Source: Treponemataceae bacterium (lineage in GTDB: Bacteria; Spirochaetota; Spirochaetia; Treponematales; Treponemataceae). Taken from it: a stretch of DNA of 64,000 nt. Where the stretch lies: assembly GCA_024402435.1 (NCBI GenBank), contig JAKSTU010000008.1, positions 1 through 64,000 of the forward strand, given 5' to 3'. Shown one piece after another: positions 1-64,000 of this stretch (positions are counted from its first letter, which is position 1; every line of letters starts with the position of its first letter). Made by a program: the position numbers and the translations under genes. A model generated the notes under the pieces. It worked only from the letters and a program-made list of their open reading frames with translations, was not told where the DNA came from and did not search any database.

Positions 1-13
1 TAAATAAAACCGA

Positions 14-1363
14 TTACTTGGAAGCCCCTGCTACTGCTGTTCCAAGAGTAATATCGTTTTCAATAGTAAGGATTTCAAAGTAAATATGGCGCTGGTCAAT
101 AAGAACCTGATTCAGCATGCCGCGAACCCTCTGCTGAAGATTGTGTGATTTGTAGAAAGTTGTTCCGTTGCACACAATTCCAACCGGCAGAGCTGCACTT
201 GTACCTTTTCCGCTTTTGATTGCAGCCGCTGCAATCAGAGCTGTTGCAAGACGTGCACAGCGGTCAATTGCGGAATCAAGAAGTGTGTAGAGCATGTCAG
301 CATCTTCCTGTGTTCCTTCTGCAACAGCTGCACCAAGAAGTGTTTCTGTATTGCGGGGCGCATAAAGGAATTTGTCCATGTCCATTGCTGCAAGTTTTTC
401 GATTGCCTGAATTTTTTCTGCAACCGGTTTTGTAAAGAGACCTTCTGAAGCAGCCTGTTTCAGCATGACCAGTGTAACAGGACCGAGATAACCGCCTGAA
501 CACATTTTTTCCATTACATAAGTTCCGGGATTAAGTGTAGTTTTGTCGAAAGCGATATCAAAATCAGAACGCTGTATTTTGTTGAAGTGGCCTGATTCAC
601 AAACAACAATCTGGGGAACAGGAGCAGGATTTCCCTTTGAATCTTTGAGTCCGGCAATTTTTGCAATTGGTTCCGGATCAATGTAAGCTGTGTTCATTCC
701 TGTTCCAAGAATGAAACCGACGTATGAACCGTATGCCCGGCCTTCTGTAGCATTTGCGGCACCGGCAAGCAAAGCTGCTGTTGTATCATTGAGAAGAACG
801 ATTTTTTCCGGACGGTTCCATCCGCGGGCAACCAGAGCGTCAGAAAGACATGCACCTACCATTGAACCTTCAACTTCTTTTGCTTTGATTTCCTTTGAGA
901 ATTTGATTACTTCACCGTCACCGTCGGGTGTAATTTTCATTGCATATGAAAAACAGAAACCGATGCGGCTTGCTTTGTTCTTAAGATGATCAAGATTCTT
1001 TGCAATTGCTTCAAAGAAATCTTTTTTTGAAAGTTCCCGTTCAATTCCCGGCATAGAGGTTTTTTCCATGTCAGAAATTGTTGCATTTCCGTTTTCATCA
1101 AAAGTAACGATGCATGAACGGAAGTTTGTTCCGCCTGCGTCAATAACGATTACTTTCTGATTTTTTGGTGATTCTTCTGGAGGAAGTCCCCATGTGGGAA
1201 TCATTTCTTCTGTTGCATCCATGGAATCAAGATTTCCGTTGCCTTCTGCAAGACCTTTTTTCATGTCATACAAAAGTCCTGAAATAACGGAATTCACGTC
1301 GTAGCCGGCTGCAGAAAATCCGTGGCGGGCTAAAAAAGCTGATGCTTTTTCATAAACTGACAT
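14..1363 (-). CDS. Hexokinase (eukaryote-like hexokinase family)
   Basis: Phosphorylates glucose or related hexoses with ATP in the cytoplasm, feeding glycolysis. The 449-aa protein has the actin-fold sugar-kinase signatures in order: phosphate-1 VIDAGGTNFRS near residue 72, the sugar/catalytic segment LLNDTTAALLAGA near 190, phosphate-2 FILGTGMNTAY near 217 and the CESGHF segment near 255. Length and motifs fit the long hexokinase family known from eukaryotes and treponemes, not the short bacterial ROK glucokinases. The ATG has a GAGG ribosome site about 9 bases upstream. It is transcribed alone, divergently from the helicase gene. Sugar specificity cannot be read from the sequence. Confidence 0.9.
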   Translation of the reverse strand: MSVYEKASAFLARHGFSAAGYDVNSVISGLLYDMKKGLAEGNGNLDSMDATEEMIPTWGLPPEESPKNQKVIVIDAGGTNFRSCIVTFDENGNATISDMEKTSMPGIERELSKKDFFEAIAKNLDHLKNKASRIGFCFSYAMKITPDGDGEVIKFSKEIKAKEVEGSMVGACLSDALVARGWNRPEKIVLLNDTTAALLAGAANATEGRAYGSYVGFILGTGMNTAYIDPEPIAKIAGLKDSKGNPAPVPQIVVCESGHFNKIQRSDFDIAFDKTTLNPGTYVMEKMCSGGYLGPVTLVMLKQAASEGLFTKPVAEKIQAIEKLAAMDMDKFLYAPRNTETLLGAAVAEGTQEDADMLYTLLDSAIDRCARLATALIAAAAIKSGKGTSAALPVGIVCNGTTFYKSHNLQQRVRGMLNQVLIDQRHIYFEILTIENDITLGTAVAGASK

Positions 1364-1470
1364 AGTAAAACCTCTTTTATGAGCTTGCGGTATCGAATAC
1401 TAAACCGATTTTCCAAATTGTAGCAATTTTTACACGCAGTTGTCAAATCAACCCCGCGCCCAACTTTTTT

Positions 1471-1618
1471 GTCGAAGGATCTTTCCGCACTTTTTCCCTG
1501 TCATTCCGGGCAATACTCTCAATGTCATCCTGAGCGGAATGAGCGCAATGATTGACACTTCCATGTCATCCTGAGCGCAATGAGCGGAGCGAATGAAGTC
1601 GAAGGATCTTTCCGCACT
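1471..1618. repeat. Composite short interspersed repeat (TCGAAGGATC / GTCATCCTGAGC type)
   Basis: A 21-bp unit containing TCGAAGGATCTTTCCGC occurs identically at 1471-1491 and 1598-1618. A 15-bp unit ATGTCATCCTGAGCG occurs at 1522-1536 and again at 1563-1577, each followed by variants of AATGAGCG. From memory, the same words (GTCATCCTGAGC...GTCGAAGGATC) recur as dispersed intergenic repeats in many bacterial genomes. Here two partial copies are nested. Copy number elsewhere cannot be judged from this window. Confidence 0.7.
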
Positions 1619-1645
1619 GAATCCCCCTTGGCCCCCTGCAAATAA

Positions 1646-1683
1646 TTGAAAAAAAAACTATTTTTCCGTAAAATCCAAGCCCT
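1646..1683 (+). promoter_or_regulatory. Promoter of the helicase gene, apparently leaderless
   Basis: TTGAAA at 1646-1651 and TAAAAT at 1669-1674 are separated by 17 bp. Transcription would start near 1681, about 3 bases before the ATG at 1684. No Shine-Dalgarno sequence precedes the ATG. Confidence 0.6.
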
Positions 1684-3855
1684 ATGAATTTGGCCGAATT
1701 GAAAAAGGAACTTAATCCCGAACAGTTCCGCGCTGTGTCCACAACCGACGGTGCTCTTCTTATCATTGCAGGCGCCGGAAGCGGAAAGACACGCGTAATC
1801 ACATTCAGAATCAGTCACATGCTGGACTGCGGCATTCCTCAAAGTGCGATACTTGCCCTCACTTTTACCAACAAAGCGGCCCGGGAAATGGAAGAACGCG
1901 TAAAACAGCTAACAGGCCGAAAACTGCAGAATCTTACTGTCTCCACTTTTCATGCTTTCGGGGTGCGTATTCTGCGGCAGGACATAGACAAACTGGGCTG
2001 GCGTACCAATTTTTCAATTTATGACGATACGGACCGTAACCAGCTTATAAAAGATACCGGCCGGGAGCTTGGTTTTACCGCCGATGCTCTTGATGTTTCA
2101 AAAATCGGCAATCTTTTTTCAAACATCAAAATCGGCCGCTGGAACTGGGAATCTCAGAATGACATGTACCGCAAACTTTACGACGGATACCAGGCGGGCC
2201 TCAAACTGTACAATGCGGTTGACTTTGATGACCTTATCGGGCTGCCCATCAAGCTTTTCAAAGAGCATCCTGACGTTCTTGCCAAATATCGGGAACGGTA
2301 CAAGTACATAATGGTTGACGAGTTTCAGGACACAAGCCTTCAGCAGTACGAATTCATGCATCTTCTGGCGGACAAAAATGTTGCAGTGGTCGGTGATGAC
2401 GACCAGTCAATCTACAGCTGGCGCGGTGCAAATTATGAGAACATCCGCATGTTCGAACGTGATTTTCCCGAAGTCCAGGAAATCCGTCTGGAACAGAATT
2501 ACCGTTCAACAGAAACTATTCTTGCCGCCGCAAACGGTGTAATTTCCCACAATACAAACCGTAAGGACAAATCACTTTGGTCAGGCAACGGTAGCGGCCG
2601 TCCCATTGAAATTTACATGCCCGAAAATGAAGCTGCAGAAGCTGATTTCATAGCCGAGACAATTCAGAGCATCTGCATGGAAGAAAAGCGGAATTATGAT
2701 GATTTCGGAGTCCTTATCCGTGCCAACAGTTTGAGCCGTTCCATAGAAGAAGCTTTTCTCGAAATGAATGTTCCCTATACCATGAGCGGCGGAACAAGTT
2801 TTTTTCAGCGTAAGGAAATCAAAGACGTAATCAGTTATCTCCGTGTCTGTGCAAATCATGATGATGACATAAACCTGCTTCGCATAATCAATACGCCCAG
2901 ACGCGGTTTGGGCCGCGGAGCCATAGAAATAATAAGCGATGTTGCAGGTGCAAAAGGCTGTTCCCTTTGGGATGCAATAGAAACCGTTCTCCGCTGGCAC
3001 AACGGTTTTGCAGCAACAGGCGATGAAGAAGCTGATGCAGAAGCAGAACGTGCTGCAGAAGACGCCGGTTATGACGGATTGGGGCCCGCTGTAGAAACCG
3101 ACCTTTTCGGTGATCCCGTTGCAGGACAGGTTACTCCAGGTGAATACTGCGGTCAGCTGAGTCCCAAAGCCGTTGCTGATTTGACCGCTTTCCACGATTT
3201 TATAGTACGCTGGAGAGGAACTCTCCTTTCAGGAAAAGGTCTTGCAAAAAAAGTCCGTGAACTGATTGATGATGTGAATTACTGGGATTATCTCCTCAGC
3301 GAATACCAGAAAAGTGAAAAAGCCGCCCGCTTCAAATTCCTCAACATAGAAAGCCTTATAAATTCAATTGAAATGTGGGAAAACAATCCTGACAATTTTG
3401 ACACCGGGCTTTATGCATATCTTAACCGCATCACTCTTCTTTCAAGAGACGACATGGAAGATGAAAACCTCAAGGGAAAAGTCAACCTGATGACGATTCA
3501 TGCTTCAAAAGGCCTTGAATTTCCTGTGGTTTTCATTGCAGGCTGTGAAGACGGAATCATTCCCCATGCAAGGAGTCTTGAAGATTCTGACGGCGGTGTT
3601 GAAGAAGAACGCCGGCTTTTTTATGTTGCAATTACACGGGCTCGTGATAAACTGTACCTTTCCTGCTGCCGGAACAGACGGAAAATGCAGTCTGTAACCG
3701 AGTGTACGCCTTCGCCCTTTTTGGACGAAATACCGGAAAACCTTGTAGAATATCATGAACCCAAAGGCGAAGTTTCCAACGATGTTGCCTTTGACATTCT
3801 GGAAAACATGAAGAAAAAGTTTGCTGTAAAGTCGCCGGACAAAAAAATATTCTGA
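1684..3855 (+). CDS. pcrA: ATP-dependent DNA helicase, UvrD/PcrA/Rep superfamily 1
   Basis: A 3'-5' DNA helicase for repair and replication-fork maintenance. The 723-aa protein shows SF1A motifs in order: Q-motif LNPEQFRAV near residue 11, Walker A AGAGSGKTRV near 30, motif Ia ALTFTNKAAREM near 59, Walker B DEFQDTS near 212, motif III GDDDQSIYSWRGA near 238, motif IV QNYRST near 271, motif V TIHASKGLEFPVVF near 600 and motif VI RRLFYVAITRA near 644. An acidic insert (about 440-490) lies in the 2B region. The start follows a consensus promoter by only a few bases. pcrA is preferred over uvrD or rep because of the general length and position, but the three cannot be separated firmly. Confidence 0.9.
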   Translation: MNLAELKKELNPEQFRAVSTTDGALLIIAGAGSGKTRVITFRISHMLDCGIPQSAILALTFTNKAAREMEERVKQLTGRKLQNLTVSTFHAFGVRILRQDIDKLGWRTNFSIYDDTDRNQLIKDTGRELGFTADALDVSKIGNLFSNIKIGRWNWESQNDMYRKLYDGYQAGLKLYNAVDFDDLIGLPIKLFKEHPDVLAKYRERYKYIMVDEFQDTSLQQYEFMHLLADKNVAVVGDDDQSIYSWRGANYENIRMFERDFPEVQEIRLEQNYRSTETILAAANGVISHNTNRKDKSLWSGNGSGRPIEIYMPENEAAEADFIAETIQSICMEEKRNYDDFGVLIRANSLSRSIEEAFLEMNVPYTMSGGTSFFQRKEIKDVISYLRVCANHDDDINLLRIINTPRRGLGRGAIEIISDVAGAKGCSLWDAIETVLRWHNGFAATGDEEADAEAERAAEDAGYDGLGPAVETDLFGDPVAGQVTPGEYCGQLSPKAVADLTAFHDFIVRWRGTLLSGKGLAKKVRELIDDVNYWDYLLSEYQKSEKAARFKFLNIESLINSIEMWENNPDNFDTGLYAYLNRITLLSRDDMEDENLKGKVNLMTIHASKGLEFPVVFIAGCEDGIIPHARSLEDSDGGVEEERRLFYVAITRARDKLYLSCCRNRRKMQSVTECTPSPFLDEIPENLVEYHEPKGEVSNDVAFDILENMKKKFAVKSPDKKIF

Positions 3856-3943
3856 AGCCCAAAGGCGTTGGTGCAGGATATTGATCGGGCTTAGAAAGAA
3901 ATACCGCCCCAGTTTCGCGGTAAATTAACCGGAGGAAAACAAC

Positions 3944-4777
3944 ATGGAATTGAAAGAACATATCGTAAAAGAAGGCGTTTACATTCCCGAAACAGGGATT
4001 GACTATCCTGCGGATCCCCACAAGGTAATCCTTCCAAAAACAAAGATCCGCACTGTTACCGTTGATGAAAATTATCCTTACATTGACAAAAGTTTCAAAG
4101 CACGTTTTATGAGCAGTCTGGTATATTTGGGAATTTTCACCATTGTTTATCTTATTCATCCCCTTGTTCACGGTTTAAGGATCAAAGGTCGGGAAAATAT
4201 CAGAAAGAATAAGAAGCTTTTCAAAAACGGTGCAATGACTGTCAGCAACCATGTGTACCGGTGGGATTTTCTTGCAGTTCTTCAGGCAAGCGGATTCCAC
4301 AGGGCGTGGTTTCCGGCCTTGGCAGAAAACCTTGAAACAAAAGACCAGTTCTTTATCCGCAGTACAGGTGGAATTCCGATTCCGGCCAGCATCAAAGCCA
4401 TAAAAAACTTTAACGAAGCTTTTGACGAAATCCATGCAAAGAAAAAATGGATCCATGTTTTTCCCGAAGCCTGCCGCTGGGATTATTACGAGCCTATCCG
4501 TCCTTTTGAAAAAGGCGCTTTTACAATGGCTTACCGCTATGAACTGCCTGTTATTCCCATGGTAATTTCATACAGAAAGCCTACTGGTCTTTATAAACTT
4601 TTCGGCCGGAAAAATCCTCTGATTACGATTACAGTCGGTGAGCCGATTATTCCTGACATGGAAAAAAAACGTAAGGAATGCTGCGCTGAAATGCTTGAAA
4701 AATGTCACAAGAAAATGGTAGAAATGGCGGGAATTGAGCAGAACATGTGGCCGGCAACTGATTCAGCAGGCCTTTGA
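3944..4777 (+). CDS. 1-acyl-sn-glycerol-3-phosphate acyltransferase family protein (PlsC-like)
   Basis: Probably transfers an acyl group to lysophosphatidic acid at the inner membrane during phospholipid synthesis. The 277-aa sequence has a membrane-associated segment around residues 50-75, the catalytic HX4D block NHVYRWD near 98, and the acceptor-binding block FPEACRWDYYEPIRPFEKGAF near 173, where family members usually show EGT-type residues. A GGAGG ribosome site precedes the ATG. It lies 88 bp after the helicase gene and converges with the HAD gene. Other lysophospholipid or ornithine-lipid acyltransferases of the same fold are possible. Confidence 0.8.
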   Translation: MELKEHIVKEGVYIPETGIDYPADPHKVILPKTKIRTVTVDENYPYIDKSFKARFMSSLVYLGIFTIVYLIHPLVHGLRIKGRENIRKNKKLFKNGAMTVSNHVYRWDFLAVLQASGFHRAWFPALAENLETKDQFFIRSTGGIPIPASIKAIKNFNEAFDEIHAKKKWIHVFPEACRWDYYEPIRPFEKGAFTMAYRYELPVIPMVISYRKPTGLYKLFGRKNPLITITVGEPIIPDMEKKRKECCAEMLEKCHKKMVEMAGIEQNMWPATDSAGL

Positions 4778-4792
4778 AAACAGGACAGTATG

Positions 4793-5518
4793 TTAAACTT
4801 CCAAAACGCTGTTTGCAAAGCAGTCCCAGGTAACAAGAGGAAAAGTCTTTCCTTCGAAAGTAATGCTTGTTGCCTGTTCCCCTTTGGGCATCTGTTTTTT
4901 TGACTTTTTCCCGTAAATCTGAACAAAATTGCATCCGGATATAAAAGCACTCTGGCCATCCGTATCAATCCTGTCTCCAACGACAAGAGTCTGTTCTTTT
5001 TCTGATCCAAGAATTCTGAGAAGCTCAATCATAGGAGTTTTTGCCGGCTTGAACACACCGAATTCCTCTGCGGAAATTGCAATGTCAACAAGTGAGGGCG
5101 AAATACCGATGGCTTCCATTCTGTCTGCAACTTTCGGGTAATCACTGTAGACAGCAGTTTTTACGCCCATTGCACGGAGTTTCTTTAGAACTTCAGGAAC
5201 TTTGTCATAAAAAGTGTATTTCTTTTCAAGAACCCGGATCATTCTCATCATGTATACTTTATCATACCATTTGAGGAAATCATCCGTTGTCATTTTGGTT
5301 TTGAGCGAAGCTGCCCTTCCGAAAGCTTCAAGCAATCCTTCCCGGTTACCGAAATCCTTGCCTTTGAAGCTTTTTCGGACAGTTCGCTCTGCGTAAGCCA
5401 GCAACGCATCAGGCAGCCATGACATGACCAGACCGCGCCCTACACCGGAATTGTCGTACAGGGTGCCGTCCAGGTCGAAGATAACTGCTTTTGTGTTGCT
5501 GTCAAACTTATAGAACAT
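4793..5518 (-). CDS. HAD-superfamily hydrolase
   Basis: A cytoplasmic phosphatase-like enzyme of 241 aa. HAD motif I DLDGTLYDN is near residue 16, motif II VYSDYP near 124, the motif III lysine in VFKPAKTP near 156, and motif IV VVGDRIDTD near 179. A helical cap domain between motifs I and II makes it subclass I. Its ATG directly abuts the stop codon of the upstream GH3-type gene, so the two are almost certainly cotranscribed and possibly translationally coupled. The phosphorylated substrate is unknown. Confidence 0.85.
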   Translation of the reverse strand: MFYKFDSNTKAVIFDLDGTLYDNSGVGRGLVMSWLPDALLAYAERTVRKSFKGKDFGNREGLLEAFGRAASLKTKMTTDDFLKWYDKVYMMRMIRVLEKKYTFYDKVPEVLKKLRAMGVKTAVYSDYPKVADRMEAIGISPSLVDIAISAEEFGVFKPAKTPMIELLRILGSEKEQTLVVGDRIDTDGQSAFISGCNFVQIYGKKSKKQMPKGEQATSITFEGKTFPLVTWDCFANSVLEV

Positions 5519-7231
5519 TTATTTTACCAGTGTCTTGATGATGTTGTGACGGGGCTCGTTCTGCATAAGCAGATTGTATTTGAACTGACCGTCGCGTCCC
5601 ATACCTGCGTCAAGACAGGCAAGCTTGAATTTCTCAAGACTTCCCGGCTGCAGAATGTGCACGATAGGATCGTTTACACGGAAAGAAGAACGTTTTGCTT
5701 CGTATTCAACATTCCGTTTGCGGAGGTCATTTTCTACAATCCAAGCAAAGCGTTCTGCTTCAGCCTGTGTAACATTTTCTTTTGCAAACTCAAAATACCA
5801 CTGATATGTTGAAATTGCCAGATCTGCAAATCCCAGATAGAAAGGAACATCCAGCCCTGTTTCTTTGATTGCTGTGTTGACGGCATCAATGAACTGGCTT
5901 TCATGGATTTTCTCACCTGTCATGGAAACAATTCCGTTGATTTTCTGGATGAACTGAATTGTAGGAATTGTATCGTATTTGCCTGTGATTTCAACCAGGT
6001 CATTCATGTTATAGCGGTAAAGACCTGCATATGTTGTTACATAAATTGCATAGCGTTTTCCGACTTCTACATCCTGAATCTGAAGGAATTTGGGATTAGG
6101 GTTTTCAAGGTCGTCTTCTGAAACGAATTCAAAGAAGTGCATGTGCGGGAAAAGAACTGTATCGTCCTGTCCGTTGATAACAAGACCGGCGCGGCATTCA
6201 GAAGCAAAATATCCGAATTCCTGATGGTTCATTTCTGCAGGGAAAGCATCGGCAAATCTTGTTGCATAAGAACGTGTGTTACCGCATTTCCATGTGGTAA
6301 GCACTCTCATGTTGGGCCAATAATGTTTGGGAAGAATTTCCCCGTATTTTGCTTTGAGGGCTTTCAGTTCCAGTGCACGGATAGGATTTGGCTGGAAGTA
6401 TTCCTCAATTTCCTTGCGGATGTCATCCGGAATATCAAGATCTTCTTTGAGTGTACCTTTTTCAATGTCTTGTACATACTCGTCAAAGTGTTCATTGATG
6501 TTGTTGATCATCTGTTTGATTGTTGACGGGTTTGCAGTAACAATTGAACCTACGTTCTGCTCAAGTCCGCATCTCATGATTGCGTAATAGCGAGAAGCAT
6601 AATCTTCGATGTTGAAAATCTGATAAGGTGCAGAATGAAGTTTTGAGATGAATTTGGGAACGTCACGGCGTGTAACACCTGATACAGAACCGTAAACAGT
6701 TCCGTCTGGAGCATAACCTTCAACAGCTTTTCCTACGATTGAAATACAGCGTCCGTCAAAAACTGTAGGTCTGTGCATCATGAATGAATAAAGCCACAGC
6801 TTTGTCATTTTGCTGTAAACGTTTCCGTAATATTCGTTTGTAATAGGAATCCATTTGGGCTGATTTGTTGTACCGCTTGTTGTTGCGTACATCATCGGTT
6901 TGCCGGGGAAAAGTACGTTTTCTTCACCTGTCTTGTGGCGTTCTACAAAAGGACGCAGATCTTCATAATCCTGGGGCGGAACATTCTTCTGCCAAAGTTC
7001 ATAAAGTGTCTTGTCATCCGGAGCGCTGAGAATTTCTGCAAAGTGATGGGCCTTTCCCCATTCTGAATCTTTTGCGTACTCAAGAATGCCGCGAAGTGTG
7101 GCATTGGAAGTTTTTCCGCAGTCTTTTGCAGCTTTGTTCAGCTTTTTCAGCTGTGCTTTTCCTGCAATTCCAAGTGCAAAGTTGATGAACCATGCACCCT
7201 CTGTCTTTTTGAGAGTAAGTTTGTCAGACAT
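5519..7231 (-). CDS. GH3 (auxin-responsive family) acyl-adenylating enzyme
   Basis: A 570-aa member of the GH3 family of the adenylate-forming superfamily (not glycoside hydrolase family 3). Characterised plant relatives adenylate a carboxylic acid and transfer it to an amino acid; the bacterial substrate is not known. The ATP-binding loop TTSGTTNQPKWIPIT is near residue 112. The YFASECRAGLV block near 335 and the Y(V)TTYAGLYRYNMNDLVE block near 395 are hallmark GH3 motifs. A GAGGTGA ribosome site precedes the ATG. It is the first gene of a two-gene unit with the HAD hydrolase. No signal peptide is visible, so it should be cytoplasmic. Confidence 0.85.
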   Translation of the reverse strand: MSDKLTLKKTEGAWFINFALGIAGKAQLKKLNKAAKDCGKTSNATLRGILEYAKDSEWGKAHHFAEILSAPDDKTLYELWQKNVPPQDYEDLRPFVERHKTGEENVLFPGKPMMYATTSGTTNQPKWIPITNEYYGNVYSKMTKLWLYSFMMHRPTVFDGRCISIVGKAVEGYAPDGTVYGSVSGVTRRDVPKFISKLHSAPYQIFNIEDYASRYYAIMRCGLEQNVGSIVTANPSTIKQMINNINEHFDEYVQDIEKGTLKEDLDIPDDIRKEIEEYFQPNPIRALELKALKAKYGEILPKHYWPNMRVLTTWKCGNTRSYATRFADAFPAEMNHQEFGYFASECRAGLVINGQDDTVLFPHMHFFEFVSEDDLENPNPKFLQIQDVEVGKRYAIYVTTYAGLYRYNMNDLVEITGKYDTIPTIQFIQKINGIVSMTGEKIHESQFIDAVNTAIKETGLDVPFYLGFADLAISTYQWYFEFAKENVTQAEAERFAWIVENDLRKRNVEYEAKRSSFRVNDPIVHILQPGSLEKFKLACLDAGMGRDGQFKYNLLMQNEPRHNIIKTLVK

Positions 7232-7308
7232 TTTTTCACCTCTTGAATGAATGTGTATTATAGTCAGTGTAAAACTTATATACTATTTTGAAAATTTATG
7301 CTATATGT

Positions 7309-8547
7309 ATGATGGTTTTAAATCAGACTTATATGCAAGACTTATTCGCCAGATTATCAGATTCTATCTTTTCAATTGACGAGACACTGCTTGTTGTTCT
7401 ATTCATATCGTTTACTGCAGTTTCTCTCTTTTTGCTCTGCATTTTTTCTTTTTCCCTTGGGAAAAACCGGTATCAGGAACATAAACTTTTCCGGCGCTGG
7501 TGGTATGTTCTTTTTATCCTCATCGGGGCTTTCACGGTTTTTCTCCGCATTTCCTTTCTTGTTGTTTCAATGCTTGTCCCCCGCTATAAGGATTTTCCTT
7601 ATGCGTCACATGTTGTTGTTCTTTGCCTTGGAATTACAATGTTGTGGTTCCTTTTTGAACTGCGTTCAAAAATTCATCTTCCGAAAGGTCAGAAATTTTA
7701 CTTTTATTTTCAGATTTTCATTTCGTTCGGGAATATTTTTGTTTTTACGGCGCTTAAAATGCCACTTTTCATTTTGTTCGGCGTGGAATTCGTTCTGGTT
7801 GCCTTATCTGCGTTTGCAAAAAAACTGATTCCTCAAATCATTGTTTTTCTCCTGATGTTGGTTCCCTTCATGCTTTATGCCAGGGGAGCCTCGCTTCAGC
7901 CTGACTTTACTTATGCTTCATTTCTGCTTCTTCCCGCAGACAACTGGTTTTCTTCTTTTGTGCATGCATGTATAGTTCTCCCGTTCATTTTCATGGCCAT
8001 TCGAATCCTGATTTCTCTTAAAGTCTGGTCCCGGCCCAACCGCGGAAAAAATCTCCGTCGTTTTGTAATCGGAAGCGGATCAAGGACTCTTGTTCTTCTT
8101 GGAATTTCACTCATTTCCTGGGGCTATATGGTTGCAAAAGGCAATGCTCTTGATCGTGAAGCCGGATTGAACCTGGTAAAATCTGTGGACGGATCTTTGT
8201 CATGGACGATTAAAGACGGTTTTGAACCCTGGTTCAATGTTAAAGTCCGGAAGCAGCAGACAACTGCATTGGCAACAAATGTTCTGGAATTTTCCTCAAA
8301 TATGACCATCGTTTCTTTTGATGTGTCCGTAAGCGATTCTGATTATTTTCCCGTTTTGTCTTCAGACTGTGAGTACAGCATGGCTGATTCCGGAACTGCC
8401 GTATTCAGCGGAGTAATAACTCCTGCTTTGTCTTATGTTACCAACTGCCGGAATTGCCCTGTGATAACGATTGTTGCCCATACTGACAAAGGCAAAAACG
8501 ACAGGCCTGTTCTGTTTGAACTGAAGGATCTTGAGTTTGAAGACTGA
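7309..8547 (+). CDS. Polytopic membrane protein of unknown function
   Basis: I do not recognise a family. The N-terminal half has about seven hydrophobic segments (around residues 25-50, 65-90, 98-118, 135-155, 160-190, 210-230 and 260-280 counted from 7309). A C-terminal soluble domain of about 130 residues follows, rich in beta-like strands and containing several cysteines (NCRNCPV). The start is uncertain. The frame is open from a TTG at 7288, with ATGs at 7309, 7312 and 7333, and none has a clear ribosome site. A TATACT hexamer at 7279-7284 could be the -10 box. The 3' end overlaps the start of the dinB gene, suggesting coupling. Confidence 0.6.
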   Translation: MMVLNQTYMQDLFARLSDSIFSIDETLLVVLFISFTAVSLFLLCIFSFSLGKNRYQEHKLFRRWWYVLFILIGAFTVFLRISFLVVSMLVPRYKDFPYASHVVVLCLGITMLWFLFELRSKIHLPKGQKFYFYFQIFISFGNIFVFTALKMPLFILFGVEFVLVALSAFAKKLIPQIIVFLLMLVPFMLYARGASLQPDFTYASFLLLPADNWFSSFVHACIVLPFIFMAIRILISLKVWSRPNRGKNLRRFVIGSGSRTLVLLGISLISWGYMVAKGNALDREAGLNLVKSVDGSLSWTIKDGFEPWFNVKVRKQQTTALATNVLEFSSNMTIVSFDVSVSDSDYFPVLSSDCEYSMADSGTAVFSGVITPALSYVTNCRNCPVITIVAHTDKGKNDRPVLFELKDLEFED

Positions 8548-11500
8548 AAAATGCTTTTTTCATGTTGATCTTGATGCCTTTTTTGCCAGTGTAGAAGTTC
8601 TGGACAATCCTTCTCTGCGTGGAAAACCTGTCATTGTCGGGGGACTTCCCCAAGACCGTCGCAGTGTCGTTTCAACCTGCTCCTATGAAGCAAGAAAATT
8701 CGGTGTTCATTCCGCAATGCCCATTTCCAAAGCCTATCAGCTTTGTCCCCATGGCGTTTTCATCCGCGGCCGTCACCAGCGGTATCACGAACTGTCTTCA
8801 CAGGTTATGCAGATTTTTTCGGATTTTTCACCGGACATGCAGCAGATGTCTGTTGACGAAGCATTTATCGATGTTTCAGGGACACAGCTTTTATGGGGCG
8901 ACCCGGAAGATACTGCAAAGCGCCTGAAAAAGCGGGTAAAAGACGAGACAGGACTTACAGTTTCAGTGGGCATTGCATCAAACAAATACCTTGCAAAAAT
9001 TGCATCAGGGCTTTCCAAACCTGACGGCCTTTACAGAGTCCCCTCCGGAAAAGAAGAAGAATTCATGCTTTCGCTTCCACTTTCAAAAGTTTGGGGAATC
9101 GGTTCAAAATCCTTGGCACGTCTTAATCAAGTCGGATTTTTTACTACACAGCAAGTCCATGATGCAACTCTTTCAGGGCTTACCAACATTTTCGGCCAGA
9201 GCATGGGTTCTTTTTTGTACAATGTTGTAAGAGGTCAGGTTGAAGGCTCCTTTGATGAGGAACCAAAAAGCAGATCCATCAGCGCAGAACGTACTTTTTC
9301 ATTTGATCTTACGGAACCTTATGCAATAGAAACAGCCCTTTCCCAACTTGCTTATACAGTTTTTTTCCGGTCTCTCAGGGAAAAATGCCGGAGTAAAAGT
9401 GTTCATCTTAAAATCCGCTATGAAGATTTTACAACTGTCAGCATTCAGGAAACTTTCCAACGGACGGTTTCATCTTCTGAAGATCTTTATGAGTATGCAA
9501 AAATCCTTTTCAACAAAAAATGGGATCGGGGCAAAGGAATACGGCTTCTTGGTCTTGCAATGCAGAATCTGATTGACGGAGAAACAGAAGAACAGGGCGA
9601 ACTTTTTGATTTCGGCGAAAAGAAAAAGCGTGCTGTCGAAAAAGCGGTTCTGAATCTTGAGCAGAAAAACCATTCATTAAAACTTAAAAAAGCCCGGCAT
9701 CTCATAAAATGTCTGATTCTTGGATTCATGCTTGTATTCGGAAAACCTGATTCTGCACCTGCATTGACTTACGAAAACGGTGATTTTTTTGCAGAAACTT
9801 CGGGAACATGGGAAGCAAAAATTGAATCAGGACTGGAATTGACTGACGGAAAACTTTCCTTCTCAAATCCTGTTTTTTCCCAGAATATTGATTTATATGC
9901 TTATGCCGGATTCGGGGAAAAATTTTCTTTTGAAGGCAGTTTTACCAAAAATTTTCTTTCAAATTCTCTCTTGTTTGAATATTTCGGAAAAGAAGATTCA
10001 GCATTAAAAACGATTAAAGCCGGAAACCGAGGCATTGGCCTTGAATCTGCCGGAATTTACGGTTCGGAAGCGCCCGGAATCCTTTTTTCTTTTGGTGATG
10101 ATTCAAAAACTTGGGCAAACAATACTTTGCTCCGTTATGAGCAGCTTGAAACCTGCACAAAAACTTTTCGCGGACAGAATGAAATCCGGCTTCGCCAGGT
10201 AAACTGCTGGGAATATGCTCAGGGGCAATTTTTTTCTTTTCCCGAAGAAATACCCGTTTCAAGGATAAAGAATCTTTTTGTCCAAAACACAAACGGAAAC
10301 ATTGAAAGGCTTTCCCTTTCTTCTTATGCTGTTTTCAATTCCCGAAACATGATTCTTCTGAAAAATGGCGTAAAAGGCAAACTTTTTGCTGATTTTTTGT
10401 TTGATGCTGATTTTTCGGAGTCTGATTTGAACAATGCTTTGTCCAGGTTGATGCAGAATTCTGCGGATTTTTTATGCAATGGCAGCGTTGATAAACTTCT
10501 CCAATTTACAACTTGTGATTTTTCCGCAGAAAACGGGCGTCTTTTATTGTATGAAAATGATTTTTTTTCACCTTTTCAGAATTGTTCATTTTTTCCGGTT
10601 TCTTCTGCGGCAGGAAAATCCGCTTTTGATGAAGCTTTTCTTGTGTCCGGAAATTTTTCTGACAATTCCCGGTTAAACAGCTTGTCTTTTCAGGATTTTG
10701 GCGGAGATTTTTTTGACAATGACAATTATTGGATGCAAACTGTGCCTTCTTCCACAGGAAATTATCTGTCAGAACTTTTCCCTTTTTCCGCTTTGTCCCC
10801 GGATTTTTATCTTTTGCCCGAAAAAACTGATTTTGTCAGCCCTTTTCAAATTCATATTCAGGAATACAACTCCGTTTCAAGATACGAAATCCCGACAGAT
10901 GCAATTCCCGATTCTGTTGTTGTAACAGTCAATCAGATTCCCGCCCGTTTTTCCTACAACGGTTCAAGCGGTGTTGTTATTATAGAAGAAAATGTCAAAG
11001 AAAATGATCTTGTTACAATCCGTTGGAATGAAAAAGCTTCGAAATCCGATTTCGGAAAAATACGGCTTGTAAACGAAACAAACTGGACCCTGTCTGACAA
11101 TATTGAACTTTACGGAAATTTTTCCGCATTGTGGCCCTTTTTGCCTTCAATTTCCGGAAAAGAAATTCATTCCGACACAAACAGAACTTTGTCCGAAGAA
11201 ATCAGTGCAGAAGCGGGCCTTAAAAGCAAATTCCCTTTTTCAGAAAATTTGGCTTTGTCACTTGATTCCGGCTTTTCCGCACACTTTCTTAACCCTGATT
11301 CAGGCGGTTTGTACTGCATAAGTGATTTTGGAAAACCAGCGGATTTTCATGTTGAAAAACTTAACGGAGGAACTACACTGGTTCTGACAAAGGATTTTTC
11401 TTCAATTCCTTTGAATAAATACGAAAAAGCAGGTTTTCATTTTTTTTCTCCCGATCTTTCAGGACACGAGACAGAAATCGAGGTAAAAATCAGTTTTCTT

Positions 11501-13033
11501 GAACCTGTCATGAATTCCATTTCCGCATTGGATTACAGAAAAGTTCTTGAATACAAACTTTCTGAAGATGATTTGAAAGAATCTGCCTTGTCTCTCCATA
11601 AAATTCTTTTTGATGTCCCCCATGAAGCAGAATATGCCGCACGGATTCAGATTGAAATTGACGGGAATGATGAACTTTTCCCTGAAAAATTTGTAATGGA
11701 AGATTTTTTTCTCTGTGAACCTGTTTGCAATACTGAATTTCAGAACAAAACTTCGCTGAATTTTGAAAACGGTGAAAATATTGTTGGCATAAATTTCAAA
11801 GGTAGCATAAATCCTTATGATGAAAAGAATTATTTTTTTGTAAATGCAAAGGGAAAATGGGATTTCAGTTTTTTGAGCACATCTTTTTCTGCTGATTTCT
11901 CAAAAAAATACGACAACTCTGCTGCTTTTGACAATTTTTCTTATTCTGTTTCTCAAAACCCCGCCTGGAAATATTCGCCTTTTTTCCAATTCAAAGACAC
12001 ATTGTCTTATGTTCCCGATGAAAAAACAGTCTCCAAAACCGAATTCATCGGATTTGATGTGCCTTTGGAAAAAATTGCTTCAAAAATTCAAGGGGATGCG
12101 AAGGCTGATTTTCTCTTTTCTGACAGACTTGAAAAATTTTCAGTTGATTCACAATTTTCTTTTGAAACTGAAAAATTTGCCGGTTATCAATTCAAATGGA
12201 TTTTGAACAGTTTCAGAAAAAGGCCCAAAGATTCGGTTTCATTGAAAAACCGGATAATTCAGTCCTGTCAATTTGATTTTTTGTCATTTGCTCCCGAACT
12301 CCAGTTTTCATCTGAAGGCAAAGTTTCTTCGGCCGGTGCTAATGTTTCGTCCGCTGATTTTTTCAAAACCGATGTTTTTCTTTGTCAGCTTAATTTGCCT
12401 TTCCGAATTTCACGGAATTCTTTTTCACTGCTTTTGTCCGAAAAAATCATTGATTCAGATTTGTCAAAATATGTTCATAACGGGCAGTTTTCCTGGGCGC
12501 GCCCCGTTTTCGGCAATGGAAAAGATCTGCTGATTCCTTCAAAAATCGTTTTTTCCTACAAAGGCGAAACACTTTTGTCTGGCACTGTCCACGATTTTTC
12601 TCTTGAAAGTTTCCAGGAAGCAATCAATTTTTTTGGATTGGAAAACGAACTTTTCGGTTCCGGTAAAATTTCTCTGTCTGATTTTGCTTTGGGCTTTGAT
12701 CTTCTTCTGATTTATTCACAGTTTTTCGGGGAAAATCAGAAAATGTCTTACACATGTGATTTTTCCTTCACAGAAAAAGAGTGGAAACTGAAAAATGCAG
12801 TTTCTGCCACCTTGGGAAGCAAAGAAAACTCAATTAAAATCGGAATTGATTCAAACCTTCAGAACAATGGCGGCAATGATCTGCTTCAGAAATGGAAGGC
12901 CCAATACAATCAGACAATCAATATAAATGAAAACATCGGGCTTCTTATTGAGGGTTCAGCAGTCCTGTCTGTTCAGGAAAAGAAAATCTCAACAGTTTTT
13001 TCCCTAAGTTTGGGAGGCCGCCTTACACTCTGA
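8537..13033 (+). CDS. dinB: In-frame fusion: DNA polymerase IV (DinB) plus large putative outer-membrane/exported protein
   Basis: One open frame of 1,498 codons holds two proteins. Residues 1 to about 385 are a full Y-family polymerase: FFHVDLDAFFASVE (first catalytic Asp) near residue 10, SVDEAFIDVSG near 105, a helix-hairpin-helix region, a little-finger domain and a typical terminal basic tail KKARHL. A signal-peptide-like stretch and about 1,090 residues rich in Phe, Ser and Asn follow, in beta-strand-like patterns ending SLSLGGRLTL, resembling an outer-membrane barrel. No stop separates them. The start is a TTG: the one at 8537 is 7 bases after AAGGAT and is preferred over 8531; both overlap the previous gene. 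A lost stop codon, a true polyprotein or a sequence error are all possible. Confidence 0.75.
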   Translation: MKTEKCFFHVDLDAFFASVEVLDNPSLRGKPVIVGGLPQDRRSVVSTCSYEARKFGVHSAMPISKAYQLCPHGVFIRGRHQRYHELSSQVMQIFSDFSPDMQQMSVDEAFIDVSGTQLLWGDPEDTAKRLKKRVKDETGLTVSVGIASNKYLAKIASGLSKPDGLYRVPSGKEEEFMLSLPLSKVWGIGSKSLARLNQVGFFTTQQVHDATLSGLTNIFGQSMGSFLYNVVRGQVEGSFDEEPKSRSISAERTFSFDLTEPYAIETALSQLAYTVFFRSLREKCRSKSVHLKIRYEDFTTVSIQETFQRTVSSSEDLYEYAKILFNKKWDRGKGIRLLGLAMQNLIDGETEEQGELFDFGEKKKRAVEKAVLNLEQKNHSLKLKKARHLIKCLILGFMLVFGKPDSAPALTYENGDFFAETSGTWEAKIESGLELTDGKLSFSNPVFSQNIDLYAYAGFGEKFSFEGSFTKNFLSNSLLFEYFGKEDSALKTIKAGNRGIGLESAGIYGSEAPGILFSFGDDSKTWANNTLLRYEQLETCTKTFRGQNEIRLRQVNCWEYAQGQFFSFPEEIPVSRIKNLFVQNTNGNIERLSLSSYAVFNSRNMILLKNGVKGKLFADFLFDADFSESDLNNALSRLMQNSADFLCNGSVDKLLQFTTCDFSAENGRLLLYENDFFSPFQNCSFFPVSSAAGKSAFDEAFLVSGNFSDNSRLNSLSFQDFGGDFFDNDNYWMQTVPSSTGNYLSELFPFSALSPDFYLLPEKTDFVSPFQIHIQEYNSVSRYEIPTDAIPDSVVVTVNQIPARFSYNGSSGVVIIEENVKENDLVTIRWNEKASKSDFGKIRLVNETNWTLSDNIELYGNFSALWPFLPSISGKEIHSDTNRTLSEEISAEAGLKSKFPFSENLALSLDSGFSAHFLNPDSGGLYCISDFGKPADFHVEKLNGGTTLVLTKDFSSIPLNKYEKAGFHFFSPDLSGHETEIEVKISFLEPVMNSISALDYRKVLEYKLSEDDLKESALSLHKILFDVPHEAEYAARIQIEIDGNDELFPEKFVMEDFFLCEPVCNTEFQNKTSLNFENGENIVGINFKGSINPYDEKNYFFVNAKGKWDFSFLSTSFSADFSKKYDNSAAFDNFSYSVSQNPAWKYSPFFQFKDTLSYVPDEKTVSKTEFIGFDVPLEKIASKIQGDAKADFLFSDRLEKFSVDSQFSFETEKFAGYQFKWILNSFRKRPKDSVSLKNRIIQSCQFDFLSFAPELQFSSEGKVSSAGANVSSADFFKTDVFLCQLNLPFRISRNSFSLLLSEKIIDSDLSKYVHNGQFSWARPVFGNGKDLLIPSKIVFSYKGETLLSGTVHDFSLESFQEAINFFGLENELFGSGKISLSDFALGFDLLLIYSQFFGENQKMSYTCDFSFTEKEWKLKNAVSATLGSKENSIKIGIDSNLQNNGGNDLLQKWKAQYNQTININENIGLLIEGSAVLSVQEKKISTVFSLSLGGRLTL
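9680..9763 (+). other. Polymerase/exported-protein junction with internal signal peptide
   Basis: After the basic polymerase tail KLKKARHLIK comes a hydrophobic core CLILGFMLVFG and a small-residue site SAPA, where signal peptidase I could cut after codon 9761-9763. This is a standard signal peptide lying inside the frame. The only nearby in-frame ATG (9728) would remove most of the hydrophobic core. An ATA codon at 9704 sits exactly where a normal start Met-Lys would be expected and may be a decayed ATG. Confidence 0.6.
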
Positions 13034-13041
13034 TTCCGGAA

Positions 13042-15051
13042 TTATTCCAAAGGTGAATAATATCCTGCTTCTGCACGGCCTGAACGGTTATAAAGGTAAA
13101 CTTCCACTTCTACCGGCAAATATGCGTTTCCGAAATTGGTTGAAAGGCTTGATGTGTAGGAAAGCGTGTAAACACCTGTCGGAATTGACCAAAGTTCCTG
13201 AGCCAATCCTCCGATTCCGGTGGGCCGGTACAAAAACCAGCTGAGTCCTCCGGTATTTTCAACCAGATAGTCCAGTTCCGAAGAAATTGCACCGCTGGTT
13301 ACGCTTATGACAGAAAAGTTTACTCCGTTGTTTGCAAGATATGCACTTAAATCGCTTAATGTGTAGTTGTTGAAAGCATTTGCAGTAATCCCGCCGTCCG
13401 TAATGAAAACTACAGAACGTTTGTAAGAACCGTTTATAAGATCATTGGTTGCAAGGCGCAATGCAAGATCAAGGGGAACTGTGGATGAAAAATCGGTTTT
13501 CAACTGGGATGACTGGAATGCGTAAACGGAAGCCGGCGTTGCAATCAGTTCTGTAGAAGGAAATGCGCCTGCCGCAATTATTCTCAGGTTGCCCTTGCCT
13601 CCCATGCTTGAAGCGATTTCCGTTACAGCCTGATTCACGGCTTTTTCGTAGGCTTTCATGGAAACAGACCTGTCAATGATGATTGTAATGTCACCTGAAT
13701 CAAGCAAATCAGCTTTTCCGAGCAAAGTCTGTCCGTTTACCGAATAATTCTTTTCCGTGACAGTAAAATTCTCACCTTTCAAGCCTACAACCGGCTGCTG
13801 TTTTCTGTTCTGAATGCGGAGTTCCAGCTGCACAGAAGGAAATTTGTCAGCATTTACCCGGGCAATTTCAACGTAAAGTCCGCCTACAATCTCACTCATT
13901 TCTGAAAGCACAAGAACTTCCTGCTGGTCAAAATCCGTTACAAGAAGATTGTTGTTTTTGTCCAGAGCGGTTCCCGTGATTCTTGAATCAGAGTTTCCTA
14001 TGTCAGCAATTGTTTTCAGTGCTCCTGTCACCGGATCCAGAAGAATCACTTTTGTAGTGTCCGAAATTACCAGCTTTCCTTCAATGATTTTTATTGATTC
14101 AGGAAGGGCAAAAGTTCCGTCTTTTACAAGCTGTCCCTGATAATTTCCTGCAGTGTCAAAAATGTAAACCGCTCCTGTAACTCCGTCTGCAACAAAAACT
14201 TCGTCGTTCAGGACTGCAATTCCTGTGGGGGCGGTAAATTCTCCGAAATAAAAAAGAAAGTCACCGTTTTCGTCAAATACACAGACCCGGCCGTTTCCGA
14301 AATCCGTAACAAAAATATTGCCGTTTGAATCTTCCGCAAGATATTGTGGCCCTACAAGACCGTTGTCTCCCCGTCCGCTTTCTCCCGCCGATCTGATGAA
14401 GTTTCCGCCTGCATCAAGAAAGCTTATGCGGTTTCCTGCAAATTCGGAAATTACGAAATTTCCTGAAGAAAGCCGAAGTATGTCCATGGGACGGTCAAAA
14501 CCTGTCAGAGGCCCGCGGATTCTGTCAAGAAGTATGCCGTTGGTGTCATAACGCAGAATTTCGTTTGAACCGTATGCTACAAGCCAAAAACTTCCGTCTT
14601 CGTTGGCTGCAACTGAAACCGGGTAACTGAAGAAAAGCTGTTCTCCTTCTGAACCGGGAAAGGATCGTGCTTCAACAAAACGGTTTTCTCCAAAGGATTC
14701 CGCACCAAGAATCCTACGGTTTCTTACGATTTCAATTGTATTTTCAAGGAGCTGTCCGCCGTAACCGGCTTCTGAGGCCATTGTCCATTCCTGAATTGCG
14801 GCCCCTTCCATTCCTGCCCGGTAATAGGCTTTCCCAAGCCACTCAATAATCAGGTTTTCTTCAGGCAAGTATGTAAGTGCTTTTTCAAACTGAAGAATTG
14901 CATCATTGAAGGAACCGCGGTAAAAAGCCTGAACACCACGGCGGAACTCTTCTTCGGCAAAACCGCGGTCGCTGGCTGACTGTGAAAAGACAGAACTCAG
15001 TGCAAAAACAAGAACGAGGACTGTGACCAATGTACGCAGAAGTTTTTTCAT
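13042..15051 (-). CDS. Exported TPR - NHL beta-propeller - von Willebrand A protein
   Basis: A 669-aa protein with a signal peptide at residues 1-24 (LVLVFALSSVFSQS). Two or more TPR-like repeats span about 28-105, and NHL/SMP-30-like propeller repeats about 130-395 (recurrent GNFVISEFAGNRISFLD, NIFVTDFGNGRVCVFD). The VWA domain at about 455-650 carries the metal-site motif DRSVS near 464 and FITDGG near 555. The layout suggests a periplasmic or surface scaffold that binds partners through propeller and VWA. Its ATG overlaps the stop of the upstream TPR gene by one base, so the two are coupled. The 3' end converges with the polymerase-fusion gene with an 8-bp gap. No enzymatic role is visible. 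Confidence 0.75.
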   Translation of the reverse strand: MKKLLRTLVTVLVLVFALSSVFSQSASDRGFAEEEFRRGVQAFYRGSFNDAILQFEKALTYLPEENLIIEWLGKAYYRAGMEGAAIQEWTMASEAGYGGQLLENTIEIVRNRRILGAESFGENRFVEARSFPGSEGEQLFFSYPVSVAANEDGSFWLVAYGSNEILRYDTNGILLDRIRGPLTGFDRPMDILRLSSGNFVISEFAGNRISFLDAGGNFIRSAGESGRGDNGLVGPQYLAEDSNGNIFVTDFGNGRVCVFDENGDFLFYFGEFTAPTGIAVLNDEVFVADGVTGAVYIFDTAGNYQGQLVKDGTFALPESIKIIEGKLVISDTTKVILLDPVTGALKTIADIGNSDSRITGTALDKNNNLLVTDFDQQEVLVLSEMSEIVGGLYVEIARVNADKFPSVQLELRIQNRKQQPVVGLKGENFTVTEKNYSVNGQTLLGKADLLDSGDITIIIDRSVSMKAYEKAVNQAVTEIASSMGGKGNLRIIAAGAFPSTELIATPASVYAFQSSQLKTDFSSTVPLDLALRLATNDLINGSYKRSVVFITDGGITANAFNNYTLSDLSAYLANNGVNFSVISVTSGAISSELDYLVENTGGLSWFLYRPTGIGGLAQELWSIPTGVYTLSYTSSLSTNFGNAYLPVEVEVYLYNRSGRAEAGYYSPLE

Positions 15052-15740
15052 CAGTTGTTCCCCCTTATGCCTGCATTTGAAAGTTCTGCAAGGTGTGCTG
15101 CAATTTCACGGCTTGTGCTGTCTTTGTCACGGGCCCGTTTTATGTAAGTGTAGGCTTCTTTTTCAAGACCCATTTTGTAATAAACCCAACCCAGGGAATC
15201 AAGAAAGGCTGCTGAATCCGGATTTGAATCCACTGCCCGCTTGCAGTAAGAAAGTGCTTTTGTCAGGTCCTGATTCATGCAGGCAAGAACGTAACCAAGA
15301 CCGTTGAGTGCAGTGGCGCTGTCCGGTTTAAGTTCCAGAGCACGGAGATAGAATTCTACAGACTGTTCTTTTCTGTCCTGCATCCAAGCCGTATAAGCAC
15401 GTGCGCAGAAAACTTCCGCAGTCTGGTATCCGCTTTCCGTCAGTTTTTCAAGTTCCGTATCGGCAAGGCGGGTTCTGTCCGTTTTGCTGTAAAGCACGGC
15501 CAGTGTCAGTCTGCACTGGTTCAAACGGCGGGTGTTTGTCTCTGATGTAACCACTGTTTCAAGGTAAGACAATGCGTCTTCATAGCGTTTGAGCCGTGCG
15601 TATGACAAACCGGTGTAGTAAGCCAGATCCAAGTTTCCTGCAGCGTTCCCAGATGCAGAAACAGACAGGAATACAGCAAGGGCATCCCGGTAATTGCGCA
15701 TTTTGTATAAAGAAACACCGTCCTGAAATGTATCAGCCAT
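15051..15740 (-). CDS. Tetratricopeptide-repeat protein
   Basis: About 229 aa made almost wholly of TPR helices (repeats near residues 5-38, 45-75, 80-112, 118-150, 150-184 and 186-215; the clearest is PDSATALNGLGYVLACMNQDLTKALSYCKRAVDSNP-like). The frame is open upstream to 15860 but overlaps the kinase gene. The ATG at 15740 has an AAGGA site 7 bases upstream and lies just after the kinase stop, so I use it. No signal peptide from this start, so probably a cytoplasmic partner-binding protein. It is in one unit with the kinase upstream and the VWA protein downstream. Confidence 0.75.
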   Translation of the reverse strand: MADTFQDGVSLYKMRNYRDALAVFLSVSASGNAAGNLDLAYYTGLSYARLKRYEDALSYLETVVTSETNTRRLNQCRLTLAVLYSKTDRTRLADTELEKLTESGYQTAEVFCARAYTAWMQDRKEQSVEFYLRALELKPDSATALNGLGYVLACMNQDLTKALSYCKRAVDSNPDSAAFLDSLGWVYYKMGLEKEAYTYIKRARDKDSTSREIAAHLAELSNAGIRGNN

Positions 15741-15744
15741 TTTT

Positions 15745-16911
15745 TTATCCTTGAATGACTTGTGCGCCTGAAACACTTCTGACCCGGTAAAAAGCGGGTT
15801 TGAATCCGAAGATTCTGTCATAGTCAGCAAGCCTTTTTTCGTAGGCCTCAAGTCCGTCATTTTTTATGAAAGTATATGTACAGCGCCCGAAACCTTTGCC
15901 GGTGATGCGGGAGCATGCTGCTGTTCCGATTTGTGCGGGTCCTTCATGTTCAAGAGTTCGTTTTACAAGCCAGTCAATTTCCGGGCATGAAATTGAGTAA
16001 AGATCCCGCATGTTTTCGTGTGATCTGTTCAAAGCCCTTGCAAAAACCTGAAAATCGTTGTTCCGTAAGCCTTCTGCAGCATCGCAGACACATCTGTATT
16101 CTGAAATCATGCAGAGAAGCCGCCGGCGAACCTCTTCTGTAACCACGGAAAGAACTTCGTTGATTTCTGTCGGTGAATCTTCGTAAACCCAGGAATCACC
16201 TTTTTTTGTTTTGAGTTCTTCAAGAAGAATGAAGTTCTCGAAAGTACGTATGGAATCCTCATTCCACAAAGAAACCCGGGGAACACCGGCATCAGTAAGA
16301 ATTATGGAATAATCTTCAAAATTGCACGGAATTGTCTGATATGTTTCTTTTCTGTGATCAATGAGTATGCAGGAATTTTCTTTTGCAAAAAGTGCCGTAT
16401 AAATGTCCGAAAGATATGAATCAACTCCAAGAAAATCATTGTTTCCGCAATCAATTATGTCGAGAATCGTCTGATCAGTGTAGTCTTTGATGTATTGCCT
16501 GCACAAAGCCATTGCAGTTGCCACTTTGATTGCCGTGGTAATACCGAATCCGGCAGAAGGCTGAAGGTCTGAATACACGGTGATGTTGAGTCCCTGACAA
16601 GTACCGCCTGAATCAATCAGTCCGAATATCATCGCTTTGCAGGCATTTGCCCAGCGGTCTTCCTTACGGTAGCGGAGATTTGCAAGAGTACATTTTTTAC
16701 GGTCTTTAAGCTGCGGAAAAAAGAAATGAAGGGAACCGTCAGTGCGTGGAGAAATTGCAACAGCTACAGGCAGATTGACAGCCATTGAAAGGGTTGCGTC
16801 TTTGAAATACCAGGAATGTTCACCAGCAAGATGAATGCGCCCGGGAGCGCTTACGATAACAGACGGAGAGCATGAAAATTCCTCTATGTGTGCCTTTTTG
16901 ATATTCTCCAT
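15745..16911 (-). CDS. GHMP-family sugar kinase, galactokinase-like but atypical
   Basis: A cytoplasmic small-molecule kinase of about 388 aa with the three GHMP motifs: APGRIHLAGEHSWYF near residue 22, the ATP loop SAGFGITTAIKVATA near 120, and motif 3 ARITGKGFGRCTYT-like (actual start SRITGKGFGRC) near 337. An aspartate in VDSYLSD near 165 is placed like the catalytic base of galactokinase. Two positions differ from classical GalK. The sugar-binding GEHTDY is GEHSWYF, and the phosphate loop GLSSSAA is GFGITTA. A substrate other than galactose is therefore likely. A GTG at 16926 is an alternative start. Divergent from lnt across a 64-bp region. Confidence 0.7.
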   Translation of the reverse strand: MENIKKAHIEEFSCSPSVIVSAPGRIHLAGEHSWYFKDATLSMAVNLPVAVAISPRTDGSLHFFFPQLKDRKKCTLANLRYRKEDRWANACKAMIFGLIDSGGTCQGLNITVYSDLQPSAGFGITTAIKVATAMALCRQYIKDYTDQTILDIIDCGNNDFLGVDSYLSDIYTALFAKENSCILIDHRKETYQTIPCNFEDYSIILTDAGVPRVSLWNEDSIRTFENFILLEELKTKKGDSWVYEDSPTEINEVLSVVTEEVRRRLLCMISEYRCVCDAAEGLRNNDFQVFARALNRSHENMRDLYSISCPEIDWLVKRTLEHEGPAQIGTAACSRITGKGFGRCTYTFIKNDGLEAYEKRLADYDRIFGFKPAFYRVRSVSGAQVIQG

Positions 16912-16931
16912 TTGATTTTTACCCACCCGAT

Positions 16932-16975
16932 TTGAATTGCATATTCAATGCAAAATCATATATTATAATATTATA
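16932..16975 (+). promoter_or_regulatory. lnt promoter region with palindrome, apparently leaderless
   Basis: TATAAT at 16964-16969 lies 6 bases before the lnt ATG at 16976, and no ribosome site is visible. An inverted repeat TTGAAT-TGCAT-ATTCAA spans 16932-16948 between the divergent kinase and lnt genes and could be an operator or contain a -35 element. Confidence 0.4.
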
Positions 16976-18595
16976 ATGAAACGAAATTTACAAGCATTTT
17001 TTTGTTCGCTTCTTTCTGCAGGACTGCTGGCTGTTTCCATTCCGAACGAACTGTTTCATTTCGGAATTCCTTTGGCCGCACTTTTTTCTCTTGTCCCGCT
17101 CTATTTTGCGCTGAATCTTTGTAACGGATATATAACAGCCGGACTCCTGGTTTCGTTACAGTTCGTTGTTGCCCATGTGCTTTCCAGTTTCTGGCTTTCA
17201 TATTTCAAAGGATTTGCCATTTTTACCCTTGGCGGAACTTCTGCCGTATATCTTGTTTCAGGTTTTCTCATCGGGCAGATTCTGTACATTCCCTTTGACT
17301 TGACAAATTCCCCGGCTTACAGACTCAAAGAGAATTCCGGCGCGGCACCTTGGGCGGCTGTAATCCGGGTTCTTCTTTTTGCAGCCGCGTGGACAGTACA
17401 TGAATGGGGCAAATCCACCGGTTTTCTCGCTTATCCCTGGGGAACCCTGATCATGGGCTTGTACCGGTGGAAACTCCTTACCCAGATTGTTGATCTTACG
17501 GGAACCAGGGGACTGAGTTTTCTTGCTGCAATTTTTTCCGCCCTTGTTGCAGAAGGCATTACCCGTCTTGACAGGAACAGATTTGAAAAAGCTCATTATT
17601 CATATGCAAGAGTTTTTTGTGCTGTGGTTCTGCTTTTCATGTTTTCTTCGGTTTATGGAATTTATCAGTTTACAAAGGAAAGAATACCTGAAAAAACAGT
17701 GGATATGGTTCTTGTGCAGGTCAATGCAGATTCATGGGAAAACAGTTCCGAAGAAGACGTTATTCTTGCTTCACAGACCCTTACACGCAAGGCTTTGAAC
17801 GGTCGCAGTGCCGATCTTGTAGTATGGAGTGAAACCACACTTTCCTACCTTCTGCCAGACAGCTACTATGCTTACGAAATGATTCCATGGGATTATCCTC
17901 TTGTGCAGAGCATAATGGATCTGAAAATTCCCCATCTGATCGGTGCACCCTGGATCAAGGAACCTGAAAACTTTTACTACGCCAATGCAGCAGTCCTTTT
18001 TGACAAAGATGGTGACATTGCGGATTATTATCTTAAAACTCATCTTGTTCCTTTTGCGGAAGTAATTCCCTATTATGATACTGAATGGATGCAGAACCTG
18101 ATGAATGCGCTGGTCGGCTTTTCAACCGCTTTTGTGCCCGGTGACAGTTATTCCGTGATTGAACTCCCGCTTGAAAACGGTGACAAAGTTTCATTTGCGG
18201 CTCCCATCTGTTTTGAAGATGCATTTCCTTCAACCTGCAGACAGCTTTTTCTTTCCGGTTCAGACCTTTTTGTCAACATTACCAATGATTCCTGGTCTTT
18301 GACAGATTCTGCCGAATATCAGCATTTTGTCATTTCCTCTTACCGCGCTCAGGAATTCCGTACCACTTTGGTCCGCAGTACCAATTCCGGTTATTCTGTT
18401 GTTGTCGATCCTGCAGGACGGGTGATTCATTCCATGCCCTTGTTTCAGGCCTGTTCTTCTTTTGTGGAAGTTCCTGTATATCAGAGACAGATGACAGTCT
18501 ATGCTCTTTTAGGGGACTGGGTTCCTCTTTTTGCCGCCCTGATTCTTCTTTTTGTTTATGCGGTTGTCATATGGCGAAAAAAAATGGTAAGGTAA
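16976..18595 (+). CDS. lnt: Apolipoprotein N-acyltransferase
   Basis: Adds the third acyl chain to the N-terminal cysteine of lipoproteins in the inner membrane. The 539-aa protein has about six N-terminal membrane segments, a nitrilase-type domain from about residue 230 to 500 and one C-terminal membrane segment. The catalytic triad blocks are visible: Glu in WSETTLSY, Lys in LKTHLVPFAEVIPY and Cys in APICFEDAFPS. The ATG at 16976 is chosen because it begins the first basic/hydrophobic segment MKRNLQAFFCSLL; the frame extends 13 codons upstream. It is followed after 4 bp by rex. Confidence 0.92.
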   Translation: MKRNLQAFFCSLLSAGLLAVSIPNELFHFGIPLAALFSLVPLYFALNLCNGYITAGLLVSLQFVVAHVLSSFWLSYFKGFAIFTLGGTSAVYLVSGFLIGQILYIPFDLTNSPAYRLKENSGAAPWAAVIRVLLFAAAWTVHEWGKSTGFLAYPWGTLIMGLYRWKLLTQIVDLTGTRGLSFLAAIFSALVAEGITRLDRNRFEKAHYSYARVFCAVVLLFMFSSVYGIYQFTKERIPEKTVDMVLVQVNADSWENSSEEDVILASQTLTRKALNGRSADLVVWSETTLSYLLPDSYYAYEMIPWDYPLVQSIMDLKIPHLIGAPWIKEPENFYYANAAVLFDKDGDIADYYLKTHLVPFAEVIPYYDTEWMQNLMNALVGFSTAFVPGDSYSVIELPLENGDKVSFAAPICFEDAFPSTCRQLFLSGSDLFVNITNDSWSLTDSAEYQHFVISSYRAQEFRTTLVRSTNSGYSVVVDPAGRVIHSMPLFQACSSFVEVPVYQRQMTVYALLGDWVPLFAALILLFVYAVVIWRKKMVR

Positions 18596-18599
18596 ACCC

Positions 18600-19250
18600 A
18601 TGAATAAACTGAAAATTCCTGCGGCGCCTTCCATCCGGCGTCTTCCATCATATTTGAATCTTATAAGACAGGCTCATGCGGAAAACTACGAGTTCATTTC
18701 AGGAACTTTCATAGCCAATGAACTTCATCTGGAACCTATTCAGGTACGAAAAGATCTTGCCATTACAGGCATCGTAGGTAAACCTAAATGCGGCTATCCT
18801 GTTGTTCCCCTGATTACTGCCATTGAACATTTTCTGGGCTGGGACGCTAAAAAGAATGTTGTGGTTGTCGGGGCCGGTAACCTTTCTACAGCCCTTACAG
18901 GATATCAGGAATTCCGCCATCACGGACTTAACTTTGTTGCTGCTTTTGACAACGATCCCAAGAAAATCGGCGGAACAATACACAATGTTCCGATTTTTTC
19001 ACTTGATGAAATGTGTGTAAAAGTAAAGGAATTTGAGGCTCAGATTGCAGTTCTGACAGTTCCTTCCTCTTCTGCTCAGGACAGTGCAGACAGAGTTGTT
19101 GCTTCCGGAATAAAAGCAATATGGAATTTTACCAATACCAAGCTCAAACTGCCCGATGACGTTACTTGCCAGCAGGAAGACCTTACTTCCGGCTATGCAA
19201 TGCTCTGCGTAATGATGGGCGAAAACAATCCCAAACGGACAAAAGAATAG
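18600..19250 (+). CDS. rex: Redox-sensing transcriptional repressor Rex
   Basis: A 216-aa dimeric repressor that senses the NADH/NAD+ ratio and controls fermentation and anaerobic genes. A winged helix spans residues 1-75 (RRLPSYLNLIRQ, QVRKDLAITG, GKPKCGYPV). A Rossmann domain begins with VVVGAGNLSTAL near 86, and AFDNDPKKIGG near 116 is the NAD(H) region. It sits in a run lnt-rex-methyltransferase with gaps of only a few bases. Target sites were not identified in this window. Confidence 0.93.
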   Translation: MNKLKIPAAPSIRRLPSYLNLIRQAHAENYEFISGTFIANELHLEPIQVRKDLAITGIVGKPKCGYPVVPLITAIEHFLGWDAKKNVVVVGAGNLSTALTGYQEFRHHGLNFVAAFDNDPKKIGGTIHNVPIFSLDEMCVKVKEFEAQIAVLTVPSSSAQDSADRVVASGIKAIWNFTNTKLKLPDDVTCQQEDLTSGYAMLCVMMGENNPKRTKE

Positions 19251-19254
19251 AATA

Positions 19255-20274
19255 ATGGACAAAGATTCTTACCAGGCCGAACTTCTTGGCAACCGGCTTG
19301 CAAAACGTTACAAACATCTTAAGAAATGGGCACGCAGGACGGATGTTTCCTGCTACCGGCTTTATGACCGTGACATCCCTGAAATTCCTCTTTCAATTGA
19401 TCTTTATGCTGATGAAGACGCTGCTGACGAATCAGGGCTTTTTGCTTATGTCTGCCTTTATGAGCGGCCCTACCGGAAGGATGAAGCAGAAGAAGAACAA
19501 TGGCTTGAAGCGATGAAGCAGAGCATTGTCAGCACTCTTCAGCTTCCTTACGAACATATTGTTGTAAAGACACGGAAAATCCAGCATGGAGAAAACCAGT
19601 ACGGCAAAAACACCGGAGAAGCTCTTGCAATGCGTAAAAACCTGAGTTTTATTGCTCAGGAACAGCATGCCCGCTTTTTCATCAATCTTTATGATTATCT
19701 TGATACCGGACTTTTTCTTGACCACCGTGTGCTTCGCAACATGGTGCGGCAGAATGTCAAAGGCAAACGTGTACTTAATCTTTTTTCCTACACTGGTTCA
19801 TTCAGCGTGTATGCGGCCCAAGGACGCGCAAGTTTTGTCCAGTCAGTGGATTTGTCAAATACTTATCTTGAATGGGCCAGAAAAAACATGTCTTTGAACG
19901 GTTTTACAGACAAGGAGAAATACCTTTTTACAGCGCAGGATGTTTCTGCCTTTCTGAATCAGGCCGCAAAAGAAAAACAGACTTTTGACATGATTATTCT
20001 TGATCCTCCCACTTTTTCAAATTCGAAAAAGACGAAAGATACTCTGGACATCAACCGGGATTACGCAAAGCTTATCAACATGTGTCTTGCCGTTCTTTCC
20101 GGAGACGGAATTCTGTATTTTTCTACAAACTCAAGACGCCTTTCTTTTGATGAATCGCTTATTGCAGAAGGATATAAAGCTGCAGACATTTCCGCCCGCA
20201 CAATTCCTGAAGATTTCCGCAATTCAAAGATTCATCGGGTTTGGGAAATCACGGCAGAAGTCCCTGCCCCGTAA
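19255..20274 (+). CDS. Class I SAM-dependent rRNA methyltransferase, RlmK-like
   Basis: Probably methylates a guanine in 23S rRNA. The 339-aa protein has an N-terminal RNA-binding/THUMP-less region (about 1-140), then the SAM motif NLFSYTGSFSVYAAQG near residue 178 and the catalytic-loop motif ILDPPTFSNSKKTKDTLDINRD near 245. That motif matches the C-terminal RlmK half of E. coli RlmL (m7G2069) better than the cytosine-5 enzyme RlmI. Here it is a stand-alone gene without the RlmL half. It converges with queA with a 3-bp gap. Confidence 0.8.
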   Translation: MDKDSYQAELLGNRLAKRYKHLKKWARRTDVSCYRLYDRDIPEIPLSIDLYADEDAADESGLFAYVCLYERPYRKDEAEEEQWLEAMKQSIVSTLQLPYEHIVVKTRKIQHGENQYGKNTGEALAMRKNLSFIAQEQHARFFINLYDYLDTGLFLDHRVLRNMVRQNVKGKRVLNLFSYTGSFSVYAAQGRASFVQSVDLSNTYLEWARKNMSLNGFTDKEKYLFTAQDVSAFLNQAAKEKQTFDMIILDPPTFSNSKKTKDTLDINRDYAKLINMCLAVLSGDGILYFSTNSRRLSFDESLIAEGYKAADISARTIPEDFRNSKIHRVWEITAEVPAP

Positions 20275-20277
20275 TGA

Positions 20278-21339
20278 TCATTCAATGAACATGGCGTCAC
20301 CGTATGAGAAGAAACGGTAACGCTCTTTGACGGCGGTCTGATAGGCGTTCATAATGTTGTCACGGCCTGCAAAAGCACTTACAAGCATCATGAGCGTGGA
20401 TTCCGGAGTGTGGAAATTCGTAAACATTTTGTCAACGCATTTGAAAGTGTAGCCCGGATAAATAAAGATGCTGGTTTTTCGTGTACCGCTCTTTATTCCG
20501 CCGCCTTCTGAAACATTCCCGCCTTCCCAAGCGGATTCCAGTGTACGAACTGATGTTGTTCCAACTGCAAGAACCGGGCGGCCTTCTCTTTTTGCCCTGT
20601 TGATTTTTTCTGCTGTTTCAGGAGATACGGTAAACAGTTCTTCGTGCATTTTATGGTCGGTAATGTTTTCAGCCCTTACAGGCAGAAAAGTCCCCAGCCC
20701 CACGTGAAGTGTAACGTAAGCAGTTTCAATTCCTTTTGCCGAAAGATGTTCCAGCATTTCTTCCGTAAAGTGGAGGCCTGCCGTGGGGCACGCACTGGAA
20801 CCTGTTTCCTTTGCATACACGTTCTGATAACGGAAAGCATCTTCCTTTGTGTCACCACGCTTGATGTATGGCGGCAGAGGAATGTGGCCGTTTGTCTCAA
20901 ACCAGTTTTCATCAATAAAACGGTCAAAAATCATTGTGCGGAATTCTGTGCCCATGTCATCCGGATTGTCAGCAACTTGTGCGCGTGTTCCGTCGGGAAA
21001 AACAAAAACTTTGCCAGGCTTCTGTTTTTTTGCATTTTTTACCATTGCCCGCCACACGGATTTTTCCGCACCTGAAGGCGTTTCATTTGCAATGAAAAGA
21101 AATTCTGCTTCCCGCCCGGTATCTTCTGTTTTTCCGTAACAGCGGGAGGCTCTAACTCTTGAATTGTTGAAAACCATCAGTGTTTCCGGACTGATCAGAT
21201 CCGGAAGCATGTCCATGGTGCAATGTTCAATCCTGCCGTCTTTGTAAAGATGCATCAGTTTGTCCTGGCCTCTTACTCCGCTGGGGAACTGTGCAATCAA
21301 ATCATCAGGCAAATCAAAATAAAAGTCTTTGGTCAGCAT
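20278..21339 (-). CDS. queA: S-adenosylmethionine:tRNA ribosyltransferase-isomerase
   Basis: Transfers and isomerises the ribose of SAM onto 7-aminomethyl-7-deazaguanine in tRNA, making epoxyqueuosine. At 353 aa it has the usual family length. Typical blocks are [13 protein letters not shown] near residue 7, [14 protein letters not shown] near 56, the PPYIKR block near 155, [12 protein letters not shown] near 188 and VGLGTFLPV near 212. Its start overlaps the 3' end of ruvB by 26 bases, giving a ruvA-ruvB-queA unit as is common in bacteria. Confidence 0.95.
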
Positions 21340-22363
21340 TTTCTGTTTTTCCTTCGTTGTGAACCGGAACCGGCAGTCCCAGATGCAGATAAGCTTTGTC
21401 CGTTACAATGCGCCCTCTGCTGGTTCGTTGAATAAGACCGGACTGAATAAGGTACGGTTCGTAATAATCTTCCAGAGTGTCAATTGACTCTCCTATTGAA
21501 ATTGCAAGAGTTTCTGCACCAACCGGCCCGCCCTTGTAGTTCTGGATTATGGAAAGCAGGATTTCCCTGTCATAGCGTTCCAATCCCAGACTGTCAATTT
21601 CCAGTTTGTTGAGTCCTGCGGCCACAATATCCTTTGTAATGCGGTCACTTCCTGCAACTTGGGCAAAATCGCGCATACGGCGCAAAATCCTGTTTGCAAC
21701 ACGGGGCGTGCCTCTTGAGCATGAAGCCATAAGCATTGCTGCGTCATCATCCACAGCAACGTTCAGAATGCCGGCACTCCGCTGGATGATGTCTGCCAAG
21801 TCTTTGTGCTCGTAAAAGCTGAAACGCTGTACAATACCGAAGCGGCTTATAAGAGGGCTGGAAACTGAACCTGCTTTTGTAGTTGCACCCACAAGTGTGA
21901 ATTTTGGAATCGGAATGCGGACTGTGCGTGCTGCGGCTCCCTGCCCTATAATCCAGTCCAGTTCGTAATCTTCCATGGCAATGTAAAGCATTTCTTCGAT
22001 TGCAGGTTTCAGACGATGTATTTCATCAATAAAAAAAACCGAGCGTTCCGTGATTGTTGAAAGGATTCCCGCAAGATCCTTCGGTTTGTCCAAAGCCGGT
22101 GCACTTGTTACCTTAAAGTCAACGCCCAGCTCCCGTGCCGTTATCTGTGCAAGGGTTGTCTTTCCCAAACCCGGCGGACCGATAAGAAAAAGATGGTCCA
22201 TGCTTTCACCGCGGTTTCTTGCGGCTTCAATAAAAATGCTCAGGTTTTCCTTTACTTTTGCCTGTCCCAAAAAGTCTGAAAGATACTGGGGCCGCAATGA
22301 AGAATCATGATCTGTTTCAAAAAAGGTATCGGCTCTTACAATGCCTTCGTCAAAATCGTTCAT
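21314..22363 (-). CDS. ruvB: Holliday junction branch-migration helicase RuvB
   Basis: AAA+ motor that moves Holliday junctions together with RuvA. The 349-aa protein shows [11 protein letters not shown] near residue 24, Walker [13 protein letters not shown] near 63, Walker [12 protein letters not shown] near 110, sensor-1 [18 protein letters not shown] near 159 and a C-terminal winged helix ending near [13 protein letters not shown]. Its ATG overlaps the ruvA stop (ATGA arrangement). Confidence 0.97.
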
Positions 22364-22992
22364 TTAGCCAGCTCCACAATAGCCCGACGGAAAAGTTCGT
22401 CTTCAACAGCCGCCCTGTTTGACGTGTCTTTTCCCGATTTTTCATGCTCTGCAATAATCAGGGCTGCAAGTTTTTCAACAGCTTCTTCGCACTGTCTTCT
22501 GTCATAACCCATGTCAGTAAGGGCGGTAACAACATCAATCCAGGGGTTTTCCTTTTCGGCCTTTCTTGCAGTGAATCCTGAAGTTTCTGAAAATGTAAGT
22601 TTTCCTTTTAAGGCCAGCATCATTTTCTGAGCAGTCTTTTTGCCTACTCCGGGAAGTTTTTCAAGTTTGGCCAGGTTTCCTTCATCAAGAACTGCAGCAA
22701 ATTCCGCAGCTGATATGCCTGAAAGCATTTTTACGGCCCCTTTTGCGCCTACACCGTCCACTTTCAGAAGATCAATAAACAAAGAACGTTCTTCAAGAGA
22801 AGCAAAACCGAAAAGCTTCATGGAATCTTCCCTATGAAGAAGCCATGTATAAACTTTTGCCTGATTTCCCACCGGCGGAAGTCTGTCCAGCGAAGAATCC
22901 GGCACAAGAAGTTCCCATTCTATGCCGTTTGTCTCAAGATAAAGTGTCTGCGGAAGTTTTCCTGTAATTATTCCCGTAAGGCTGTTGAACAT
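22360..22992 (-). CDS. ruvA: Holliday junction DNA-binding protein RuvA
   Basis: Tetrameric junction-binding partner of RuvB. 210 aa from the ATG at 22992: OB-fold [13 protein letters not shown], tandem helix-hairpin-helix motifs ([16 protein letters not shown] and [16 protein letters not shown]), and a C-terminal RuvB-contact domain from about 145. The frame is open 12 codons further, but MFNSL is the conserved RuvA start. First gene of the ruvA-ruvB-queA unit; ruvC lies apart at 36.4 kb. Confidence 0.95.
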
Positions 22993-23212
22993 GATGATGA
23001 TTATAAAAAAAAAGGTTGTCAGAAACAAGAATCATCGGCAGATTCTGATGATAAATTTTTCTTGGAAAAAGTGATTTAAGACTGATAAAATTTTTTTTGT
23101 AATCGGTTTCAACAATGATTTTAAGGCGTTTATGCAGTTGTCCCAAAGAAAAAAAGAACAGTTTCTTTCAATAATATGTTTTTTTTGCTCTGCCAAATCC
23201 CCTGTTTTTCTA

Positions 23213-23242
23213 TTTACAGGAACATATTTAGTGTAGTAATAT
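23213..23242 (+). promoter_or_regulatory. Candidate nrdR-nrdD promoter
   Basis: TTTACA at 23213-23218 and TAATAT at 23237-23242 are 18 bp apart. An NrdR-box-like site occupies the spacer. The resulting leader would be about 130 bases. Confidence 0.4.
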
Positions 23243-23275
23243 CTTTTTCGGTGAATTAAACACTAAATAAATGGC
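23219..23275. promoter_or_regulatory. Tandem NrdR-box-like sites upstream of nrdR
   Basis: Two sites each keep one strong half of the NrdR box: 23219-23234 ends TTTAGTGT, and 23260-23275 begins ACACTAAA. Their starts are 41 bp apart, about four helical turns, so they face the same side of DNA, as known NrdR operators do. The other half of each site is weak. Compare the full site at 26005-26020. Confidence 0.5.
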
Positions 23276-23379
23276 ATCAGAAAAAGAACGGATGTATTTG
23301 AAAAGTGGTATTCATTTTTGTGGTTTCGGGGTAAATTCTTCTACGCGGAAACCAAATCAAAATTCAATCAGAGGTTTTC

Positions 23380-23844
23380 ATGCGCTGCCCTTATTGCGGG
23401 TGTATAGACGATAAAGTTCTTGAGTCGCGCACCATGGCCAACGGAGAAAGCATCCGAAGACGCCGTGAGTGCATTTCCTGCGGATACCGTTTTACAAGTT
23501 ACGAGCGGCTGGAAGAAAAACCTTTCATGGTTGTCAAACGTGACGGACGGAGGCAGCCTTTTGAACGGGAAAAGCTTGAGAAAGGAATCGGCCGTGCTCT
23601 TGAAAAACGGCCCGTGTCCATGTCTCAGGTTGAGAACCTTGTCAATGAGATTGAAGATCAGGCAATAATGTCAGGCCGTGCCAACAGAGAGATTTCTACT
23701 GCTGAGCTGGGTGAATTGGTGCTTGAAAAACTGAATTCGACAGATAAAGTTGCTTATATACGTTTTGCCTCCGTATACAGGCATTTTGAGAACTTGGATG
23801 AGTTCATTAATGAGGTGAAAAGATTGGGAGGATTAAATGAGTGA
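23380..23844 (+). CDS. nrdR: Ribonucleotide reductase regulator NrdR
   Basis: A 154-aa nucleotide-sensing repressor of ribonucleotide reductase genes. The N-terminal zinc ribbon has MRCPYCG near residue 1 and CISCGYRFTSYER near 31. An ATP-cone follows, starting MVVKRDGRRQPFEREKLEKG. A GAGG ribosome site precedes the ATG. Its last codons overlap the nrdD start by 8 bases, so regulator and enzyme are cotranscribed; NrdR-box-like sites upstream imply autoregulation. Confidence 0.96.
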   Translation: MRCPYCGCIDDKVLESRTMANGESIRRRRECISCGYRFTSYERLEEKPFMVVKRDGRRQPFEREKLEKGIGRALEKRPVSMSQVENLVNEIEDQAIMSGRANREISTAELGELVLEKLNSTDKVAYIRFASVYRHFENLDEFINEVKRLGGLNE

Positions 23845-25948
23845 GCAGGCAGTTTTTCCTGAATGGAGCGGTTTTCTCGGTATGAAAAACAAAGATTCTG
23901 ATTCAGAGATGGTTTTGCGTCATGTGGTAAAACGTTCCGGAGAAATCAGCGAATACGACGTAAAGAAAATCTGCAGCGCAATCGGAAAAGCTATTGAAGC
24001 TGTCGAAAAACGTCCCGATCCTGACAAGGCCGAAATGCTTACAGATGCTGTAGAAGAACGTCTCCGTCTGATGATGGCCGGCCGTCATGCCCACTCTATT
24101 CCTGCAATTGAAGAAATTCAGGATATCGTAGAAACTGTCCTCATCGAAAAACATGAAGTTGCTGTTGCAAAGGCATATATTCTCTACCGTGCAAAACACG
24201 AAGCTATCCGTGATGCAAAGAGCCTGATGCTTGACATCAATGACACCATGGACGGTTATCTGAGTCAGTCCGACTGGCGTGTAAATGAAAACGCAAACGT
24301 AAACTTTTCTTTGGGCGGTCTCATTCTTCACAATTCCGGTACAATTACTGCAAACTACTGGCTCCGCAACATATATTCAAAAGAAATTGCAGAAGCCCAC
24401 AAAACCTGTGCATTCCATATCCATGACCTTTCAATGTTCTCCGGATATTGTGCAGGTTGGTCACTGCGTCAGCTGATTGCAGAAGGTCTTGGCGGTGTTC
24501 CGGACAAAATTACTTCAACTCCTGCTACTCATCTGTCTACTCTCGTAAACCAGATGGTAAACTTTCTGGGGATTCTGCAGAATGAATGGGCCGGTGCCCA
24601 GGCTTTTTCATCCTTTGACACATATCTTGCTCCCTTTGTCAAAAAGGACAATCTTACTCCGAAAGAAGTCCGTCAGTGCATTCAGAGTTTTCTGTACGGC
24701 GTAAATACACCCAGCCGCTGGGGAAGTCAGGCTCCTTTCACAAACGTTACTCTTGACCTTAACTGCCCTGCAGATCTCAAGAACAAACCTGCCGTAGTCG
24801 GTGGTAAGGAGCAGGACTTCACTTACGGTGACTGTCAGAAAGAAATCGACCTTATCAACAAAACTTTCATCGAACTTCTGATTGAAGGTGATGCCAACGG
24901 ACGCGGTTTTGCATATCCTATTCCTACTTACAACATTACAAAGGATTTTGACTGGAACTCTGAGATTGCTGAGCTGCTTTTCAAGATGACGGCTCAGTAC
25001 GGAACTCCCAACTTCCAGAACTTCATCAATTCCGATCTGAATCCCGACGACGTGCGTTCAATGTGCTGCCGTCTTCAGCTTGACAAACGCGAATTGCGCC
25101 GTCGCGGTGGCGGTCTTTTCGGTGCAGATGAGTTTACAGGTTCTATCGGTGTTGTTACCATCAACCTGCCTCAGATCGGTTATCTTGCAAAAACAGAAGA
25201 GCAGTTTTATGCACGTCTTGACTATCTTATGGACCTTGCAAGGGATTCTCTCATTGCAAAACGCAAAGTAATCCAGCGTCTGTACGATGGTGGTCTTTTC
25301 CCTTATACACGCCGTTATCTCAAGACACTCAACAACCACTTCAGTACCATCGGTCTTTGCGGTATGAACGAATGTTGCCGCAACTTTCTTGGCGTAGACA
25401 TTGTTGATCCCAAGGGACATCAGTTTGCATGCGATGTTCTTGCTCACATGCGCGAACGTATGCAGGATTATCAGGAAGCTACAGGTGATCTGTTCAATCT
25501 GGAAGCAACTCCTGCAGAAAGCACATCTTACCGCCTTGCACGTCATGACAAAGAGAATCTGCCCGGAATCATAACCAGCGGAACTGACGAGCCTTTCTAC
25601 ACGAACTCAAGTCAGCTGCCTGTTGATTTTACGTCAGATGTTTTTGAAGCTCTTGACCATCAGGAAGCTCTGCAGACCAAATACACCGGAGGAACCATGT
25701 TCCACGTGTTCATGGGAGAATCAATCAAAGACTGGAAGACATGCCGTGATCTTGTATGCTCAATTGCATCAAATTACCGTATTCCTTTCTTTACCGTGTC
25801 ACCTACTTATTCAATTTGTCCGGTTCACGGTTATATTCCCGGTGAGCATTTTGAATGCCCCAAGTGCAAAGCTGAAAAGACTTTCGAGCTGCAGCAGAAA
25901 CTGGCTTTGCTGGAACACGAAAGAGAGATTATTCTTAAAAAAGCCTGA
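23837..25948 (+). CDS. nrdD: Class III (anaerobic) ribonucleotide reductase, catalytic part lacking the glycyl-radical segment
   Basis: Reduces ribonucleoside triphosphates to deoxy forms without oxygen. The 703-aa protein has an N-terminal ATP-cone (VVKRSGEISEYDVKKI near residue 31). The NrdD barrel follows, with HIHDLSMFSGYCAGWSLRQL near 195 and TIGLCGMNECCRNFLG near 505. EATPAESTSYRLARHDKE is near 557. The zinc site is CPVH (661-664) and CPKC (674-677). Normally a glycyl-radical RxxGY segment follows the zinc site. Here the chain instead ends in a charged helix LQQKLALLEHEREIILKK. The missing segment is encoded by the next gene. A GGGAGG ribosome site precedes the ATG inside the nrdR end. 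Confidence 0.93.
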   Translation: MSEQAVFPEWSGFLGMKNKDSDSEMVLRHVVKRSGEISEYDVKKICSAIGKAIEAVEKRPDPDKAEMLTDAVEERLRLMMAGRHAHSIPAIEEIQDIVETVLIEKHEVAVAKAYILYRAKHEAIRDAKSLMLDINDTMDGYLSQSDWRVNENANVNFSLGGLILHNSGTITANYWLRNIYSKEIAEAHKTCAFHIHDLSMFSGYCAGWSLRQLIAEGLGGVPDKITSTPATHLSTLVNQMVNFLGILQNEWAGAQAFSSFDTYLAPFVKKDNLTPKEVRQCIQSFLYGVNTPSRWGSQAPFTNVTLDLNCPADLKNKPAVVGGKEQDFTYGDCQKEIDLINKTFIELLIEGDANGRGFAYPIPTYNITKDFDWNSEIAELLFKMTAQYGTPNFQNFINSDLNPDDVRSMCCRLQLDKRELRRRGGGLFGADEFTGSIGVVTINLPQIGYLAKTEEQFYARLDYLMDLARDSLIAKRKVIQRLYDGGLFPYTRRYLKTLNNHFSTIGLCGMNECCRNFLGVDIVDPKGHQFACDVLAHMRERMQDYQEATGDLFNLEATPAESTSYRLARHDKENLPGIITSGTDEPFYTNSSQLPVDFTSDVFEALDHQEALQTKYTGGTMFHVFMGESIKDWKTCRDLVCSIASNYRIPFFTVSPTYSICPVHGYIPGEHFECPKCKAEKTFELQQKLALLEHEREIILKKA

Positions 25949-25983
25949 GTGTAACAATTGAATTTCTTTGCGAAATTCCTGTA

Positions 25984-26020
25984 ACACTAGAAGAAAATAA
26001 ACCGACACTAAATATAGTGT
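25984..26020. promoter_or_regulatory. NrdR box (full palindrome plus half site) between nrdD and the glycyl-radical gene
   Basis: ACACTAAATATAGTGT at 26005-26020 closely matches the known NrdR-box consensus and is nearly perfectly symmetrical. A half site ACACTA begins at 25984, 21 bp (two helical turns) upstream. The full site ends 5 bases before the TTGAAA -35 element at 26026. Confidence 0.75.
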
Positions 26021-26025
26021 GGTAC

Positions 26026-26072
26026 TTGAAAAGTTAATTGATTTTCTGTATATTTAGAATTGTTCTAAATAT
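26026..26072 (+). promoter_or_regulatory. Promoter of the glycyl-radical/redoxin gene overlapped by a Fur/PerR-like palindrome
   Basis: TTGAAA (26026-26031) and TATATT (26049-26054) are separated by 17 bp. A perfect 10-bp inverted repeat with a 3-bp spacer, ATATTTAGAA-TTG-TTCTAAATAT, covers 26050-26072. It overlies the -10 box and probable start. Its core TTAGAATTGTTCTAA resembles the 7-1-7 layout of PerR/Fur boxes, so a metal- or peroxide-responsive repressor is plausible. It could instead act as an mRNA hairpin. Confidence 0.55.
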
Positions 26073-26098
26073 GTGGAGCAAAAAAGGGAGGAGAAAAA

Positions 26099-26638
26099 AT
26101 GGTTGCTACAGAGAGAACTCTTGCACAGGTTGAAGCAGAGATTGCTGCTACAAAAGAAGCTCTTGCATGCGTTAAGGGCTCAGAGACAGAAGTTTATGCC
26201 CGTATTGTAGGTTATTACCGTTCAGTCCGTAACTGGAACAAAGGAAAGCGCAATGAATATAATCTGCGCAAAATGTTTGTCTACGGTGACGAATCTCCTG
26301 CTGCAGGCGTTACATCATACGAAAAAATGACAGCCGCACCCGCTGTTACAGAAGCAGCTCCCGTTGCTGCCAAAGCAACAGGTTCTGTTGTGGCATACGA
26401 GTTTTTTGCACGGAAGACATGTCCTAACTGTCCGCCTGTAAAAGAACGTCTTGCACATGTTTCTGTTGCCGGAACCTATGTTGATGTTGATACAGAAGCA
26501 GGTCTCAACCGTGCTGCTGAAATGGGTGTTATGGCTGCTCCTACCGTCATTCTTTATGACGCAAACGGTGCAGAAGTCGCCCGTGCGCATACAGTTGCAG
26601 AACTTAACGAAGTTCTTCCTGTTGCTCAGTCAGTATGA
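26099..26638 (+). CDS. Separate glycyl-radical domain of NrdD fused to a redoxin domain
   Basis: A 179-aa protein that appears to supply both the radical site and the electron donor for NrdD. A helix spans residues 5-26. Residues 31-60 (EVYARIVGYYRSVRNWNKGK, then RNEYNLRKMF) match the C-terminal radical loop of class III reductases, with Gly38 as the expected radical glycine. An Ala/Pro-rich linker covers about 78-96. A glutaredoxin/NrdH-like fold follows, with CPNC at 108-111 and the cis-proline motif AAPT at 146-149. The WNKGK context is of NrdD type, not the RVSGY type of pyruvate formate-lyase. It has a strong GGGAGGAG ribosome site and its own promoter, and its stop overlaps nrdG. Confidence 0.88.
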   Translation: MVATERTLAQVEAEIAATKEALACVKGSETEVYARIVGYYRSVRNWNKGKRNEYNLRKMFVYGDESPAAGVTSYEKMTAAPAVTEAAPVAAKATGSVVAYEFFARKTCPNCPPVKERLAHVSVAGTYVDVDTEAGLNRAAEMGVMAAPTVILYDANGAEVARAHTVAELNEVLPVAQSV

Positions 26639-27396
26639 CAGACTGCTTCCAAAACCAAAAAATCGGAGTTCTTGTAAAGACAACGCTGGTTGATTATCCT
26701 GGAAACATGGCATCGGCCCTTTTCCTTAAAGGATGCAATCTCCGTTGTCCCTACTGCTACAATGTTGAACTTGTTGCTTCAGGAACTTCTTCAGACGGCA
26801 TCCCCTTTTTGCAGGATGCCGTTTCTTTTTGTGATGTAATCGCTCATTTGAAAAAAAGAAAAAATGTCCTCCGCGGTTTTGTGATTTCCGGCGGAGAAGC
26901 ACTTCTTTATCCCCACTTGGCAGAACTGGTCAAAGAAGCCCGGAATCTTGGCTACAAAATTAAGATTGACACTAACGGAACTTTGCCTGAAAAACTGGAA
27001 GAAATCCTATTGTCACCGGAGCTGTGTCCGGATTTTGTTGCTTTGGACATAAAAACCAGACCTTCTTATTACGGTTCTTTGTCAGGGAAAAATACGGACA
27101 CGGAAACTGCTGCTAAACTGGAACAGAACCTGCTCAAGTCAATCAGACTGGTCGCAAGTCTTCCGCCGGAAAAACGTGAGTTCCGCACGGTACTGGTTCC
27201 CGGCTTAATAGACAATGGTGTTGTGAAAGAAATTGCAGAACTGTTGCCGGCTGATGCATCCTGGAATTTTGCAAATTTCGTGAACAAGTCTTGTCTTGAA
27301 CCGGAATTCGAGAAAATTCAACCTTTCGCTCCCTCTCAAATTGAAGAAATCCTTGAAAACGCAAAAAAAATCATTCCGGGAGCAGTTCTCCGCTGA
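26635..27396 (+). CDS. nrdG: Anaerobic ribonucleotide reductase activating enzyme (radical SAM)
   Basis: Uses SAM and a [4Fe-4S] cluster to make the glycyl radical. The 253-aa protein has the radical-SAM triad KGCNLRCPYCYN (CX3CX2C) near residue 31, preceded by TTLVDYPGNMASALFL, and the SAM-binding ISGGEALLYP block near 82. It is on the long side for NrdG but within the related activase group. Its ATG overlaps the stop of the glycyl-radical/redoxin gene (ATGA). The activase is therefore made from the same message as the subunit it activates. Confidence 0.92.
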   Translation: MTDCFQNQKIGVLVKTTLVDYPGNMASALFLKGCNLRCPYCYNVELVASGTSSDGIPFLQDAVSFCDVIAHLKKRKNVLRGFVISGGEALLYPHLAELVKEARNLGYKIKIDTNGTLPEKLEEILLSPELCPDFVALDIKTRPSYYGSLSGKNTDTETAAKLEQNLLKSIRLVASLPPEKREFRTVLVPGLIDNGVVKEIAELLPADASWNFANFVNKSCLEPEFEKIQPFAPSQIEEILENAKKIIPGAVLR

Positions 27397-27483
27397 GAAA
27401 AATCTTTCCCGCTGTTCTTCCATTGCAAAATGCAATTTAATGGTGTATTATTTTCACACTAAAAATTGGGGAGATTTTTAATA

Positions 27484-28530
27484 GTGTATTGGTTCGTTCT
27501 TGTTGCATTTCTGATTTCTGCAATTTTGATTCCTTTCGTTATTAAATTCTGTAAAAAGCATGAAGTTTACGACGGAATTGACAGCAGAAAAGTTCATACA
27601 GGACAGATTCCCCGTCTCGGTTCCATCGGTTTTGTAACAGGTTTTACGGTTTCTACTTTGCTTTATCTTTTTATTTACGGAGATGACAACTGGATAAAAT
27701 TTTTTCCCCTGATTGTGTCCGGTCTTATCGTCTTTATTTGCGGAATCGTAGATGATCTTAAAGACATGAAAGCCAGAGTCAAACTGGTTTTTCAGTGTCT
27801 TGCCGCAATTGTTATGGTTGTTTCTGGCTACCGCTTCCGGAACATCTGGGGCTGGGAAATCGGCTGGATCGGATACCCTCTTACTTTCTGTTGGATTGTA
27901 GGTTCAATCAATTCCTTTAATCTGATTGACGGTGTTGATGCTCTATGCGGCGGTCTTTCCACATTCATTCTTCTGACTGTTTCTTTTGTCTGTATGCATA
28001 CAAATCAGTTTGTCCATATTGTCTGTCTTATTCTTGCAGGTGCTGTCCTTGGGTTCTTGCTTTATAACAAACCCAAAGCAAAAATCTTCATGGGCGATGG
28101 CGGAAGTCAGTTTTTGGGCTTTATGATTTCAATAATTCCATTGTTTGACACAACCAAAGGAATTGAATCTGAAAAGTTCGGTTACATTGTTCTCCTTTCA
28201 GCAATTCCGATTTTTGATACGATTGCAGCTGTCTGGCGCCGGAAACGTGAAGGACGCTCCTTCTTTTCTCCGGACAAATGTCATTTGCACCACAAACTGA
28301 TGAATATGGGATACAGAACACCTGGAATCCTTATGATTCTTTATTTCTTCCAGATCGTTCTTTGTGTTGTTGTGATCATTGCAAACCATATCGGCGGAAT
28401 CCGTGGCAGAGTCATAATAGGTCTCGGATTTTTTGTTGCAACCCTGTTTTTTACTGTAATTCATTTTACGAACAGAGCAGTCCAAAGAACCAAGTCTCCT
28501 GATTTCCAGAATGAAATTAATGAACACTGA
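27484..28530 (+). CDS. Undecaprenyl-phosphate sugar-1-phosphate transferase (WecA/TagO/MraY family)
   Basis: An inner-membrane enzyme that loads a sugar-1-phosphate onto polyprenyl phosphate to start glycan synthesis. About 348 aa with ten or eleven hydrophobic segments. Signature loops are GIVDDLKDMKAR near residue 85, the catalytic NLIDGVDALCGG near 145, MGDGGSQFLGF near 205 and the HLHHKLMNMGY block near 268, which favours WecA-type over MraY. The frame is open from a TTG at 27466, but a GGGGAG site at 27468-27473 correctly spaces the GTG at 27484. Followed after 9 bp by the barrel protein. Confidence 0.88.
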   Translation: MYWFVLVAFLISAILIPFVIKFCKKHEVYDGIDSRKVHTGQIPRLGSIGFVTGFTVSTLLYLFIYGDDNWIKFFPLIVSGLIVFICGIVDDLKDMKARVKLVFQCLAAIVMVVSGYRFRNIWGWEIGWIGYPLTFCWIVGSINSFNLIDGVDALCGGLSTFILLTVSFVCMHTNQFVHIVCLILAGAVLGFLLYNKPKAKIFMGDGGSQFLGFMISIIPLFDTTKGIESEKFGYIVLLSAIPIFDTIAAVWRRKREGRSFFSPDKCHLHHKLMNMGYRTPGILMILYFFQIVLCVVVIIANHIGGIRGRVIIGLGFFVATLFFTVIHFTNRAVQRTKSPDFQNEINEH

Positions 28531-28539
28531 TAAGGATGA

Positions 28540-30108
28540 ATGATGTCAAATATAAATAATCAGTCTGAAACTGAAACGACAAAAAAAGCTGCTGGAGATG
28601 TTCTCCTTAATAATAAAAAAAAACTTTTTCTTCTGATTCTTTCTCTTTTTGTTGTCTTTGCTACGGAAAACGCTTTTTGTGAGCAGTTTCTTCTTAATAA
28701 TATTGATTATCAGATAACTGGAAATACCCGTATTTCCGCACTGGAGACTGAGACCGGTCTTGAAAAAGGAAAAACTTTTGATTCTGTGGAAGAAATTGAA
28801 TTTTGTGTCACAGGATTAACAACCAAACTGATTAATACAAGACTTTTTGATGAAGTCAACATTTCCTATGAAATCCATGATGATTCCGTTGATTTTGTTA
28901 TTGCATTAACAGATTCCAATTCTCTGATGATTGTGCCCTATCCTTCTTTTAATACCACATCCGGTGTTAAATTGAAATTCAAAGTCCGGGATTATAATTT
29001 TTTCGGTTTTATGAAAATGATTGATCTTGATTTTTATTATCAGGGGGAAAAAGAAGACGAATTCTCTGCTTTGGATCATCATATCGGGACTAATTTGGAA
29101 TTTACTGTTCCGTTCAAAATCGGAAAATTGAGTTTTGAAGATACCAATACTTTCGGAATGGAATTTTCGATTTTAAGTGACAAGTCTGATCCTTCTTATA
29201 AAGTTTCTTTTGAACCGGTCTTGTCAACTTCAATTCCTTTGAATAATTCACTTTCTTTATATTTAAGTTTTGCACAAAGCGTTGTTTTTGATTCTTCTTT
29301 AGCAGATTGCAATGACAGTGTTTATTTTTCTGAAGCTGTTTCTGTAGGGCTTCCAATTGTGCTTTATAATTCCGCTGCATCGCAAAACAAACTTGTTTGG
29401 TCTCCCATGCTTTCTGCCAAAACCAATTGGGATTTTGACGGCATTTCTTCAGAAGATCTGACCTTGCCTTCTGTAACAGCTTCTTCCCGCTTTGAATATG
29501 GAACAATAAACTGGATCGGCAATTTCCGGAAAGGATACAAACTGCATTTAAGCAATGATTTTGACTATGACATTCTTGAAAACAACATTACACCTTCTGT
29601 TTCTTTGACTTTTCAGGGCCATGCTTTCAAATCATTTTTTGGGTTCAATAACAAGGTTTTTGCCTATTATAATTTTGAAAGGAAAACAAAAAACTTCGGC
29701 AGCTTTGTTCGCGGTGTAAATTCAAATGCAATTCAGTCTTTTGGCGGAGTTGCTGCCAATTTTGATCTGACTTTAAAAACTTTCAATACTGAAAATTGGT
29801 ATCTTCCCGGAATTCTGCGCTACCTTCATAAATTGGATTTTGAAATGCATACAAATCTCTTTTGTGATTTATTTTTGGGACAGAATGCAAAAACAGACAG
29901 CCGGTTCAACTTTAAAGACGGGTATTATACTGTCGGTTTGGAATTCATCGGATATTTGAAAAACTGGAAAAGTATTCAAGCAAGGCTTTCAGCAGGTTTT
30001 GATGTTATGAGATGTTCCCAAAAATATTTGGGTTACTTTACTGATCAGTCCTGGAGAAAAGCTTCTTCAGGTTATGAAATTTCTTTTGGAATCGGTTTGT
30101 TTTATTAA
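28540..30108 (+). CDS. Exported POTRA-like plus beta-barrel outer-membrane protein
   Basis: A 522-aa protein with a signal peptide whose hydrophobic core lies at about residues 28-45 (LFLLILSLFVVFATENAFC), after an unusually long polar start. A POTRA-like domain follows at about 48-130 (IDYQITGNTRISALETETGL, then a strand of VDFVIALTDSN). The rest alternates like a 10-16-strand barrel and ends in the aromatic SFGIGLFY expected of an outer-membrane protein. This resembles a reduced BamA/TamA-type protein with a single POTRA, but membership is inferred from pattern only. An AAGGA site precedes two adjacent ATGs (28540, 28543). A strong terminator follows. Confidence 0.65.
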   Translation: MMSNINNQSETETTKKAAGDVLLNNKKKLFLLILSLFVVFATENAFCEQFLLNNIDYQITGNTRISALETETGLEKGKTFDSVEEIEFCVTGLTTKLINTRLFDEVNISYEIHDDSVDFVIALTDSNSLMIVPYPSFNTTSGVKLKFKVRDYNFFGFMKMIDLDFYYQGEKEDEFSALDHHIGTNLEFTVPFKIGKLSFEDTNTFGMEFSILSDKSDPSYKVSFEPVLSTSIPLNNSLSLYLSFAQSVVFDSSLADCNDSVYFSEAVSVGLPIVLYNSAASQNKLVWSPMLSAKTNWDFDGISSEDLTLPSVTASSRFEYGTINWIGNFRKGYKLHLSNDFDYDILENNITPSVSLTFQGHAFKSFFGFNNKVFAYYNFERKTKNFGSFVRGVNSNAIQSFGGVAANFDLTLKTFNTENWYLPGILRYLHKLDFEMHTNLFCDLFLGQNAKTDSRFNFKDGYYTVGLEFIGYLKNWKSIQARLSAGFDVMRCSQKYLGYFTDQSWRKASSGYEISFGIGLFY

Positions 30109-30111
30109 AAA

Positions 30112-30142
30112 AAAAGCTGTTATCAAAACGATAACAGCTTTT
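30112..30142. terminator. Bidirectional intrinsic terminator
   Basis: A perfect 13-bp stem AAAAGCTGTTATC / GATAACAGCTTTT with a 5-base loop, A-rich on the left and T-rich on the right. It serves the barrel gene on the plus strand and the small outer-membrane-like gene on the minus strand. Confidence 0.9.
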
Positions 30143-30167
30143 GGATCAAGTTTGCAGAAAAACTGAA

Positions 30168-30656
30168 CTAGTTCATCCAGAAACGGAATCCCAGATTGAT
30201 GGGGAATTCCACAAGATCAGCAGCAATCGGATTGCTTCCATTGCTGATAACGATTCCAGGAGCCCATGCACCTTCAAGGTAGAATTCCCAGTTGTTAGCA
30301 ATGAATACATTTACACCACCGATAAGGCGTGCTCTCAATGCCAAATTGAAGTAGTTGTTATAAATGGCCAGATCGGCTCCAACACCCCATCCGTAGAAAT
30401 ATGCAAGAGGTGAAGAAAATACTTTGTTTGCGAGCCATTTGTCAGCTGTTACTCCCAGGTTTACCCCGTTAGAATCCAACTGATTGATTGTGATTCCAAA
30501 AAGAGGTGCATTTACAGCCGGTTTGATTGTAAGAGAGCCATGTACTCCTGCACCACCGATTGTTGTTCCAACCTGTCCACCGATTCCAAAGGCGAAAACA
30601 CTTGCTGTGCTTGCCAATGCAACTGCCATAAGAACAGCTACAATTTTCTTGTTCAT
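30168..30656 (-). CDS. Small exported outer-membrane-like protein
   Basis: 162 aa from the ATG at 30656, which has a GGAGA ribosome site. The signal peptide is MNKKIVAVLMAVALASTASVFA with cleavage after AFA/VFA. The remainder is glycine-rich, alternating and aromatic (GIGGQVGTTIGGAGVHG, WGVGADLAIYNN, INLGFRFWMN), suggesting an 8-strand barrel ending in an aromatic C-terminal strand. It may belong with small spirochaetal barrel proteins such as the BAPKO_0422 group; this is a guess from pattern. It is flanked by terminator and leader hairpin and is probably well expressed. Confidence 0.65.
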   Translation of the reverse strand: MNKKIVAVLMAVALASTASVFAFGIGGQVGTTIGGAGVHGSLTIKPAVNAPLFGITINQLDSNGVNLGVTADKWLANKVFSSPLAYFYGWGVGADLAIYNNYFNLALRARLIGGVNVFIANNWEFYLEGAWAPGIVISNGSNPIAADLVEFPINLGFRFWMN

Positions 30657-30690
30657 AGAAATTCTCCTGTTAGGGTCATCCCCCAGTTTT

Positions 30691-30716
30691 GTTGGAGATT
30701 TTGGATATTCTCCAAC
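30691..30716 (-). promoter_or_regulatory. Stem-loop in the 5' leader of the small outer-membrane-like gene
   Basis: A perfect 8-bp stem GTTGGAGA / TCTCCAAC with a 10-base loop lies about 35 bases before the start codon. A likely promoter lies just upstream on the minus strand (TTGAAA at 30752-30747, CATTAT at 30729-30724, 17-bp spacer). There is no T-run, so it is not a terminator; an mRNA-stabilising or regulatory hairpin fits better. Confidence 0.45.
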
Positions 30717-30795
30717 AAATATTATAATGTCACAATAAAAGAAAATTTTCAATCAAATTAGAGATTTTAAAGATATCTAAGTTAAATTTAATCCA

Positions 30796-31500
30796 TTAAT
30801 CGTTATTTTTTACGAAAAACAACTCTTTTATCTTCCGGTCCGCATTTACACCCTTTGCTTCAAATTTGGTTTCCGGCCGCCATTCCTGATGTGGAGCAAA
30901 TCCTTCATAAGCATTGTGGATGCCGGGTGTTGCAAGCAGTTCTTCCATTGCAAAATCTGCATAAGGTTCCCAATCAGTTGCCATGTAGATGTAACCGCCG
31001 GGAGCAAGTTTCTTTGCCAAAAGATCAGTTCGCGGGCGTTGGACAAGGCGGCGTTTGTGATGCTTTTTCTTGGGCCATGGGTCAGGAAAGAAGATGTGGA
31101 AAGCATTTACAGAATTGTCACTGATCATGTAATCCAAAACTTCCAAAGCATCATGTTCAATTATGTAAAGATTCTGAAGGTTTTTATCCCGGATTTCACC
31201 CAGCAGTTTGCCCACACCCGGTTTATGTACTTCAAGACCGATATAATTTTTGTCAGGGTTTTCTTCTGCTATAATAGCAGTGGCTTTTCCCATTCCGAAC
31301 CCTATTTCAATTGTCACCGGGTTCAAGTTGTCAAAAACATCAATGTAGTTCAGGTTCGCTTTTGTAAATGGAATGCACCATCTTGCAGACAAAGTTTCAT
31401 AATCCCTTTTCTGTCCCTCTGTCATACGTCCCTGCCGTAAAACAAAAGTATGGATTGTGCGCATAAAAGGGTTTTCTTCTTGTGATTCTTCGTTGTTCAT
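30796..31500 (-). CDS. trmB: tRNA (guanine-N7-)-methyltransferase
   Basis: Makes m7G46 in tRNA using SAM. The 234-aa protein has the SAM-binding block [21 protein letters not shown] near residue 62, [15 protein letters not shown] near 90 and the substrate-site motif [19 protein letters not shown] near 137, diagnostic for TrmB. It is the last gene of a three-gene minus-strand unit (hypothetical, lipoprotein, trmB) with gaps of 3 bases. Confidence 0.95.
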
Positions 31501-31503
31501 AAC

Positions 31504-32148
31504 CTATTTTTCCAGATAATGTGGTGAGTATAAATAAACGGCTCCAGAGCCGGAATTTGTTGAATAAGGACGATAATAAGCTGCGTCAGGATAAACAGTC
31601 AGCAGCATTGAATCACTTGCAAATTCAGGAAGTTTTTTCCCTGCATATAAAATAGTGTCATCCTGGTTGCAAATGATGTAAGAATTGTGGTCAGAATCCA
31701 GTTTTGGAAGTTCAGGAAGAATAACTGGCCATGTAAAGGAACTTTTTTCAACGCTGCCGTTTATGCTTGAAATTGAAACTGTGTATTTTCCAGATTCAAT
31801 AGAGTAAGGATCCGGAAACTGAAAATTTGAATAACCGGAATAAACTGAATTTTTTGATTCATCAGTGTAAAAAGCAATTTGGTCGGCCTGCCAAAGAAAA
31901 TTTCCTGACGGACTTGTAACAGTCATTTCCATTACCGAGCCTGCATTTGAAGAAATTTTTGCAAAAACTGAAAAACGGAGTTTTGGTACTGCTCCGGGGG
32001 ACTGTTCGTCAAAAATTATTCGGGCGTAAATATTCTGAATTTTCGGATCCCTGTTTTCGCAACCCAGAAATGTAAGAGAAACACAAACAATTGAAAAAAA
32101 AGTAAAAAAAATAAATCTTTTGAGAGGCGGTTCTGTTTCTTTAGGCAT
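31504..32148 (-). CDS. Putative lipoprotein of unknown function
   Basis: 214 aa. The N-terminus has a basic/hydrophobic segment KRFIFFTFFSIVCVSLTFLGC, with Cys30 as the likely lipidated residue of a relaxed spirochaetal lipobox. The rest is predicted beta-rich (an Ig-like region PKLRFSVFAKISSNAGSV near 53) and ends in a short basic tail. I recognise no family. Its start has no ribosome site and lies 3 bases after the upstream stop, so translation is probably coupled. Confidence 0.65.
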   Translation of the reverse strand: MPKETEPPLKRFIFFTFFSIVCVSLTFLGCENRDPKIQNIYARIIFDEQSPGAVPKLRFSVFAKISSNAGSVMEMTVTSPSGNFLWQADQIAFYTDESKNSVYSGYSNFQFPDPYSIESGKYTVSISSINGSVEKSSFTWPVILPELPKLDSDHNSYIICNQDDTILYAGKKLPEFASDSMLLTVYPDAAYYRPYSTNSGSGAVYLYSPHYLEK

Positions 32149-32151
32149 AAA

Positions 32152-33315
32152 CTAAAAGTTGAAAATCAGGTTGATAACTGTCAGGTCACTTGAATTGAAC
32201 TGATTGACCAGGGATTCAAATTTAACGTTGACTTTTTTGCAGGCCTCATCCAGATAAGAAAGATAATAAAGTCCCAAATCTGTTCCTTCCTGACCATTGG
32301 GAACATCGCGGTAAAAATCAATAAGTGATTTTTTTCCTGTGTCCGCATTTTTTCCGTTCTGAACGTTTTCTTTGAATTCCTGGAATTTGTCGTCTTTGTT
32401 GTACAAAGTAATCTGCAGTCGCCCCTGCTTTCCGATTGCAAGTGAACCGCCGCCCAGTTTCCAGGAAATAAAAACCAGTTCACCTTTCTGAGTCAATTCT
32501 TCAATGATTTTCTTGCGTACATCCGGGTCGTAAATCAGAAGATCGCTGTCTTCAATTCCACGGTACATAATGCGTGCTTCTTTGCGCATGTTTGCGTTTT
32601 CACAATTCAAAGCAAGTTCCATGACCATCAATGAAATGTATTCGGCAATTTTGCTTTTTTCCATATACTGCTGCAGTGTCTGCCGGATTGTACTCAACAT
32701 TTCGCTGAAACCGTCTTTTTTGAAGAACTTGATGATTATGTACCAGTTGAAAGTACTCAGTTTTGTAAGGAGTTTTTCTGTCATCAGAAGGTAAACATTT
32801 TTTTCTTCTGGTGTAAGCTGGGAATCGTTTACAATATGTTCATAAAGAGGTTTCAGAATCTCTGTTGTGGCCTCTTTTATGGCGTTTTCTTTGTTTGCCA
32901 TGCGGCTACGGATTACAGTGTCGCTCAGGTTGGTTTTTTCATCAAGCAGCTGGGAAGGATTTGCTCTGTTGAATTTGTGGACAACATCTGTAGCAAGGAG
33001 AGCGGCTTTGATTTCGCGGTCAAATTGTTTGTAAAGAATTGAGTAAACAACCAGTTTTGACAAATCCATTATTTCCTGACGTGAGGAAACGAACTCCGGC
33101 ATGGAAATTTCAAGTTTGGAGACATAATCCACAAGAATCATCCGCTGCAAAGACAAAGGTGCAAACTTGTTCATGATTACACCGCTTTCTTCAACATTAT
33201 CAGCAAGCCGGAATTTGGCCAATTTCTTGTTACGACTAATAAAATGAGAAACGCCCTGCTCTGTCAGAACTACTTTTAAGGGAAGATCCAAGAGAGGCTT
33301 TTTGTCAGCGGACAT
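32152..33315 (-). CDS. Conserved hypothetical protein, possibly with a histidine-kinase-like ATPase fold
   Basis: 387 aa, soluble, no signal peptide, with a good GGAG ribosome site. Residues 1-260 are mostly helical. The C-terminal 120 residues have strand-rich segments (VFISWKLGGG, GRLQITLYNKDD), a glycine-containing GTDLGLYYLSYLDEACKKVN and a final VINLIFNF strand. The order resembles the back half of GHKL/HATPase domains, where GxGLGL precedes a helix and last strand. Classical N and G1 boxes are not convincing, so this is only a structural suggestion. First gene of the unit ending in trmB. Confidence 0.6.
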   Translation of the reverse strand: MSADKKPLLDLPLKVVLTEQGVSHFISRNKKLAKFRLADNVEESGVIMNKFAPLSLQRMILVDYVSKLEISMPEFVSSRQEIMDLSKLVVYSILYKQFDREIKAALLATDVVHKFNRANPSQLLDEKTNLSDTVIRSRMANKENAIKEATTEILKPLYEHIVNDSQLTPEEKNVYLLMTEKLLTKLSTFNWYIIIKFFKKDGFSEMLSTIRQTLQQYMEKSKIAEYISLMVMELALNCENANMRKEARIMYRGIEDSDLLIYDPDVRKKIIEELTQKGELVFISWKLGGGSLAIGKQGRLQITLYNKDDKFQEFKENVQNGKNADTGKKSLIDFYRDVPNGQEGTDLGLYYLSYLDEACKKVNVKFESLVNQFNSSDLTVINLIFNF

Positions 33316-33483
33316 TGATTGCTCCTACAACGTTTTTACGCATTTTCATTATATATAAAATTCGTTTTTTTGTAAAATACCCTGATTAACAGGCGGTTTT
33401 CATTTATTGGTTCAGACTGAAAAAATGGAACCAAAATGAAAATTTGAATCCTTTTTCCCTTTCCTGTTTTCAATGAAAATCAC

Positions 33484-33518
33484 TTGTTTTTGTTTGAATT
33501 ACATGGTAGTGTCGATTT
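33484..33518 (+). promoter_or_regulatory. Promoter of the GH3 glucosidase gene, apparently leaderless
   Basis: TTGTTT at 33484-33489 and TAGTGT at 33507-33512 are 17 bp apart. The ATG at 33519 lies 6 bases after the -10 box, where transcription should begin. There is no ribosome site. Confidence 0.45.
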
Positions 33519-36299
33519 ATGACACTTGATTGGAACGATTATATTGATGCAGCCCGGGCTGTAACTGCTGAAGGTTGTGTTCTTCTAAAAAATGACAACA
33601 ATGTGCTGCCTTTTTCAAATCAAGAAAAAGTTGCAGTTTTCGGCAGAATTCAAACCAAATATTACAAAAGCGGAACCGGATCCGGCGGATTGGTAAACGT
33701 TTCCACCGTTACAGGAATTCTTGAAGGTTTAAAAGAATCCGGTACGGTTGTTGTAGATCCTGAACTTGAAGCAATTTACACAGAATGGGTAAAAGAAAAT
33801 CCTTTTGAAGAAGGTGTCGGCTGGGGAACAGAACCTTGGGCCCAGAAGGAAATGCCTGTTGACGATGTTCTGGCTTCCCGTTTTGCAGAAAAAAATGATT
33901 CCGCACTGGTTATTATCGGGCGTACGGCGGGCGAAGACAAAGACAATAAAAATGAAAAAGGTTCGTACCTTCTGAACGATGTTGAGTATGACATGCTTAA
34001 GGCAGTCAGAAAAGCTTTTTCAAAGATGACTGTTATCCTGAATGTTGGAAACATCATCGACATGAAGTTTGTTGATGACATCAAACCGGATGCAGTGATG
34101 TACGTTTGGCAGGGCGGTATGTACGGTGGCCTTGGAACTGCAGATGTTCTGACAGGAAAAACTTCACCTTCCGGAAAACTTACCGACACTATTGCCGAAA
34201 ATATTGATGATTACCCTTCTACAAAGAATTTCGGAAATCCACAGAAAGCGGTTTATCAGGAAGACGTCTACGTTGGTTACCGTTATTTTGAGACAGTAAA
34301 AGAAGCAGAAGAAAAAGTTCTTTATCCTTTCGGTTTCGGACTTTCTTATACGGCTTTTGATTTTGAATGCACCGGTTTTTCCTGTTACAGGGATGAACTT
34401 AATGAATTTACGACAAAAGCGAAAATTGAAGTTTCCGTAAAGAATACGGGAAAAACTGCAGGAAAAGAAGTTGTTCAAATCTATACTCAGTTTCCTCAGG
34501 GAACTTTGGGACAGCCGGCAAAAATTCTTACTGCTTTTGCAAAAACACGGGAACTTTTGCCCGGTGAATCAGAAATCCTTGTGCTTGATGTTGATTTGTG
34601 CGATTTTGCTTCATTTGATGACACTGGTTCCAGCGGACACAAAAACTGCAGGATTCTTGAAGCCGGGGATTACCTGTTTTTTGCAGGAAATTCTGTCCGG
34701 AATGTAAAACCGGCAGGAAAAATCACTTTTGATCATTACAAAATTACAGAAAAACTTTACGAAGCTTTGTGTCCCAAAGAATCTTTCCAGCGTTTGAAAA
34801 ATACTGAAAGCGGAATGACTTCTGAAACTGTTGTGGCAAGCGGAAATTATCAGACCGCCCACAGAAATCAGGAACTTTTTTCAGTCAAAGCATATTATGC
34901 TCCCAATGCGTTGAAATCTCGTGCAATGGAGAACCCTGATGGCTCAGAAAGCATTCTGATTCAGCTGACTGATGACGATTTGTCATGCATTGTTCGGGGT
35001 GAAGGAATGGGAAGTCCGAAAGTAACACCCGGAACAGCTGCTGCTTTTGGCGGTGTTTCAGAGCATCTTCAATCTTTGGGTGTTCCCTGCGGATGTTGTG
35101 CAGACGGCCCCAGCGGCATTCGCATGGATTCCGGTTCCGAGGCTTTCAGTTTCCCGATCGGCACAATGATTGCCTGTACATTCAATATTCCTTTGGCCCA
35201 GAGTCTTTATCATTTTACCGGAATGGAACTTGCATACAATAACGTTGACGTTCTTCTTGCTCCGGGAATGAATCTGCGCCGCAATCCTCTTAACGGGCGG
35301 AATTTTGAGTATTATTCAGAAGATCCTTTTGTTACCGGCTCTTTTGCAGTGGCTTTCCTTAAAGGGCTCCATCAGTCAGGAGTTACCGGAAGCCTAAAGC
35401 ATTTTGCCTGCAACAATCAGGAAATCGGACGCCATTCAGTTGATTCTGTAGTAAGTGCCCGTGCATTGCGTGATATTTACCTCAAAGGTTTTGAAATGGC
35501 TGTTAAACAAGGTGGCGCTGATGCTGTAATGACGACTTACGGCTCTTTGAACGGCGTCTGGACAAGCGGAAGTTTTGACCTGAATACTTTGATTCTGCGC
35601 AAAGAATGGGGCTTTGAAGGCATCGTGATGACTGACTGGTGCGCAAAAATCAGTGATGAAGAAAATGCTCCGAATACTACAAACTTTGCTTCAATGATCC
35701 GCTCCCAAAATGATGTTTACATGGTCGTAAGTGATGCTTCCGTGAATGCTCATGGAGACAACACACTTGCTTCTTTGGAAGACGGTTCTCTTTCCCGGGA
35801 AGAAATGCTCCGTAATGCGGACAATATTATTTCTTTCCTGCTGAAATCACGTGCTTACAAACGCCTTAAAGGTGAAGCCGAACCGGTTGAAATCATCAAC
35901 CGTAACGGAAGCCAGAAGGAAGAAGCTGCCCAGGAAGTTGTTTATTATGATCTTGATAAGAATCTGACTCTTGATATGGAAGGCATAGAAACAGGACGCG
36001 GAAAGAACTTTACTTTTGCACTCACATGCAAAACTCCTGCTGTATTCAAAGTTTCTGTTACTGCAAAATCTGATCTTGGAGAACTTGCTCAAATGCCTGT
36101 TTTCATTTATACAAACGGAATTTGTGCCGCTTCCATGACATGGTTCGGAACAGAAGGAAAATTTGAGACAAAATCCACCGACATCTGGCTCATGTCTAAA
36201 TATACTGTGGTAAAAGTTTTCTTTGCTCAAAGCGGTTTGTCAGCAAAAGACATTTCCTTTGAGTATGCCGGAGAGCTGCCTCCCCGCCCTGACAGATGA
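33519..36299 (+). CDS. Glycoside hydrolase family 3 beta-glycosidase, circularly permuted domain order
   Basis: Hydrolyses beta-glucosides or similar oligosaccharides, probably in the cytoplasm because no signal peptide is visible. The 926 aa carry GH3 parts in reversed order. The C-type alpha/beta sandwich comes first (AEGCVLLKNDNNVLPF near residue 17, VAVFGRIQTKYYKSGTGSGG near 37). A fibronectin-III-like domain follows at about 275-390. The catalytic TIM-barrel domain comes after (PCGCCADGPSGIRMD near 525, GSLKHFACNNQEIGRH near 625). Its nucleophile aspartate is in GIVMTDWCAK near 705. A C-terminal beta domain spans about 800-926. Reversed order is known in some gut-bacterial and yeast GH3 enzymes. 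Substrate not determinable here. Confidence 0.9.
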   Translation: MTLDWNDYIDAARAVTAEGCVLLKNDNNVLPFSNQEKVAVFGRIQTKYYKSGTGSGGLVNVSTVTGILEGLKESGTVVVDPELEAIYTEWVKENPFEEGVGWGTEPWAQKEMPVDDVLASRFAEKNDSALVIIGRTAGEDKDNKNEKGSYLLNDVEYDMLKAVRKAFSKMTVILNVGNIIDMKFVDDIKPDAVMYVWQGGMYGGLGTADVLTGKTSPSGKLTDTIAENIDDYPSTKNFGNPQKAVYQEDVYVGYRYFETVKEAEEKVLYPFGFGLSYTAFDFECTGFSCYRDELNEFTTKAKIEVSVKNTGKTAGKEVVQIYTQFPQGTLGQPAKILTAFAKTRELLPGESEILVLDVDLCDFASFDDTGSSGHKNCRILEAGDYLFFAGNSVRNVKPAGKITFDHYKITEKLYEALCPKESFQRLKNTESGMTSETVVASGNYQTAHRNQELFSVKAYYAPNALKSRAMENPDGSESILIQLTDDDLSCIVRGEGMGSPKVTPGTAAAFGGVSEHLQSLGVPCGCCADGPSGIRMDSGSEAFSFPIGTMIACTFNIPLAQSLYHFTGMELAYNNVDVLLAPGMNLRRNPLNGRNFEYYSEDPFVTGSFAVAFLKGLHQSGVTGSLKHFACNNQEIGRHSVDSVVSARALRDIYLKGFEMAVKQGGADAVMTTYGSLNGVWTSGSFDLNTLILRKEWGFEGIVMTDWCAKISDEENAPNTTNFASMIRSQNDVYMVVSDASVNAHGDNTLASLEDGSLSREEMLRNADNIISFLLKSRAYKRLKGEAEPVEIINRNGSQKEEAAQEVVYYDLDKNLTLDMEGIETGRGKNFTFALTCKTPAVFKVSVTAKSDLGELAQMPVFIYTNGICAASMTWFGTEGKFETKSTDIWLMSKYTVVKVFFAQSGLSAKDISFEYAGELPPRPDR

Positions 36300-36330
36300 T
36301 TTTTCTGATTTGGAATAAACTTGATTGACT

Positions 36331-36365
36331 AAAAGCCGGCAGAAACTAACTGCCGGTTTTTTTTT
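36331..36365. terminator. Bidirectional terminator between GH3 glucosidase and ruvC
   Basis: Stem GCCGGCAG / CTGCCGGT around a 7-base loop, flanked by AAA on the left and nine T on the right. It sits between convergent genes and touches the ruvC stop. Confidence 0.85.
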
Positions 36366-36910
36366 CAAAAAGGACTGTGCTGAATGTGTGTAAGTGCGGC
36401 AGCCAAAGCATCTGCTGCATGATCCGGTTTGGGAATAACTTCAAGACCAAGGAGAAGTTTTACGTAATTCTGAACCAGCGTTTTGTCAGCTTTTGTGGAT
36501 CCGGTTACGCTTTGTTTGATGACAAGGGGTGTGTATTCGCCAAGTTCAATGCAATGTTGTGCAAGGCATAAAGTTACAACCCCGCGGGCTTCTGCAACTG
36601 CCATTGCACTTGTCTGGTTTTTTGCAAAATACAGTGTTTCCATTCCGGCTTGTGTGGGACGGAATTCTTCGATGACAGCGGTAATCCGTGAAAAAATTGC
36701 AGAAAGCCGGTCCCCGTGTTTCCATTCCGCAGGAGTTTCAACAACTCCATAAGCCACAAGTCGATAACGGTTCTGTACACAGTCTATGACGCCCCAACCA
36801 GTGGATGCAAGTCCCGGATCAATGCCCAAAACACGGCGGACACCGGTATTTTCGTTTCCTACTGAATGAGAACCTGGAAATGTTGCAAAATCATGGACTT
36901 GGTTTTTCAT
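36365..36910 (-). CDS. ruvC: Crossover junction endodeoxyribonuclease RuvC
   Basis: Cuts Holliday junctions moved by RuvAB. About 181 aa. The catalytic acidic residues lie in RRVLGIDPGLASTGWGV, in GMETLYFAKN and in the terminal PKPDHAADALAAALTH. The protein has about 25 extra residues before the usual RuvC start. The frame is open to 36949, but the ATG at 36910 (MKNQVHDF) is the best-placed one, and no start codon lies closer to VRRVLG. It follows yebC but a terminator lies between them, so ruvC may have its own promoter. Confidence 0.93.
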   Translation of the reverse strand: MKNQVHDFATFPGSHSVGNENTGVRRVLGIDPGLASTGWGVIDCVQNRYRLVAYGVVETPAEWKHGDRLSAIFSRITAVIEEFRPTQAGMETLYFAKNQTSAMAVAEARGVVTLCLAQHCIELGEYTPLVIKQSVTGSTKADKTLVQNYVKLLLGLEVIPKPDHAADALAAALTHIQHSPF

Positions 36911-36937
36911 TACTGAATTGTATGCAAAGAAAAAGAG

Positions 36938-36968
36938 CAAAAAAAACACCGCTTTTTCAAGCGGCGTT
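36938..36968 (-). terminator. Intrinsic terminator of yebC
   Basis: Stem AACxCCGCTT / AAGCGGCGTT (one mismatch, 4-base loop). On the minus strand it is followed by a run of eight T. Confidence 0.8.
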
Positions 36969-36991
36969 CAATATCAGCTTTTCAGACTGAA

Positions 36992-37729
36992 TCAGCCTTC
37001 GAAGTCTTCAGGATATTCAGCGTTGTGGTAAACGTTCTGAACATCGTCATCTTCTTCAAGGCGGTCAACCAGTTTCTGCATTTTTGCAGCTGCTTCTTTA
37101 TCAAGGTTGACATATGTATCAGGAACCATTGAAACTTCTGCAGAAAGAGCTTCCCATCCTTTTGCCTGAAGTGCTTCAAGAACTGTGGCAAAATCGTTGG
37201 GGTCTGTTGTAACAGTAATAACTCCGTCTTCGCTTGTAATGTCTTCTGCGCCTGCTTCAAGACCAGCTTCCATTACTTCGTCTTCGCTTACTGCTTCTGC
37301 ATCGTATTCAATTACACCCTTGCGGTTGAACATGTAAGAAACAGAACCTGTTGCACCCAGGTTTCCGCTTGTTTTGTTGAAAATGTTGCGGACGTTTGCA
37401 GCAGCGCGGTTGTTGTTGTCTGTAAGAACTTCAACCAGGATTGCAACACCGTTGGGTCCGTAACCTTCGTAAAGTTTTTCTTCGAAAACTGCGTTTCCGA
37501 GTTCACCTGTACCTTTTTTGATTGCACGTTCAATATTGTCTTTGGGCATGTTTGATGCACGTGCTTTGAGGATTGCTGTGCGGAGACGAGGGTTTGAGTT
37601 AGGATCACCGCCGCCCATACGTGCAGCAATTGAAATTTCCTTGATGAACTTTGTAAAAAGCTGTCCGCGTTTGGCGTCGGCAGCACCTTTGGCGTGTTTA
37701 ATTGTCGCCCACTTACTATGTCCTGACAT
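36992..37729 (-). CDS. YebC/PmpR family protein
   Basis: 245 aa with the invariant start [27 protein letters not shown] and the [23 protein letters not shown] block near residue 87. Members are described as transcription regulators, and more recently some as translation factors relieving ribosome stalling; this sequence does not decide between them. AAGGAG precedes the ATG. It is often next to ruvC, as here. Confidence 0.93.
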
Positions 37730-37899
37730 GAGAACTCCTTATATAGAAAGTTGTTTAGCAAAAGATTTAACGCTTTATTTTACCATAATCAAAAATCCAG
37801 TGTCAATGAGTGGACTGCAAATGCTTCATGCACTTGCAGCCTGTTCGTTGATGTGCAAAAAAACGCAATAAAACGCGGATTTTTCAGAAAAACTGAATT

Positions 37900-39345
37900 T
37901 CAGGCGTTGGGTCCGTTGTAATAAATGAAGTTCAAGGCGGAAAGACGTTTTTTATGTATTTCAAGACGTTTTTCAAAGGACTCGAAATCTTTGTTCTCAG
38001 GAGACATCCAAAGGCTTTCTGCAATTGCACTCAAACGCGGATAAATCATGTATTCAGCGATTTTGGGAGCATAAATAACTTCTGACCAAAGGTTACCCTG
38101 TCCGCCCAAAACAAATCCGGCTTCTTTTTGTCCCATTGATTCGGTAACAGGTGAATAATCATAAGACTGTTTTACAGTTATTGTACTCAGGTTTCCAGGT
38201 TCACAGGGGTCTTTGTAAGGTGCATAGTCCAAATAACATCCGGCAGTATTGGGTGACATGATCACTTTGTGTCCCAATTCTGCAGCTTTTTCACCGCCTT
38301 TGATTCCGCGCCATGACTGTACGATCAATGATTCAGGCAGTCCCATTTTTTCAGTTCCGTCAAGAACTTCGTCCCAACCAACAGGGATTTTTCCACGTTC
38401 ATCAAGCATTTTGGCCATCCGAACAGTCATGAAGCTCTGTAATTGGCCGGCTTCCGTAAGACCCAATGCCTTCATGCGGGCCGCACATTTTGGGCATTTC
38501 TCCCAACGGACACGGGGACATTCATCTCCGCCGATGTGTACAAAAGGCCCTGGAAAAAGACGGCAAACTGTGTCAAAAATTGTTCCGAAAGTTTCAAAAA
38601 CTTTGTCGTTACCGGCACAAAGAACATCTTCGAAAATTCCGTGTCTGTCTTCTACGTGGTAAGGTCCGCCTGTACAACCCAATTCAGGATAAGATGCAAG
38701 AACTGCTGAAGCGTGTCCGGGAGTTTCCACTTCTGGAACCACCATGATTCCTCTTTCGGCGGCAAACTGGACAACTTCTGCAATTTCTTCATCAGAATAA
38801 AGACCGCCTACGGGAGGATAACCTGTCCAGCCGCGGATATTTGTTCTCCATGAACCGACTTCAGTCAGTTTTGGAAATTCGGGAACATTGAAACGCCATC
38901 CCTGATCATCTGTAAGATGCCAATGGAAACGGTTCATTTTATGAAGTGCAAGTGAATCAAGAATTTTTTTGATGAATGCCACAGGATAGAAATTGCGGCT
39001 TACATCAAGCATAAAACCGCGCCAACCGTATGCAGGACTGTCTTTGATTGTCATGCAAGGGTAAGATTCACAATCATTCATCAAAAGCTGGCGGATCGTC
39101 TGAGCTGCATAAAAAGCTCCCACTTCGGAATCTGCATTTATTTTTACTGAATCAGAAGATATTTCCAGTTCATAAGATTCGTCTTTCTGAATTTCTTTTT
39201 TTACAGAATCAGATGCTTTTGCAGACAGTGTTTCCGGTAAAGATCTGAAAAAATCAGCCAATTTTTCTTTTGTAATGCTTCCATTTGTCAATTCAACGGA
39301 ATTTGGCTGGGGAACCAGTCCAAGTTTTTCAATTTCAGATTTCAT
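37900..39345 (-). CDS. Glycoside hydrolase family 20 beta-N-acetylhexosaminidase
   Basis: Removes terminal beta-linked GlcNAc or GalNAc. In the 481-aa protein an N-terminal GH20b-type domain (about 1-95) precedes the TIM barrel. Typical motifs are YGWRGFMLDVSRNFYP near 110, HLTDDQGWR near 144, VVPEVETPGHASA near 207 and the catalytic Asp-Glu pair HIGGDECPRVRW near 273. Further along, GQGNLWSEVI is near 420. No signal peptide, so it is probably cytoplasmic. A GGAGG ribosome site lies inside the 3' end of the upstream oxidoreductase gene, which it overlaps by 4 bases. Confidence 0.93.
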   Translation of the reverse strand: MKSEIEKLGLVPQPNSVELTNGSITKEKLADFFRSLPETLSAKASDSVKKEIQKDESYELEISSDSVKINADSEVGAFYAAQTIRQLLMNDCESYPCMTIKDSPAYGWRGFMLDVSRNFYPVAFIKKILDSLALHKMNRFHWHLTDDQGWRFNVPEFPKLTEVGSWRTNIRGWTGYPPVGGLYSDEEIAEVVQFAAERGIMVVPEVETPGHASAVLASYPELGCTGGPYHVEDRHGIFEDVLCAGNDKVFETFGTIFDTVCRLFPGPFVHIGGDECPRVRWEKCPKCAARMKALGLTEAGQLQSFMTVRMAKMLDERGKIPVGWDEVLDGTEKMGLPESLIVQSWRGIKGGEKAAELGHKVIMSPNTAGCYLDYAPYKDPCEPGNLSTITVKQSYDYSPVTESMGQKEAGFVLGGQGNLWSEVIYAPKIAEYMIYPRLSAIAESLWMSPENKDFESFEKRLEIHKKRLSALNFIYYNGPNA

Positions 39346-39923
39346 AATTCCTCCACAATCTTTTCGATTTGTTCAAGGTGTTTTTTGTAGAATTTCTCTC
39401 TTGTTTCCATGCCCCGTGACATTCCTTCAAATACATGGAGTTCGGCACTTTCTGCTCTGGAATTGATTCTGTCCAGACAGAAAATTTTTTCCATTGCGGT
39501 AAAAAGCCCGGTTTCTTTCAGATGATCCACTGAATTTCCGGCACATGCCAGGAAAAGGACTTTCTTGAAATGTGGCATTTCGCATGGTTCATAGGCAAAA
39601 CCTACAGTCCAGACACGGTCAAACCACCCTACAAGTTTTGAAGGCATTTCGGTCCAAAAAACCGGGAATACAAAGATGATTCCGTCGGCTTTCCGTAATT
39701 TTTCCTGTTCCAGAGCAACATCCTGAGGCACAGGCTGATCCTTCTTGTAATAAGCTTCACGCAAATACTCTGACTCACTCATATCAGACTGAAAATTCAT
39801 TGCGTAAAGATCCGAAGTTTCGTAACTGTGATTGTTTTTTTGCAGGGAATTCAAGACAGTACGGTACATTTGCCATGTAAAACTGTCGTGAGAAGGATGA
39901 CAATAGACAACAAGAAAATGCAT
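39342..39923 (-). CDS. NAD(P)H dehydrogenase, quinone-reductase (NQO1/Flavodoxin_2) family
   Basis: A 193-aa flavoprotein-fold protein. FVFPVFWTEMPSKLVGWFDRVWTVGFAY near residue 95 is the FMN/FAD-binding region, and MHFLVVYCHPSHDSFTW is the opening strand-loop. It probably performs two-electron reduction of quinones or similar acceptors. The ATG at 39923 has no ribosome site. A TATAAT (39936-39931, minus strand) lies only 7 bases upstream, suggesting a leaderless message. It is cotranscribed with the GH20 gene. Confidence 0.8.
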   Translation of the reverse strand: MHFLVVYCHPSHDSFTWQMYRTVLNSLQKNNHSYETSDLYAMNFQSDMSESEYLREAYYKKDQPVPQDVALEQEKLRKADGIIFVFPVFWTEMPSKLVGWFDRVWTVGFAYEPCEMPHFKKVLFLACAGNSVDHLKETGLFTAMEKIFCLDRINSRAESAELHVFEGMSRGMETREKFYKKHLEQIEKIVEEL

Positions 39924-39930
39924 AAGAATG

Positions 39931-39959
39931 ATTATAAACTAAATGATGAAAAGTTAATA
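39931..39959 (-). promoter_or_regulatory. Promoter of the oxidoreductase-GH20 unit, apparently leaderless
   Basis: On the minus strand TATTAA (39959-39954) and TATAAT (39936-39931) are 17 bp apart. The ATG at 39923 follows the -10 box after 7 bases. Confidence 0.45.
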
Positions 39960-39980
39960 CTTGTTTTTTTCGGAAAGGAT

Positions 39981-40029
39981 AAAAAAAAGGGTCACTCCCG
40001 AAAGCAAGCTTTCAAGAAGCAACCCTTTT
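39981..40029 (-). terminator. Terminator of rpmE (nested hairpin)
   Basis: Outer stem AAAAGGGT (39985-39992) pairs with ACCCTTTT (40022-40029). An inner stem GAAAGC/GCTTTC lies at 40000-40013. On the minus strand a run of eight T follows the outer stem. Confidence 0.8.
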
Positions 40030-40050
40030 CTCCACCCAAATAAAAAAGAT

Positions 40051-40251
40051 TTATTTGATGTTGTAGCGTTTGTTGAAACGTTCGATACGACCTGCAGTGT
40101 CAACCAGCTTCTGTTTTCCAGTAAAGAACGGGTGACATGCAGAACAAATTTCAACGTTGATGTTCTGTACAGTTGAACGTGTTTCGATGACGTTACCGCA
40201 AACGCAAGTAATTTTTGTCAATTCGTAGTTGGGATGAATTCCTTCTTTCAT
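40051..40251 (-). CDS. rpmE: 50S ribosomal protein L31, zinc-binding type
   Basis: 66 aa. [20 protein letters not shown] and the later [26 protein letters not shown]-type sequence give the CxC plus CxxC cysteine set of the zinc-containing (C+) L31. Two ATGs are adjacent (40254 and 40251). The second has better spacing (5 bases) to GGAGG and fits the conserved start. It follows rho and has its own terminator. Confidence 0.95.
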
Positions 40252-40323
40252 CATTTCCTCCAGTTTATTTTATAAGATTTGCCCGAAACCATTCTGATTC
40301 CACAAATCTCTTGAATTTCTTTA

Positions 40324-41964
40324 TCAGCCCATGCTGTTCATGGAACGCAAGAATACTGCATTATCTTTTGTTTTGCCCATTCTGTCAATAAGGAGCTCAA
40401 CAATCTCCGCATCATCCATAGGATTGATAACTTTGCGGAGAACCCAGATTTTTGCAAGTTCTTCCTGATTAAGAAGCAGATCTTCCTTGCGGGTTCCTGA
40501 CTTTTTGATGTTGAATGCAGGGAACAGGCGGCGGTCTGCAAGTTTGCGGTCCAGATTGATTTCCATGTTTCCTGTACCTTTGAACTCTTCAAAGATAACT
40601 TCGTCCATGCGGCTTCCTGTTTCAATCAATGCTGTAGAAATAATGGTGAGGCTTCCGCCTTCTTCAACATTACGTGCTGCTCCGAAAAAGCGTTTGGGTT
40701 TATGGAGAGCGTTTGAATCAACACCACCTGAAAGGACTTTGCCGCTTGTAGGAACTGTCTGGTTGTATGCGCGTGCAAGACGAGTTATTGAATCAAGGAA
40801 GATAACGACATCCTTTTTATGTTCAACAAGGCGTTTTGCTTTTTCAAGAACCATTTCTGCAACCTGAACATGGCGTGTAGCAGGTTCGTCAAACGTTGAT
40901 GAAATAACTTCAGCATTCGGTGATTTGATAGAACGTTCCATGTCGGTAACTTCTTCAGGGCGTTCGTCAATCAGAAGAACAATGATTTTTACTTCAGGAT
41001 GATTCTGGATGATTGCATTTGCAATTTTCTGCATCAGAATTGTCTTACCGGCTTTAGGCGGAGCAACGATAAGAGAACGCTGACCTTTTCCGATAGGACA
41101 GAACAAATCGATCATTCGGGTTGAAAGTTCTTTTGTTTCTGTCTCAAGCGTAAGTTTTTCATTGGGGTACAAAGGTGTAAGGTTGTCAAAGGGAATGCGT
41201 GTCTGTGCAGTCCGTGTTTCATCATCATTTACGGTTTCAATGCGCAGAAGTGCAAAGAAGCGCTCTCCTTCTTTCGGTGAGCGGATCTGTCCGTAAATTG
41301 TGTCCCCTGTCTTAAGATTGAAAAGTCTTATCTGGCTCGGTGAAATATAAATGTCATCAGGACCGGGAAGATAACTGTTCTGCGGTGAGCGGAGAAATCC
41401 GTATCCGTCCGGAAGAATTTCCAAAGCACCGGAAGCAAAAATGATTCCGCCGTGATCAGTATGGGTTTTAAGAATGACAAAAATAAGATCCTGCTTTTTC
41501 AATGCAGCAAGATCATCCCGCTGAATACCGTACTGCCCTGCCAGTTCACGCAGATTATGCATTCCCATTGCTGTAAGTTCATTGATAACAAGCCTTGGTT
41601 TTGGCGGCTGAAAAGTATCCTGTGTTTCAGAAACTGAAGCCGGTGCAGTATTTGCAGAAGTCTGATCAATCTGTTCGCTGTTTTCTGTATTTTCGGCTTT
41701 TATAAAAGGCTTGCGGTTTTCTCTGGGGACTCTCGGTTCACGAGGCTTTTTTTCATTGTCTTTCTGTACGGAAATTCTCGGTTTTTTTGGACCTCTTGTT
41801 CTGACTACTACAGTTCGTTCCGTTGTTTCTTTTTCTTGTGTTTGAATTGGTTCAGAAGGGGTTTGTTCACTTGGCTGCAAATCCAGTGTACCCTGTTGTT
41901 CAGCTTCTGATGACCCTTTTGAATCCGGTCCTTCAGGAAAAGACCGACTTGGGATAAGTGCCAT
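40324..41964 (-). CDS. rho: Transcription termination factor Rho
   Basis: Hexameric RNA helicase that ends transcription. 546 aa from the ATG at 41964 with a GGAG site; the frame is open further to 42039. Residues 5-130 are a charged, probably disordered extension rich in Glu, Gln, Pro, Lys and Arg. Rho_N ([15 protein letters not shown] near 133) and the RNA-binding cold-shock-like domain ([22 protein letters not shown] near 182) follow. The ATPase domain has Walker [13 protein letters not shown] near 304, [14 protein letters not shown] near 330 and [16 protein letters not shown] near 388. N-terminal inserts of this sort occur in several phyla. Confidence 0.95.
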
Positions 41965-42083
41965 TAAAAACTCCGTGTGTAAAATGATTTCTAAAAAGAA
42001 AAGAATAAAAACATAAATCGTGTTTTTTTCAATATACAAGTTTTCATATTCTTGTGCAAGAGATTTTTTTTTACATTTATAGA

Positions 42084-42112
42084 TTATCTTAAAGACGGTT
42101 TTATGCTATAAT
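42084..42112 (+). promoter_or_regulatory. Promoter of the CE12-like esterase gene
   Basis: TTATCT at 42084-42089 and a perfect TATAAT at 42107-42112 are 17 bp apart. A GGAG ribosome site lies 8-9 bases before the ATG at 42135. Confidence 0.55.
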
Positions 42113-42134
42113 CCGATTCATTCTGGAGTGAAAG

Positions 42135-43745
42135 ATGACTTTTGAAAAATTGAATTTTTTTGAACAGCGTTACAATACAGAAGCAAAAGGCTGGTTTGAA
42201 GGCGTATATTATCCAAGGGAAAGGACTCTTGCCTCTGTTGAAATCGGCAAACTCAAGGCAAATGACGATAATGTCCTGCATTTTAAAAGCAGAAACTGGA
42301 CTGAAACTGAAGTTACCGGCTTCGGGATTTATAATTACAGGGAAACAGTCTGCATTCAATGCGAAACCGGCATGAAAGACGGAAAATGGAACCTGATTTT
42401 TGAAAATCCCGGAGAAAAAGATTATAAAATCTGCATTGCGGCAAACAGTATCGAAAAAATTGCAGAAACTGTTGTTCCGGCCGGAAAATCTGTTTCTTTG
42501 GAATTCCACCTCTGTTCAGCGGAAAATGTTTCTTGTCTTGAAATTTATGTTCCGGACGAAGCAAAAACAAAAGACGATGCTGAATTCTGTGACATCTGGC
42601 TTTCAGGCTGTCAATGGAAAGAAGATGATGTTGTAAAAATCCGGGCAAAAACAACAGTTTTTGTTGCTTCTGACTCAACAGCCCAGACATACGAAGACTT
42701 TTATTATCCGCAGACCGGCTGGGGACAGGTTCTTCACCGTTTTTTTGAACCGGATGCAGAAACAGAGGAATCAGTTCCGGAAAAAGCCCGTTATCCTCAA
42801 TGCAGATCCTATGACAAAAAAACTGTAATCATTGAAAACCGTTCTATCGGTGCAAGAAGCTCAAAATCCTTCATTGCGGAAGGAAAATGGGATGCGCTTC
42901 TTGAAAGAACTGTTCCCGGAGATGTGGTACTTGTTCAGTGGGCCCACAATGATGCAACTGCAATCCGCCCCAACCGCTATGTTGCGCCTGAAGATTTTGC
43001 CTTTTATCTTGAAAAATACATTAATTCCTGCAAAGCCCGCAACGTAACCTGCGTCCTTGTTACTCCGATTTCCCGCAGAAACTGCGATGAACATTGTGGC
43101 GCCTTCCCGATTTCTTTCGGGCCTTATCGGGATGTCATGATCAGATTGGGCGCGGAACAAAATGTTCCTGTGATTGATCTGGGCGGAAAAAGCAATGCTT
43201 TGCTAAATCAGGCAGGACCGGAAGGCGCAAAAGATTTCTATTTGTGGACCAGAGCCGGTGAATATCCCGAAAGTGCTTATGCGGGCGGTGTTTCTGACAA
43301 TGCTCATCTTCAGGAATACGGTGCTCTTCAATATGCAAAAATTGTGGCTGAAAGCCTTAAGGAAATGGGATTTTTTGCAGACAGAATTGATTCTTCAAAA
43401 GTTGTGATCAAAAAGCCGCTGCACATTGTTTCTGCCCCTGTGGATCTGCCGCCTGATGTTCCTCAGGGATTTGCACTGCAGGAACTTCATGTTGAAAACG
43501 GAACTGCAAACTTTCTTCTTGTATGGAATGATGTGGAAGGCGCCGTTTCTTACACTGTTTACAGAAAAGGATCTGTTGACTTTCAGTTTACGCCGGTAAA
43601 AACTGTTACCGCAGAAGAAAAACGTTCATCTGCGGTAATGCCTTTTGTTCTGCCGGCAAGCGATGTATATCAGGTTTACGTTTGTGCAAAGTTTGAAAAC
43701 GGTTCAGAAAGCCCACGAAGCCGAATAATCGAATTCAGGGCTTGA
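42135..43745 (+). CDS. SGNH-hydrolase, rhamnogalacturonan acetylesterase-like (CE12)
   Basis: Probably removes acetyl groups from rhamnogalacturonan-I. In the 536-aa protein an N-terminal beta-sandwich domain (about 1-170) precedes the SGNH domain. Nucleophile block VFVASDSTAQTYEDFYYPQTGWGQ is near 176 and block II NRSIGARSSKSF near 236. Block III VQWAHNDAT is near 270 and the Asp-x-x-His block SDNAHLQEYGA near 380. A fibronectin-III-like domain covers about 440-536. No signal peptide. It converges with the PL11 lyase gene across a hairpin at 43752-43788. Confidence 0.85.
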   Translation: MTFEKLNFFEQRYNTEAKGWFEGVYYPRERTLASVEIGKLKANDDNVLHFKSRNWTETEVTGFGIYNYRETVCIQCETGMKDGKWNLIFENPGEKDYKICIAANSIEKIAETVVPAGKSVSLEFHLCSAENVSCLEIYVPDEAKTKDDAEFCDIWLSGCQWKEDDVVKIRAKTTVFVASDSTAQTYEDFYYPQTGWGQVLHRFFEPDAETEESVPEKARYPQCRSYDKKTVIIENRSIGARSSKSFIAEGKWDALLERTVPGDVVLVQWAHNDATAIRPNRYVAPEDFAFYLEKYINSCKARNVTCVLVTPISRRNCDEHCGAFPISFGPYRDVMIRLGAEQNVPVIDLGGKSNALLNQAGPEGAKDFYLWTRAGEYPESAYAGGVSDNAHLQEYGALQYAKIVAESLKEMGFFADRIDSSKVVIKKPLHIVSAPVDLPPDVPQGFALQELHVENGTANFLLVWNDVEGAVSYTVYRKGSVDFQFTPVKTVTAEEKRSSAVMPFVLPASDVYQVYVCAKFENGSESPRSRIIEFRA

Positions 43746-43751
43746 GAATGC

Positions 43752-43788
43752 TTGACCTGAACGGCTAAAAAAGCGCCGTCCAGGTTAA
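43752..43788. terminator. Hairpin between convergent esterase and lyase genes
   Basis: A long stem pairs CCTGAACGGC with GCCGTCCAGG (one mismatch) and extends outward through TTGA/TTAA. The T-run after it is poor (TTGTGTTTTCTT), so termination may be weak or factor-assisted. Confidence 0.55.
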
Positions 43789-43799
43789 CTTGTGTTTTC

Positions 43800-46262
43800 T
43801 TACTCGAACAATCCCGGCAGAACTTCGCGGAAATCCATGTCAGAAGCATAATAAAAACTTGTGTAACATGGCTGGTTGTAGCAGTTGTTCTGCCATGCAA
43901 TTCCTGTTCTGTACTGAACGTCGTGAAGCAGCGTAAAAAGTTTGTGCTTCGTAATTTCAGTGTTTGTGTAAATCCGAAGGGCTGAACTGTCCTTTGTGCG
44001 GAGAACGATTTCTTCCCGGAAATCACCGAAAATGTCAGCTACAAGACAAGGGTTTCCTTTTGTTCCGTTGTTTGTAAGTGTATTTTCCGGTGTAAGCATA
44101 GTTCCGTGAGTGTTGTCGTTTATGACACCGGTATGTTCTCCGTTAAGATAATCCTCTGAATCTGTAAGCTGGGTTGTAAGATCGGCGGCCCAACGGATGC
44201 TCATGTTTGTAGAAAGATGGGGAACATCAAGCTTTTTGCCGGCAACGTTATAAACATCTTTTACCCATACTTGGAGCCCTCTTTCTCCGGGAACAATGTC
44301 ACCGATCATGCAACGTCCAAGATCTGTTTCTGCATATTCTCCGAAATAAACTTTTCCGGTTTCTGCGTCCCTAAGTGCAAAGCCGTAGGGAGCATATTTT
44401 GCGCCTTCAAAAACGTTGAAAATTTCATAGCCGGGCAAATCAGGGTTGATGTTTGCCACATGCATTGCGTCTCCGTGACCAAGCTTTGCAACTGTTCCGT
44501 CAGGAAGTTTGTCAAAACTGCTGTAAAGAACTGAACCGTCATGGTCAATGCAGCATCCGCCGTAAATTATTTCCTGAAAACCGTCGCCGTCGACATCCGC
44601 TGTAGAAAGACTGTGATTTCCCTGACCGGCAATAATTCCGTAAACCGGATCTGTTCCCTGTGCTCCGTGAGGTCCGTCATTAAAGGGATTTGTCATTGGA
44701 ACATGACCGGAATCAATTTTCCACACCTGATTGAAACAGTGATCAAAAAAATCATAGGCAGCAATGCAAGTGCGTGTGTAATAGCCCCGGCAGACAATAA
44801 GGTAAGGTCTTTCTCCGTCAAGAAATGCCACACCTGACAAAAAGCGGTCCACACGGTTGCAAGGTTCGATGCGGCGCATTGCATAATCTCCCCATAACAG
44901 TCCGTCATCTTCCCGTGGAAAAGGAAAATCGATTGTTTCAAGCTCGGAACCGTCGCCGGCAAACATTGTCATGTATTCCGGGCCTTCATAAATGAATCCT
45001 TCAAACTTGTCCAACTGATTTTTGGGGCTTCGTGAAGGCGCAAAATCTTTGATGAAATAATCAACAAGTTTTTCTGCGTCTTTGGAACTCAGGGGATAAT
45101 TATATTGTTTTTCAATACCGAAACAGTCTTCCAATGTTGAAGGCCAATGTCCGGCAACAACTTCAGGATGATTGTGCCAGTTCATGAAAACTTCTGTAAG
45201 ATGGTTTCTGAAATCTTCTGCACTTGAGACATAATTGTCCTCGTGTGAAATGCCTTTTTTTACGTCCCGTTCCGGTAAGGTAATGAATTTTTCGTCTTTG
45301 ATTGAACCGTCTTCATTGAACCGGGTGATTTTTGTTCCGGGAGCTGTCTTCATGGAAATTTCTGCTTTTCCGTCACCGTCAAAATCGTAGACCATGAACT
45401 GAGTGTAATGGGCTCCGCTTCGGATGTTGCATCCCATGTCAATGCGCCAGAGAATTGTGCCTGACAAAGTGTAGCAATCAATATAACAGTTTCCTGTGTA
45501 GCCTTTTATTGAAACATCATGGGAATTTGAAGGATCCCATTTTACGATGAATTCAAGTTCCCCGTCTCCGTTTACATCTCCAATACTGATGTCATTTGCA
45601 GAATAAGTGTATTTTTCGCCTGCAGGTGTTATGCCGTCTGCCAGTTTATTAAGGGGAATATCAATGTAGTTTGTTCCGCTTTTCCAGACCGAAGTTTCTT
45701 TTGAAGCTTTTTCATCAGGTTTAAGCGGAATGCTGTCGTAGTCGCCCAGAAGCTCCACCTGATAAACGTCATTCTGAGTCCCTGCTTTGTCAAGAAAATT
45801 GGTGCTGTCCTGAACTGTTGCCAACAAGGAACCGTTTTTGAAAACGCCGAATGCACCGCTTTTTAGCGATGTCTTGGTTGCACCTGTAACTTCGTTTTTA
45901 AAAAGCCGCCAACTCAAGAAAACGCCTTCAGAAGTTTTTACCGCAATAAGTCCACGGTCAAGATTTTCCAGCTGCGGATTCTGTTTTTCAGTAACCGGAG
46001 TTTTAATCAAAGGACTTTTTGCAATGACTTCAGAATTCGGGCCGCTATGTGCACAAATTTGCACATAATAAGGAATAATCGGAGCTTTATTCAAAACAGC
46101 TGTGCATTTTTTTATACCTGTTAAGACTTTGGATTCCATAGAATCCCTTTTTCTGTCTTTCCAGTTTAATGAATACTCTTCTGCTCCCTCAATTTTATTC
46201 CATTCAAATTCAATTGTTGTTTTTGTGGTTTTTGAAACTTTTAGATTGAACAAATCTTCCAT
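43800..46262 (-). CDS. Rhamnogalacturonan lyase, polysaccharide lyase family 11
   Basis: Cleaves the rhamnose-galacturonate backbone of RG-I by beta-elimination, like B. subtilis YesW/YesX. 820 aa from the ATG at 46262 with AGGAGA upstream. A fibronectin-III-like domain comes first (about 1-90). The eight-bladed propeller typical of PL11 follows, with repeated calcium motifs such as DVNGDGELEF, DFDGDGKAEISMKTAPGT and DVDGDGFQEIIYGGC. The typical end has TNTEITKHKLFTLLHDVQYR and GIAWQNNCYNQPCY. It has no signal peptide, which favours a YesX-like intracellular role. It starts 27 bp inside from the upstream lyase stop. Confidence 0.93.
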   Translation of the reverse strand: MEDLFNLKVSKTTKTTIEFEWNKIEGAEEYSLNWKDRKRDSMESKVLTGIKKCTAVLNKAPIIPYYVQICAHSGPNSEVIAKSPLIKTPVTEKQNPQLENLDRGLIAVKTSEGVFLSWRLFKNEVTGATKTSLKSGAFGVFKNGSLLATVQDSTNFLDKAGTQNDVYQVELLGDYDSIPLKPDEKASKETSVWKSGTNYIDIPLNKLADGITPAGEKYTYSANDISIGDVNGDGELEFIVKWDPSNSHDVSIKGYTGNCYIDCYTLSGTILWRIDMGCNIRSGAHYTQFMVYDFDGDGKAEISMKTAPGTKITRFNEDGSIKDEKFITLPERDVKKGISHEDNYVSSAEDFRNHLTEVFMNWHNHPEVVAGHWPSTLEDCFGIEKQYNYPLSSKDAEKLVDYFIKDFAPSRSPKNQLDKFEGFIYEGPEYMTMFAGDGSELETIDFPFPREDDGLLWGDYAMRRIEPCNRVDRFLSGVAFLDGERPYLIVCRGYYTRTCIAAYDFFDHCFNQVWKIDSGHVPMTNPFNDGPHGAQGTDPVYGIIAGQGNHSLSTADVDGDGFQEIIYGGCCIDHDGSVLYSSFDKLPDGTVAKLGHGDAMHVANINPDLPGYEIFNVFEGAKYAPYGFALRDAETGKVYFGEYAETDLGRCMIGDIVPGERGLQVWVKDVYNVAGKKLDVPHLSTNMSIRWAADLTTQLTDSEDYLNGEHTGVINDNTHGTMLTPENTLTNNGTKGNPCLVADIFGDFREEIVLRTKDSSALRIYTNTEITKHKLFTLLHDVQYRTGIAWQNNCYNQPCYTSFYYASDMDFREVLPGLFE

Positions 46263-46288
46263 GTTATTTCTCCTGCAAAAATACTGTT

Positions 46289-48982
46289 TCAAGCTTTTCT
46301 GAATGCTTCAGAATCCGCTTCCTCCAGAAGTTTTCTTATCCCGTTCAAATCTTTGGGCAAGCTTTCTCTTATAAACTCCAGAACCATTATCACATTCAGA
46401 CACCATTGTGCCGTAAAATTGGTTGTAATCCAGGGAATTTCTTTCAAATCACTTTGATTTCCCTGATTTTTGAGAGTTTTCGTTTCAAATCCTTCTGTAT
46501 TGTTTTCAGAAATCAGAGTTTCCAGCAAAGTTCTCCAGGTTTTTTCAGCAAGCTTCTGATTATTAAGGTATTCAGCACCATAAGCACCTAAGGCTGTCGC
46601 CATGAAGGGCAATGTTGATTGTCTGTCTCCGATGATTCCTTTTGATTCTTCCAGCTGCTCTTCATGAGTCAGGAAATAAAAGCGTCCATGGCTTGCAAGC
46701 ATTTCAAAAAACTCTTTATTTTCCATAAGATCCGCTGTTTCAAGCCAAATTTGAGGTGCTCCCATACAAATCTGCAGGTGACAGCCTCCGGTTGTGTTTT
46801 CACCGATGTATCGGAGATGACATGAATGGGGATCAAATTCAAAATCGGGCCCGCTTGAAAATTGCAATGGAGCTTTTTTTATGTCTTCAAGTCCTACTTT
46901 GATTTTTTCAAGATATTTTGAATCATTTTTTCTTTCCCATTGAGTCATCCAATTTGAAACAAGACTGGACCAGTCAGGACCGCTTCTTGCATGACTGGGA
47001 AAAACCATTTTGTCTTTCGGGTAAAAATCACCCAGGGGATCTTTCTGCAAAAAGGACATTTCATTGTCTTTCAGTTCATCAAAAATATCTTCCAACCGGT
47101 AATCTCCGGTCAGGTAATACAAAAACCTGTGATGATGAGCCATTGCAATTCTGGCTTCCTTACAGGGACAACCCCAGTGGCGCACATTGTGACGGCTTCC
47201 CAAACCTTTGTATTTTCCCAAATGATAAACATCGGTTTCGCTTGCATGCCGTGAAAGTTTTTGTGCCAGTGTAAAAACATCTTCCCGGCCGGTTCGCATG
47301 AAATAAAGCCAAAGCCACAAAGTGGGAACAAGCTCCGTGTTGTCCCAGGCATATCCGCCCACATCATATTTCCACTGATGCCGGACAGGATCATAGGAAT
47401 GCATCATGTCTCCATAATTGAAAAGACCATACCAATTCCGCTGTTCAACTTCGTTTTTGTAGAATTCAAAAGCTTTTTCCAGCTGCTTCTCAAGAAAAAT
47501 CTCTGATTCCGAATCAGTTTTGGGCAAAGACCAATAACCGAAGGCTTTATGCTGATGATAATATTCAGGAGTTCCTACAAAAAGCGCGGGAGACTGAAGT
47601 TCGTTGCAAAAATCTTCAATCCGTTTGTCAGCCGGGATTATTTCTTTTTCAAACGATAAGGCGCATTCACTTGTAACGGCAATTCCGTATGGGGTTGCGC
47701 CTTTATAATCGTAACCTTCGTAGCAAACCTGATTGTATCCCCTGTCTGCATAATGCCGGAAATCCATGGATTGTGCTTCCGGTGACCAGAACCAGATTGT
47801 AGCTTCTGCAATTTTTCCCGAAAGACCTGATACTTCAATTCCCGATGGATAAGTTTGCCAGAAATCTTTTGAAGCAATGAGTACACTTCCGTTTTCAGCG
47901 CCGAAAGCAAATGTTCCCGTAGAACGCATTCCGTGAAGACTGTCCACATAACAAAGATTTTCGCCTGCAAGTTTTTTCTTAATTGCAAAATGACTGGGAG
48001 AATCCTGACAAATGACATATTTGTCCCAATATGGTGTTGCTTCAAGAACCTTATTTACAGTGGCGGCATCATCTCCTTCCGGTAAAATCTGAAGACCTTC
48101 CATTTGGGCCACATAAAGTTCCTGCCGGATCCTGGGACGCCATGACATAAGCGGCACACTTACTTCGTGGAATATTCCGCTGTCCCCCGTCATTTTGATG
48201 TGGCGGTTGAAAAGAGCACCTTCAATGGGCCGCTCAAAACTGATTCCGATTCCTTTGAGGAAATCACGGTTTTCATTGCCGTCATACATAAAAGTGTGCA
48301 AAAAACGGATTGTGTGACCGTCGGCGGAAATGTACATGCGTATGACAAAGGGAATCATTTCCTGATGGATGCCTTCAAAGCGTATTACTGTCTGAAAGCT
48401 TCCGTGTTCTTCAATGGTGATGGAATCAATTCGGCTTGAAAAATCACGCACAATGCTTCCATAAGAAATAGAGTTTGGGCATCCGGTTTTTTCGTCATTA
48501 ATGGGATTTTCTATTTTTAAAACGGCTTTACCGTTCTGAGCTTCAATTTTATTTTCTGTGCGGATGCAGTCAAAAAGACATGATTTGTCTCCGCCTAATT
48601 CTATTGTTACTGATCCGGTGTAAATACAGGCGTAATCAACTTTTTTTCCGGTTAAGTCTGTTTTTTTTCCTGAAGAATCTGCAATTTTGGGCAAAACATC
48701 AATTCGCATCAGATTTTCCGGTGGAAGAATGGTCTTTGAATCCTTTGAAAGGGGCAAAACTTCAATCTGATTACCCAAACTGGAACACTCCGCTGTGTGG
48801 CTTGTCCATTTTATTGAACCGTCAGGCCACCAGGCTGTAACACGGCTTTGAAGAGATACCGGGTCTCCGTTCTGATTTCTGCAGAAAAACTTCTGTTCTG
48901 CAGTGCATTCGCCTTTGTTCCACATACATCCGAATGTTGTTGTTCCGGTGGTAGTTTGGGGTCTTATATTATGTAAAATCAT
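46289..48982 (-). CDS. PcRGLX/YetA-family protein, exo-rhamnogalacturonan lyase-like (PL26)
   Basis: 897 aa. The N-terminal part (about 1-150; GMxxGxF-like opening TTFGCMWNKGECT and WWPDGSIKWTSHTA) is the RIFT-barrel region of this family. Beta domains and a helical (alpha/alpha)-barrel region from about 480 onward follow. HHRFLYYLTGDYRLEDIF and HSCHLRYIGENTTGGCHLQI are conserved-looking blocks. The fungal founder removes unsaturated disaccharides from the RG-I chain end; B. subtilis YetA lies next to an RG locus. No signal peptide. Translation runs directly into the PL11 gene, supporting stepwise backbone degradation inside the cell. Confidence 0.82.
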   Translation of the reverse strand: MILHNIRPQTTTGTTTFGCMWNKGECTAEQKFFCRNQNGDPVSLQSRVTAWWPDGSIKWTSHTAECSSLGNQIEVLPLSKDSKTILPPENLMRIDVLPKIADSSGKKTDLTGKKVDYACIYTGSVTIELGGDKSCLFDCIRTENKIEAQNGKAVLKIENPINDEKTGCPNSISYGSIVRDFSSRIDSITIEEHGSFQTVIRFEGIHQEMIPFVIRMYISADGHTIRFLHTFMYDGNENRDFLKGIGISFERPIEGALFNRHIKMTGDSGIFHEVSVPLMSWRPRIRQELYVAQMEGLQILPEGDDAATVNKVLEATPYWDKYVICQDSPSHFAIKKKLAGENLCYVDSLHGMRSTGTFAFGAENGSVLIASKDFWQTYPSGIEVSGLSGKIAEATIWFWSPEAQSMDFRHYADRGYNQVCYEGYDYKGATPYGIAVTSECALSFEKEIIPADKRIEDFCNELQSPALFVGTPEYYHQHKAFGYWSLPKTDSESEIFLEKQLEKAFEFYKNEVEQRNWYGLFNYGDMMHSYDPVRHQWKYDVGGYAWDNTELVPTLWLWLYFMRTGREDVFTLAQKLSRHASETDVYHLGKYKGLGSRHNVRHWGCPCKEARIAMAHHHRFLYYLTGDYRLEDIFDELKDNEMSFLQKDPLGDFYPKDKMVFPSHARSGPDWSSLVSNWMTQWERKNDSKYLEKIKVGLEDIKKAPLQFSSGPDFEFDPHSCHLRYIGENTTGGCHLQICMGAPQIWLETADLMENKEFFEMLASHGRFYFLTHEEQLEESKGIIGDRQSTLPFMATALGAYGAEYLNNQKLAEKTWRTLLETLISENNTEGFETKTLKNQGNQSDLKEIPWITTNFTAQWCLNVIMVLEFIRESLPKDLNGIRKLLEEADSEAFRKA

Positions 48983-49015
48983 TTTGTTTGAATATCTTCA
49001 AAAAATATTAAAAGT

Positions 49016-49053
49016 TAAAAAAAAACGGGCAGCAGAAAATCCACCACCCGTTT
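49016..49053 (-). terminator. Terminator of the solute-binding protein gene
   Basis: Stem ACGGG / CCCGT with a long loop, followed on the minus strand by nine T. A second stronger hairpin without T-run, CCTTCCGC / GCGGAAGG at 49068-49090, lies between it and the stop codon and may protect the mRNA end. Confidence 0.7.
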
Positions 49054-49108
49054 CACATCTCAGTCAACCTTCCGCAAAGAAAGCGGAAGGAAAAACGGAT
49101 TGAAATGA

Positions 49109-50650
49109 TTATTTGTTTGCAGCAAACTGAACGTTTACTTCGTCAATAATTTTCTTTCCGCCCTGATCGTACCAGCGTTTCCATGCATCCTGGAGCTGTG
49201 TCTTGTTGATTTCACCGCAGATGTACTGTGTACGTGCCTGTTTGATGATTTCTGCAAGTGTTGCACCGATGTCAGCATATGTTTCTGAGTTGATAAGGAA
49301 AGATGCAGCAGGGTTAACAAGTGCTGATTCAAGAGCTTTTGCGTAAGCAGCGTTCTGAGCATCAACGTAAATTGTGTTCTTTACGTGGGGTTCTGTAACG
49401 TGTTCTGCAGAAGGCAGGAATGCCAGCAGCTGGTTGAGTCCCATGTAGTTTGCTGCCAATGTTGTATCTGTTGTGTCATCGTCTACCAGGTAACCTTCTT
49501 CGTCAATGTGGTAGTTGATTCCTTCAAGACCATACTGTGTAAGGATGAGCATTTCGTCATCATTGAGTTTGTCAAGAAGTGTCAGAGCAGCTTCGATTTT
49601 TTCAGGTGTGTTGCATGTTGATGCGCTCAGTGTGAAGAAACCGTTGTAACCTGCTGTTGCAAGTGTTCTTCCGTTAACTGCACCGTAAAGGTTCATTGAA
49701 GCAGGCTTTGAAGGATCTACAACAGAAGGAGTGAATGTTGCTTCTTTTGTGAAGTATTCCCATACGCGGCGTCCACCGTCAATTACGTCAATATAAACAC
49801 CGTTCTGACCTGTTTTACAACCGTTAGACCATGTGTCTGTTGTGCGTACAGCCCAGTCAGCAGGCATAAGACCATTGTCATAAACTTTTTTCAGCCAGTC
49901 CAGAGCAACCATGTACTCGTCCTGCATATGAACGGGAACCAGTTTTCCGTTTACTTCAGCCCATTCGTTTCCACATCCGAACCATGTCTGGATAATGTCG
50001 AAAGGTCCTGTGTATGAAGTCATTTCCATACCGATTGTATCGTTGATTCCGTTTCCGTCAGGGTCGCCGTATGTGAATGCATAAAGCATGTCATATACAT
50101 CGTCTGCGTTTTTGGGTTCAGCAATTCCCAGTTTGTCAGCCCAGTCCTGGCGGTATGTAAGACCATAGCGTCCTACAACACGTGTACGGGGAATAGCAAC
50201 AAGCTGTCCGTCAACTGTCAGACTGTCTGCAACAGATTTGAGCATTTTTGACAGGTTGGGATATTTTTTCTCATCCCAGATATATTTGCTCAAGTCAACG
50301 AATGCACCGTCTTTAGCTGCACTTACGATATTTCCAGTAAGAGTTCCGCCGTATGTCATGATCATAGGCATCTGTTTGGGGTTTGCAAGTGTCAGAGTAA
50401 TTTTTTCTGACAGAACATCGTTGAGAACCCATTCGATTTCAAGATCGCATCCGCAGTAATCTTCAATCTGTTTCAGAATCTGATCTGCGTACTGACCTAC
50501 GTTACACTGACCTGCATAGAAGTCGATTGTCTGGAATGTAACTTTTACGCGCTCGTTGGAAGCAGCTGCCTTGGTATCCTTACGACCACCGGCAAAAACC
50601 ATACCTGCAATGCAAAGCAATGCACACATAACAACTAATGCTTTTTTCAT
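49109..50650 (-). CDS. ABC transporter extracellular solute-binding protein (LplA/YtcQ-like)
   Basis: Captures an oligosaccharide, here most likely an RG-I fragment, for the two permeases encoded upstream. 513 aa from the ATG at 50650 (GGAGG site). Signal sequence MKKALVVMCALLCIAGMVFAGG then a polar linker. The large size, DPDGNGINDTIGMEMT-type calcium loop near residue 172 and the pairing with LplB/LplC permeases place it in the family-1 binding proteins of the YtcQ type. The frame is open 16 codons further, without a better start. A double hairpin follows the gene. Confidence 0.88.
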   Translation of the reverse strand: MKKALVVMCALLCIAGMVFAGGRKDTKAAASNERVKVTFQTIDFYAGQCNVGQYADQILKQIEDYCGCDLEIEWVLNDVLSEKITLTLANPKQMPMIMTYGGTLTGNIVSAAKDGAFVDLSKYIWDEKKYPNLSKMLKSVADSLTVDGQLVAIPRTRVVGRYGLTYRQDWADKLGIAEPKNADDVYDMLYAFTYGDPDGNGINDTIGMEMTSYTGPFDIIQTWFGCGNEWAEVNGKLVPVHMQDEYMVALDWLKKVYDNGLMPADWAVRTTDTWSNGCKTGQNGVYIDVIDGGRRVWEYFTKEATFTPSVVDPSKPASMNLYGAVNGRTLATAGYNGFFTLSASTCNTPEKIEAALTLLDKLNDDEMLILTQYGLEGINYHIDEEGYLVDDDTTDTTLAANYMGLNQLLAFLPSAEHVTEPHVKNTIYVDAQNAAYAKALESALVNPAASFLINSETYADIGATLAEIIKQARTQYICGEINKTQLQDAWKRWYDQGGKKIIDEVNVQFAANK

Positions 50651-50736
50651 TCTTTCCTCCATTTTCAGAATGTAAAAACAATTATTTTTACGGAGCAAAA
50701 GCTCCGCATTGTAAAACTTAATCTGTCAAAGGCAAA

Positions 50737-51621
50737 TCAACCTTTAACCGCACCGACCATAACACCTTTTGTGAAATACTTCTGGATAAAAGGATAAGCA
50801 CAAAGAATCGGAACTGTTGCAATAACAGTACAAGCCATTTTTACAGCTTTGTCCGGCGGAGCACCATAAACATCGTAGTAGTCCTGAGCAAGTTCAGAAA
50901 TCTGTGATGTAAGCATGATGATTGAACGCAGCTGAATCTGAACCGGATACAATGCTGATGTTTTAAGATAAATCATAGAAGCAAAGTAATCGTTCCAGAA
51001 ACCTACTCCGTAGAACAGAGAAATTGAAGCAATTACGGGCTTTGACAAAGGAAGAACGATTTTAAGGAAAATTCCCATGTCATTGCATCCGTCGATATAT
51101 GCAGCATCTTCAAGTTCCTGCGGCATTTCCTGGAAAAAGTTCTTTATGATGATCATGTTGAAAGGACTGATGAGTCCGGGGAGAATAAGGGCCCACCATG
51201 AGTCATAAAGACCATAGGCCGTGTTTACAATGTAGGAAGGAATCAGTCCTCCTGAAAAAAGCATTGTAACAATAACAAGATTCAGTACAAGATTTCTTCC
51301 GCGGAAATGGTATTTGGAAAGAGGATATGCAAAACTAAGTGAAAAAGCCATGCACATGAATGTTCCCAAAAGGGTCAGAATCACGGAGTTTCTCAATCCC
51401 TGAAGAATATTTACCTGATTGATTGCGTATGTATATGCGTTCAAAGACCAGACTTCAGGAATGATGAAGAAACCTTTTTCTGTAAGTTCCTTATCTGTTG
51501 CAAAAGATCCTGCAAGAACATAAAGGAACGGAAGAACTGTTGCAATTGCTGCCAGCGCCAGGATAAAGTAGATTAAATAATCACCCGGTGTAAGTCTGTT
51601 AAGTTTGCTTTTATTAGCCAT
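50737..51621 (-). CDS. Carbohydrate ABC transporter permease (LplC/YtcP-like)
   Basis: Inner-membrane permease of about 294 aa with six membrane segments. The ATPase-contact EAA-type loop is EDAAYIDGCNDMGIFLKIVLPLSKPVI near residue 175. The ATG at 51621 has AAGGTG 7 bases upstream; the frame is open to 51639 and overlaps the upstream permease stop. It pairs with the LplB-type permease and the binding protein and probably uses the MsmX-type ATPase encoded at 55.7 kb. Confidence 0.92.
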   Translation of the reverse strand: MANKSKLNRLTPGDYLIYFILALAAIATVLPFLYVLAGSFATDKELTEKGFFIIPEVWSLNAYTYAINQVNILQGLRNSVILTLLGTFMCMAFSLSFAYPLSKYHFRGRNLVLNLVIVTMLFSGGLIPSYIVNTAYGLYDSWWALILPGLISPFNMIIIKNFFQEMPQELEDAAYIDGCNDMGIFLKIVLPLSKPVIASISLFYGVGFWNDYFASMIYLKTSALYPVQIQLRSIIMLTSQISELAQDYYDVYGAPPDKAVKMACTVIATVPILCAYPFIQKYFTKGVMVGAVKG

Positions 51622-51635
51622 TCTATTCACCTTCA

Positions 51636-52574
51636 TCAATAAATACCGGCTTCGCCGACAACTTTTGCCAATTTGTTTGATCCCAGAACAAGAATCATTC
51701 CGACAACTGATTTGAACATACCTGCAGCAGCAGAGAATGAATACTGACCGTTTACAATACCGCGTGTATAAATGTAGGTATCAAAAACATCAGCATAAGC
51801 AATGTTCAAGTCGTTTCTCATGAGGAAGATCTGTTCGTAACCTGTGTTGAGAAGGCTTCCGACGCGAAGAATCAGCATCATGATAATCGTGCTTTTAAGT
51901 GCGGGCAATGTAATGTGCCACATCAGCTGCCAACGGCCAGCACCGTCAATACGTGCGGCTTCGTAAAGCTGCTGGTCAACGCCCGACAAAGCTGCAAGGA
52001 AAATGATCGTTCCGTAACCTGCTTCCCGCCAGATGTCCTGACCGACAATCAGACCCCAGAAACTTTTTCCGTTTGAAAGAATGTCAAAGGCTTTTCCGCC
52101 TAAGGAAACAACTATGTGGTTGACCAGACCGTCCGTAACATTGAAAAGCTGGTATGTCAAACTTGCTACAATAACCCATGAAACAAAGTGGGGAATGTAA
52201 ACCAAAGTCTGTACAAAGCGCTTATACGTGCTGTGTCGGACTTCATTCAAAAGAAGGGACAGAATGATCGGAGCCGGAAAATAGATTACCAGCTGGAGCA
52301 AACTGATTCCCAAAGTGTTGCGCAACAACCTGAAAAAGTCTGCAGTGCTGAAGAATTTGCGGAACTGTTCCAATCCCACCCATTTACTTCCCATTATTCC
52401 ACGGAAAGGACTGTAGTTTTTGAATGCGATTATCAGTCCGCCCATTGGAACATAGCGGAACATGATAAAATAAACCGCACCCGGAATCAGCATAAAATAG
52501 AGCCATTTATGCTGCTTGAAATACTGGAAAAAAGTTTTTTCCTTGGAAAGCAGTCGTGTTTCGTTTTTGGACAT
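51636..52574 (-). CDS. Sugar ABC transporter permease (LplB/YteP-like)
   Basis: About 312 aa with six membrane segments and the EAA loop YEAARIDGAGRWQLMWHITLPALKSTI near residue 216. The N-terminal cytoplasmic stretch and FRYVPMGGLIIAFKNYSP near 45 are typical of the LplB subfamily, which transports di- and oligosaccharides. ATG at 52574 with a GAGGTG site (GTG at 52580 is an alternative). First gene of the transport unit; candidate operator repeats lie just upstream. Confidence 0.92.
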   Translation of the reverse strand: MSKNETRLLSKEKTFFQYFKQHKWLYFMLIPGAVYFIMFRYVPMGGLIIAFKNYSPFRGIMGSKWVGLEQFRKFFSTADFFRLLRNTLGISLLQLVIYFPAPIILSLLLNEVRHSTYKRFVQTLVYIPHFVSWVIVASLTYQLFNVTDGLVNHIVVSLGGKAFDILSNGKSFWGLIVGQDIWREAGYGTIIFLAALSGVDQQLYEAARIDGAGRWQLMWHITLPALKSTIIMMLILRVGSLLNTGYEQIFLMRNDLNIAYADVFDTYIYTRGIVNGQYSFSAAAGMFKSVVGMILVLGSNKLAKVVGEAGIY

Positions 52575-52619
52575 ATTCACCTCTTGGTTTTATGTCCTGA
52601 TTTTCTACTGTGAATTTAA

Positions 52620-52678
52620 ATTACGTCTATAATCATTTTATTGAATTTCAATTTTTTGATGTTTTTTAAAGATTACGT
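52620..52678. promoter_or_regulatory. Direct repeats ATTACGT upstream of the transporter genes
   Basis: ATTACGT(C/G), each preceded by TTTAAA-like bases, occurs at 52620-52626 and 52672-52678. They are 52 bp apart, about five helical turns. A small palindrome TTGAATTTCAA lies between them at 52641-52651. Direct repeats suit an AraC-type regulator, and such a gene is immediately upstream. No clear -10/-35 pair was found here. Confidence 0.35.
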
Positions 52679-52705
52679 GACGTTTTTGTGCTAAAAAATC
52701 AGCAT

Positions 52706-54934
52706 TTAATACAATTTTCTGAATTTACCAGGAGTTATTCCTGTCATTCTGCTGAAGAATCTAATGAAATTCTGCGCATTTCCATAATTCAGTTCTTTTG
52801 CAATGTCACCCACAGAAAGTTCTGTTTCCAACAAAAGCCGTTTTGCTTCATTCAACTGATATTCTTCTGTGTATTCCGTAAATGTTATGTTTTTTTCAGT
52901 TTTCAAAAGCTTCCATATTGATGTTGGATGAACGCCAAGAATGTCAGCACATTCAGCCAGTGTAATATCACCCTTTTTCTCAGCAATCAATTCCTGAATT
53001 CTGCTTAAAAGCGCATAAGAATTGTTTTCAAGATACGCCAATCTTGTCTTGATTATGGGATCAATGCATTTTCTTTTTATAAGACGCCGGGTATGATCCA
53101 ATTCTGCCGTGTTGAGCAGCTCCCGATAAACAGAGACAAGTCCGTCAGGGTAAACGTCCTGCAAATTTAAGCCAAGTTCAATTGTTGTAAGCCAAATTGT
53201 GTTGACAAATCGGATTTTGCAGACCAGCAGTTCGTGATCCCGCCCGGAAAAACCCCTTAAGTATGTCATGAATCCGTCAGTTGCATGATAACAGGATTCC
53301 AAATCCCCTGAATGAATTGCGTTTCTGATTTCTTCTTCGTAATGAGCGTCATAACCCGGTGCAGAAACAATTTCTTGGGATACATAAAAATTGCATCCTT
53401 CCGGATCTTTTCCGGAAGCCAAAGCATTCAGGCTTTCCCTGTACGCCCGGCTTATGCACATGATTTGGGACTGAGTTCCGCTTACGCCCATAAGAACTTC
53501 GTAATTTGCAGTTTCTTTTGCGCTTTCTTTTATGCCATCGTAAAAAGCGGTAATTTTTTTCAGCAGAAGGTCCTCATCATTTTCAGAAAAAATTGCAAAA
53601 ATAGCGCTTGCCGTATAAAGAGGCGGCATCCAGGCCAAAGATTTTATATCCTGTGGCAATTCCTGCAGAATCCTGAGGCAAAGGGCATCTTCGTCTACCA
53701 CATCAATAGTTTCTTCATCATGAAAATTCAGGACAACTGTACAAGTTGCAAAAAAACTGTTTCTGACAAGACCGAATCTTTCAAGGAATTCATTGCATTC
53801 TTCTGCTTTTACTTCTCCGCGGATCAATCTGAGTTCAAAAAGTTCCATCAAACGGATTTGCTGCTGGCCAACGATTTTTTCCAGAACTTTTTTGTCATTT
53901 TTCAGTGTACGTAGGCTTCCGGCAACCAAATCCAGATCATTGCCATATTCGTTTTTTCTCTCCTGAATATCCTGAACATTGATTTCTTTTATAAGATTGT
54001 CTACCGGACTGTAAAGGAAAAAACCCAGAATTATTGAAAAAACACTGAAAAGAAGAAGAATGGGAATCAATATAAATGAAAATTTGTAACCTGGCGTGAA
54101 TTTTGAAAAATCATAAAAAACCGTATATTTCCAGTTGAGAATTCCGCTTGTCTTTTGTGAAATCAGCAAATTGGCGGGCAGTTTTGCATCCTGTCTGCAA
54201 TAATCAGCATATTCCGGATTGCTTGCAAAAACTATATTGCCGTTTTCTTCCTGAACCACAATTTCATGATGCCGCTCCAGAAGATCAGTAAGTGAAGATT
54301 TCCATGTGTCAAGATTAATTTTGGAAATGAAGAAGGCATATGTATTGTAACTTGCAGAAGGAAGCCACATTATCAGATTCAGTCCGTCGTTTTCCAAAGT
54401 AACTCTGTAATTCCGGTCAACTTTGTTGATTTCCGTTTCCTGCTCTGTATATTTCCAATAAATTTTATTCCGGCCTTCTGTTTTTTCCCGATTCAAATTT
54501 TCAAGAATTTCTTTGTTGAAAACTTCCGGAACTGTAAACAGACCTTTGTTGTTCAAAACCCAATTTGTTTTCAGATTGGCAAAGGTAAAACCAAGTATCC
54601 AGTCATTGAAAAGACCGTTTCCGGCAAGTTCATCATAAGAAGTTTTATAATATGAATAATTATTGTAAGTAATGTTGTTGTCCAACATCCATTTTATGCT
54701 GTCACTTTCGGACATAAGGACATAATATTCACGCAAATTTGAAAGCATTTCATCATTTTTCTGGACAAGCCTCTTGATGAGATTCTCGGTTTCAAACAAA
54801 GCGTTTTCTTTTGTAGTTTTTTTCCAATCAGAATAAATGTAAATTCCGAAGGAAAAAATCACCAGTAAAAGGAGAATTGCTATTCCGAGAAAAAGAGTGG
54901 CTTTATAACTAATGAAACGCTTCTGTTTTTTCAA
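52706..54934 (-). CDS. Membrane-bound AraC-family transcriptional regulator (YesS-like)
   Basis: Probably senses an extracytoplasmic sugar and switches on the RG-I genes. In the 742-aa protein membrane segment 1 is at about residues 12-34, an extracytoplasmic sensor (Cache-like) domain at about 35-285, and membrane segment 2 at about 286-311. A cytoplasmic linker follows, then a C-terminal pair of helix-turn-helix motifs at about 640-742 (ITLAECADILGVHPTSIWKLLK and VGDIAKELNYGNAQNFIRFFSRMTGITPGKFR-type). The start is a TTG 6 bases after GAGG. Same domain plan as B. subtilis YesS/YtdP. Confidence 0.88.
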   Translation of the reverse strand: MKKQKRFISYKATLFLGIAILLLLVIFSFGIYIYSDWKKTTKENALFETENLIKRLVQKNDEMLSNLREYYVLMSESDSIKWMLDNNITYNNYSYYKTSYDELAGNGLFNDWILGFTFANLKTNWVLNNKGLFTVPEVFNKEILENLNREKTEGRNKIYWKYTEQETEINKVDRNYRVTLENDGLNLIMWLPSASYNTYAFFISKINLDTWKSSLTDLLERHHEIVVQEENGNIVFASNPEYADYCRQDAKLPANLLISQKTSGILNWKYTVFYDFSKFTPGYKFSFILIPILLLFSVFSIILGFFLYSPVDNLIKEINVQDIQERKNEYGNDLDLVAGSLRTLKNDKKVLEKIVGQQQIRLMELFELRLIRGEVKAEECNEFLERFGLVRNSFFATCTVVLNFHDEETIDVVDEDALCLRILQELPQDIKSLAWMPPLYTASAIFAIFSENDEDLLLKKITAFYDGIKESAKETANYEVLMGVSGTQSQIMCISRAYRESLNALASGKDPEGCNFYVSQEIVSAPGYDAHYEEEIRNAIHSGDLESCYHATDGFMTYLRGFSGRDHELLVCKIRFVNTIWLTTIELGLNLQDVYPDGLVSVYRELLNTAELDHTRRLIKRKCIDPIIKTRLAYLENNSYALLSRIQELIAEKKGDITLAECADILGVHPTSIWKLLKTEKNITFTEYTEEYQLNEAKRLLLETELSVGDIAKELNYGNAQNFIRFFSRMTGITPGKFRKLY

Positions 54935-54942
54935 GGATTACC

Positions 54943-55626
54943 TCAAACATCGTCGGGAATTAGTTCATAAACTTTCAGATTTGAATACTCTGCAACCATC
55001 GGGGCAAGCTGCCGGAATCCGATTCTACCGTTTTTCAGGAACGGGCCGAAAGTTGATCCGTCATCTGTAAACTCAAAAATATTCAGTCCGTTTATCGAGA
55101 AAATGATTTTCTCACGGAATTTTACGATTTTCATTCGGAATGGGTCTTTGCAGTCTTTTGCATCGGGGATAGGATCTGCACCTTGAGCAACAAGATGGAA
55201 TCCGTAGCTTTTTCGGAGATTGCATGTATGAAAAGTCCTTTCATCAATCTCTTTTCTTCTGAAATAGGAAAGATGAAATGCGTTTATATCTCCATGATGA
55301 TACTGGACATATTCTCCGGTTCTTTTTTGAAGGTCATTATCAAATAAATCAGAGTGATTTTTACCCATGGCACTGAAAAAAATCATTGCCAAACCGGGTT
55401 CTTCCAAAGGCAAAAAATCCCATTCTATTTCCAGATCCGAAGGAAATTCTTTGTTACACCAAAAGACAAAATTTGCTTTCTGACCATTTTCGGCCGGAAG
55501 AGCATTTTTCATACGGAGACGCTTGTTTTCAAAACTGAATACAGCCTCCCCTTCAAGAACAAAATCTTTTATGTCAGAAGCTGATTCAAGAGAATTTTCG
55601 TATATTAATTTTTCTTTATAAAGCAA
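54943..55626 (-). CDS. YesU-like DUF1961 protein
   Basis: 227 aa, beta-jelly-roll type, no signal peptide. The blocks FSAMGKNHSDLFD, YVQYHHGDINAFHLSYFRRK and CNLRKSYGFHLVAQGADPIP match the DUF1961 family, whose B. subtilis member YesU is inside the rhamnogalacturonan cluster. No activity is established; a sugar-binding or lyase-accessory role is inferred from context. It starts at TTG 55626 after GGGAG and lies 8 bp before the regulator gene. Confidence 0.75.
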   Translation of the reverse strand: MLYKEKLIYENSLESASDIKDFVLEGEAVFSFENKRLRMKNALPAENGQKANFVFWCNKEFPSDLEIEWDFLPLEEPGLAMIFFSAMGKNHSDLFDNDLQKRTGEYVQYHHGDINAFHLSYFRRKEIDERTFHTCNLRKSYGFHLVAQGADPIPDAKDCKDPFRMKIVKFREKIIFSINGLNIFEFTDDGSTFGPFLKNGRIGFRQLAPMVAEYSNLKVYELIPDDV

Positions 55627-55650
55627 AAGAAATAATCTCCCAAGTGCAAA

Positions 55651-55682
55651 AAAAATCCCGAAGCATTCACCCCGGGATTTTT
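55651..55682 (-). terminator. Terminator of the MsmX-type ATPase gene
   Basis: A 10-bp stem AAAAATCCCG / CGGGATTTTT with a 12-base loop, and T-run on the minus strand. It separates the ATPase gene from the DUF1961-regulator genes. Confidence 0.85.
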
Positions 55683-55721
55683 TTATGCAAAACTAAGTTT
55701 TTTCAAACTCAGTTCTACAAA

Positions 55722-56834
55722 CTATTCGCTCTTTACAGATTCACAGATGTTGAGTTCTGTTTCTTTGTCAAAGAACTTAGCTTTTTCCATTACAGGAACA
55801 AAGTTTGTTGTCATACCAAGCTGGAACTTAAGGTCCGGTGATGTACGAACAACCAACTGCTGTGTCTTTGTCTGCAGGAACAGGTTTGTTTCAGCACCCA
55901 GTGGCTCAATAACAGATACTTTCATCTGCATATTGTTTGCAACTGTAGGATTGTCAGCATATGTCATGTCCTCAGGGCGGATACCGAAGTAAACTTCTTT
56001 ACCAACATAAGCCTTAAGAGTTTTAGCCTGCTCATCAGTAGGTGTAATCTCGAAAGAACCTTCGTCAGCAACCAGTTTTCCACCTTTTTCAAGGATTTTG
56101 ACTGTCAGGAAGTTCATTGGCGGTGAACCGATGAAGCCAGCAACAAACTTGTTGATCGGGTGGTTGTACAAGTACATAGGTGATCCGATCTGCTGGATTT
56201 TTCCGTCTTTCATAACAACGATCTTGTCTGACATTGTCATAGCTTCGATCTGGTCATGAGTTACGTAAATCATTGTTGCCTTGAGGCGGTGATGCAGGTC
56301 AGAGATTTCTGCACGCATCTGAACACGAAGTTTAGCATCCAAGTTAGACAGAGGTTCGTCAAACAAGAATACTTTAGGATTACGAACGATTGCACGTCCA
56401 ACTGCAACACGCTGGCGCTGTCCACCGGAGAGTGCCTTGGGTTTGCGATCAAGAAGTTTCTCGATATCAAGGATACGAGCTGCTTCGTTTACGCGGCGTT
56501 CGATTTCTGCTTTGTCTGTCTTGCGGATTTTAAGACCGAAAGCCATGTTGTCATAAACTGACATATGGGGGTACAAAGCGTAGTTCTGGAATACCATTGC
56601 GATGTTGCGATCTTTCGGGGGAACGTCATTCATGAGTTCACCGTCGATGTACAATTCACCTTCTGTGATGTCTTCCAGACCGGCTACCATACGAAGTGTT
56701 GTAGATTTACCACATCCTGAGGGACCTACGAACACAACGAATTCCTGATCTTCTACAGTGATGTTTGCGTTGTCAACAGCGCGAACATTGCCGTCATAGA
56801 CCTTTCCGATTCCTTTGAGTTCAACTTTTGCCAT
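55722..56834 (-). CDS. Multi-sugar ABC transporter ATP-binding protein (MsmX/UgpC type)
   Basis: Energises carbohydrate importers that lack their own ATPase. About 370 aa: Walker A FVGPSGCGKSTTLRM near residue 34, Q-loop MVFQNYALYPHM near 80, signature ALSGGQRQRVAVGRA near 132, Walker B VFLFDEPLSNLDAKLR near 153, H-loop YVTHDQ near 190, and a C-terminal MalK-like TOBE domain from about 240. The RG transporter genes nearby encode no ATPase, so this is the likely partner, though such proteins usually serve several importers. ATG at 56834 with GGAGG upstream; an earlier TTG is less likely. Confidence 0.93.
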   Translation of the reverse strand: MAKVELKGIGKVYDGNVRAVDNANITVEDQEFVVFVGPSGCGKSTTLRMVAGLEDITEGELYIDGELMNDVPPKDRNIAMVFQNYALYPHMSVYDNMAFGLKIRKTDKAEIERRVNEAARILDIEKLLDRKPKALSGGQRQRVAVGRAIVRNPKVFLFDEPLSNLDAKLRVQMRAEISDLHHRLKATMIYVTHDQIEAMTMSDKIVVMKDGKIQQIGSPMYLYNHPINKFVAGFIGSPPMNFLTVKILEKGGKLVADEGSFEITPTDEQAKTLKAYVGKEVYFGIRPEDMTYADNPTVANNMQMKVSVIEPLGAETNLFLQTKTQQLVVRTSPDLKFQLGMTTNFVPVMEKAKFFDKETELNICESVKSE

Positions 56835-56972
56835 AAAGCTAAAAGCCTCCAAAAATTATTTTATCTATTTGAATATAAATCACAAAAACATATCTGTCAA
56901 ACTTTTTTTTCAGAAAATCATATTTTTTTCTGAATTGACGGCAGATAACCAACAATCATTTGCCCTAACCCG

Positions 56973-58406
56973 TCAGACTTTGATTTCTGCGGTAAGACCA
57001 AGTGAATCTTTGTTTGCTTCAAGAACAGGATTTACTACTTTGGAAAGGAATGCCTCCACCTGTTCTTTTGAACGGCCTGTATACTTTGCAGGATCCATTG
57101 TTGCTTCCAGATCTTCAAGACTCATGTTGAAAGTCGGATCTTCAGAGATGAGCTGGAGAAGATTGTTGTCCAAACCTTTCTGCTTAACGTTTGAAGCCGC
57201 TTCCATTGAAAGGGTTCTGATCCTTTCGTGAAGCTCCTGACGGTCGCCGCCGGCTTTTACTGCATCCATCATGATGTTTTCTGTTGCCATGAAAGGAAGT
57301 TCACTGCGGAGGCGTTTTTCAATGACTTTTTCGTTTACCACCAGACCGTCAACAACGTTCATGCAAAGGTCAAGAACACCGTCCATTGCAAGGAATCCTT
57401 CAGGAATTGAAAGGCGTTTGTTGGCTGAGTCATCCAGTGTGCGCTCAAACCACTGTGTTGCAGATGTGATTGCAGGATTAAGTGCGTCAATCATTACATA
57501 GCGGGAAAGTGAAGCAATGCGCTCGCTTCTCATGGGGTTACGCTTGTAGGCCATGGCAGAGGAACCGATCTGTGTTTTTTCAAAAGGTTCTTCCACTTCT
57601 TTAAGATGCTGCAGAAGGCGGATGTCATTGCTCATTTTGTGTGCACTTGCTGCAATTCCTGCAAGAACATTGCATACTCTTGTATCAACTTTGCGGGAAT
57701 AAGTCTGGCCGGAAACAGGATAGCATTCCTTGAAACCCATTTTTTCAGCAATTTTTGGATCAATCATGTCGATTTTTTCCTGGTCACCATCAAAAAGTTC
57801 AAGGAAACTTGCCTGTGTTCCGGTTGTTCCTTTTGAACCGAGAAGTTTCATTGTGCCAAGGACAAAGTCCAGTTCTTCAAGATCAAGCATGAATTCCTGA
57901 ATCCAGAGTGTGGCACGTTTTCCTACGGTTGTAGGCTGTGCAGGCTGAAAATGCGTAAATGCAAGGGTCGGAAGGCTTTTGTATTTATCTGCGAATGATG
58001 CAAGTTCGTTGATTACATTGAGGAGCTTTTTGCGGATCAGGCGCAGGGCTTCTGTCATGACGATAATGTCGGTGTTGTCTCCAACGTAGCATGATGTGGC
58101 TCCAAGGTGGATGATTCCTTTTGCCTTGGGACACTGTACACCGTATGCATAAACATGGCTCATAACATCATGGCGGACTTCTTTTTCACGGGCTTTTGCA
58201 ACGTCGTAATTGATGTCATCCTTGTGTGCTTTCAGTTCTTCAATCTGCTCATCGGTAATGGCAAGCCCAAGTTCCTTTTCTGTTTCCGCCAATGCAATCC
58301 ATAAACGGCGCCAGGTACGGAATTTCATATCCGGCGAAAAAATATACTGCATTTCCGGGCTGGCATAGCGCTCAGAAAGAGGACTAACATAACGGTCGTT
58401 GGCCAT
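56973..58406 (-). CDS. purB: Adenylosuccinate lyase
   Basis: Catalyses two fumarate-releasing steps in purine synthesis. The 477-aa protein of the fumarase/aspartase superfamily carries the signature GSSAMAYKRNPMRSERI near residue 290, HLGATSCYVGDNTD near 100 and TSTG-like FQPAQPTTVGKRA near 158. The length and lid sequence match the PurB subtype closer to eukaryotic enzymes. A GAGGTG site precedes the ATG. Divergent from trpS. Confidence 0.95.
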   Translation of the reverse strand: MANDRYVSPLSERYASPEMQYIFSPDMKFRTWRRLWIALAETEKELGLAITDEQIEELKAHKDDINYDVAKAREKEVRHDVMSHVYAYGVQCPKAKGIIHLGATSCYVGDNTDIIVMTEALRLIRKKLLNVINELASFADKYKSLPTLAFTHFQPAQPTTVGKRATLWIQEFMLDLEELDFVLGTMKLLGSKGTTGTQASFLELFDGDQEKIDMIDPKIAEKMGFKECYPVSGQTYSRKVDTRVCNVLAGIAASAHKMSNDIRLLQHLKEVEEPFEKTQIGSSAMAYKRNPMRSERIASLSRYVMIDALNPAITSATQWFERTLDDSANKRLSIPEGFLAMDGVLDLCMNVVDGLVVNEKVIEKRLRSELPFMATENIMMDAVKAGGDRQELHERIRTLSMEAASNVKQKGLDNNLLQLISEDPTFNMSLEDLEATMDPAKYTGRSKEQVEAFLSKVVNPVLEANKDSLGLTAEIKV

Positions 58407-58474
58407 AAAAACACCTCATATAAAAAGATGATTCATTCTAACAAAAATCAATTTCTCACGCAATCAAGGCTTTC

Positions 58475-58503
58475 TTGAAAATTTGCGCGGAAAATGCTAT
58501 TGT
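58475..58503 (+). promoter_or_regulatory. trpS promoter
   Basis: TTGAAA (58475-58480) and TATTGT (58498-58503) with a 17-bp spacer. GGAGG at 58518-58522 serves the ATG at 58532. Confidence 0.65.
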
Positions 58504-58531
58504 AAATCAAGTTAATCGGAGGATTTAATTT

Positions 58532-59617
58532 ATGGAAGAAATCGAAAACGGAATTTCAAACAGAACATATGAAGCTGCTCTTGAACGCAGCAAAAAAATA
58601 GAAGAAGACATTCTTGTCAATCCGAAAAAATACAAGGTACTTACAGGAGACCGTCCTACGGGAAGACTTCATATCGGTCATTATTTCGGATCTCTCCAGA
58701 ATCGCGTTCGCCTTTCAAAACTTGGTGTTCCTACATGCATTCTTATTGCGGATTATCAGGTTCTTACTGACCATGATGCTTTTTCTGAAATTTCACAGAA
58801 TACAAAACAGCTTGTAATTGACTATCTTGCCGCAGGAATTGAACCGGGTGATGACGTAATCATTTATCCCCACAGCTATGTTCCTGAAGCAAATCAGCTG
58901 ATGCTGCCTTTTCTGACACTGGTTTCCAATGCAGAATTGAGCCGCAATCCTACGGTCAAAGAAGAAATTCAGGCTGCGGGACTTAAAAGTGTAAATGCCG
59001 GAATGTACACCTACCCTGTACATCAGGCCTGTGACATTCTTTTCTGCAAGGGAAACATTGTTCCGGTCGGAAAAGACCAGCTGCCACATCTTGAGATGAC
59101 ACGGCTTATTGCCCGCCGTTTCAATGAGAAGTTTTCTCCTGAAAACCCGGTTTTCCCCGAACCGCAGGCTTTGTTGAGCAAGACACCCAGCATTCTTGGT
59201 CTTGACGGTTCCCAGAAAATGAGCAAAAGCCGCGGCAACGCAATTTTCCTATCTGCTACAGAAGACGAAACTGCAGCACTCATCAAAAAGGCAAAAACTG
59301 ATGCAGACCGCAACATTACTTACGATCCGGAAAATCGTCCTGAAGTTGCAAACCTCTTGATGCTGATTTCACTTTGTACAGGTGAAGAACCGGAAGCTGT
59401 TGCCGCAAAAATCGGGGAAGGCGGCGGCGGAATGCTCAAGAAGACACTTACTGAAGCATTGAATGAAAAACTCCGTCCGCTCCGCACAGAGCGCAAACGG
59501 CTTGAGGCTGCACCGGACTACATCCGTCAGGTATTGCTTACAGGTGGTGAAAAAGCCCGTGAAATGGCAATTGAAACACTCAAAGAAGTGCGTCACTGCA
59601 TGAACATGGAAATCTGA
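58532..59617 (+). CDS. trpS: Tryptophanyl-tRNA synthetase
   Basis: Charges tRNA-Trp. The 361-aa class I synthetase has PTGRLHIGHYFGSLQNR (HIGH motif) near residue 42 and the KMSKS loop LDGSQKMSKSRGN near 225. The tryptophan pocket region is near 150-170 (YPVHQACDILFCKG). An N-terminal extension of about 30 residues precedes the core. It converges with the ATP-grasp gene with a 14-bp gap. Confidence 0.95.
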   Translation: MEEIENGISNRTYEAALERSKKIEEDILVNPKKYKVLTGDRPTGRLHIGHYFGSLQNRVRLSKLGVPTCILIADYQVLTDHDAFSEISQNTKQLVIDYLAAGIEPGDDVIIYPHSYVPEANQLMLPFLTLVSNAELSRNPTVKEEIQAAGLKSVNAGMYTYPVHQACDILFCKGNIVPVGKDQLPHLEMTRLIARRFNEKFSPENPVFPEPQALLSKTPSILGLDGSQKMSKSRGNAIFLSATEDETAALIKKAKTDADRNITYDPENRPEVANLLMLISLCTGEEPEAVAAKIGEGGGGMLKKTLTEALNEKLRPLRTERKRLEAAPDYIRQVLLTGGEKAREMAIETLKEVRHCMNMEI

Positions 59618-59631
59618 TTTTCATAAAGGTG

Positions 59632-60780
59632 CTAGATGATCCAGGGGCTTCCGAGCATAAGGCTGCGGGAAAGTTCCTGGATTTTTTTTTCGTCGGGAAG
59701 GCCTTTCTGTACGACACAGGCAATTCTGCTGGCGTGACTTGACGGATTTGAAATAACATGGTCACCTTTTTTCTTGAAGACGAACTTTTCACCGGACACA
59801 AGCGGAAAATCATCCCGGACTATTGTGCCTTTGAATGCCGGAAGATAATTGTACATTGTGTATGAATCAGTTTTTTCTTCGTTTTTGGAACCGAAAAGAA
59901 CATCTGAGTAAAAATCCTTACTTGCGGTCTGAAAAAGTTCTTTCATTCCACCGCCGATTCTGGCCGCAAAATCAATTGGAACAAGAATCCCTTCCGGAAG
60001 AAGCTTGAAATCAAATTGGGCAAAAGAAATGTCATCCTCTGAAAAAAGGCATTGCAGCCATGAAAAGATTTCTTTCTCGAAAAACTTGTATTCTGGCAAC
60101 GAGGGTGACAAAAAAGAAACAATTTGCGTGCAAGGTTTGTCATTAATCAGAACAACTTTTTTTCTGCACAGTCTGAGAAGTTTTTTTTCAACTTTGTTTA
60201 CAAAACAGTCACAGGAAAATTCTGGTCCTTCTGTAAACGCCGAAAGAATTGCTCTTGAAGTACTTACATTCATTATCCGCATTGCATGATTTTTTATTTC
60301 AGAAGCTTTTTCCATGTAAAAAGAAACTTTTTCCTTTTCTTTCAATGGGATAATTTCCACGCCATAACCGGAAAAAAGTCCCTCAGGTTTTACAACGATA
60401 TAAGAATCCGGGTCCAAATGAGAAACTGCATCTTCATAAGTGTCAAACAGATCGGGAACTTTATGGCCGGAATCCTTTAACAACTGATAAAACAAAGTTT
60501 TGGACCGGGAAGCCTTGAGTGCTTTGTCAGAAATCCTGCAGTTTCCGTTTTTTATGCACCAGGAAATCCAATTTTCAGTCAAGGGAACCACAAAGCTTTC
60601 AGAATCCGGTTCCAAATTGTCCGAAAAATCAATCAGCGGAGCGTCTTTTTGCGAAACAAACCCTTTCATGAAAGGTGCATCACAAAAAGACACATCAAAA
60701 CCTTTTTCAGAAAAACTGGAACGGATTTTTTCCAGTGAGAACAAACTGGCAGCGCCTGCAAAAATCAGTTTTGAAGACAA
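59632..60780 (-). CDS. ATP-grasp family protein of unknown substrate
   Basis: 382 aa. A pre-ATP-grasp Rossmann-like start (KLIFAGAASLFSLEKIRSSF) precedes the ATP-grasp fold. The nucleotide-binding lysine is in SYIVVKPEGLFSGYGVEII near residue 128, CDCFVNKVEKKLLR lies near 198, and the metal-binding end has FAQFDFKLLPEGILVPIDFAARIGGGM near 255. Members ligate a carboxylate to an amine or thiol using ATP. Partner genes that would show the substrate are absent. It lies 15 bp after lon on the same strand and is probably cotranscribed. Confidence 0.75.
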   Translation of the reverse strand: MSSKLIFAGAASLFSLEKIRSSFSEKGFDVSFCDAPFMKGFVSQKDAPLIDFSDNLEPDSESFVVPLTENWISWCIKNGNCRISDKALKASRSKTLFYQLLKDSGHKVPDLFDTYEDAVSHLDPDSYIVVKPEGLFSGYGVEIIPLKEKEKVSFYMEKASEIKNHAMRIMNVSTSRAILSAFTEGPEFSCDCFVNKVEKKLLRLCRKKVVLINDKPCTQIVSFLSPSLPEYKFFEKEIFSWLQCLFSEDDISFAQFDFKLLPEGILVPIDFAARIGGGMKELFQTASKDFYSDVLFGSKNEEKTDSYTMYNYLPAFKGTIVRDDFPLVSGEKFVFKKKGDHVISNPSSHASRIACVVQKGLPDEKKIQELSRSLMLGSPWII

Positions 60781-60795
60781 AATCGTGTCTCAGAA

Positions 60796-63261
60796 TCAGA
60801 AAATCTGTGCAAGAACATCTTCGAATGTTGACACAGGAACAAATGTCATGGACTCTTTTACATGTTCCGGAATTTCATCCAAATCTCTGACATTCTGCTT
60901 CGGAATCAGGACAGTCTTGATTTTGTTGCGTTTTGCAGCCACCGTTTTCTCTTTGAGCCCGCCAATGGGAAGAACTTTGCCCATGAGAGAAAGTTCACCT
61001 GTCATGGCAAGACGGGGTTTGATTTTTTTGTGGCAAATCAATGACATCAATGCTGTGGCCATTGTAATTCCTGCCGAAGGTCCGTCTTTAGGCGTTGCAC
61101 CTTCAGGAATATGCAGATGAATGCAGTTTCTGTTGAACCATTCAGGTTTTTTGATCTGATGTTTGATTGCATAAGATCTTACATAGCTCATGGCAATTGC
61201 AGCAGATTCCCGCATAACGTCTCCGAGCTGTCCTGTAAGGTATAGGCCTTCTCTTCCTGCACCCGAGGGCATGTCCATTGCTTCAATCAGAAGTGTGTCA
61301 CCGCCCATGCTTGTCCATGCAAGACCAATTGCAGTACCTGGTTTGTCAGCCTTCAAAATTTCTTCTTCGTCAAAAACAGGTTTTCCAAGATATTTTTCCA
61401 AATCAGCTTCAGAAAGAGTAACTGGAACTTTCTGTTCGCCCAAAAGAGCTTTCCGCGCTGCTTTGATTTCAGCAGTGTCTTTGCCGTCAGGATCTTCTTT
61501 TGCTGCAATCAATGCTTCAAGTTTTTCCTCAGCTTTTATTACAGATTCCTTTGAAACAATTTCTGCCGCATATTTACGGTGGATTTTGTCAAGATTTTTC
61601 TCAAAATTGCGAACACCGGCTTCACGGGCGTATTCATTGGCAATTTTCAAGAGCACGGATTTTGGATATTTTACCTGATTTTTATGCAATCCGTTTTTTT
61701 CAAGATTTTTGGGAATCAGATAATTTTTTGCAATCTCAACTTTTTCCTGGTCAATGTAGCCGGAAAGTGTGATGATTTCTGCACGGTCCAAAAGAGGTTC
61801 CGGAATTGAATCCAGCGTGTTTGCAGTAAGGATGAAAACAACGTTTGAAACATCAAAAGGCAGATCAAGATACTGGTCGCGGAAAGACACGTTCTGCTCC
61901 GGGTCAAGAACTTCAAGAAGTGCACTTGCAGGATCGCCCTGATAACTCTGACCCATTTTGTCAACTTCGTCGATCATGAAAACGGGCGATTTGGTTTTGA
62001 CAATTTTGAGGCCCTGAACAAGTTTTCCAGGCATTGCACCGACGTATGTGCGGCGGTGACCTTTGATTTCAGCTTCGTCACGCATACCGCCAACTGAAAA
62101 ACGGAAGAACGGCTTATTCATTGCACGGGCAATTGAACGGCCGACGCTGGTTTTTCCCACACCTGGCGGTCCTACCAGAAGAATAATGGATCCTTTTGAG
62201 TCACCTTTGAGTTTTCGGACAGAAAGATATTCAATGATGCGCTTTTTTACGTCATCCAGTCCGTAATGGTCTTCATCAAGGATTTTTCTTGCAGCAGCAA
62301 GATCATATTTTTCCGGTTCAGGATCTTTCCAGGGGAGATTTGCAACAGTTTCAAGATAATTCCGTGAAACTATAAATTCGCTGGAATTGGGTTCCATCAG
62401 CTGGAATTTTTCAAGTTCGGAATAAACGGTTTCTTTTATTTCTCCTGTAAAATTGAATTCATCAATTTTTTCTTTGAATTTCAAGTACTCGGAACTTTTG
62501 GCATCAGTTGTCATGCCCAATTCTTCTTTGATAGTCCTGAGTTCTTCTTTCAAATAATACTCACGCTGATTTCTTTCTACACGTTCATTGAGTTCGTTTA
62601 CAACTTTTTTCTGGATGCGGTAGATTTCCTGTTCTTTTCTTACCAGTACAAGAAGCTGTTCCAATCTCTGACGGATATTTGTGGTTTCAAGCAGACGCTG
62701 AAGGACTTCCCTGTCACATTCAAGGGTTGAACAGATCAGGTCTGTGAGCAGTCCAGCCCCACCATTAAGGAACTCCAGGGCCATGTCACCACCGAACACA
62801 GGGATGACTTCACCCAACTCTATGAGTTCGGCGTTTAGGGCACGCTGCAAAGCTTTTACTTCAAAAGTGTCTTCGTATTCATCTTTGGGATATTCAACCT
62901 CTGCAATCAAAGGAATTCCCTCAGTAGCCCGTTTTTTGATCCTGAATCTTTTGACTGTGGAAAGAAAAAGATTTACTCTGCCGTCAGGAAGATCCACTCT
63001 TCTTAAGATGCGGGCGGTTGTTCCCATTTCATAAAGATCATCAAAAGTAGGATTTTCCGATGCATTTTTTTGCATCACCACACCAATCGGTCCTTTCATG
63101 TGGACACTCATAACCGCTTCGACGCTTTTTATGACTTCTTTGTTTTCTATTATTATTGGCGCGTGAACTCCGGGGAAAATCGGTCTTGCTGCAATTGGAA
63201 CAATCGTAAGATTTTTTTCATCGGCCATATCCTCAAATGTAATTGTAACTTGTGGTTCCAA
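60796..63261 (-). CDS. lon: ATP-dependent protease Lon
   Basis: Degrades damaged and regulatory proteins. About 821 aa: N-terminal substrate domain (IVPIAARPIFPGVHAPI), coiled region, AAA+ module with Walker A LVGPPGVGKTSVGR near residue 366 and Walker B VFMIDEVDKM, and a C-terminal Ser-Lys protease with PKDGPSAGITMATAL (Ser) near 720 and GGLKEKTVAAKRN (Lys). An ATG at 63279 has no ribosome site, whereas a TTG at 63261 follows GGAGG by 5 bases. I prefer the TTG; the two differ by six residues. Confidence 0.93.
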   Translation of the reverse strand: MEPQVTITFEDMADEKNLTIVPIAARPIFPGVHAPIIIENKEVIKSVEAVMSVHMKGPIGVVMQKNASENPTFDDLYEMGTTARILRRVDLPDGRVNLFLSTVKRFRIKKRATEGIPLIAEVEYPKDEYEDTFEVKALQRALNAELIELGEVIPVFGGDMALEFLNGGAGLLTDLICSTLECDREVLQRLLETTNIRQRLEQLLVLVRKEQEIYRIQKKVVNELNERVERNQREYYLKEELRTIKEELGMTTDAKSSEYLKFKEKIDEFNFTGEIKETVYSELEKFQLMEPNSSEFIVSRNYLETVANLPWKDPEPEKYDLAAARKILDEDHYGLDDVKKRIIEYLSVRKLKGDSKGSIILLVGPPGVGKTSVGRSIARAMNKPFFRFSVGGMRDEAEIKGHRRTYVGAMPGKLVQGLKIVKTKSPVFMIDEVDKMGQSYQGDPASALLEVLDPEQNVSFRDQYLDLPFDVSNVVFILTANTLDSIPEPLLDRAEIITLSGYIDQEKVEIAKNYLIPKNLEKNGLHKNQVKYPKSVLLKIANEYAREAGVRNFEKNLDKIHRKYAAEIVSKESVIKAEEKLEALIAAKEDPDGKDTAEIKAARKALLGEQKVPVTLSEADLEKYLGKPVFDEEEILKADKPGTAIGLAWTSMGGDTLLIEAMDMPSGAGREGLYLTGQLGDVMRESAAIAMSYVRSYAIKHQIKKPEWFNRNCIHLHIPEGATPKDGPSAGITMATALMSLICHKKIKPRLAMTGELSLMGKVLPIGGLKEKTVAAKRNKIKTVLIPKQNVRDLDEIPEHVKESMTFVPVSTFEDVLAQIF

Positions 63262-63279
63262 ATTATCCTCCAAAGTCAT

Positions 63280-63625
63280 AAAAATTTTCAGGTCGAATTC
63301 CGGGTTATAATTTTTTTTTACATGATACGAAATAAAAATAACGGAACTTCGGCGTAAGTGCAGTTATTTTTTTTAAGATAAATCTTTTCAACCCCGGAAT
63401 CAAATTTTCAAATCAAATATAACAAAAATAGTTCAATCGTTTCTATAAAAATGGAAATTTAATTTGCACAAACAGAGAAAAATAAAAAAAACGTAAAAAA
63501 AAATAAAAAAAATACCAAAAAAGACTTGACTAATTCATTAAAAATACATTATAAACTTTGCCCATTTTCAATTTTTTTTCATATTGACTAAAAAAAGCCG
63601 TTCTGTCATAATTAATGCAAGAATT
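63280..63625. other. Intergenic region, 346 bp, between divergent lon and an unidentified gene
   Basis: Extremely A/T-rich with long A-tracts at 63481-63520. It contains two tandem plus-strand promoters (separate entry). No gene, heat-shock inverted repeat or RNA element for lon was recognised. Confidence 0.6.
63526..63612 (+). promoter_or_regulatory. Two tandem promoters for the gene at 63626
   Basis: Promoter 1: TTGACT 63526-63531 and TATAAA 63550-63555, 18-bp spacer. Promoter 2: TTGACT 63584-63589 and CATAAT 63607-63612, 17-bp spacer, giving a leader of only about 6 bases. A-tracts upstream of promoter 1 could act as UP elements. Confidence 0.6.
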
Positions 63626-64000
63626 ATGGAATCATCTACCGAAATCAGTTTGAACGAAGCCCGCAAACAGTTTGAAAACTGCAATATTTCCACCGGTTTG
63701 GAAATACTTAAGGATATTCGCTCAGCTGATCTTGAAAACAATGAACTCAAGTTTGCAATCAGGTGCGCAAATTATTGGAGACCCAAGTTTCTTGAAGTTG
63801 AGCAATTCGATATAGATTTTGCAAAAGCAGAATTCCTTGTCGGATCCTGGTTGGAATTTCTTGAGTTTATCGGGGAAAATCATTATTCCCGTATTATTGA
63901 TTCATTTTGCAGAGGTGTATTCAGAAAAGCTTTGGATTATTACGGCACTCAACGTGATTCCGGTGATCCGAGCTTTAAAGCGGAAGTTTTAAGAAAATCC
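63626..64000 (+). CDS. Unidentified protein, 5' part only (runs off the window)
   Basis: 125 codons from the ATG at 63626 remain open to the edge. The sequence starts MESSTEISLNEARKQFENCN and is mostly helical, with short repeats that could be TPR-like (ARKQFENCNISTGLEILKDI, AKAEFLVGSWLEFLEFIGEN). No signal peptide or membrane segment is visible in this part. Two strong promoters lie upstream and there is no ribosome site. Function unknown. Confidence 0.7.
   Translation, partial: MESSTEISLNEARKQFENCNISTGLEILKDIRSADLENNELKFAIRCANYWRPKFLEVEQFDIDFAKAEFLVGSWLEFLEFIGENHYSRIIDSFCRGVFRKALDYYGTQRDSGDPSFKAEVLRKS

Follow-up and report, generated by a model that had tools for sequence, protein, structure and literature searches.

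We found that the gene for DNA polymerase IV (DinB) in the window, the whole 64,000-nucleotide stretch analyzed here, runs on in frame through an internal signal peptide into a giant exported protein, and that this gene fusion is genuine, old, and conserved. The same in-frame fusion is present in 89 distinct DinB sequences across the Treponemataceae, whose fetched loci were inspected. The fused loci include those of two complete isolate genomes (T. ruminis RU1 and T. parvum ATCC 700773) and of further isolates (T. berlinense and three T. bryantii strains). Within the genus of the window, three other species (G001, G002, and G004) carry frames with the same order, 1,760–1,847 codons long, and three (G003, G005, and G006) have a plain DinB with no exported half. 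Among the 274 genomes of the family, the exported half is found in 155 and is missing from 119, and the DinB matches that adjoin it lie mostly within frames of 1,300–2,113 residues. These relatives were found with an alignment query; a single-sequence pattern scan of the genome contigs with the exported half of the window gave none. With the same order in as many as 89 distinct DinB sequences, a chance architecture is excluded. Comparison of close pairs gives dN/dS values of 0–0.07 for the DinB half and 0.07–0.21 for the exported half; by this measure, both halves are under purifying selection.

The frame in the window (forward strand, 8537–13033) has 1,498 codons and zero internal stops, from TTG 8537 to TGA 13031–13033 (for the positions of its features, see Table 1). 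An alternative TTG start at 8531 is possible, and the position of the AAGGA motif favors TTG 8537. The first half matches the DNA polymerase IV equivalog model NF002677 with 331 bits (cut-off 256), and the IMS and IMS_C matches also lie above cut-off. Palm and thumb (IMS) and C-terminal little-finger domains are all found, so that the DinB is complete; domains, equivalog score, and motifs (among them HVDLDAFF) together bear out the claim of the sequence-only reading that a complete DinB with its usual basic tail lies inside the 1,498-codon frame. Identity to the nearest relatives is 58%–66% over this half. Across fused and unfused DinB sequences, the first catalytic motif is present in 147 of 147 and the DE motif in 146 of 147 (the pattern missed L234). 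The window protein thus shares with DNA polymerase IV of the IMS family (NF002677) the full domain set, the catalytic residues, the basic tail, and a clamp-type motif, whose role we take from general knowledge of the DinB family; it differs in that the chain runs on, via a signal peptide, into an exported protein.

Table 1. Features of the fused frame and its surroundings in the window
Feature	Position	Strand	Basis
Shine-Dalgarno-like AAGGA	8524..8528	+	Sequence; 8 nt upstream of TTG 8537
DinB/DNA polymerase IV half, residues 1–389, with basic tail KKARHL at its end	8537..9703	+	Pfam IMS, IMS_C; NCBIfam NF002677
Catalytic motif HVDLDAFFASVE	8561..8596	+	Sequence motif
Catalytic motif SVDEAFID	8849..8872	+	Sequence motif
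Clamp-binding-like motif QGELFDF	9593..9613	+	Sequence motif
KKARHL, basic tail of DinB and also predicted signal-peptide n-region	9686..9703	+	Charged stretch kept before the core in 85/89 fused
ATA (Ile) where the downstream gene ancestrally had its ATG start	9704..9706	+	Position compared with L206 (GCAAGACTTTT-ATGA) and with sister tail KARNFIKK
Signal-peptide hydrophobic core IKCLILGFMLVFGK	9704..9745	+	Sequence; core in 89/89 fused proteins
Predicted signal peptidase I motif SAPA, cut predicted after base 9763	9752..9763	+	Motif in 80/89 fused proteins
Exported half (1,089 residues), predicted giant beta protein of the outer membrane, SprA-like	9764..13030	+	AF2 and Foldseek; Spirochaetota homologs; stop at 13031–13033

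At the junction, the parts of a signal peptide follow one another in the order KKAR n-region, core IKCLILGFMLVFG, and SAPA, and 1,089 residues come after them, in agreement with the earlier description of an internal signal peptide with a SAPA site and about 1,090 residues behind it. Between KKARHL and the core there is no ATG, GTG, or TTG; the codon right after KKARHL is ATA, the sole in-frame ATG near the junction sits within the hydrophobic core, and both other frames contain stops across 9640–9820. The statement that no alternative start fits the second part therefore stands, and the suggestion that ATA occupies the place of a start is correct by position: The related locus L206 has its start ATG at that site. 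The idea that loss of this ATG is unique to the window was rejected, as sister species carry an Ile codon at the same place, within the DinB tail.

The signal-peptide features remain intact among the fused proteins. All 89 junctions keep a strong hydrophobic core, and the linker sequence drifts; net charge just before the core is at least +2 in 85 of the 89 (mean +3.7, compared with −0.4 in the control), and a motif for signal peptidase I, with small residues at −3 and −1, stands just after the core in 80 of the 89, compared with a frequency of 0.38 in control windows. One protein (L197) has a linker of ~80 residues between DinB and a still typical signal peptide. The exported proteins of split relatives begin with ordinary N-terminal signal peptides.

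The fusion originated from an overlapping gene pair. In T. denticola, other early-branching treponemes (further members of g15 and g13), and distant Spirochaetales, the exported gene is a separate neighbor of dinB. It lies in a different frame, and its ATG is overlapped by the dinB stop codon, usually in the form ATGA; one genome with such a pair we take to be T. denticola ATCC 35405. Overlaps of the ATGA type couple translation via termination-reinitiation (PMC6728339, PMC10666635). The unfused relatives show exactly this 4-nt overlap; the pair studied here differs from such coupled pairs in having been merged into one frame that is kept across most of the family. The ATGA pairs in the outgroups thus show the fusion to have arisen when the two frames of a translationally coupled pair were merged. 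The relatives thus speak for one of the two options first raised for the window, that a stop and a start were both lost to give a polyprotein. The arrangement that would be looked for in relatives if the frame were an artifact, with DinB closed by a stop and the signal peptide preceded by an ATG, is indeed found, in the form of the ATGA overlap; however, it is confined to outgroups and a few re-split lineages, where it is the ancestral arrangement and does not point to a sequencing error.

After the KAR codons, L206 reads CTTTT-ATGA and the window CATCTC-ATAA, 1 nt longer; the old start is therefore ATA in the window, and the frames are merged. A small indel of this kind at the ATGA overlap, in an ancestor of most Treponemataceae, would have turned the operon of dinB and the exported-protein gene into a single frame. 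The nine outgroup rows of the DinB tree are without exception operon-type, and a starred clade of 129 rows contains all 89 fused rows. The simplest reading of this tree would be a single fusion event, with losses and some re-splits afterward; repeated fusion is also possible, because several inner branches are weak and three ATGA-overlap cases (L154, L206, and L231) lie inside the fused clade. The DinB proteins of sister species without an exported half end in KARNFIKKP, KARNLINKN, and KARNFIKKHD. Because these tails resemble a remnant of the signal-peptide n-region, the species in question probably lost the exported part after the fusion.

Homologs of the exported half were found through the Spirochaetota, mostly as a separate gene outside the Treponemataceae, and their C-terminal residue is usually F, Y, or W, as in outer-membrane barrels. 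AlphaFold models of the exported halves of the window (pLDDT 77.9) and of L187 (pLDDT 80.8), which are 19% identical to each other, are both nearly all-beta. When the two models were compared with the PDB by Foldseek, four SprA entries (6h3i, 6h3j, 8gl6, and 8gl8) took ranks 1–4 for each: E-values were 2.1e-20 to 1.6e-13 for the window model (next match, 1e-7) and 1.8e-13 to 1.2e-5 for the L187 model (next match, 1.3e-5). The best TM-scores to SprA, between predicted models and structures and with large rmsd, are 0.51 (window) and 0.45 (L187), and, as the PDB contains no other barrel as large as SprA, size may favor these matches. For these reasons homology to SprA is likely, judging from the models, and unproved. 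Profile searches with the exported half against Pfam, the PDB, and SprA_N gave chance-level matches only, and it belongs to no Pfam family; 29 members scanned for SprA_N and other Pfam families had no match at E ≤ 0.5, the PF14349 profile had none in 31 genomes (a scan without a positive control), and comparison with SprA chains gave no sequence-level match. A 2CompART match (E 0.1) was rejected as below cut-off. What had been called a surface protein can nevertheless be refined, from Foldseek on two predicted models, to an SprA-like outer-membrane barrel.

The genomic context also recalls type 9 secretion, which a survey reported only in Bacteroidetes (PMC4793230). Matches to PorV_fam (six weak ones excluded) occur in 147 of the 155 genomes with the exported half and in 10 of the 119 without it, and on the tree, five or six of six supported independent pairs agree in most pairings. 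Most of these matches are below the curated cut-off, and the proteins belong to UPF0164; PorV is the only outer-membrane chain that they matched in the PDB (E 2.7e-4). Sorting tails of the TIGR04183 type are matched in 104 of the 155 genomes compared with nine of the 119, and exceed the cut-off in 86 genomes, located at the extreme C terminus of large proteins; such tails also resemble the FlgD Ig-like domain, and their tree-controlled association with the exported half is weak. The GldM profile (PF12081) had no match over cut-off in 13 genomes. The exported half thus resembles SprA/Sov, the translocon of the type 9 system, both in being matched best to it by two independent models and in co-occurring with a protein resembling PorV and with C-terminal tails of the TIGR04183 type. 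It differs in its length (about 1,100–1,600 residues, compared with about 2,000–2,300 in SprA), in giving no Pfam SprA_N match, and in being found in Spirochaetota and made fused to DinB. On balance, we think that it probably works like the SprA translocon, but we stop short of counting it within the type 9 system proper.

The reading that we consider probable is a polyprotein cut by signal peptidase into Pol IV and an SprA-like outer-membrane channel that probably works with the UPF0164 barrel, the whole deriving from one conserved fusion of an overlapping pair. One ribosome would make Pol IV first, which would fold in the cytoplasm. The basic tail of DinB and the hydrophobic segment after it would then act as an internal signal peptide and engage Sec, its N side facing the cytoplasm and its C side the exterior. 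Signal peptidase I would cut after SAPA (a small-x-small site), freeing an outer-membrane protein of ~1,089 residues and leaving Pol IV in the cytoplasm with the spent signal peptide on its C terminus, which would probably tether it to the inner membrane at first. The freed giant barrel, together with the PorV-like UPF0164 barrel, would probably pass large tail-bearing proteins across the outer membrane. FbcH of Bradyrhizobium, a cytochrome b/c1 precursor polyprotein cut by signal peptidase, is a precedent for one frame whose two proteins are parted at an internal signal peptide. However, both FbcH products are respiratory subunits that sit in the membrane within one complex, whereas here a DNA polymerase of the cytoplasm would be paired with a protein of the outer membrane. 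A bolder proposal, which we regard as doubtful, is that treponemes and other spirochetes possess a type-9-like route whose channel is co-made with Pol IV, and that tethering of Pol IV ties its amount, place, or activity to export of the channel.

Three other accounts of the long frame were weighed against cleavage of a polyprotein. An assembly or base-calling error, the second option first raised for the window, might have removed a stop and a frame change from a draft genome: The window comes from a 130-contig draft, one relative (L138) carries a frameshift within dinB, and the junction of another (L202) contains Ns. The purifying selection on both halves argues against such an error, and recurrence of the fusion in 89 distinct sequences, several of them in complete isolate chromosomes, refutes it, leaving it a negligible chance. 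If the hydrophobic segment were instead a permanent anchor, the uncut hybrid would hold Pol IV attached to an exported domain in the manner of ToxR or CadC, which likewise have an N-terminal cytosolic DNA-acting domain, one membrane segment, and an exported domain. The topology would allow this; in all fused sequences, the segment is preceded by a cytosolic domain of ~390 residues at the N terminus. The proteins differ from ToxR and CadC, however, in retaining the cleavage motif far above its chance frequency and in an exported part of the outer-membrane barrel type, which could hardly get to the outer membrane when tethered; the ordinary signal peptides of split relatives also tell against a hybrid that stays whole, and we think it very improbable.

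The third account is internal initiation, with the exported half started within the 3′ end of dinB (at a non-AUG codon, for example ATA or ATT in the window), so that two proteins are made and the long frame is incidental. The ancestral genes did have their own overlapping ATG, and 42 of the 89 junctions have some ATG, GTG, or TTG among the 25 codons that precede the core (KAR-ATG-LE in one clade, for example). The other 47 have none, and the junction of the window lacks such a codon before its core. Start codons are in fact rarer in these 25 codons (frequency 0.47) than they are in control windows taken from within DinB (0.61), and no position at the junction has a start codon conserved across the clade. 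Nor does any of the 89 combine a start codon with a Shine-Dalgarno-like motif in these 25 codons, whereas the starts of DinB itself have such a motif in 34 of the 89, an argument limited by the finding of one at only four of 13 separate exported genes and by the fact that coupled starts can lack one. A hidden start at the junction is thus unlikely, judging from these codon and motif counts. A further alternative leaves the fusion as it is and concerns the nature of the exported half, which might belong to a different class of giant outer-membrane proteins (serving lipid or nutrient transport, for instance, or anchoring a surface layer), its likeness to SprA reflecting no more than size and strand number. 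The failure of sequence profiles to link the two, the lack of any other solved barrel of this size, and the GldM result fit such a protein. Against it, SprA leads other barrels by ~6 (worst entry) to 13 (best) orders in E-value with the window model, three SprA entries lead the next match by 6 to 8 orders with the L187 model (the fourth is level with it), and a PorV-like protein and type 9 tails co-occur with the exported half; we give it an appreciable chance, well short of that of a translocon-like channel.

Fusions cut by signal peptidase, such as FbcH, are already known, and ATGA pairs are common; what is new is a DNA polymerase joined to a predicted outer-membrane channel, kept across a family. 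A literature search limited to open-licence papers found no relevant paper on DinB fusions, spirochetal SprA, or spirochetal type 9 secretion. The fusion offers a natural test case for an internal signal peptide behind a large folded enzyme, for how overlapping gene pairs become fusions, and for whether Pol IV can work when membrane-bound. If the chain is cut, one translation event would yield both a cytoplasmic error-prone polymerase and an outer-membrane channel. Because the exported half resembles SprA and co-occurs with a PorV-like protein and with giant proteins that bear the sorting-type tail, the data suggest a possible type-9-like secretion route in Spirochaetota, which could bear on the surface proteins of oral and gut treponemes.

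In three species without the fusion (G005, G003 and G006), plain DinB ends at its C terminus in KARNLINKN, KARNFIKKP or KARNFIKKHD (loci L006, L007 and L008). These ends look like a remnant of the fused signal peptide, suggesting that in these lineages the exported half was lost after the fusion had formed. Two further genomes carry variant fused loci. At L197/L095 (G193), the signal peptide is still intact and is set off from DinB by a linker of ∼80 residues; at L138 (G253), the 3′ part of dinB is frameshifted and the rest of the fused frame runs on in a different frame, so this copy is a broken gene or a misread one. Among the complete treponeme genomes of the set, the smallest (G038; 1.1 Mb, the size of T. 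pallidum) yielded neither DinB, searched for at E ≤ 1e-60, nor the exported half.

Of the six other species of the genus that were examined, five (all but G002) have a homolog of the NHL-repeat/von Willebrand A protein beside dinB or beside the fusion. In other spirochaete families (L290, L291, L287, and L284), a small gene lies upstream of the exported gene; its product, which starts M(R/K)(V/I)(H/R)NL(M/L)..., by eye resembles late-competence ComFB proteins.

Features in the window and elsewhere
Feature	Location	Strand	Remark
GH3-family (plant auxin-conjugase-like) protein	window 5519-7231	-	close to fusion
NHL-repeat/von Willebrand A protein, signal peptide present	window 13042-15051	-	convergent, just downstream of fusion
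UPF0164 protein (L299)	G000:C60:18648-19571 (window's own genome)		PorV family match, E 1.7e-22
C-terminal tail VARGMYFIR..G..DETRKVMVVK	G000:C67:9348-9566; L302-L304, L336-L364		above cut-off of T9SS sorting-domain model

Across Treponemataceae, UPF0164 proteins of the L299 type are confined almost entirely to genomes with the exported half. The C-terminal tail, which is strongly conserved and sits at the extreme terminus of large proteins (mostly ∼700-5,600 residues), is a possible cargo signal in treponemes.
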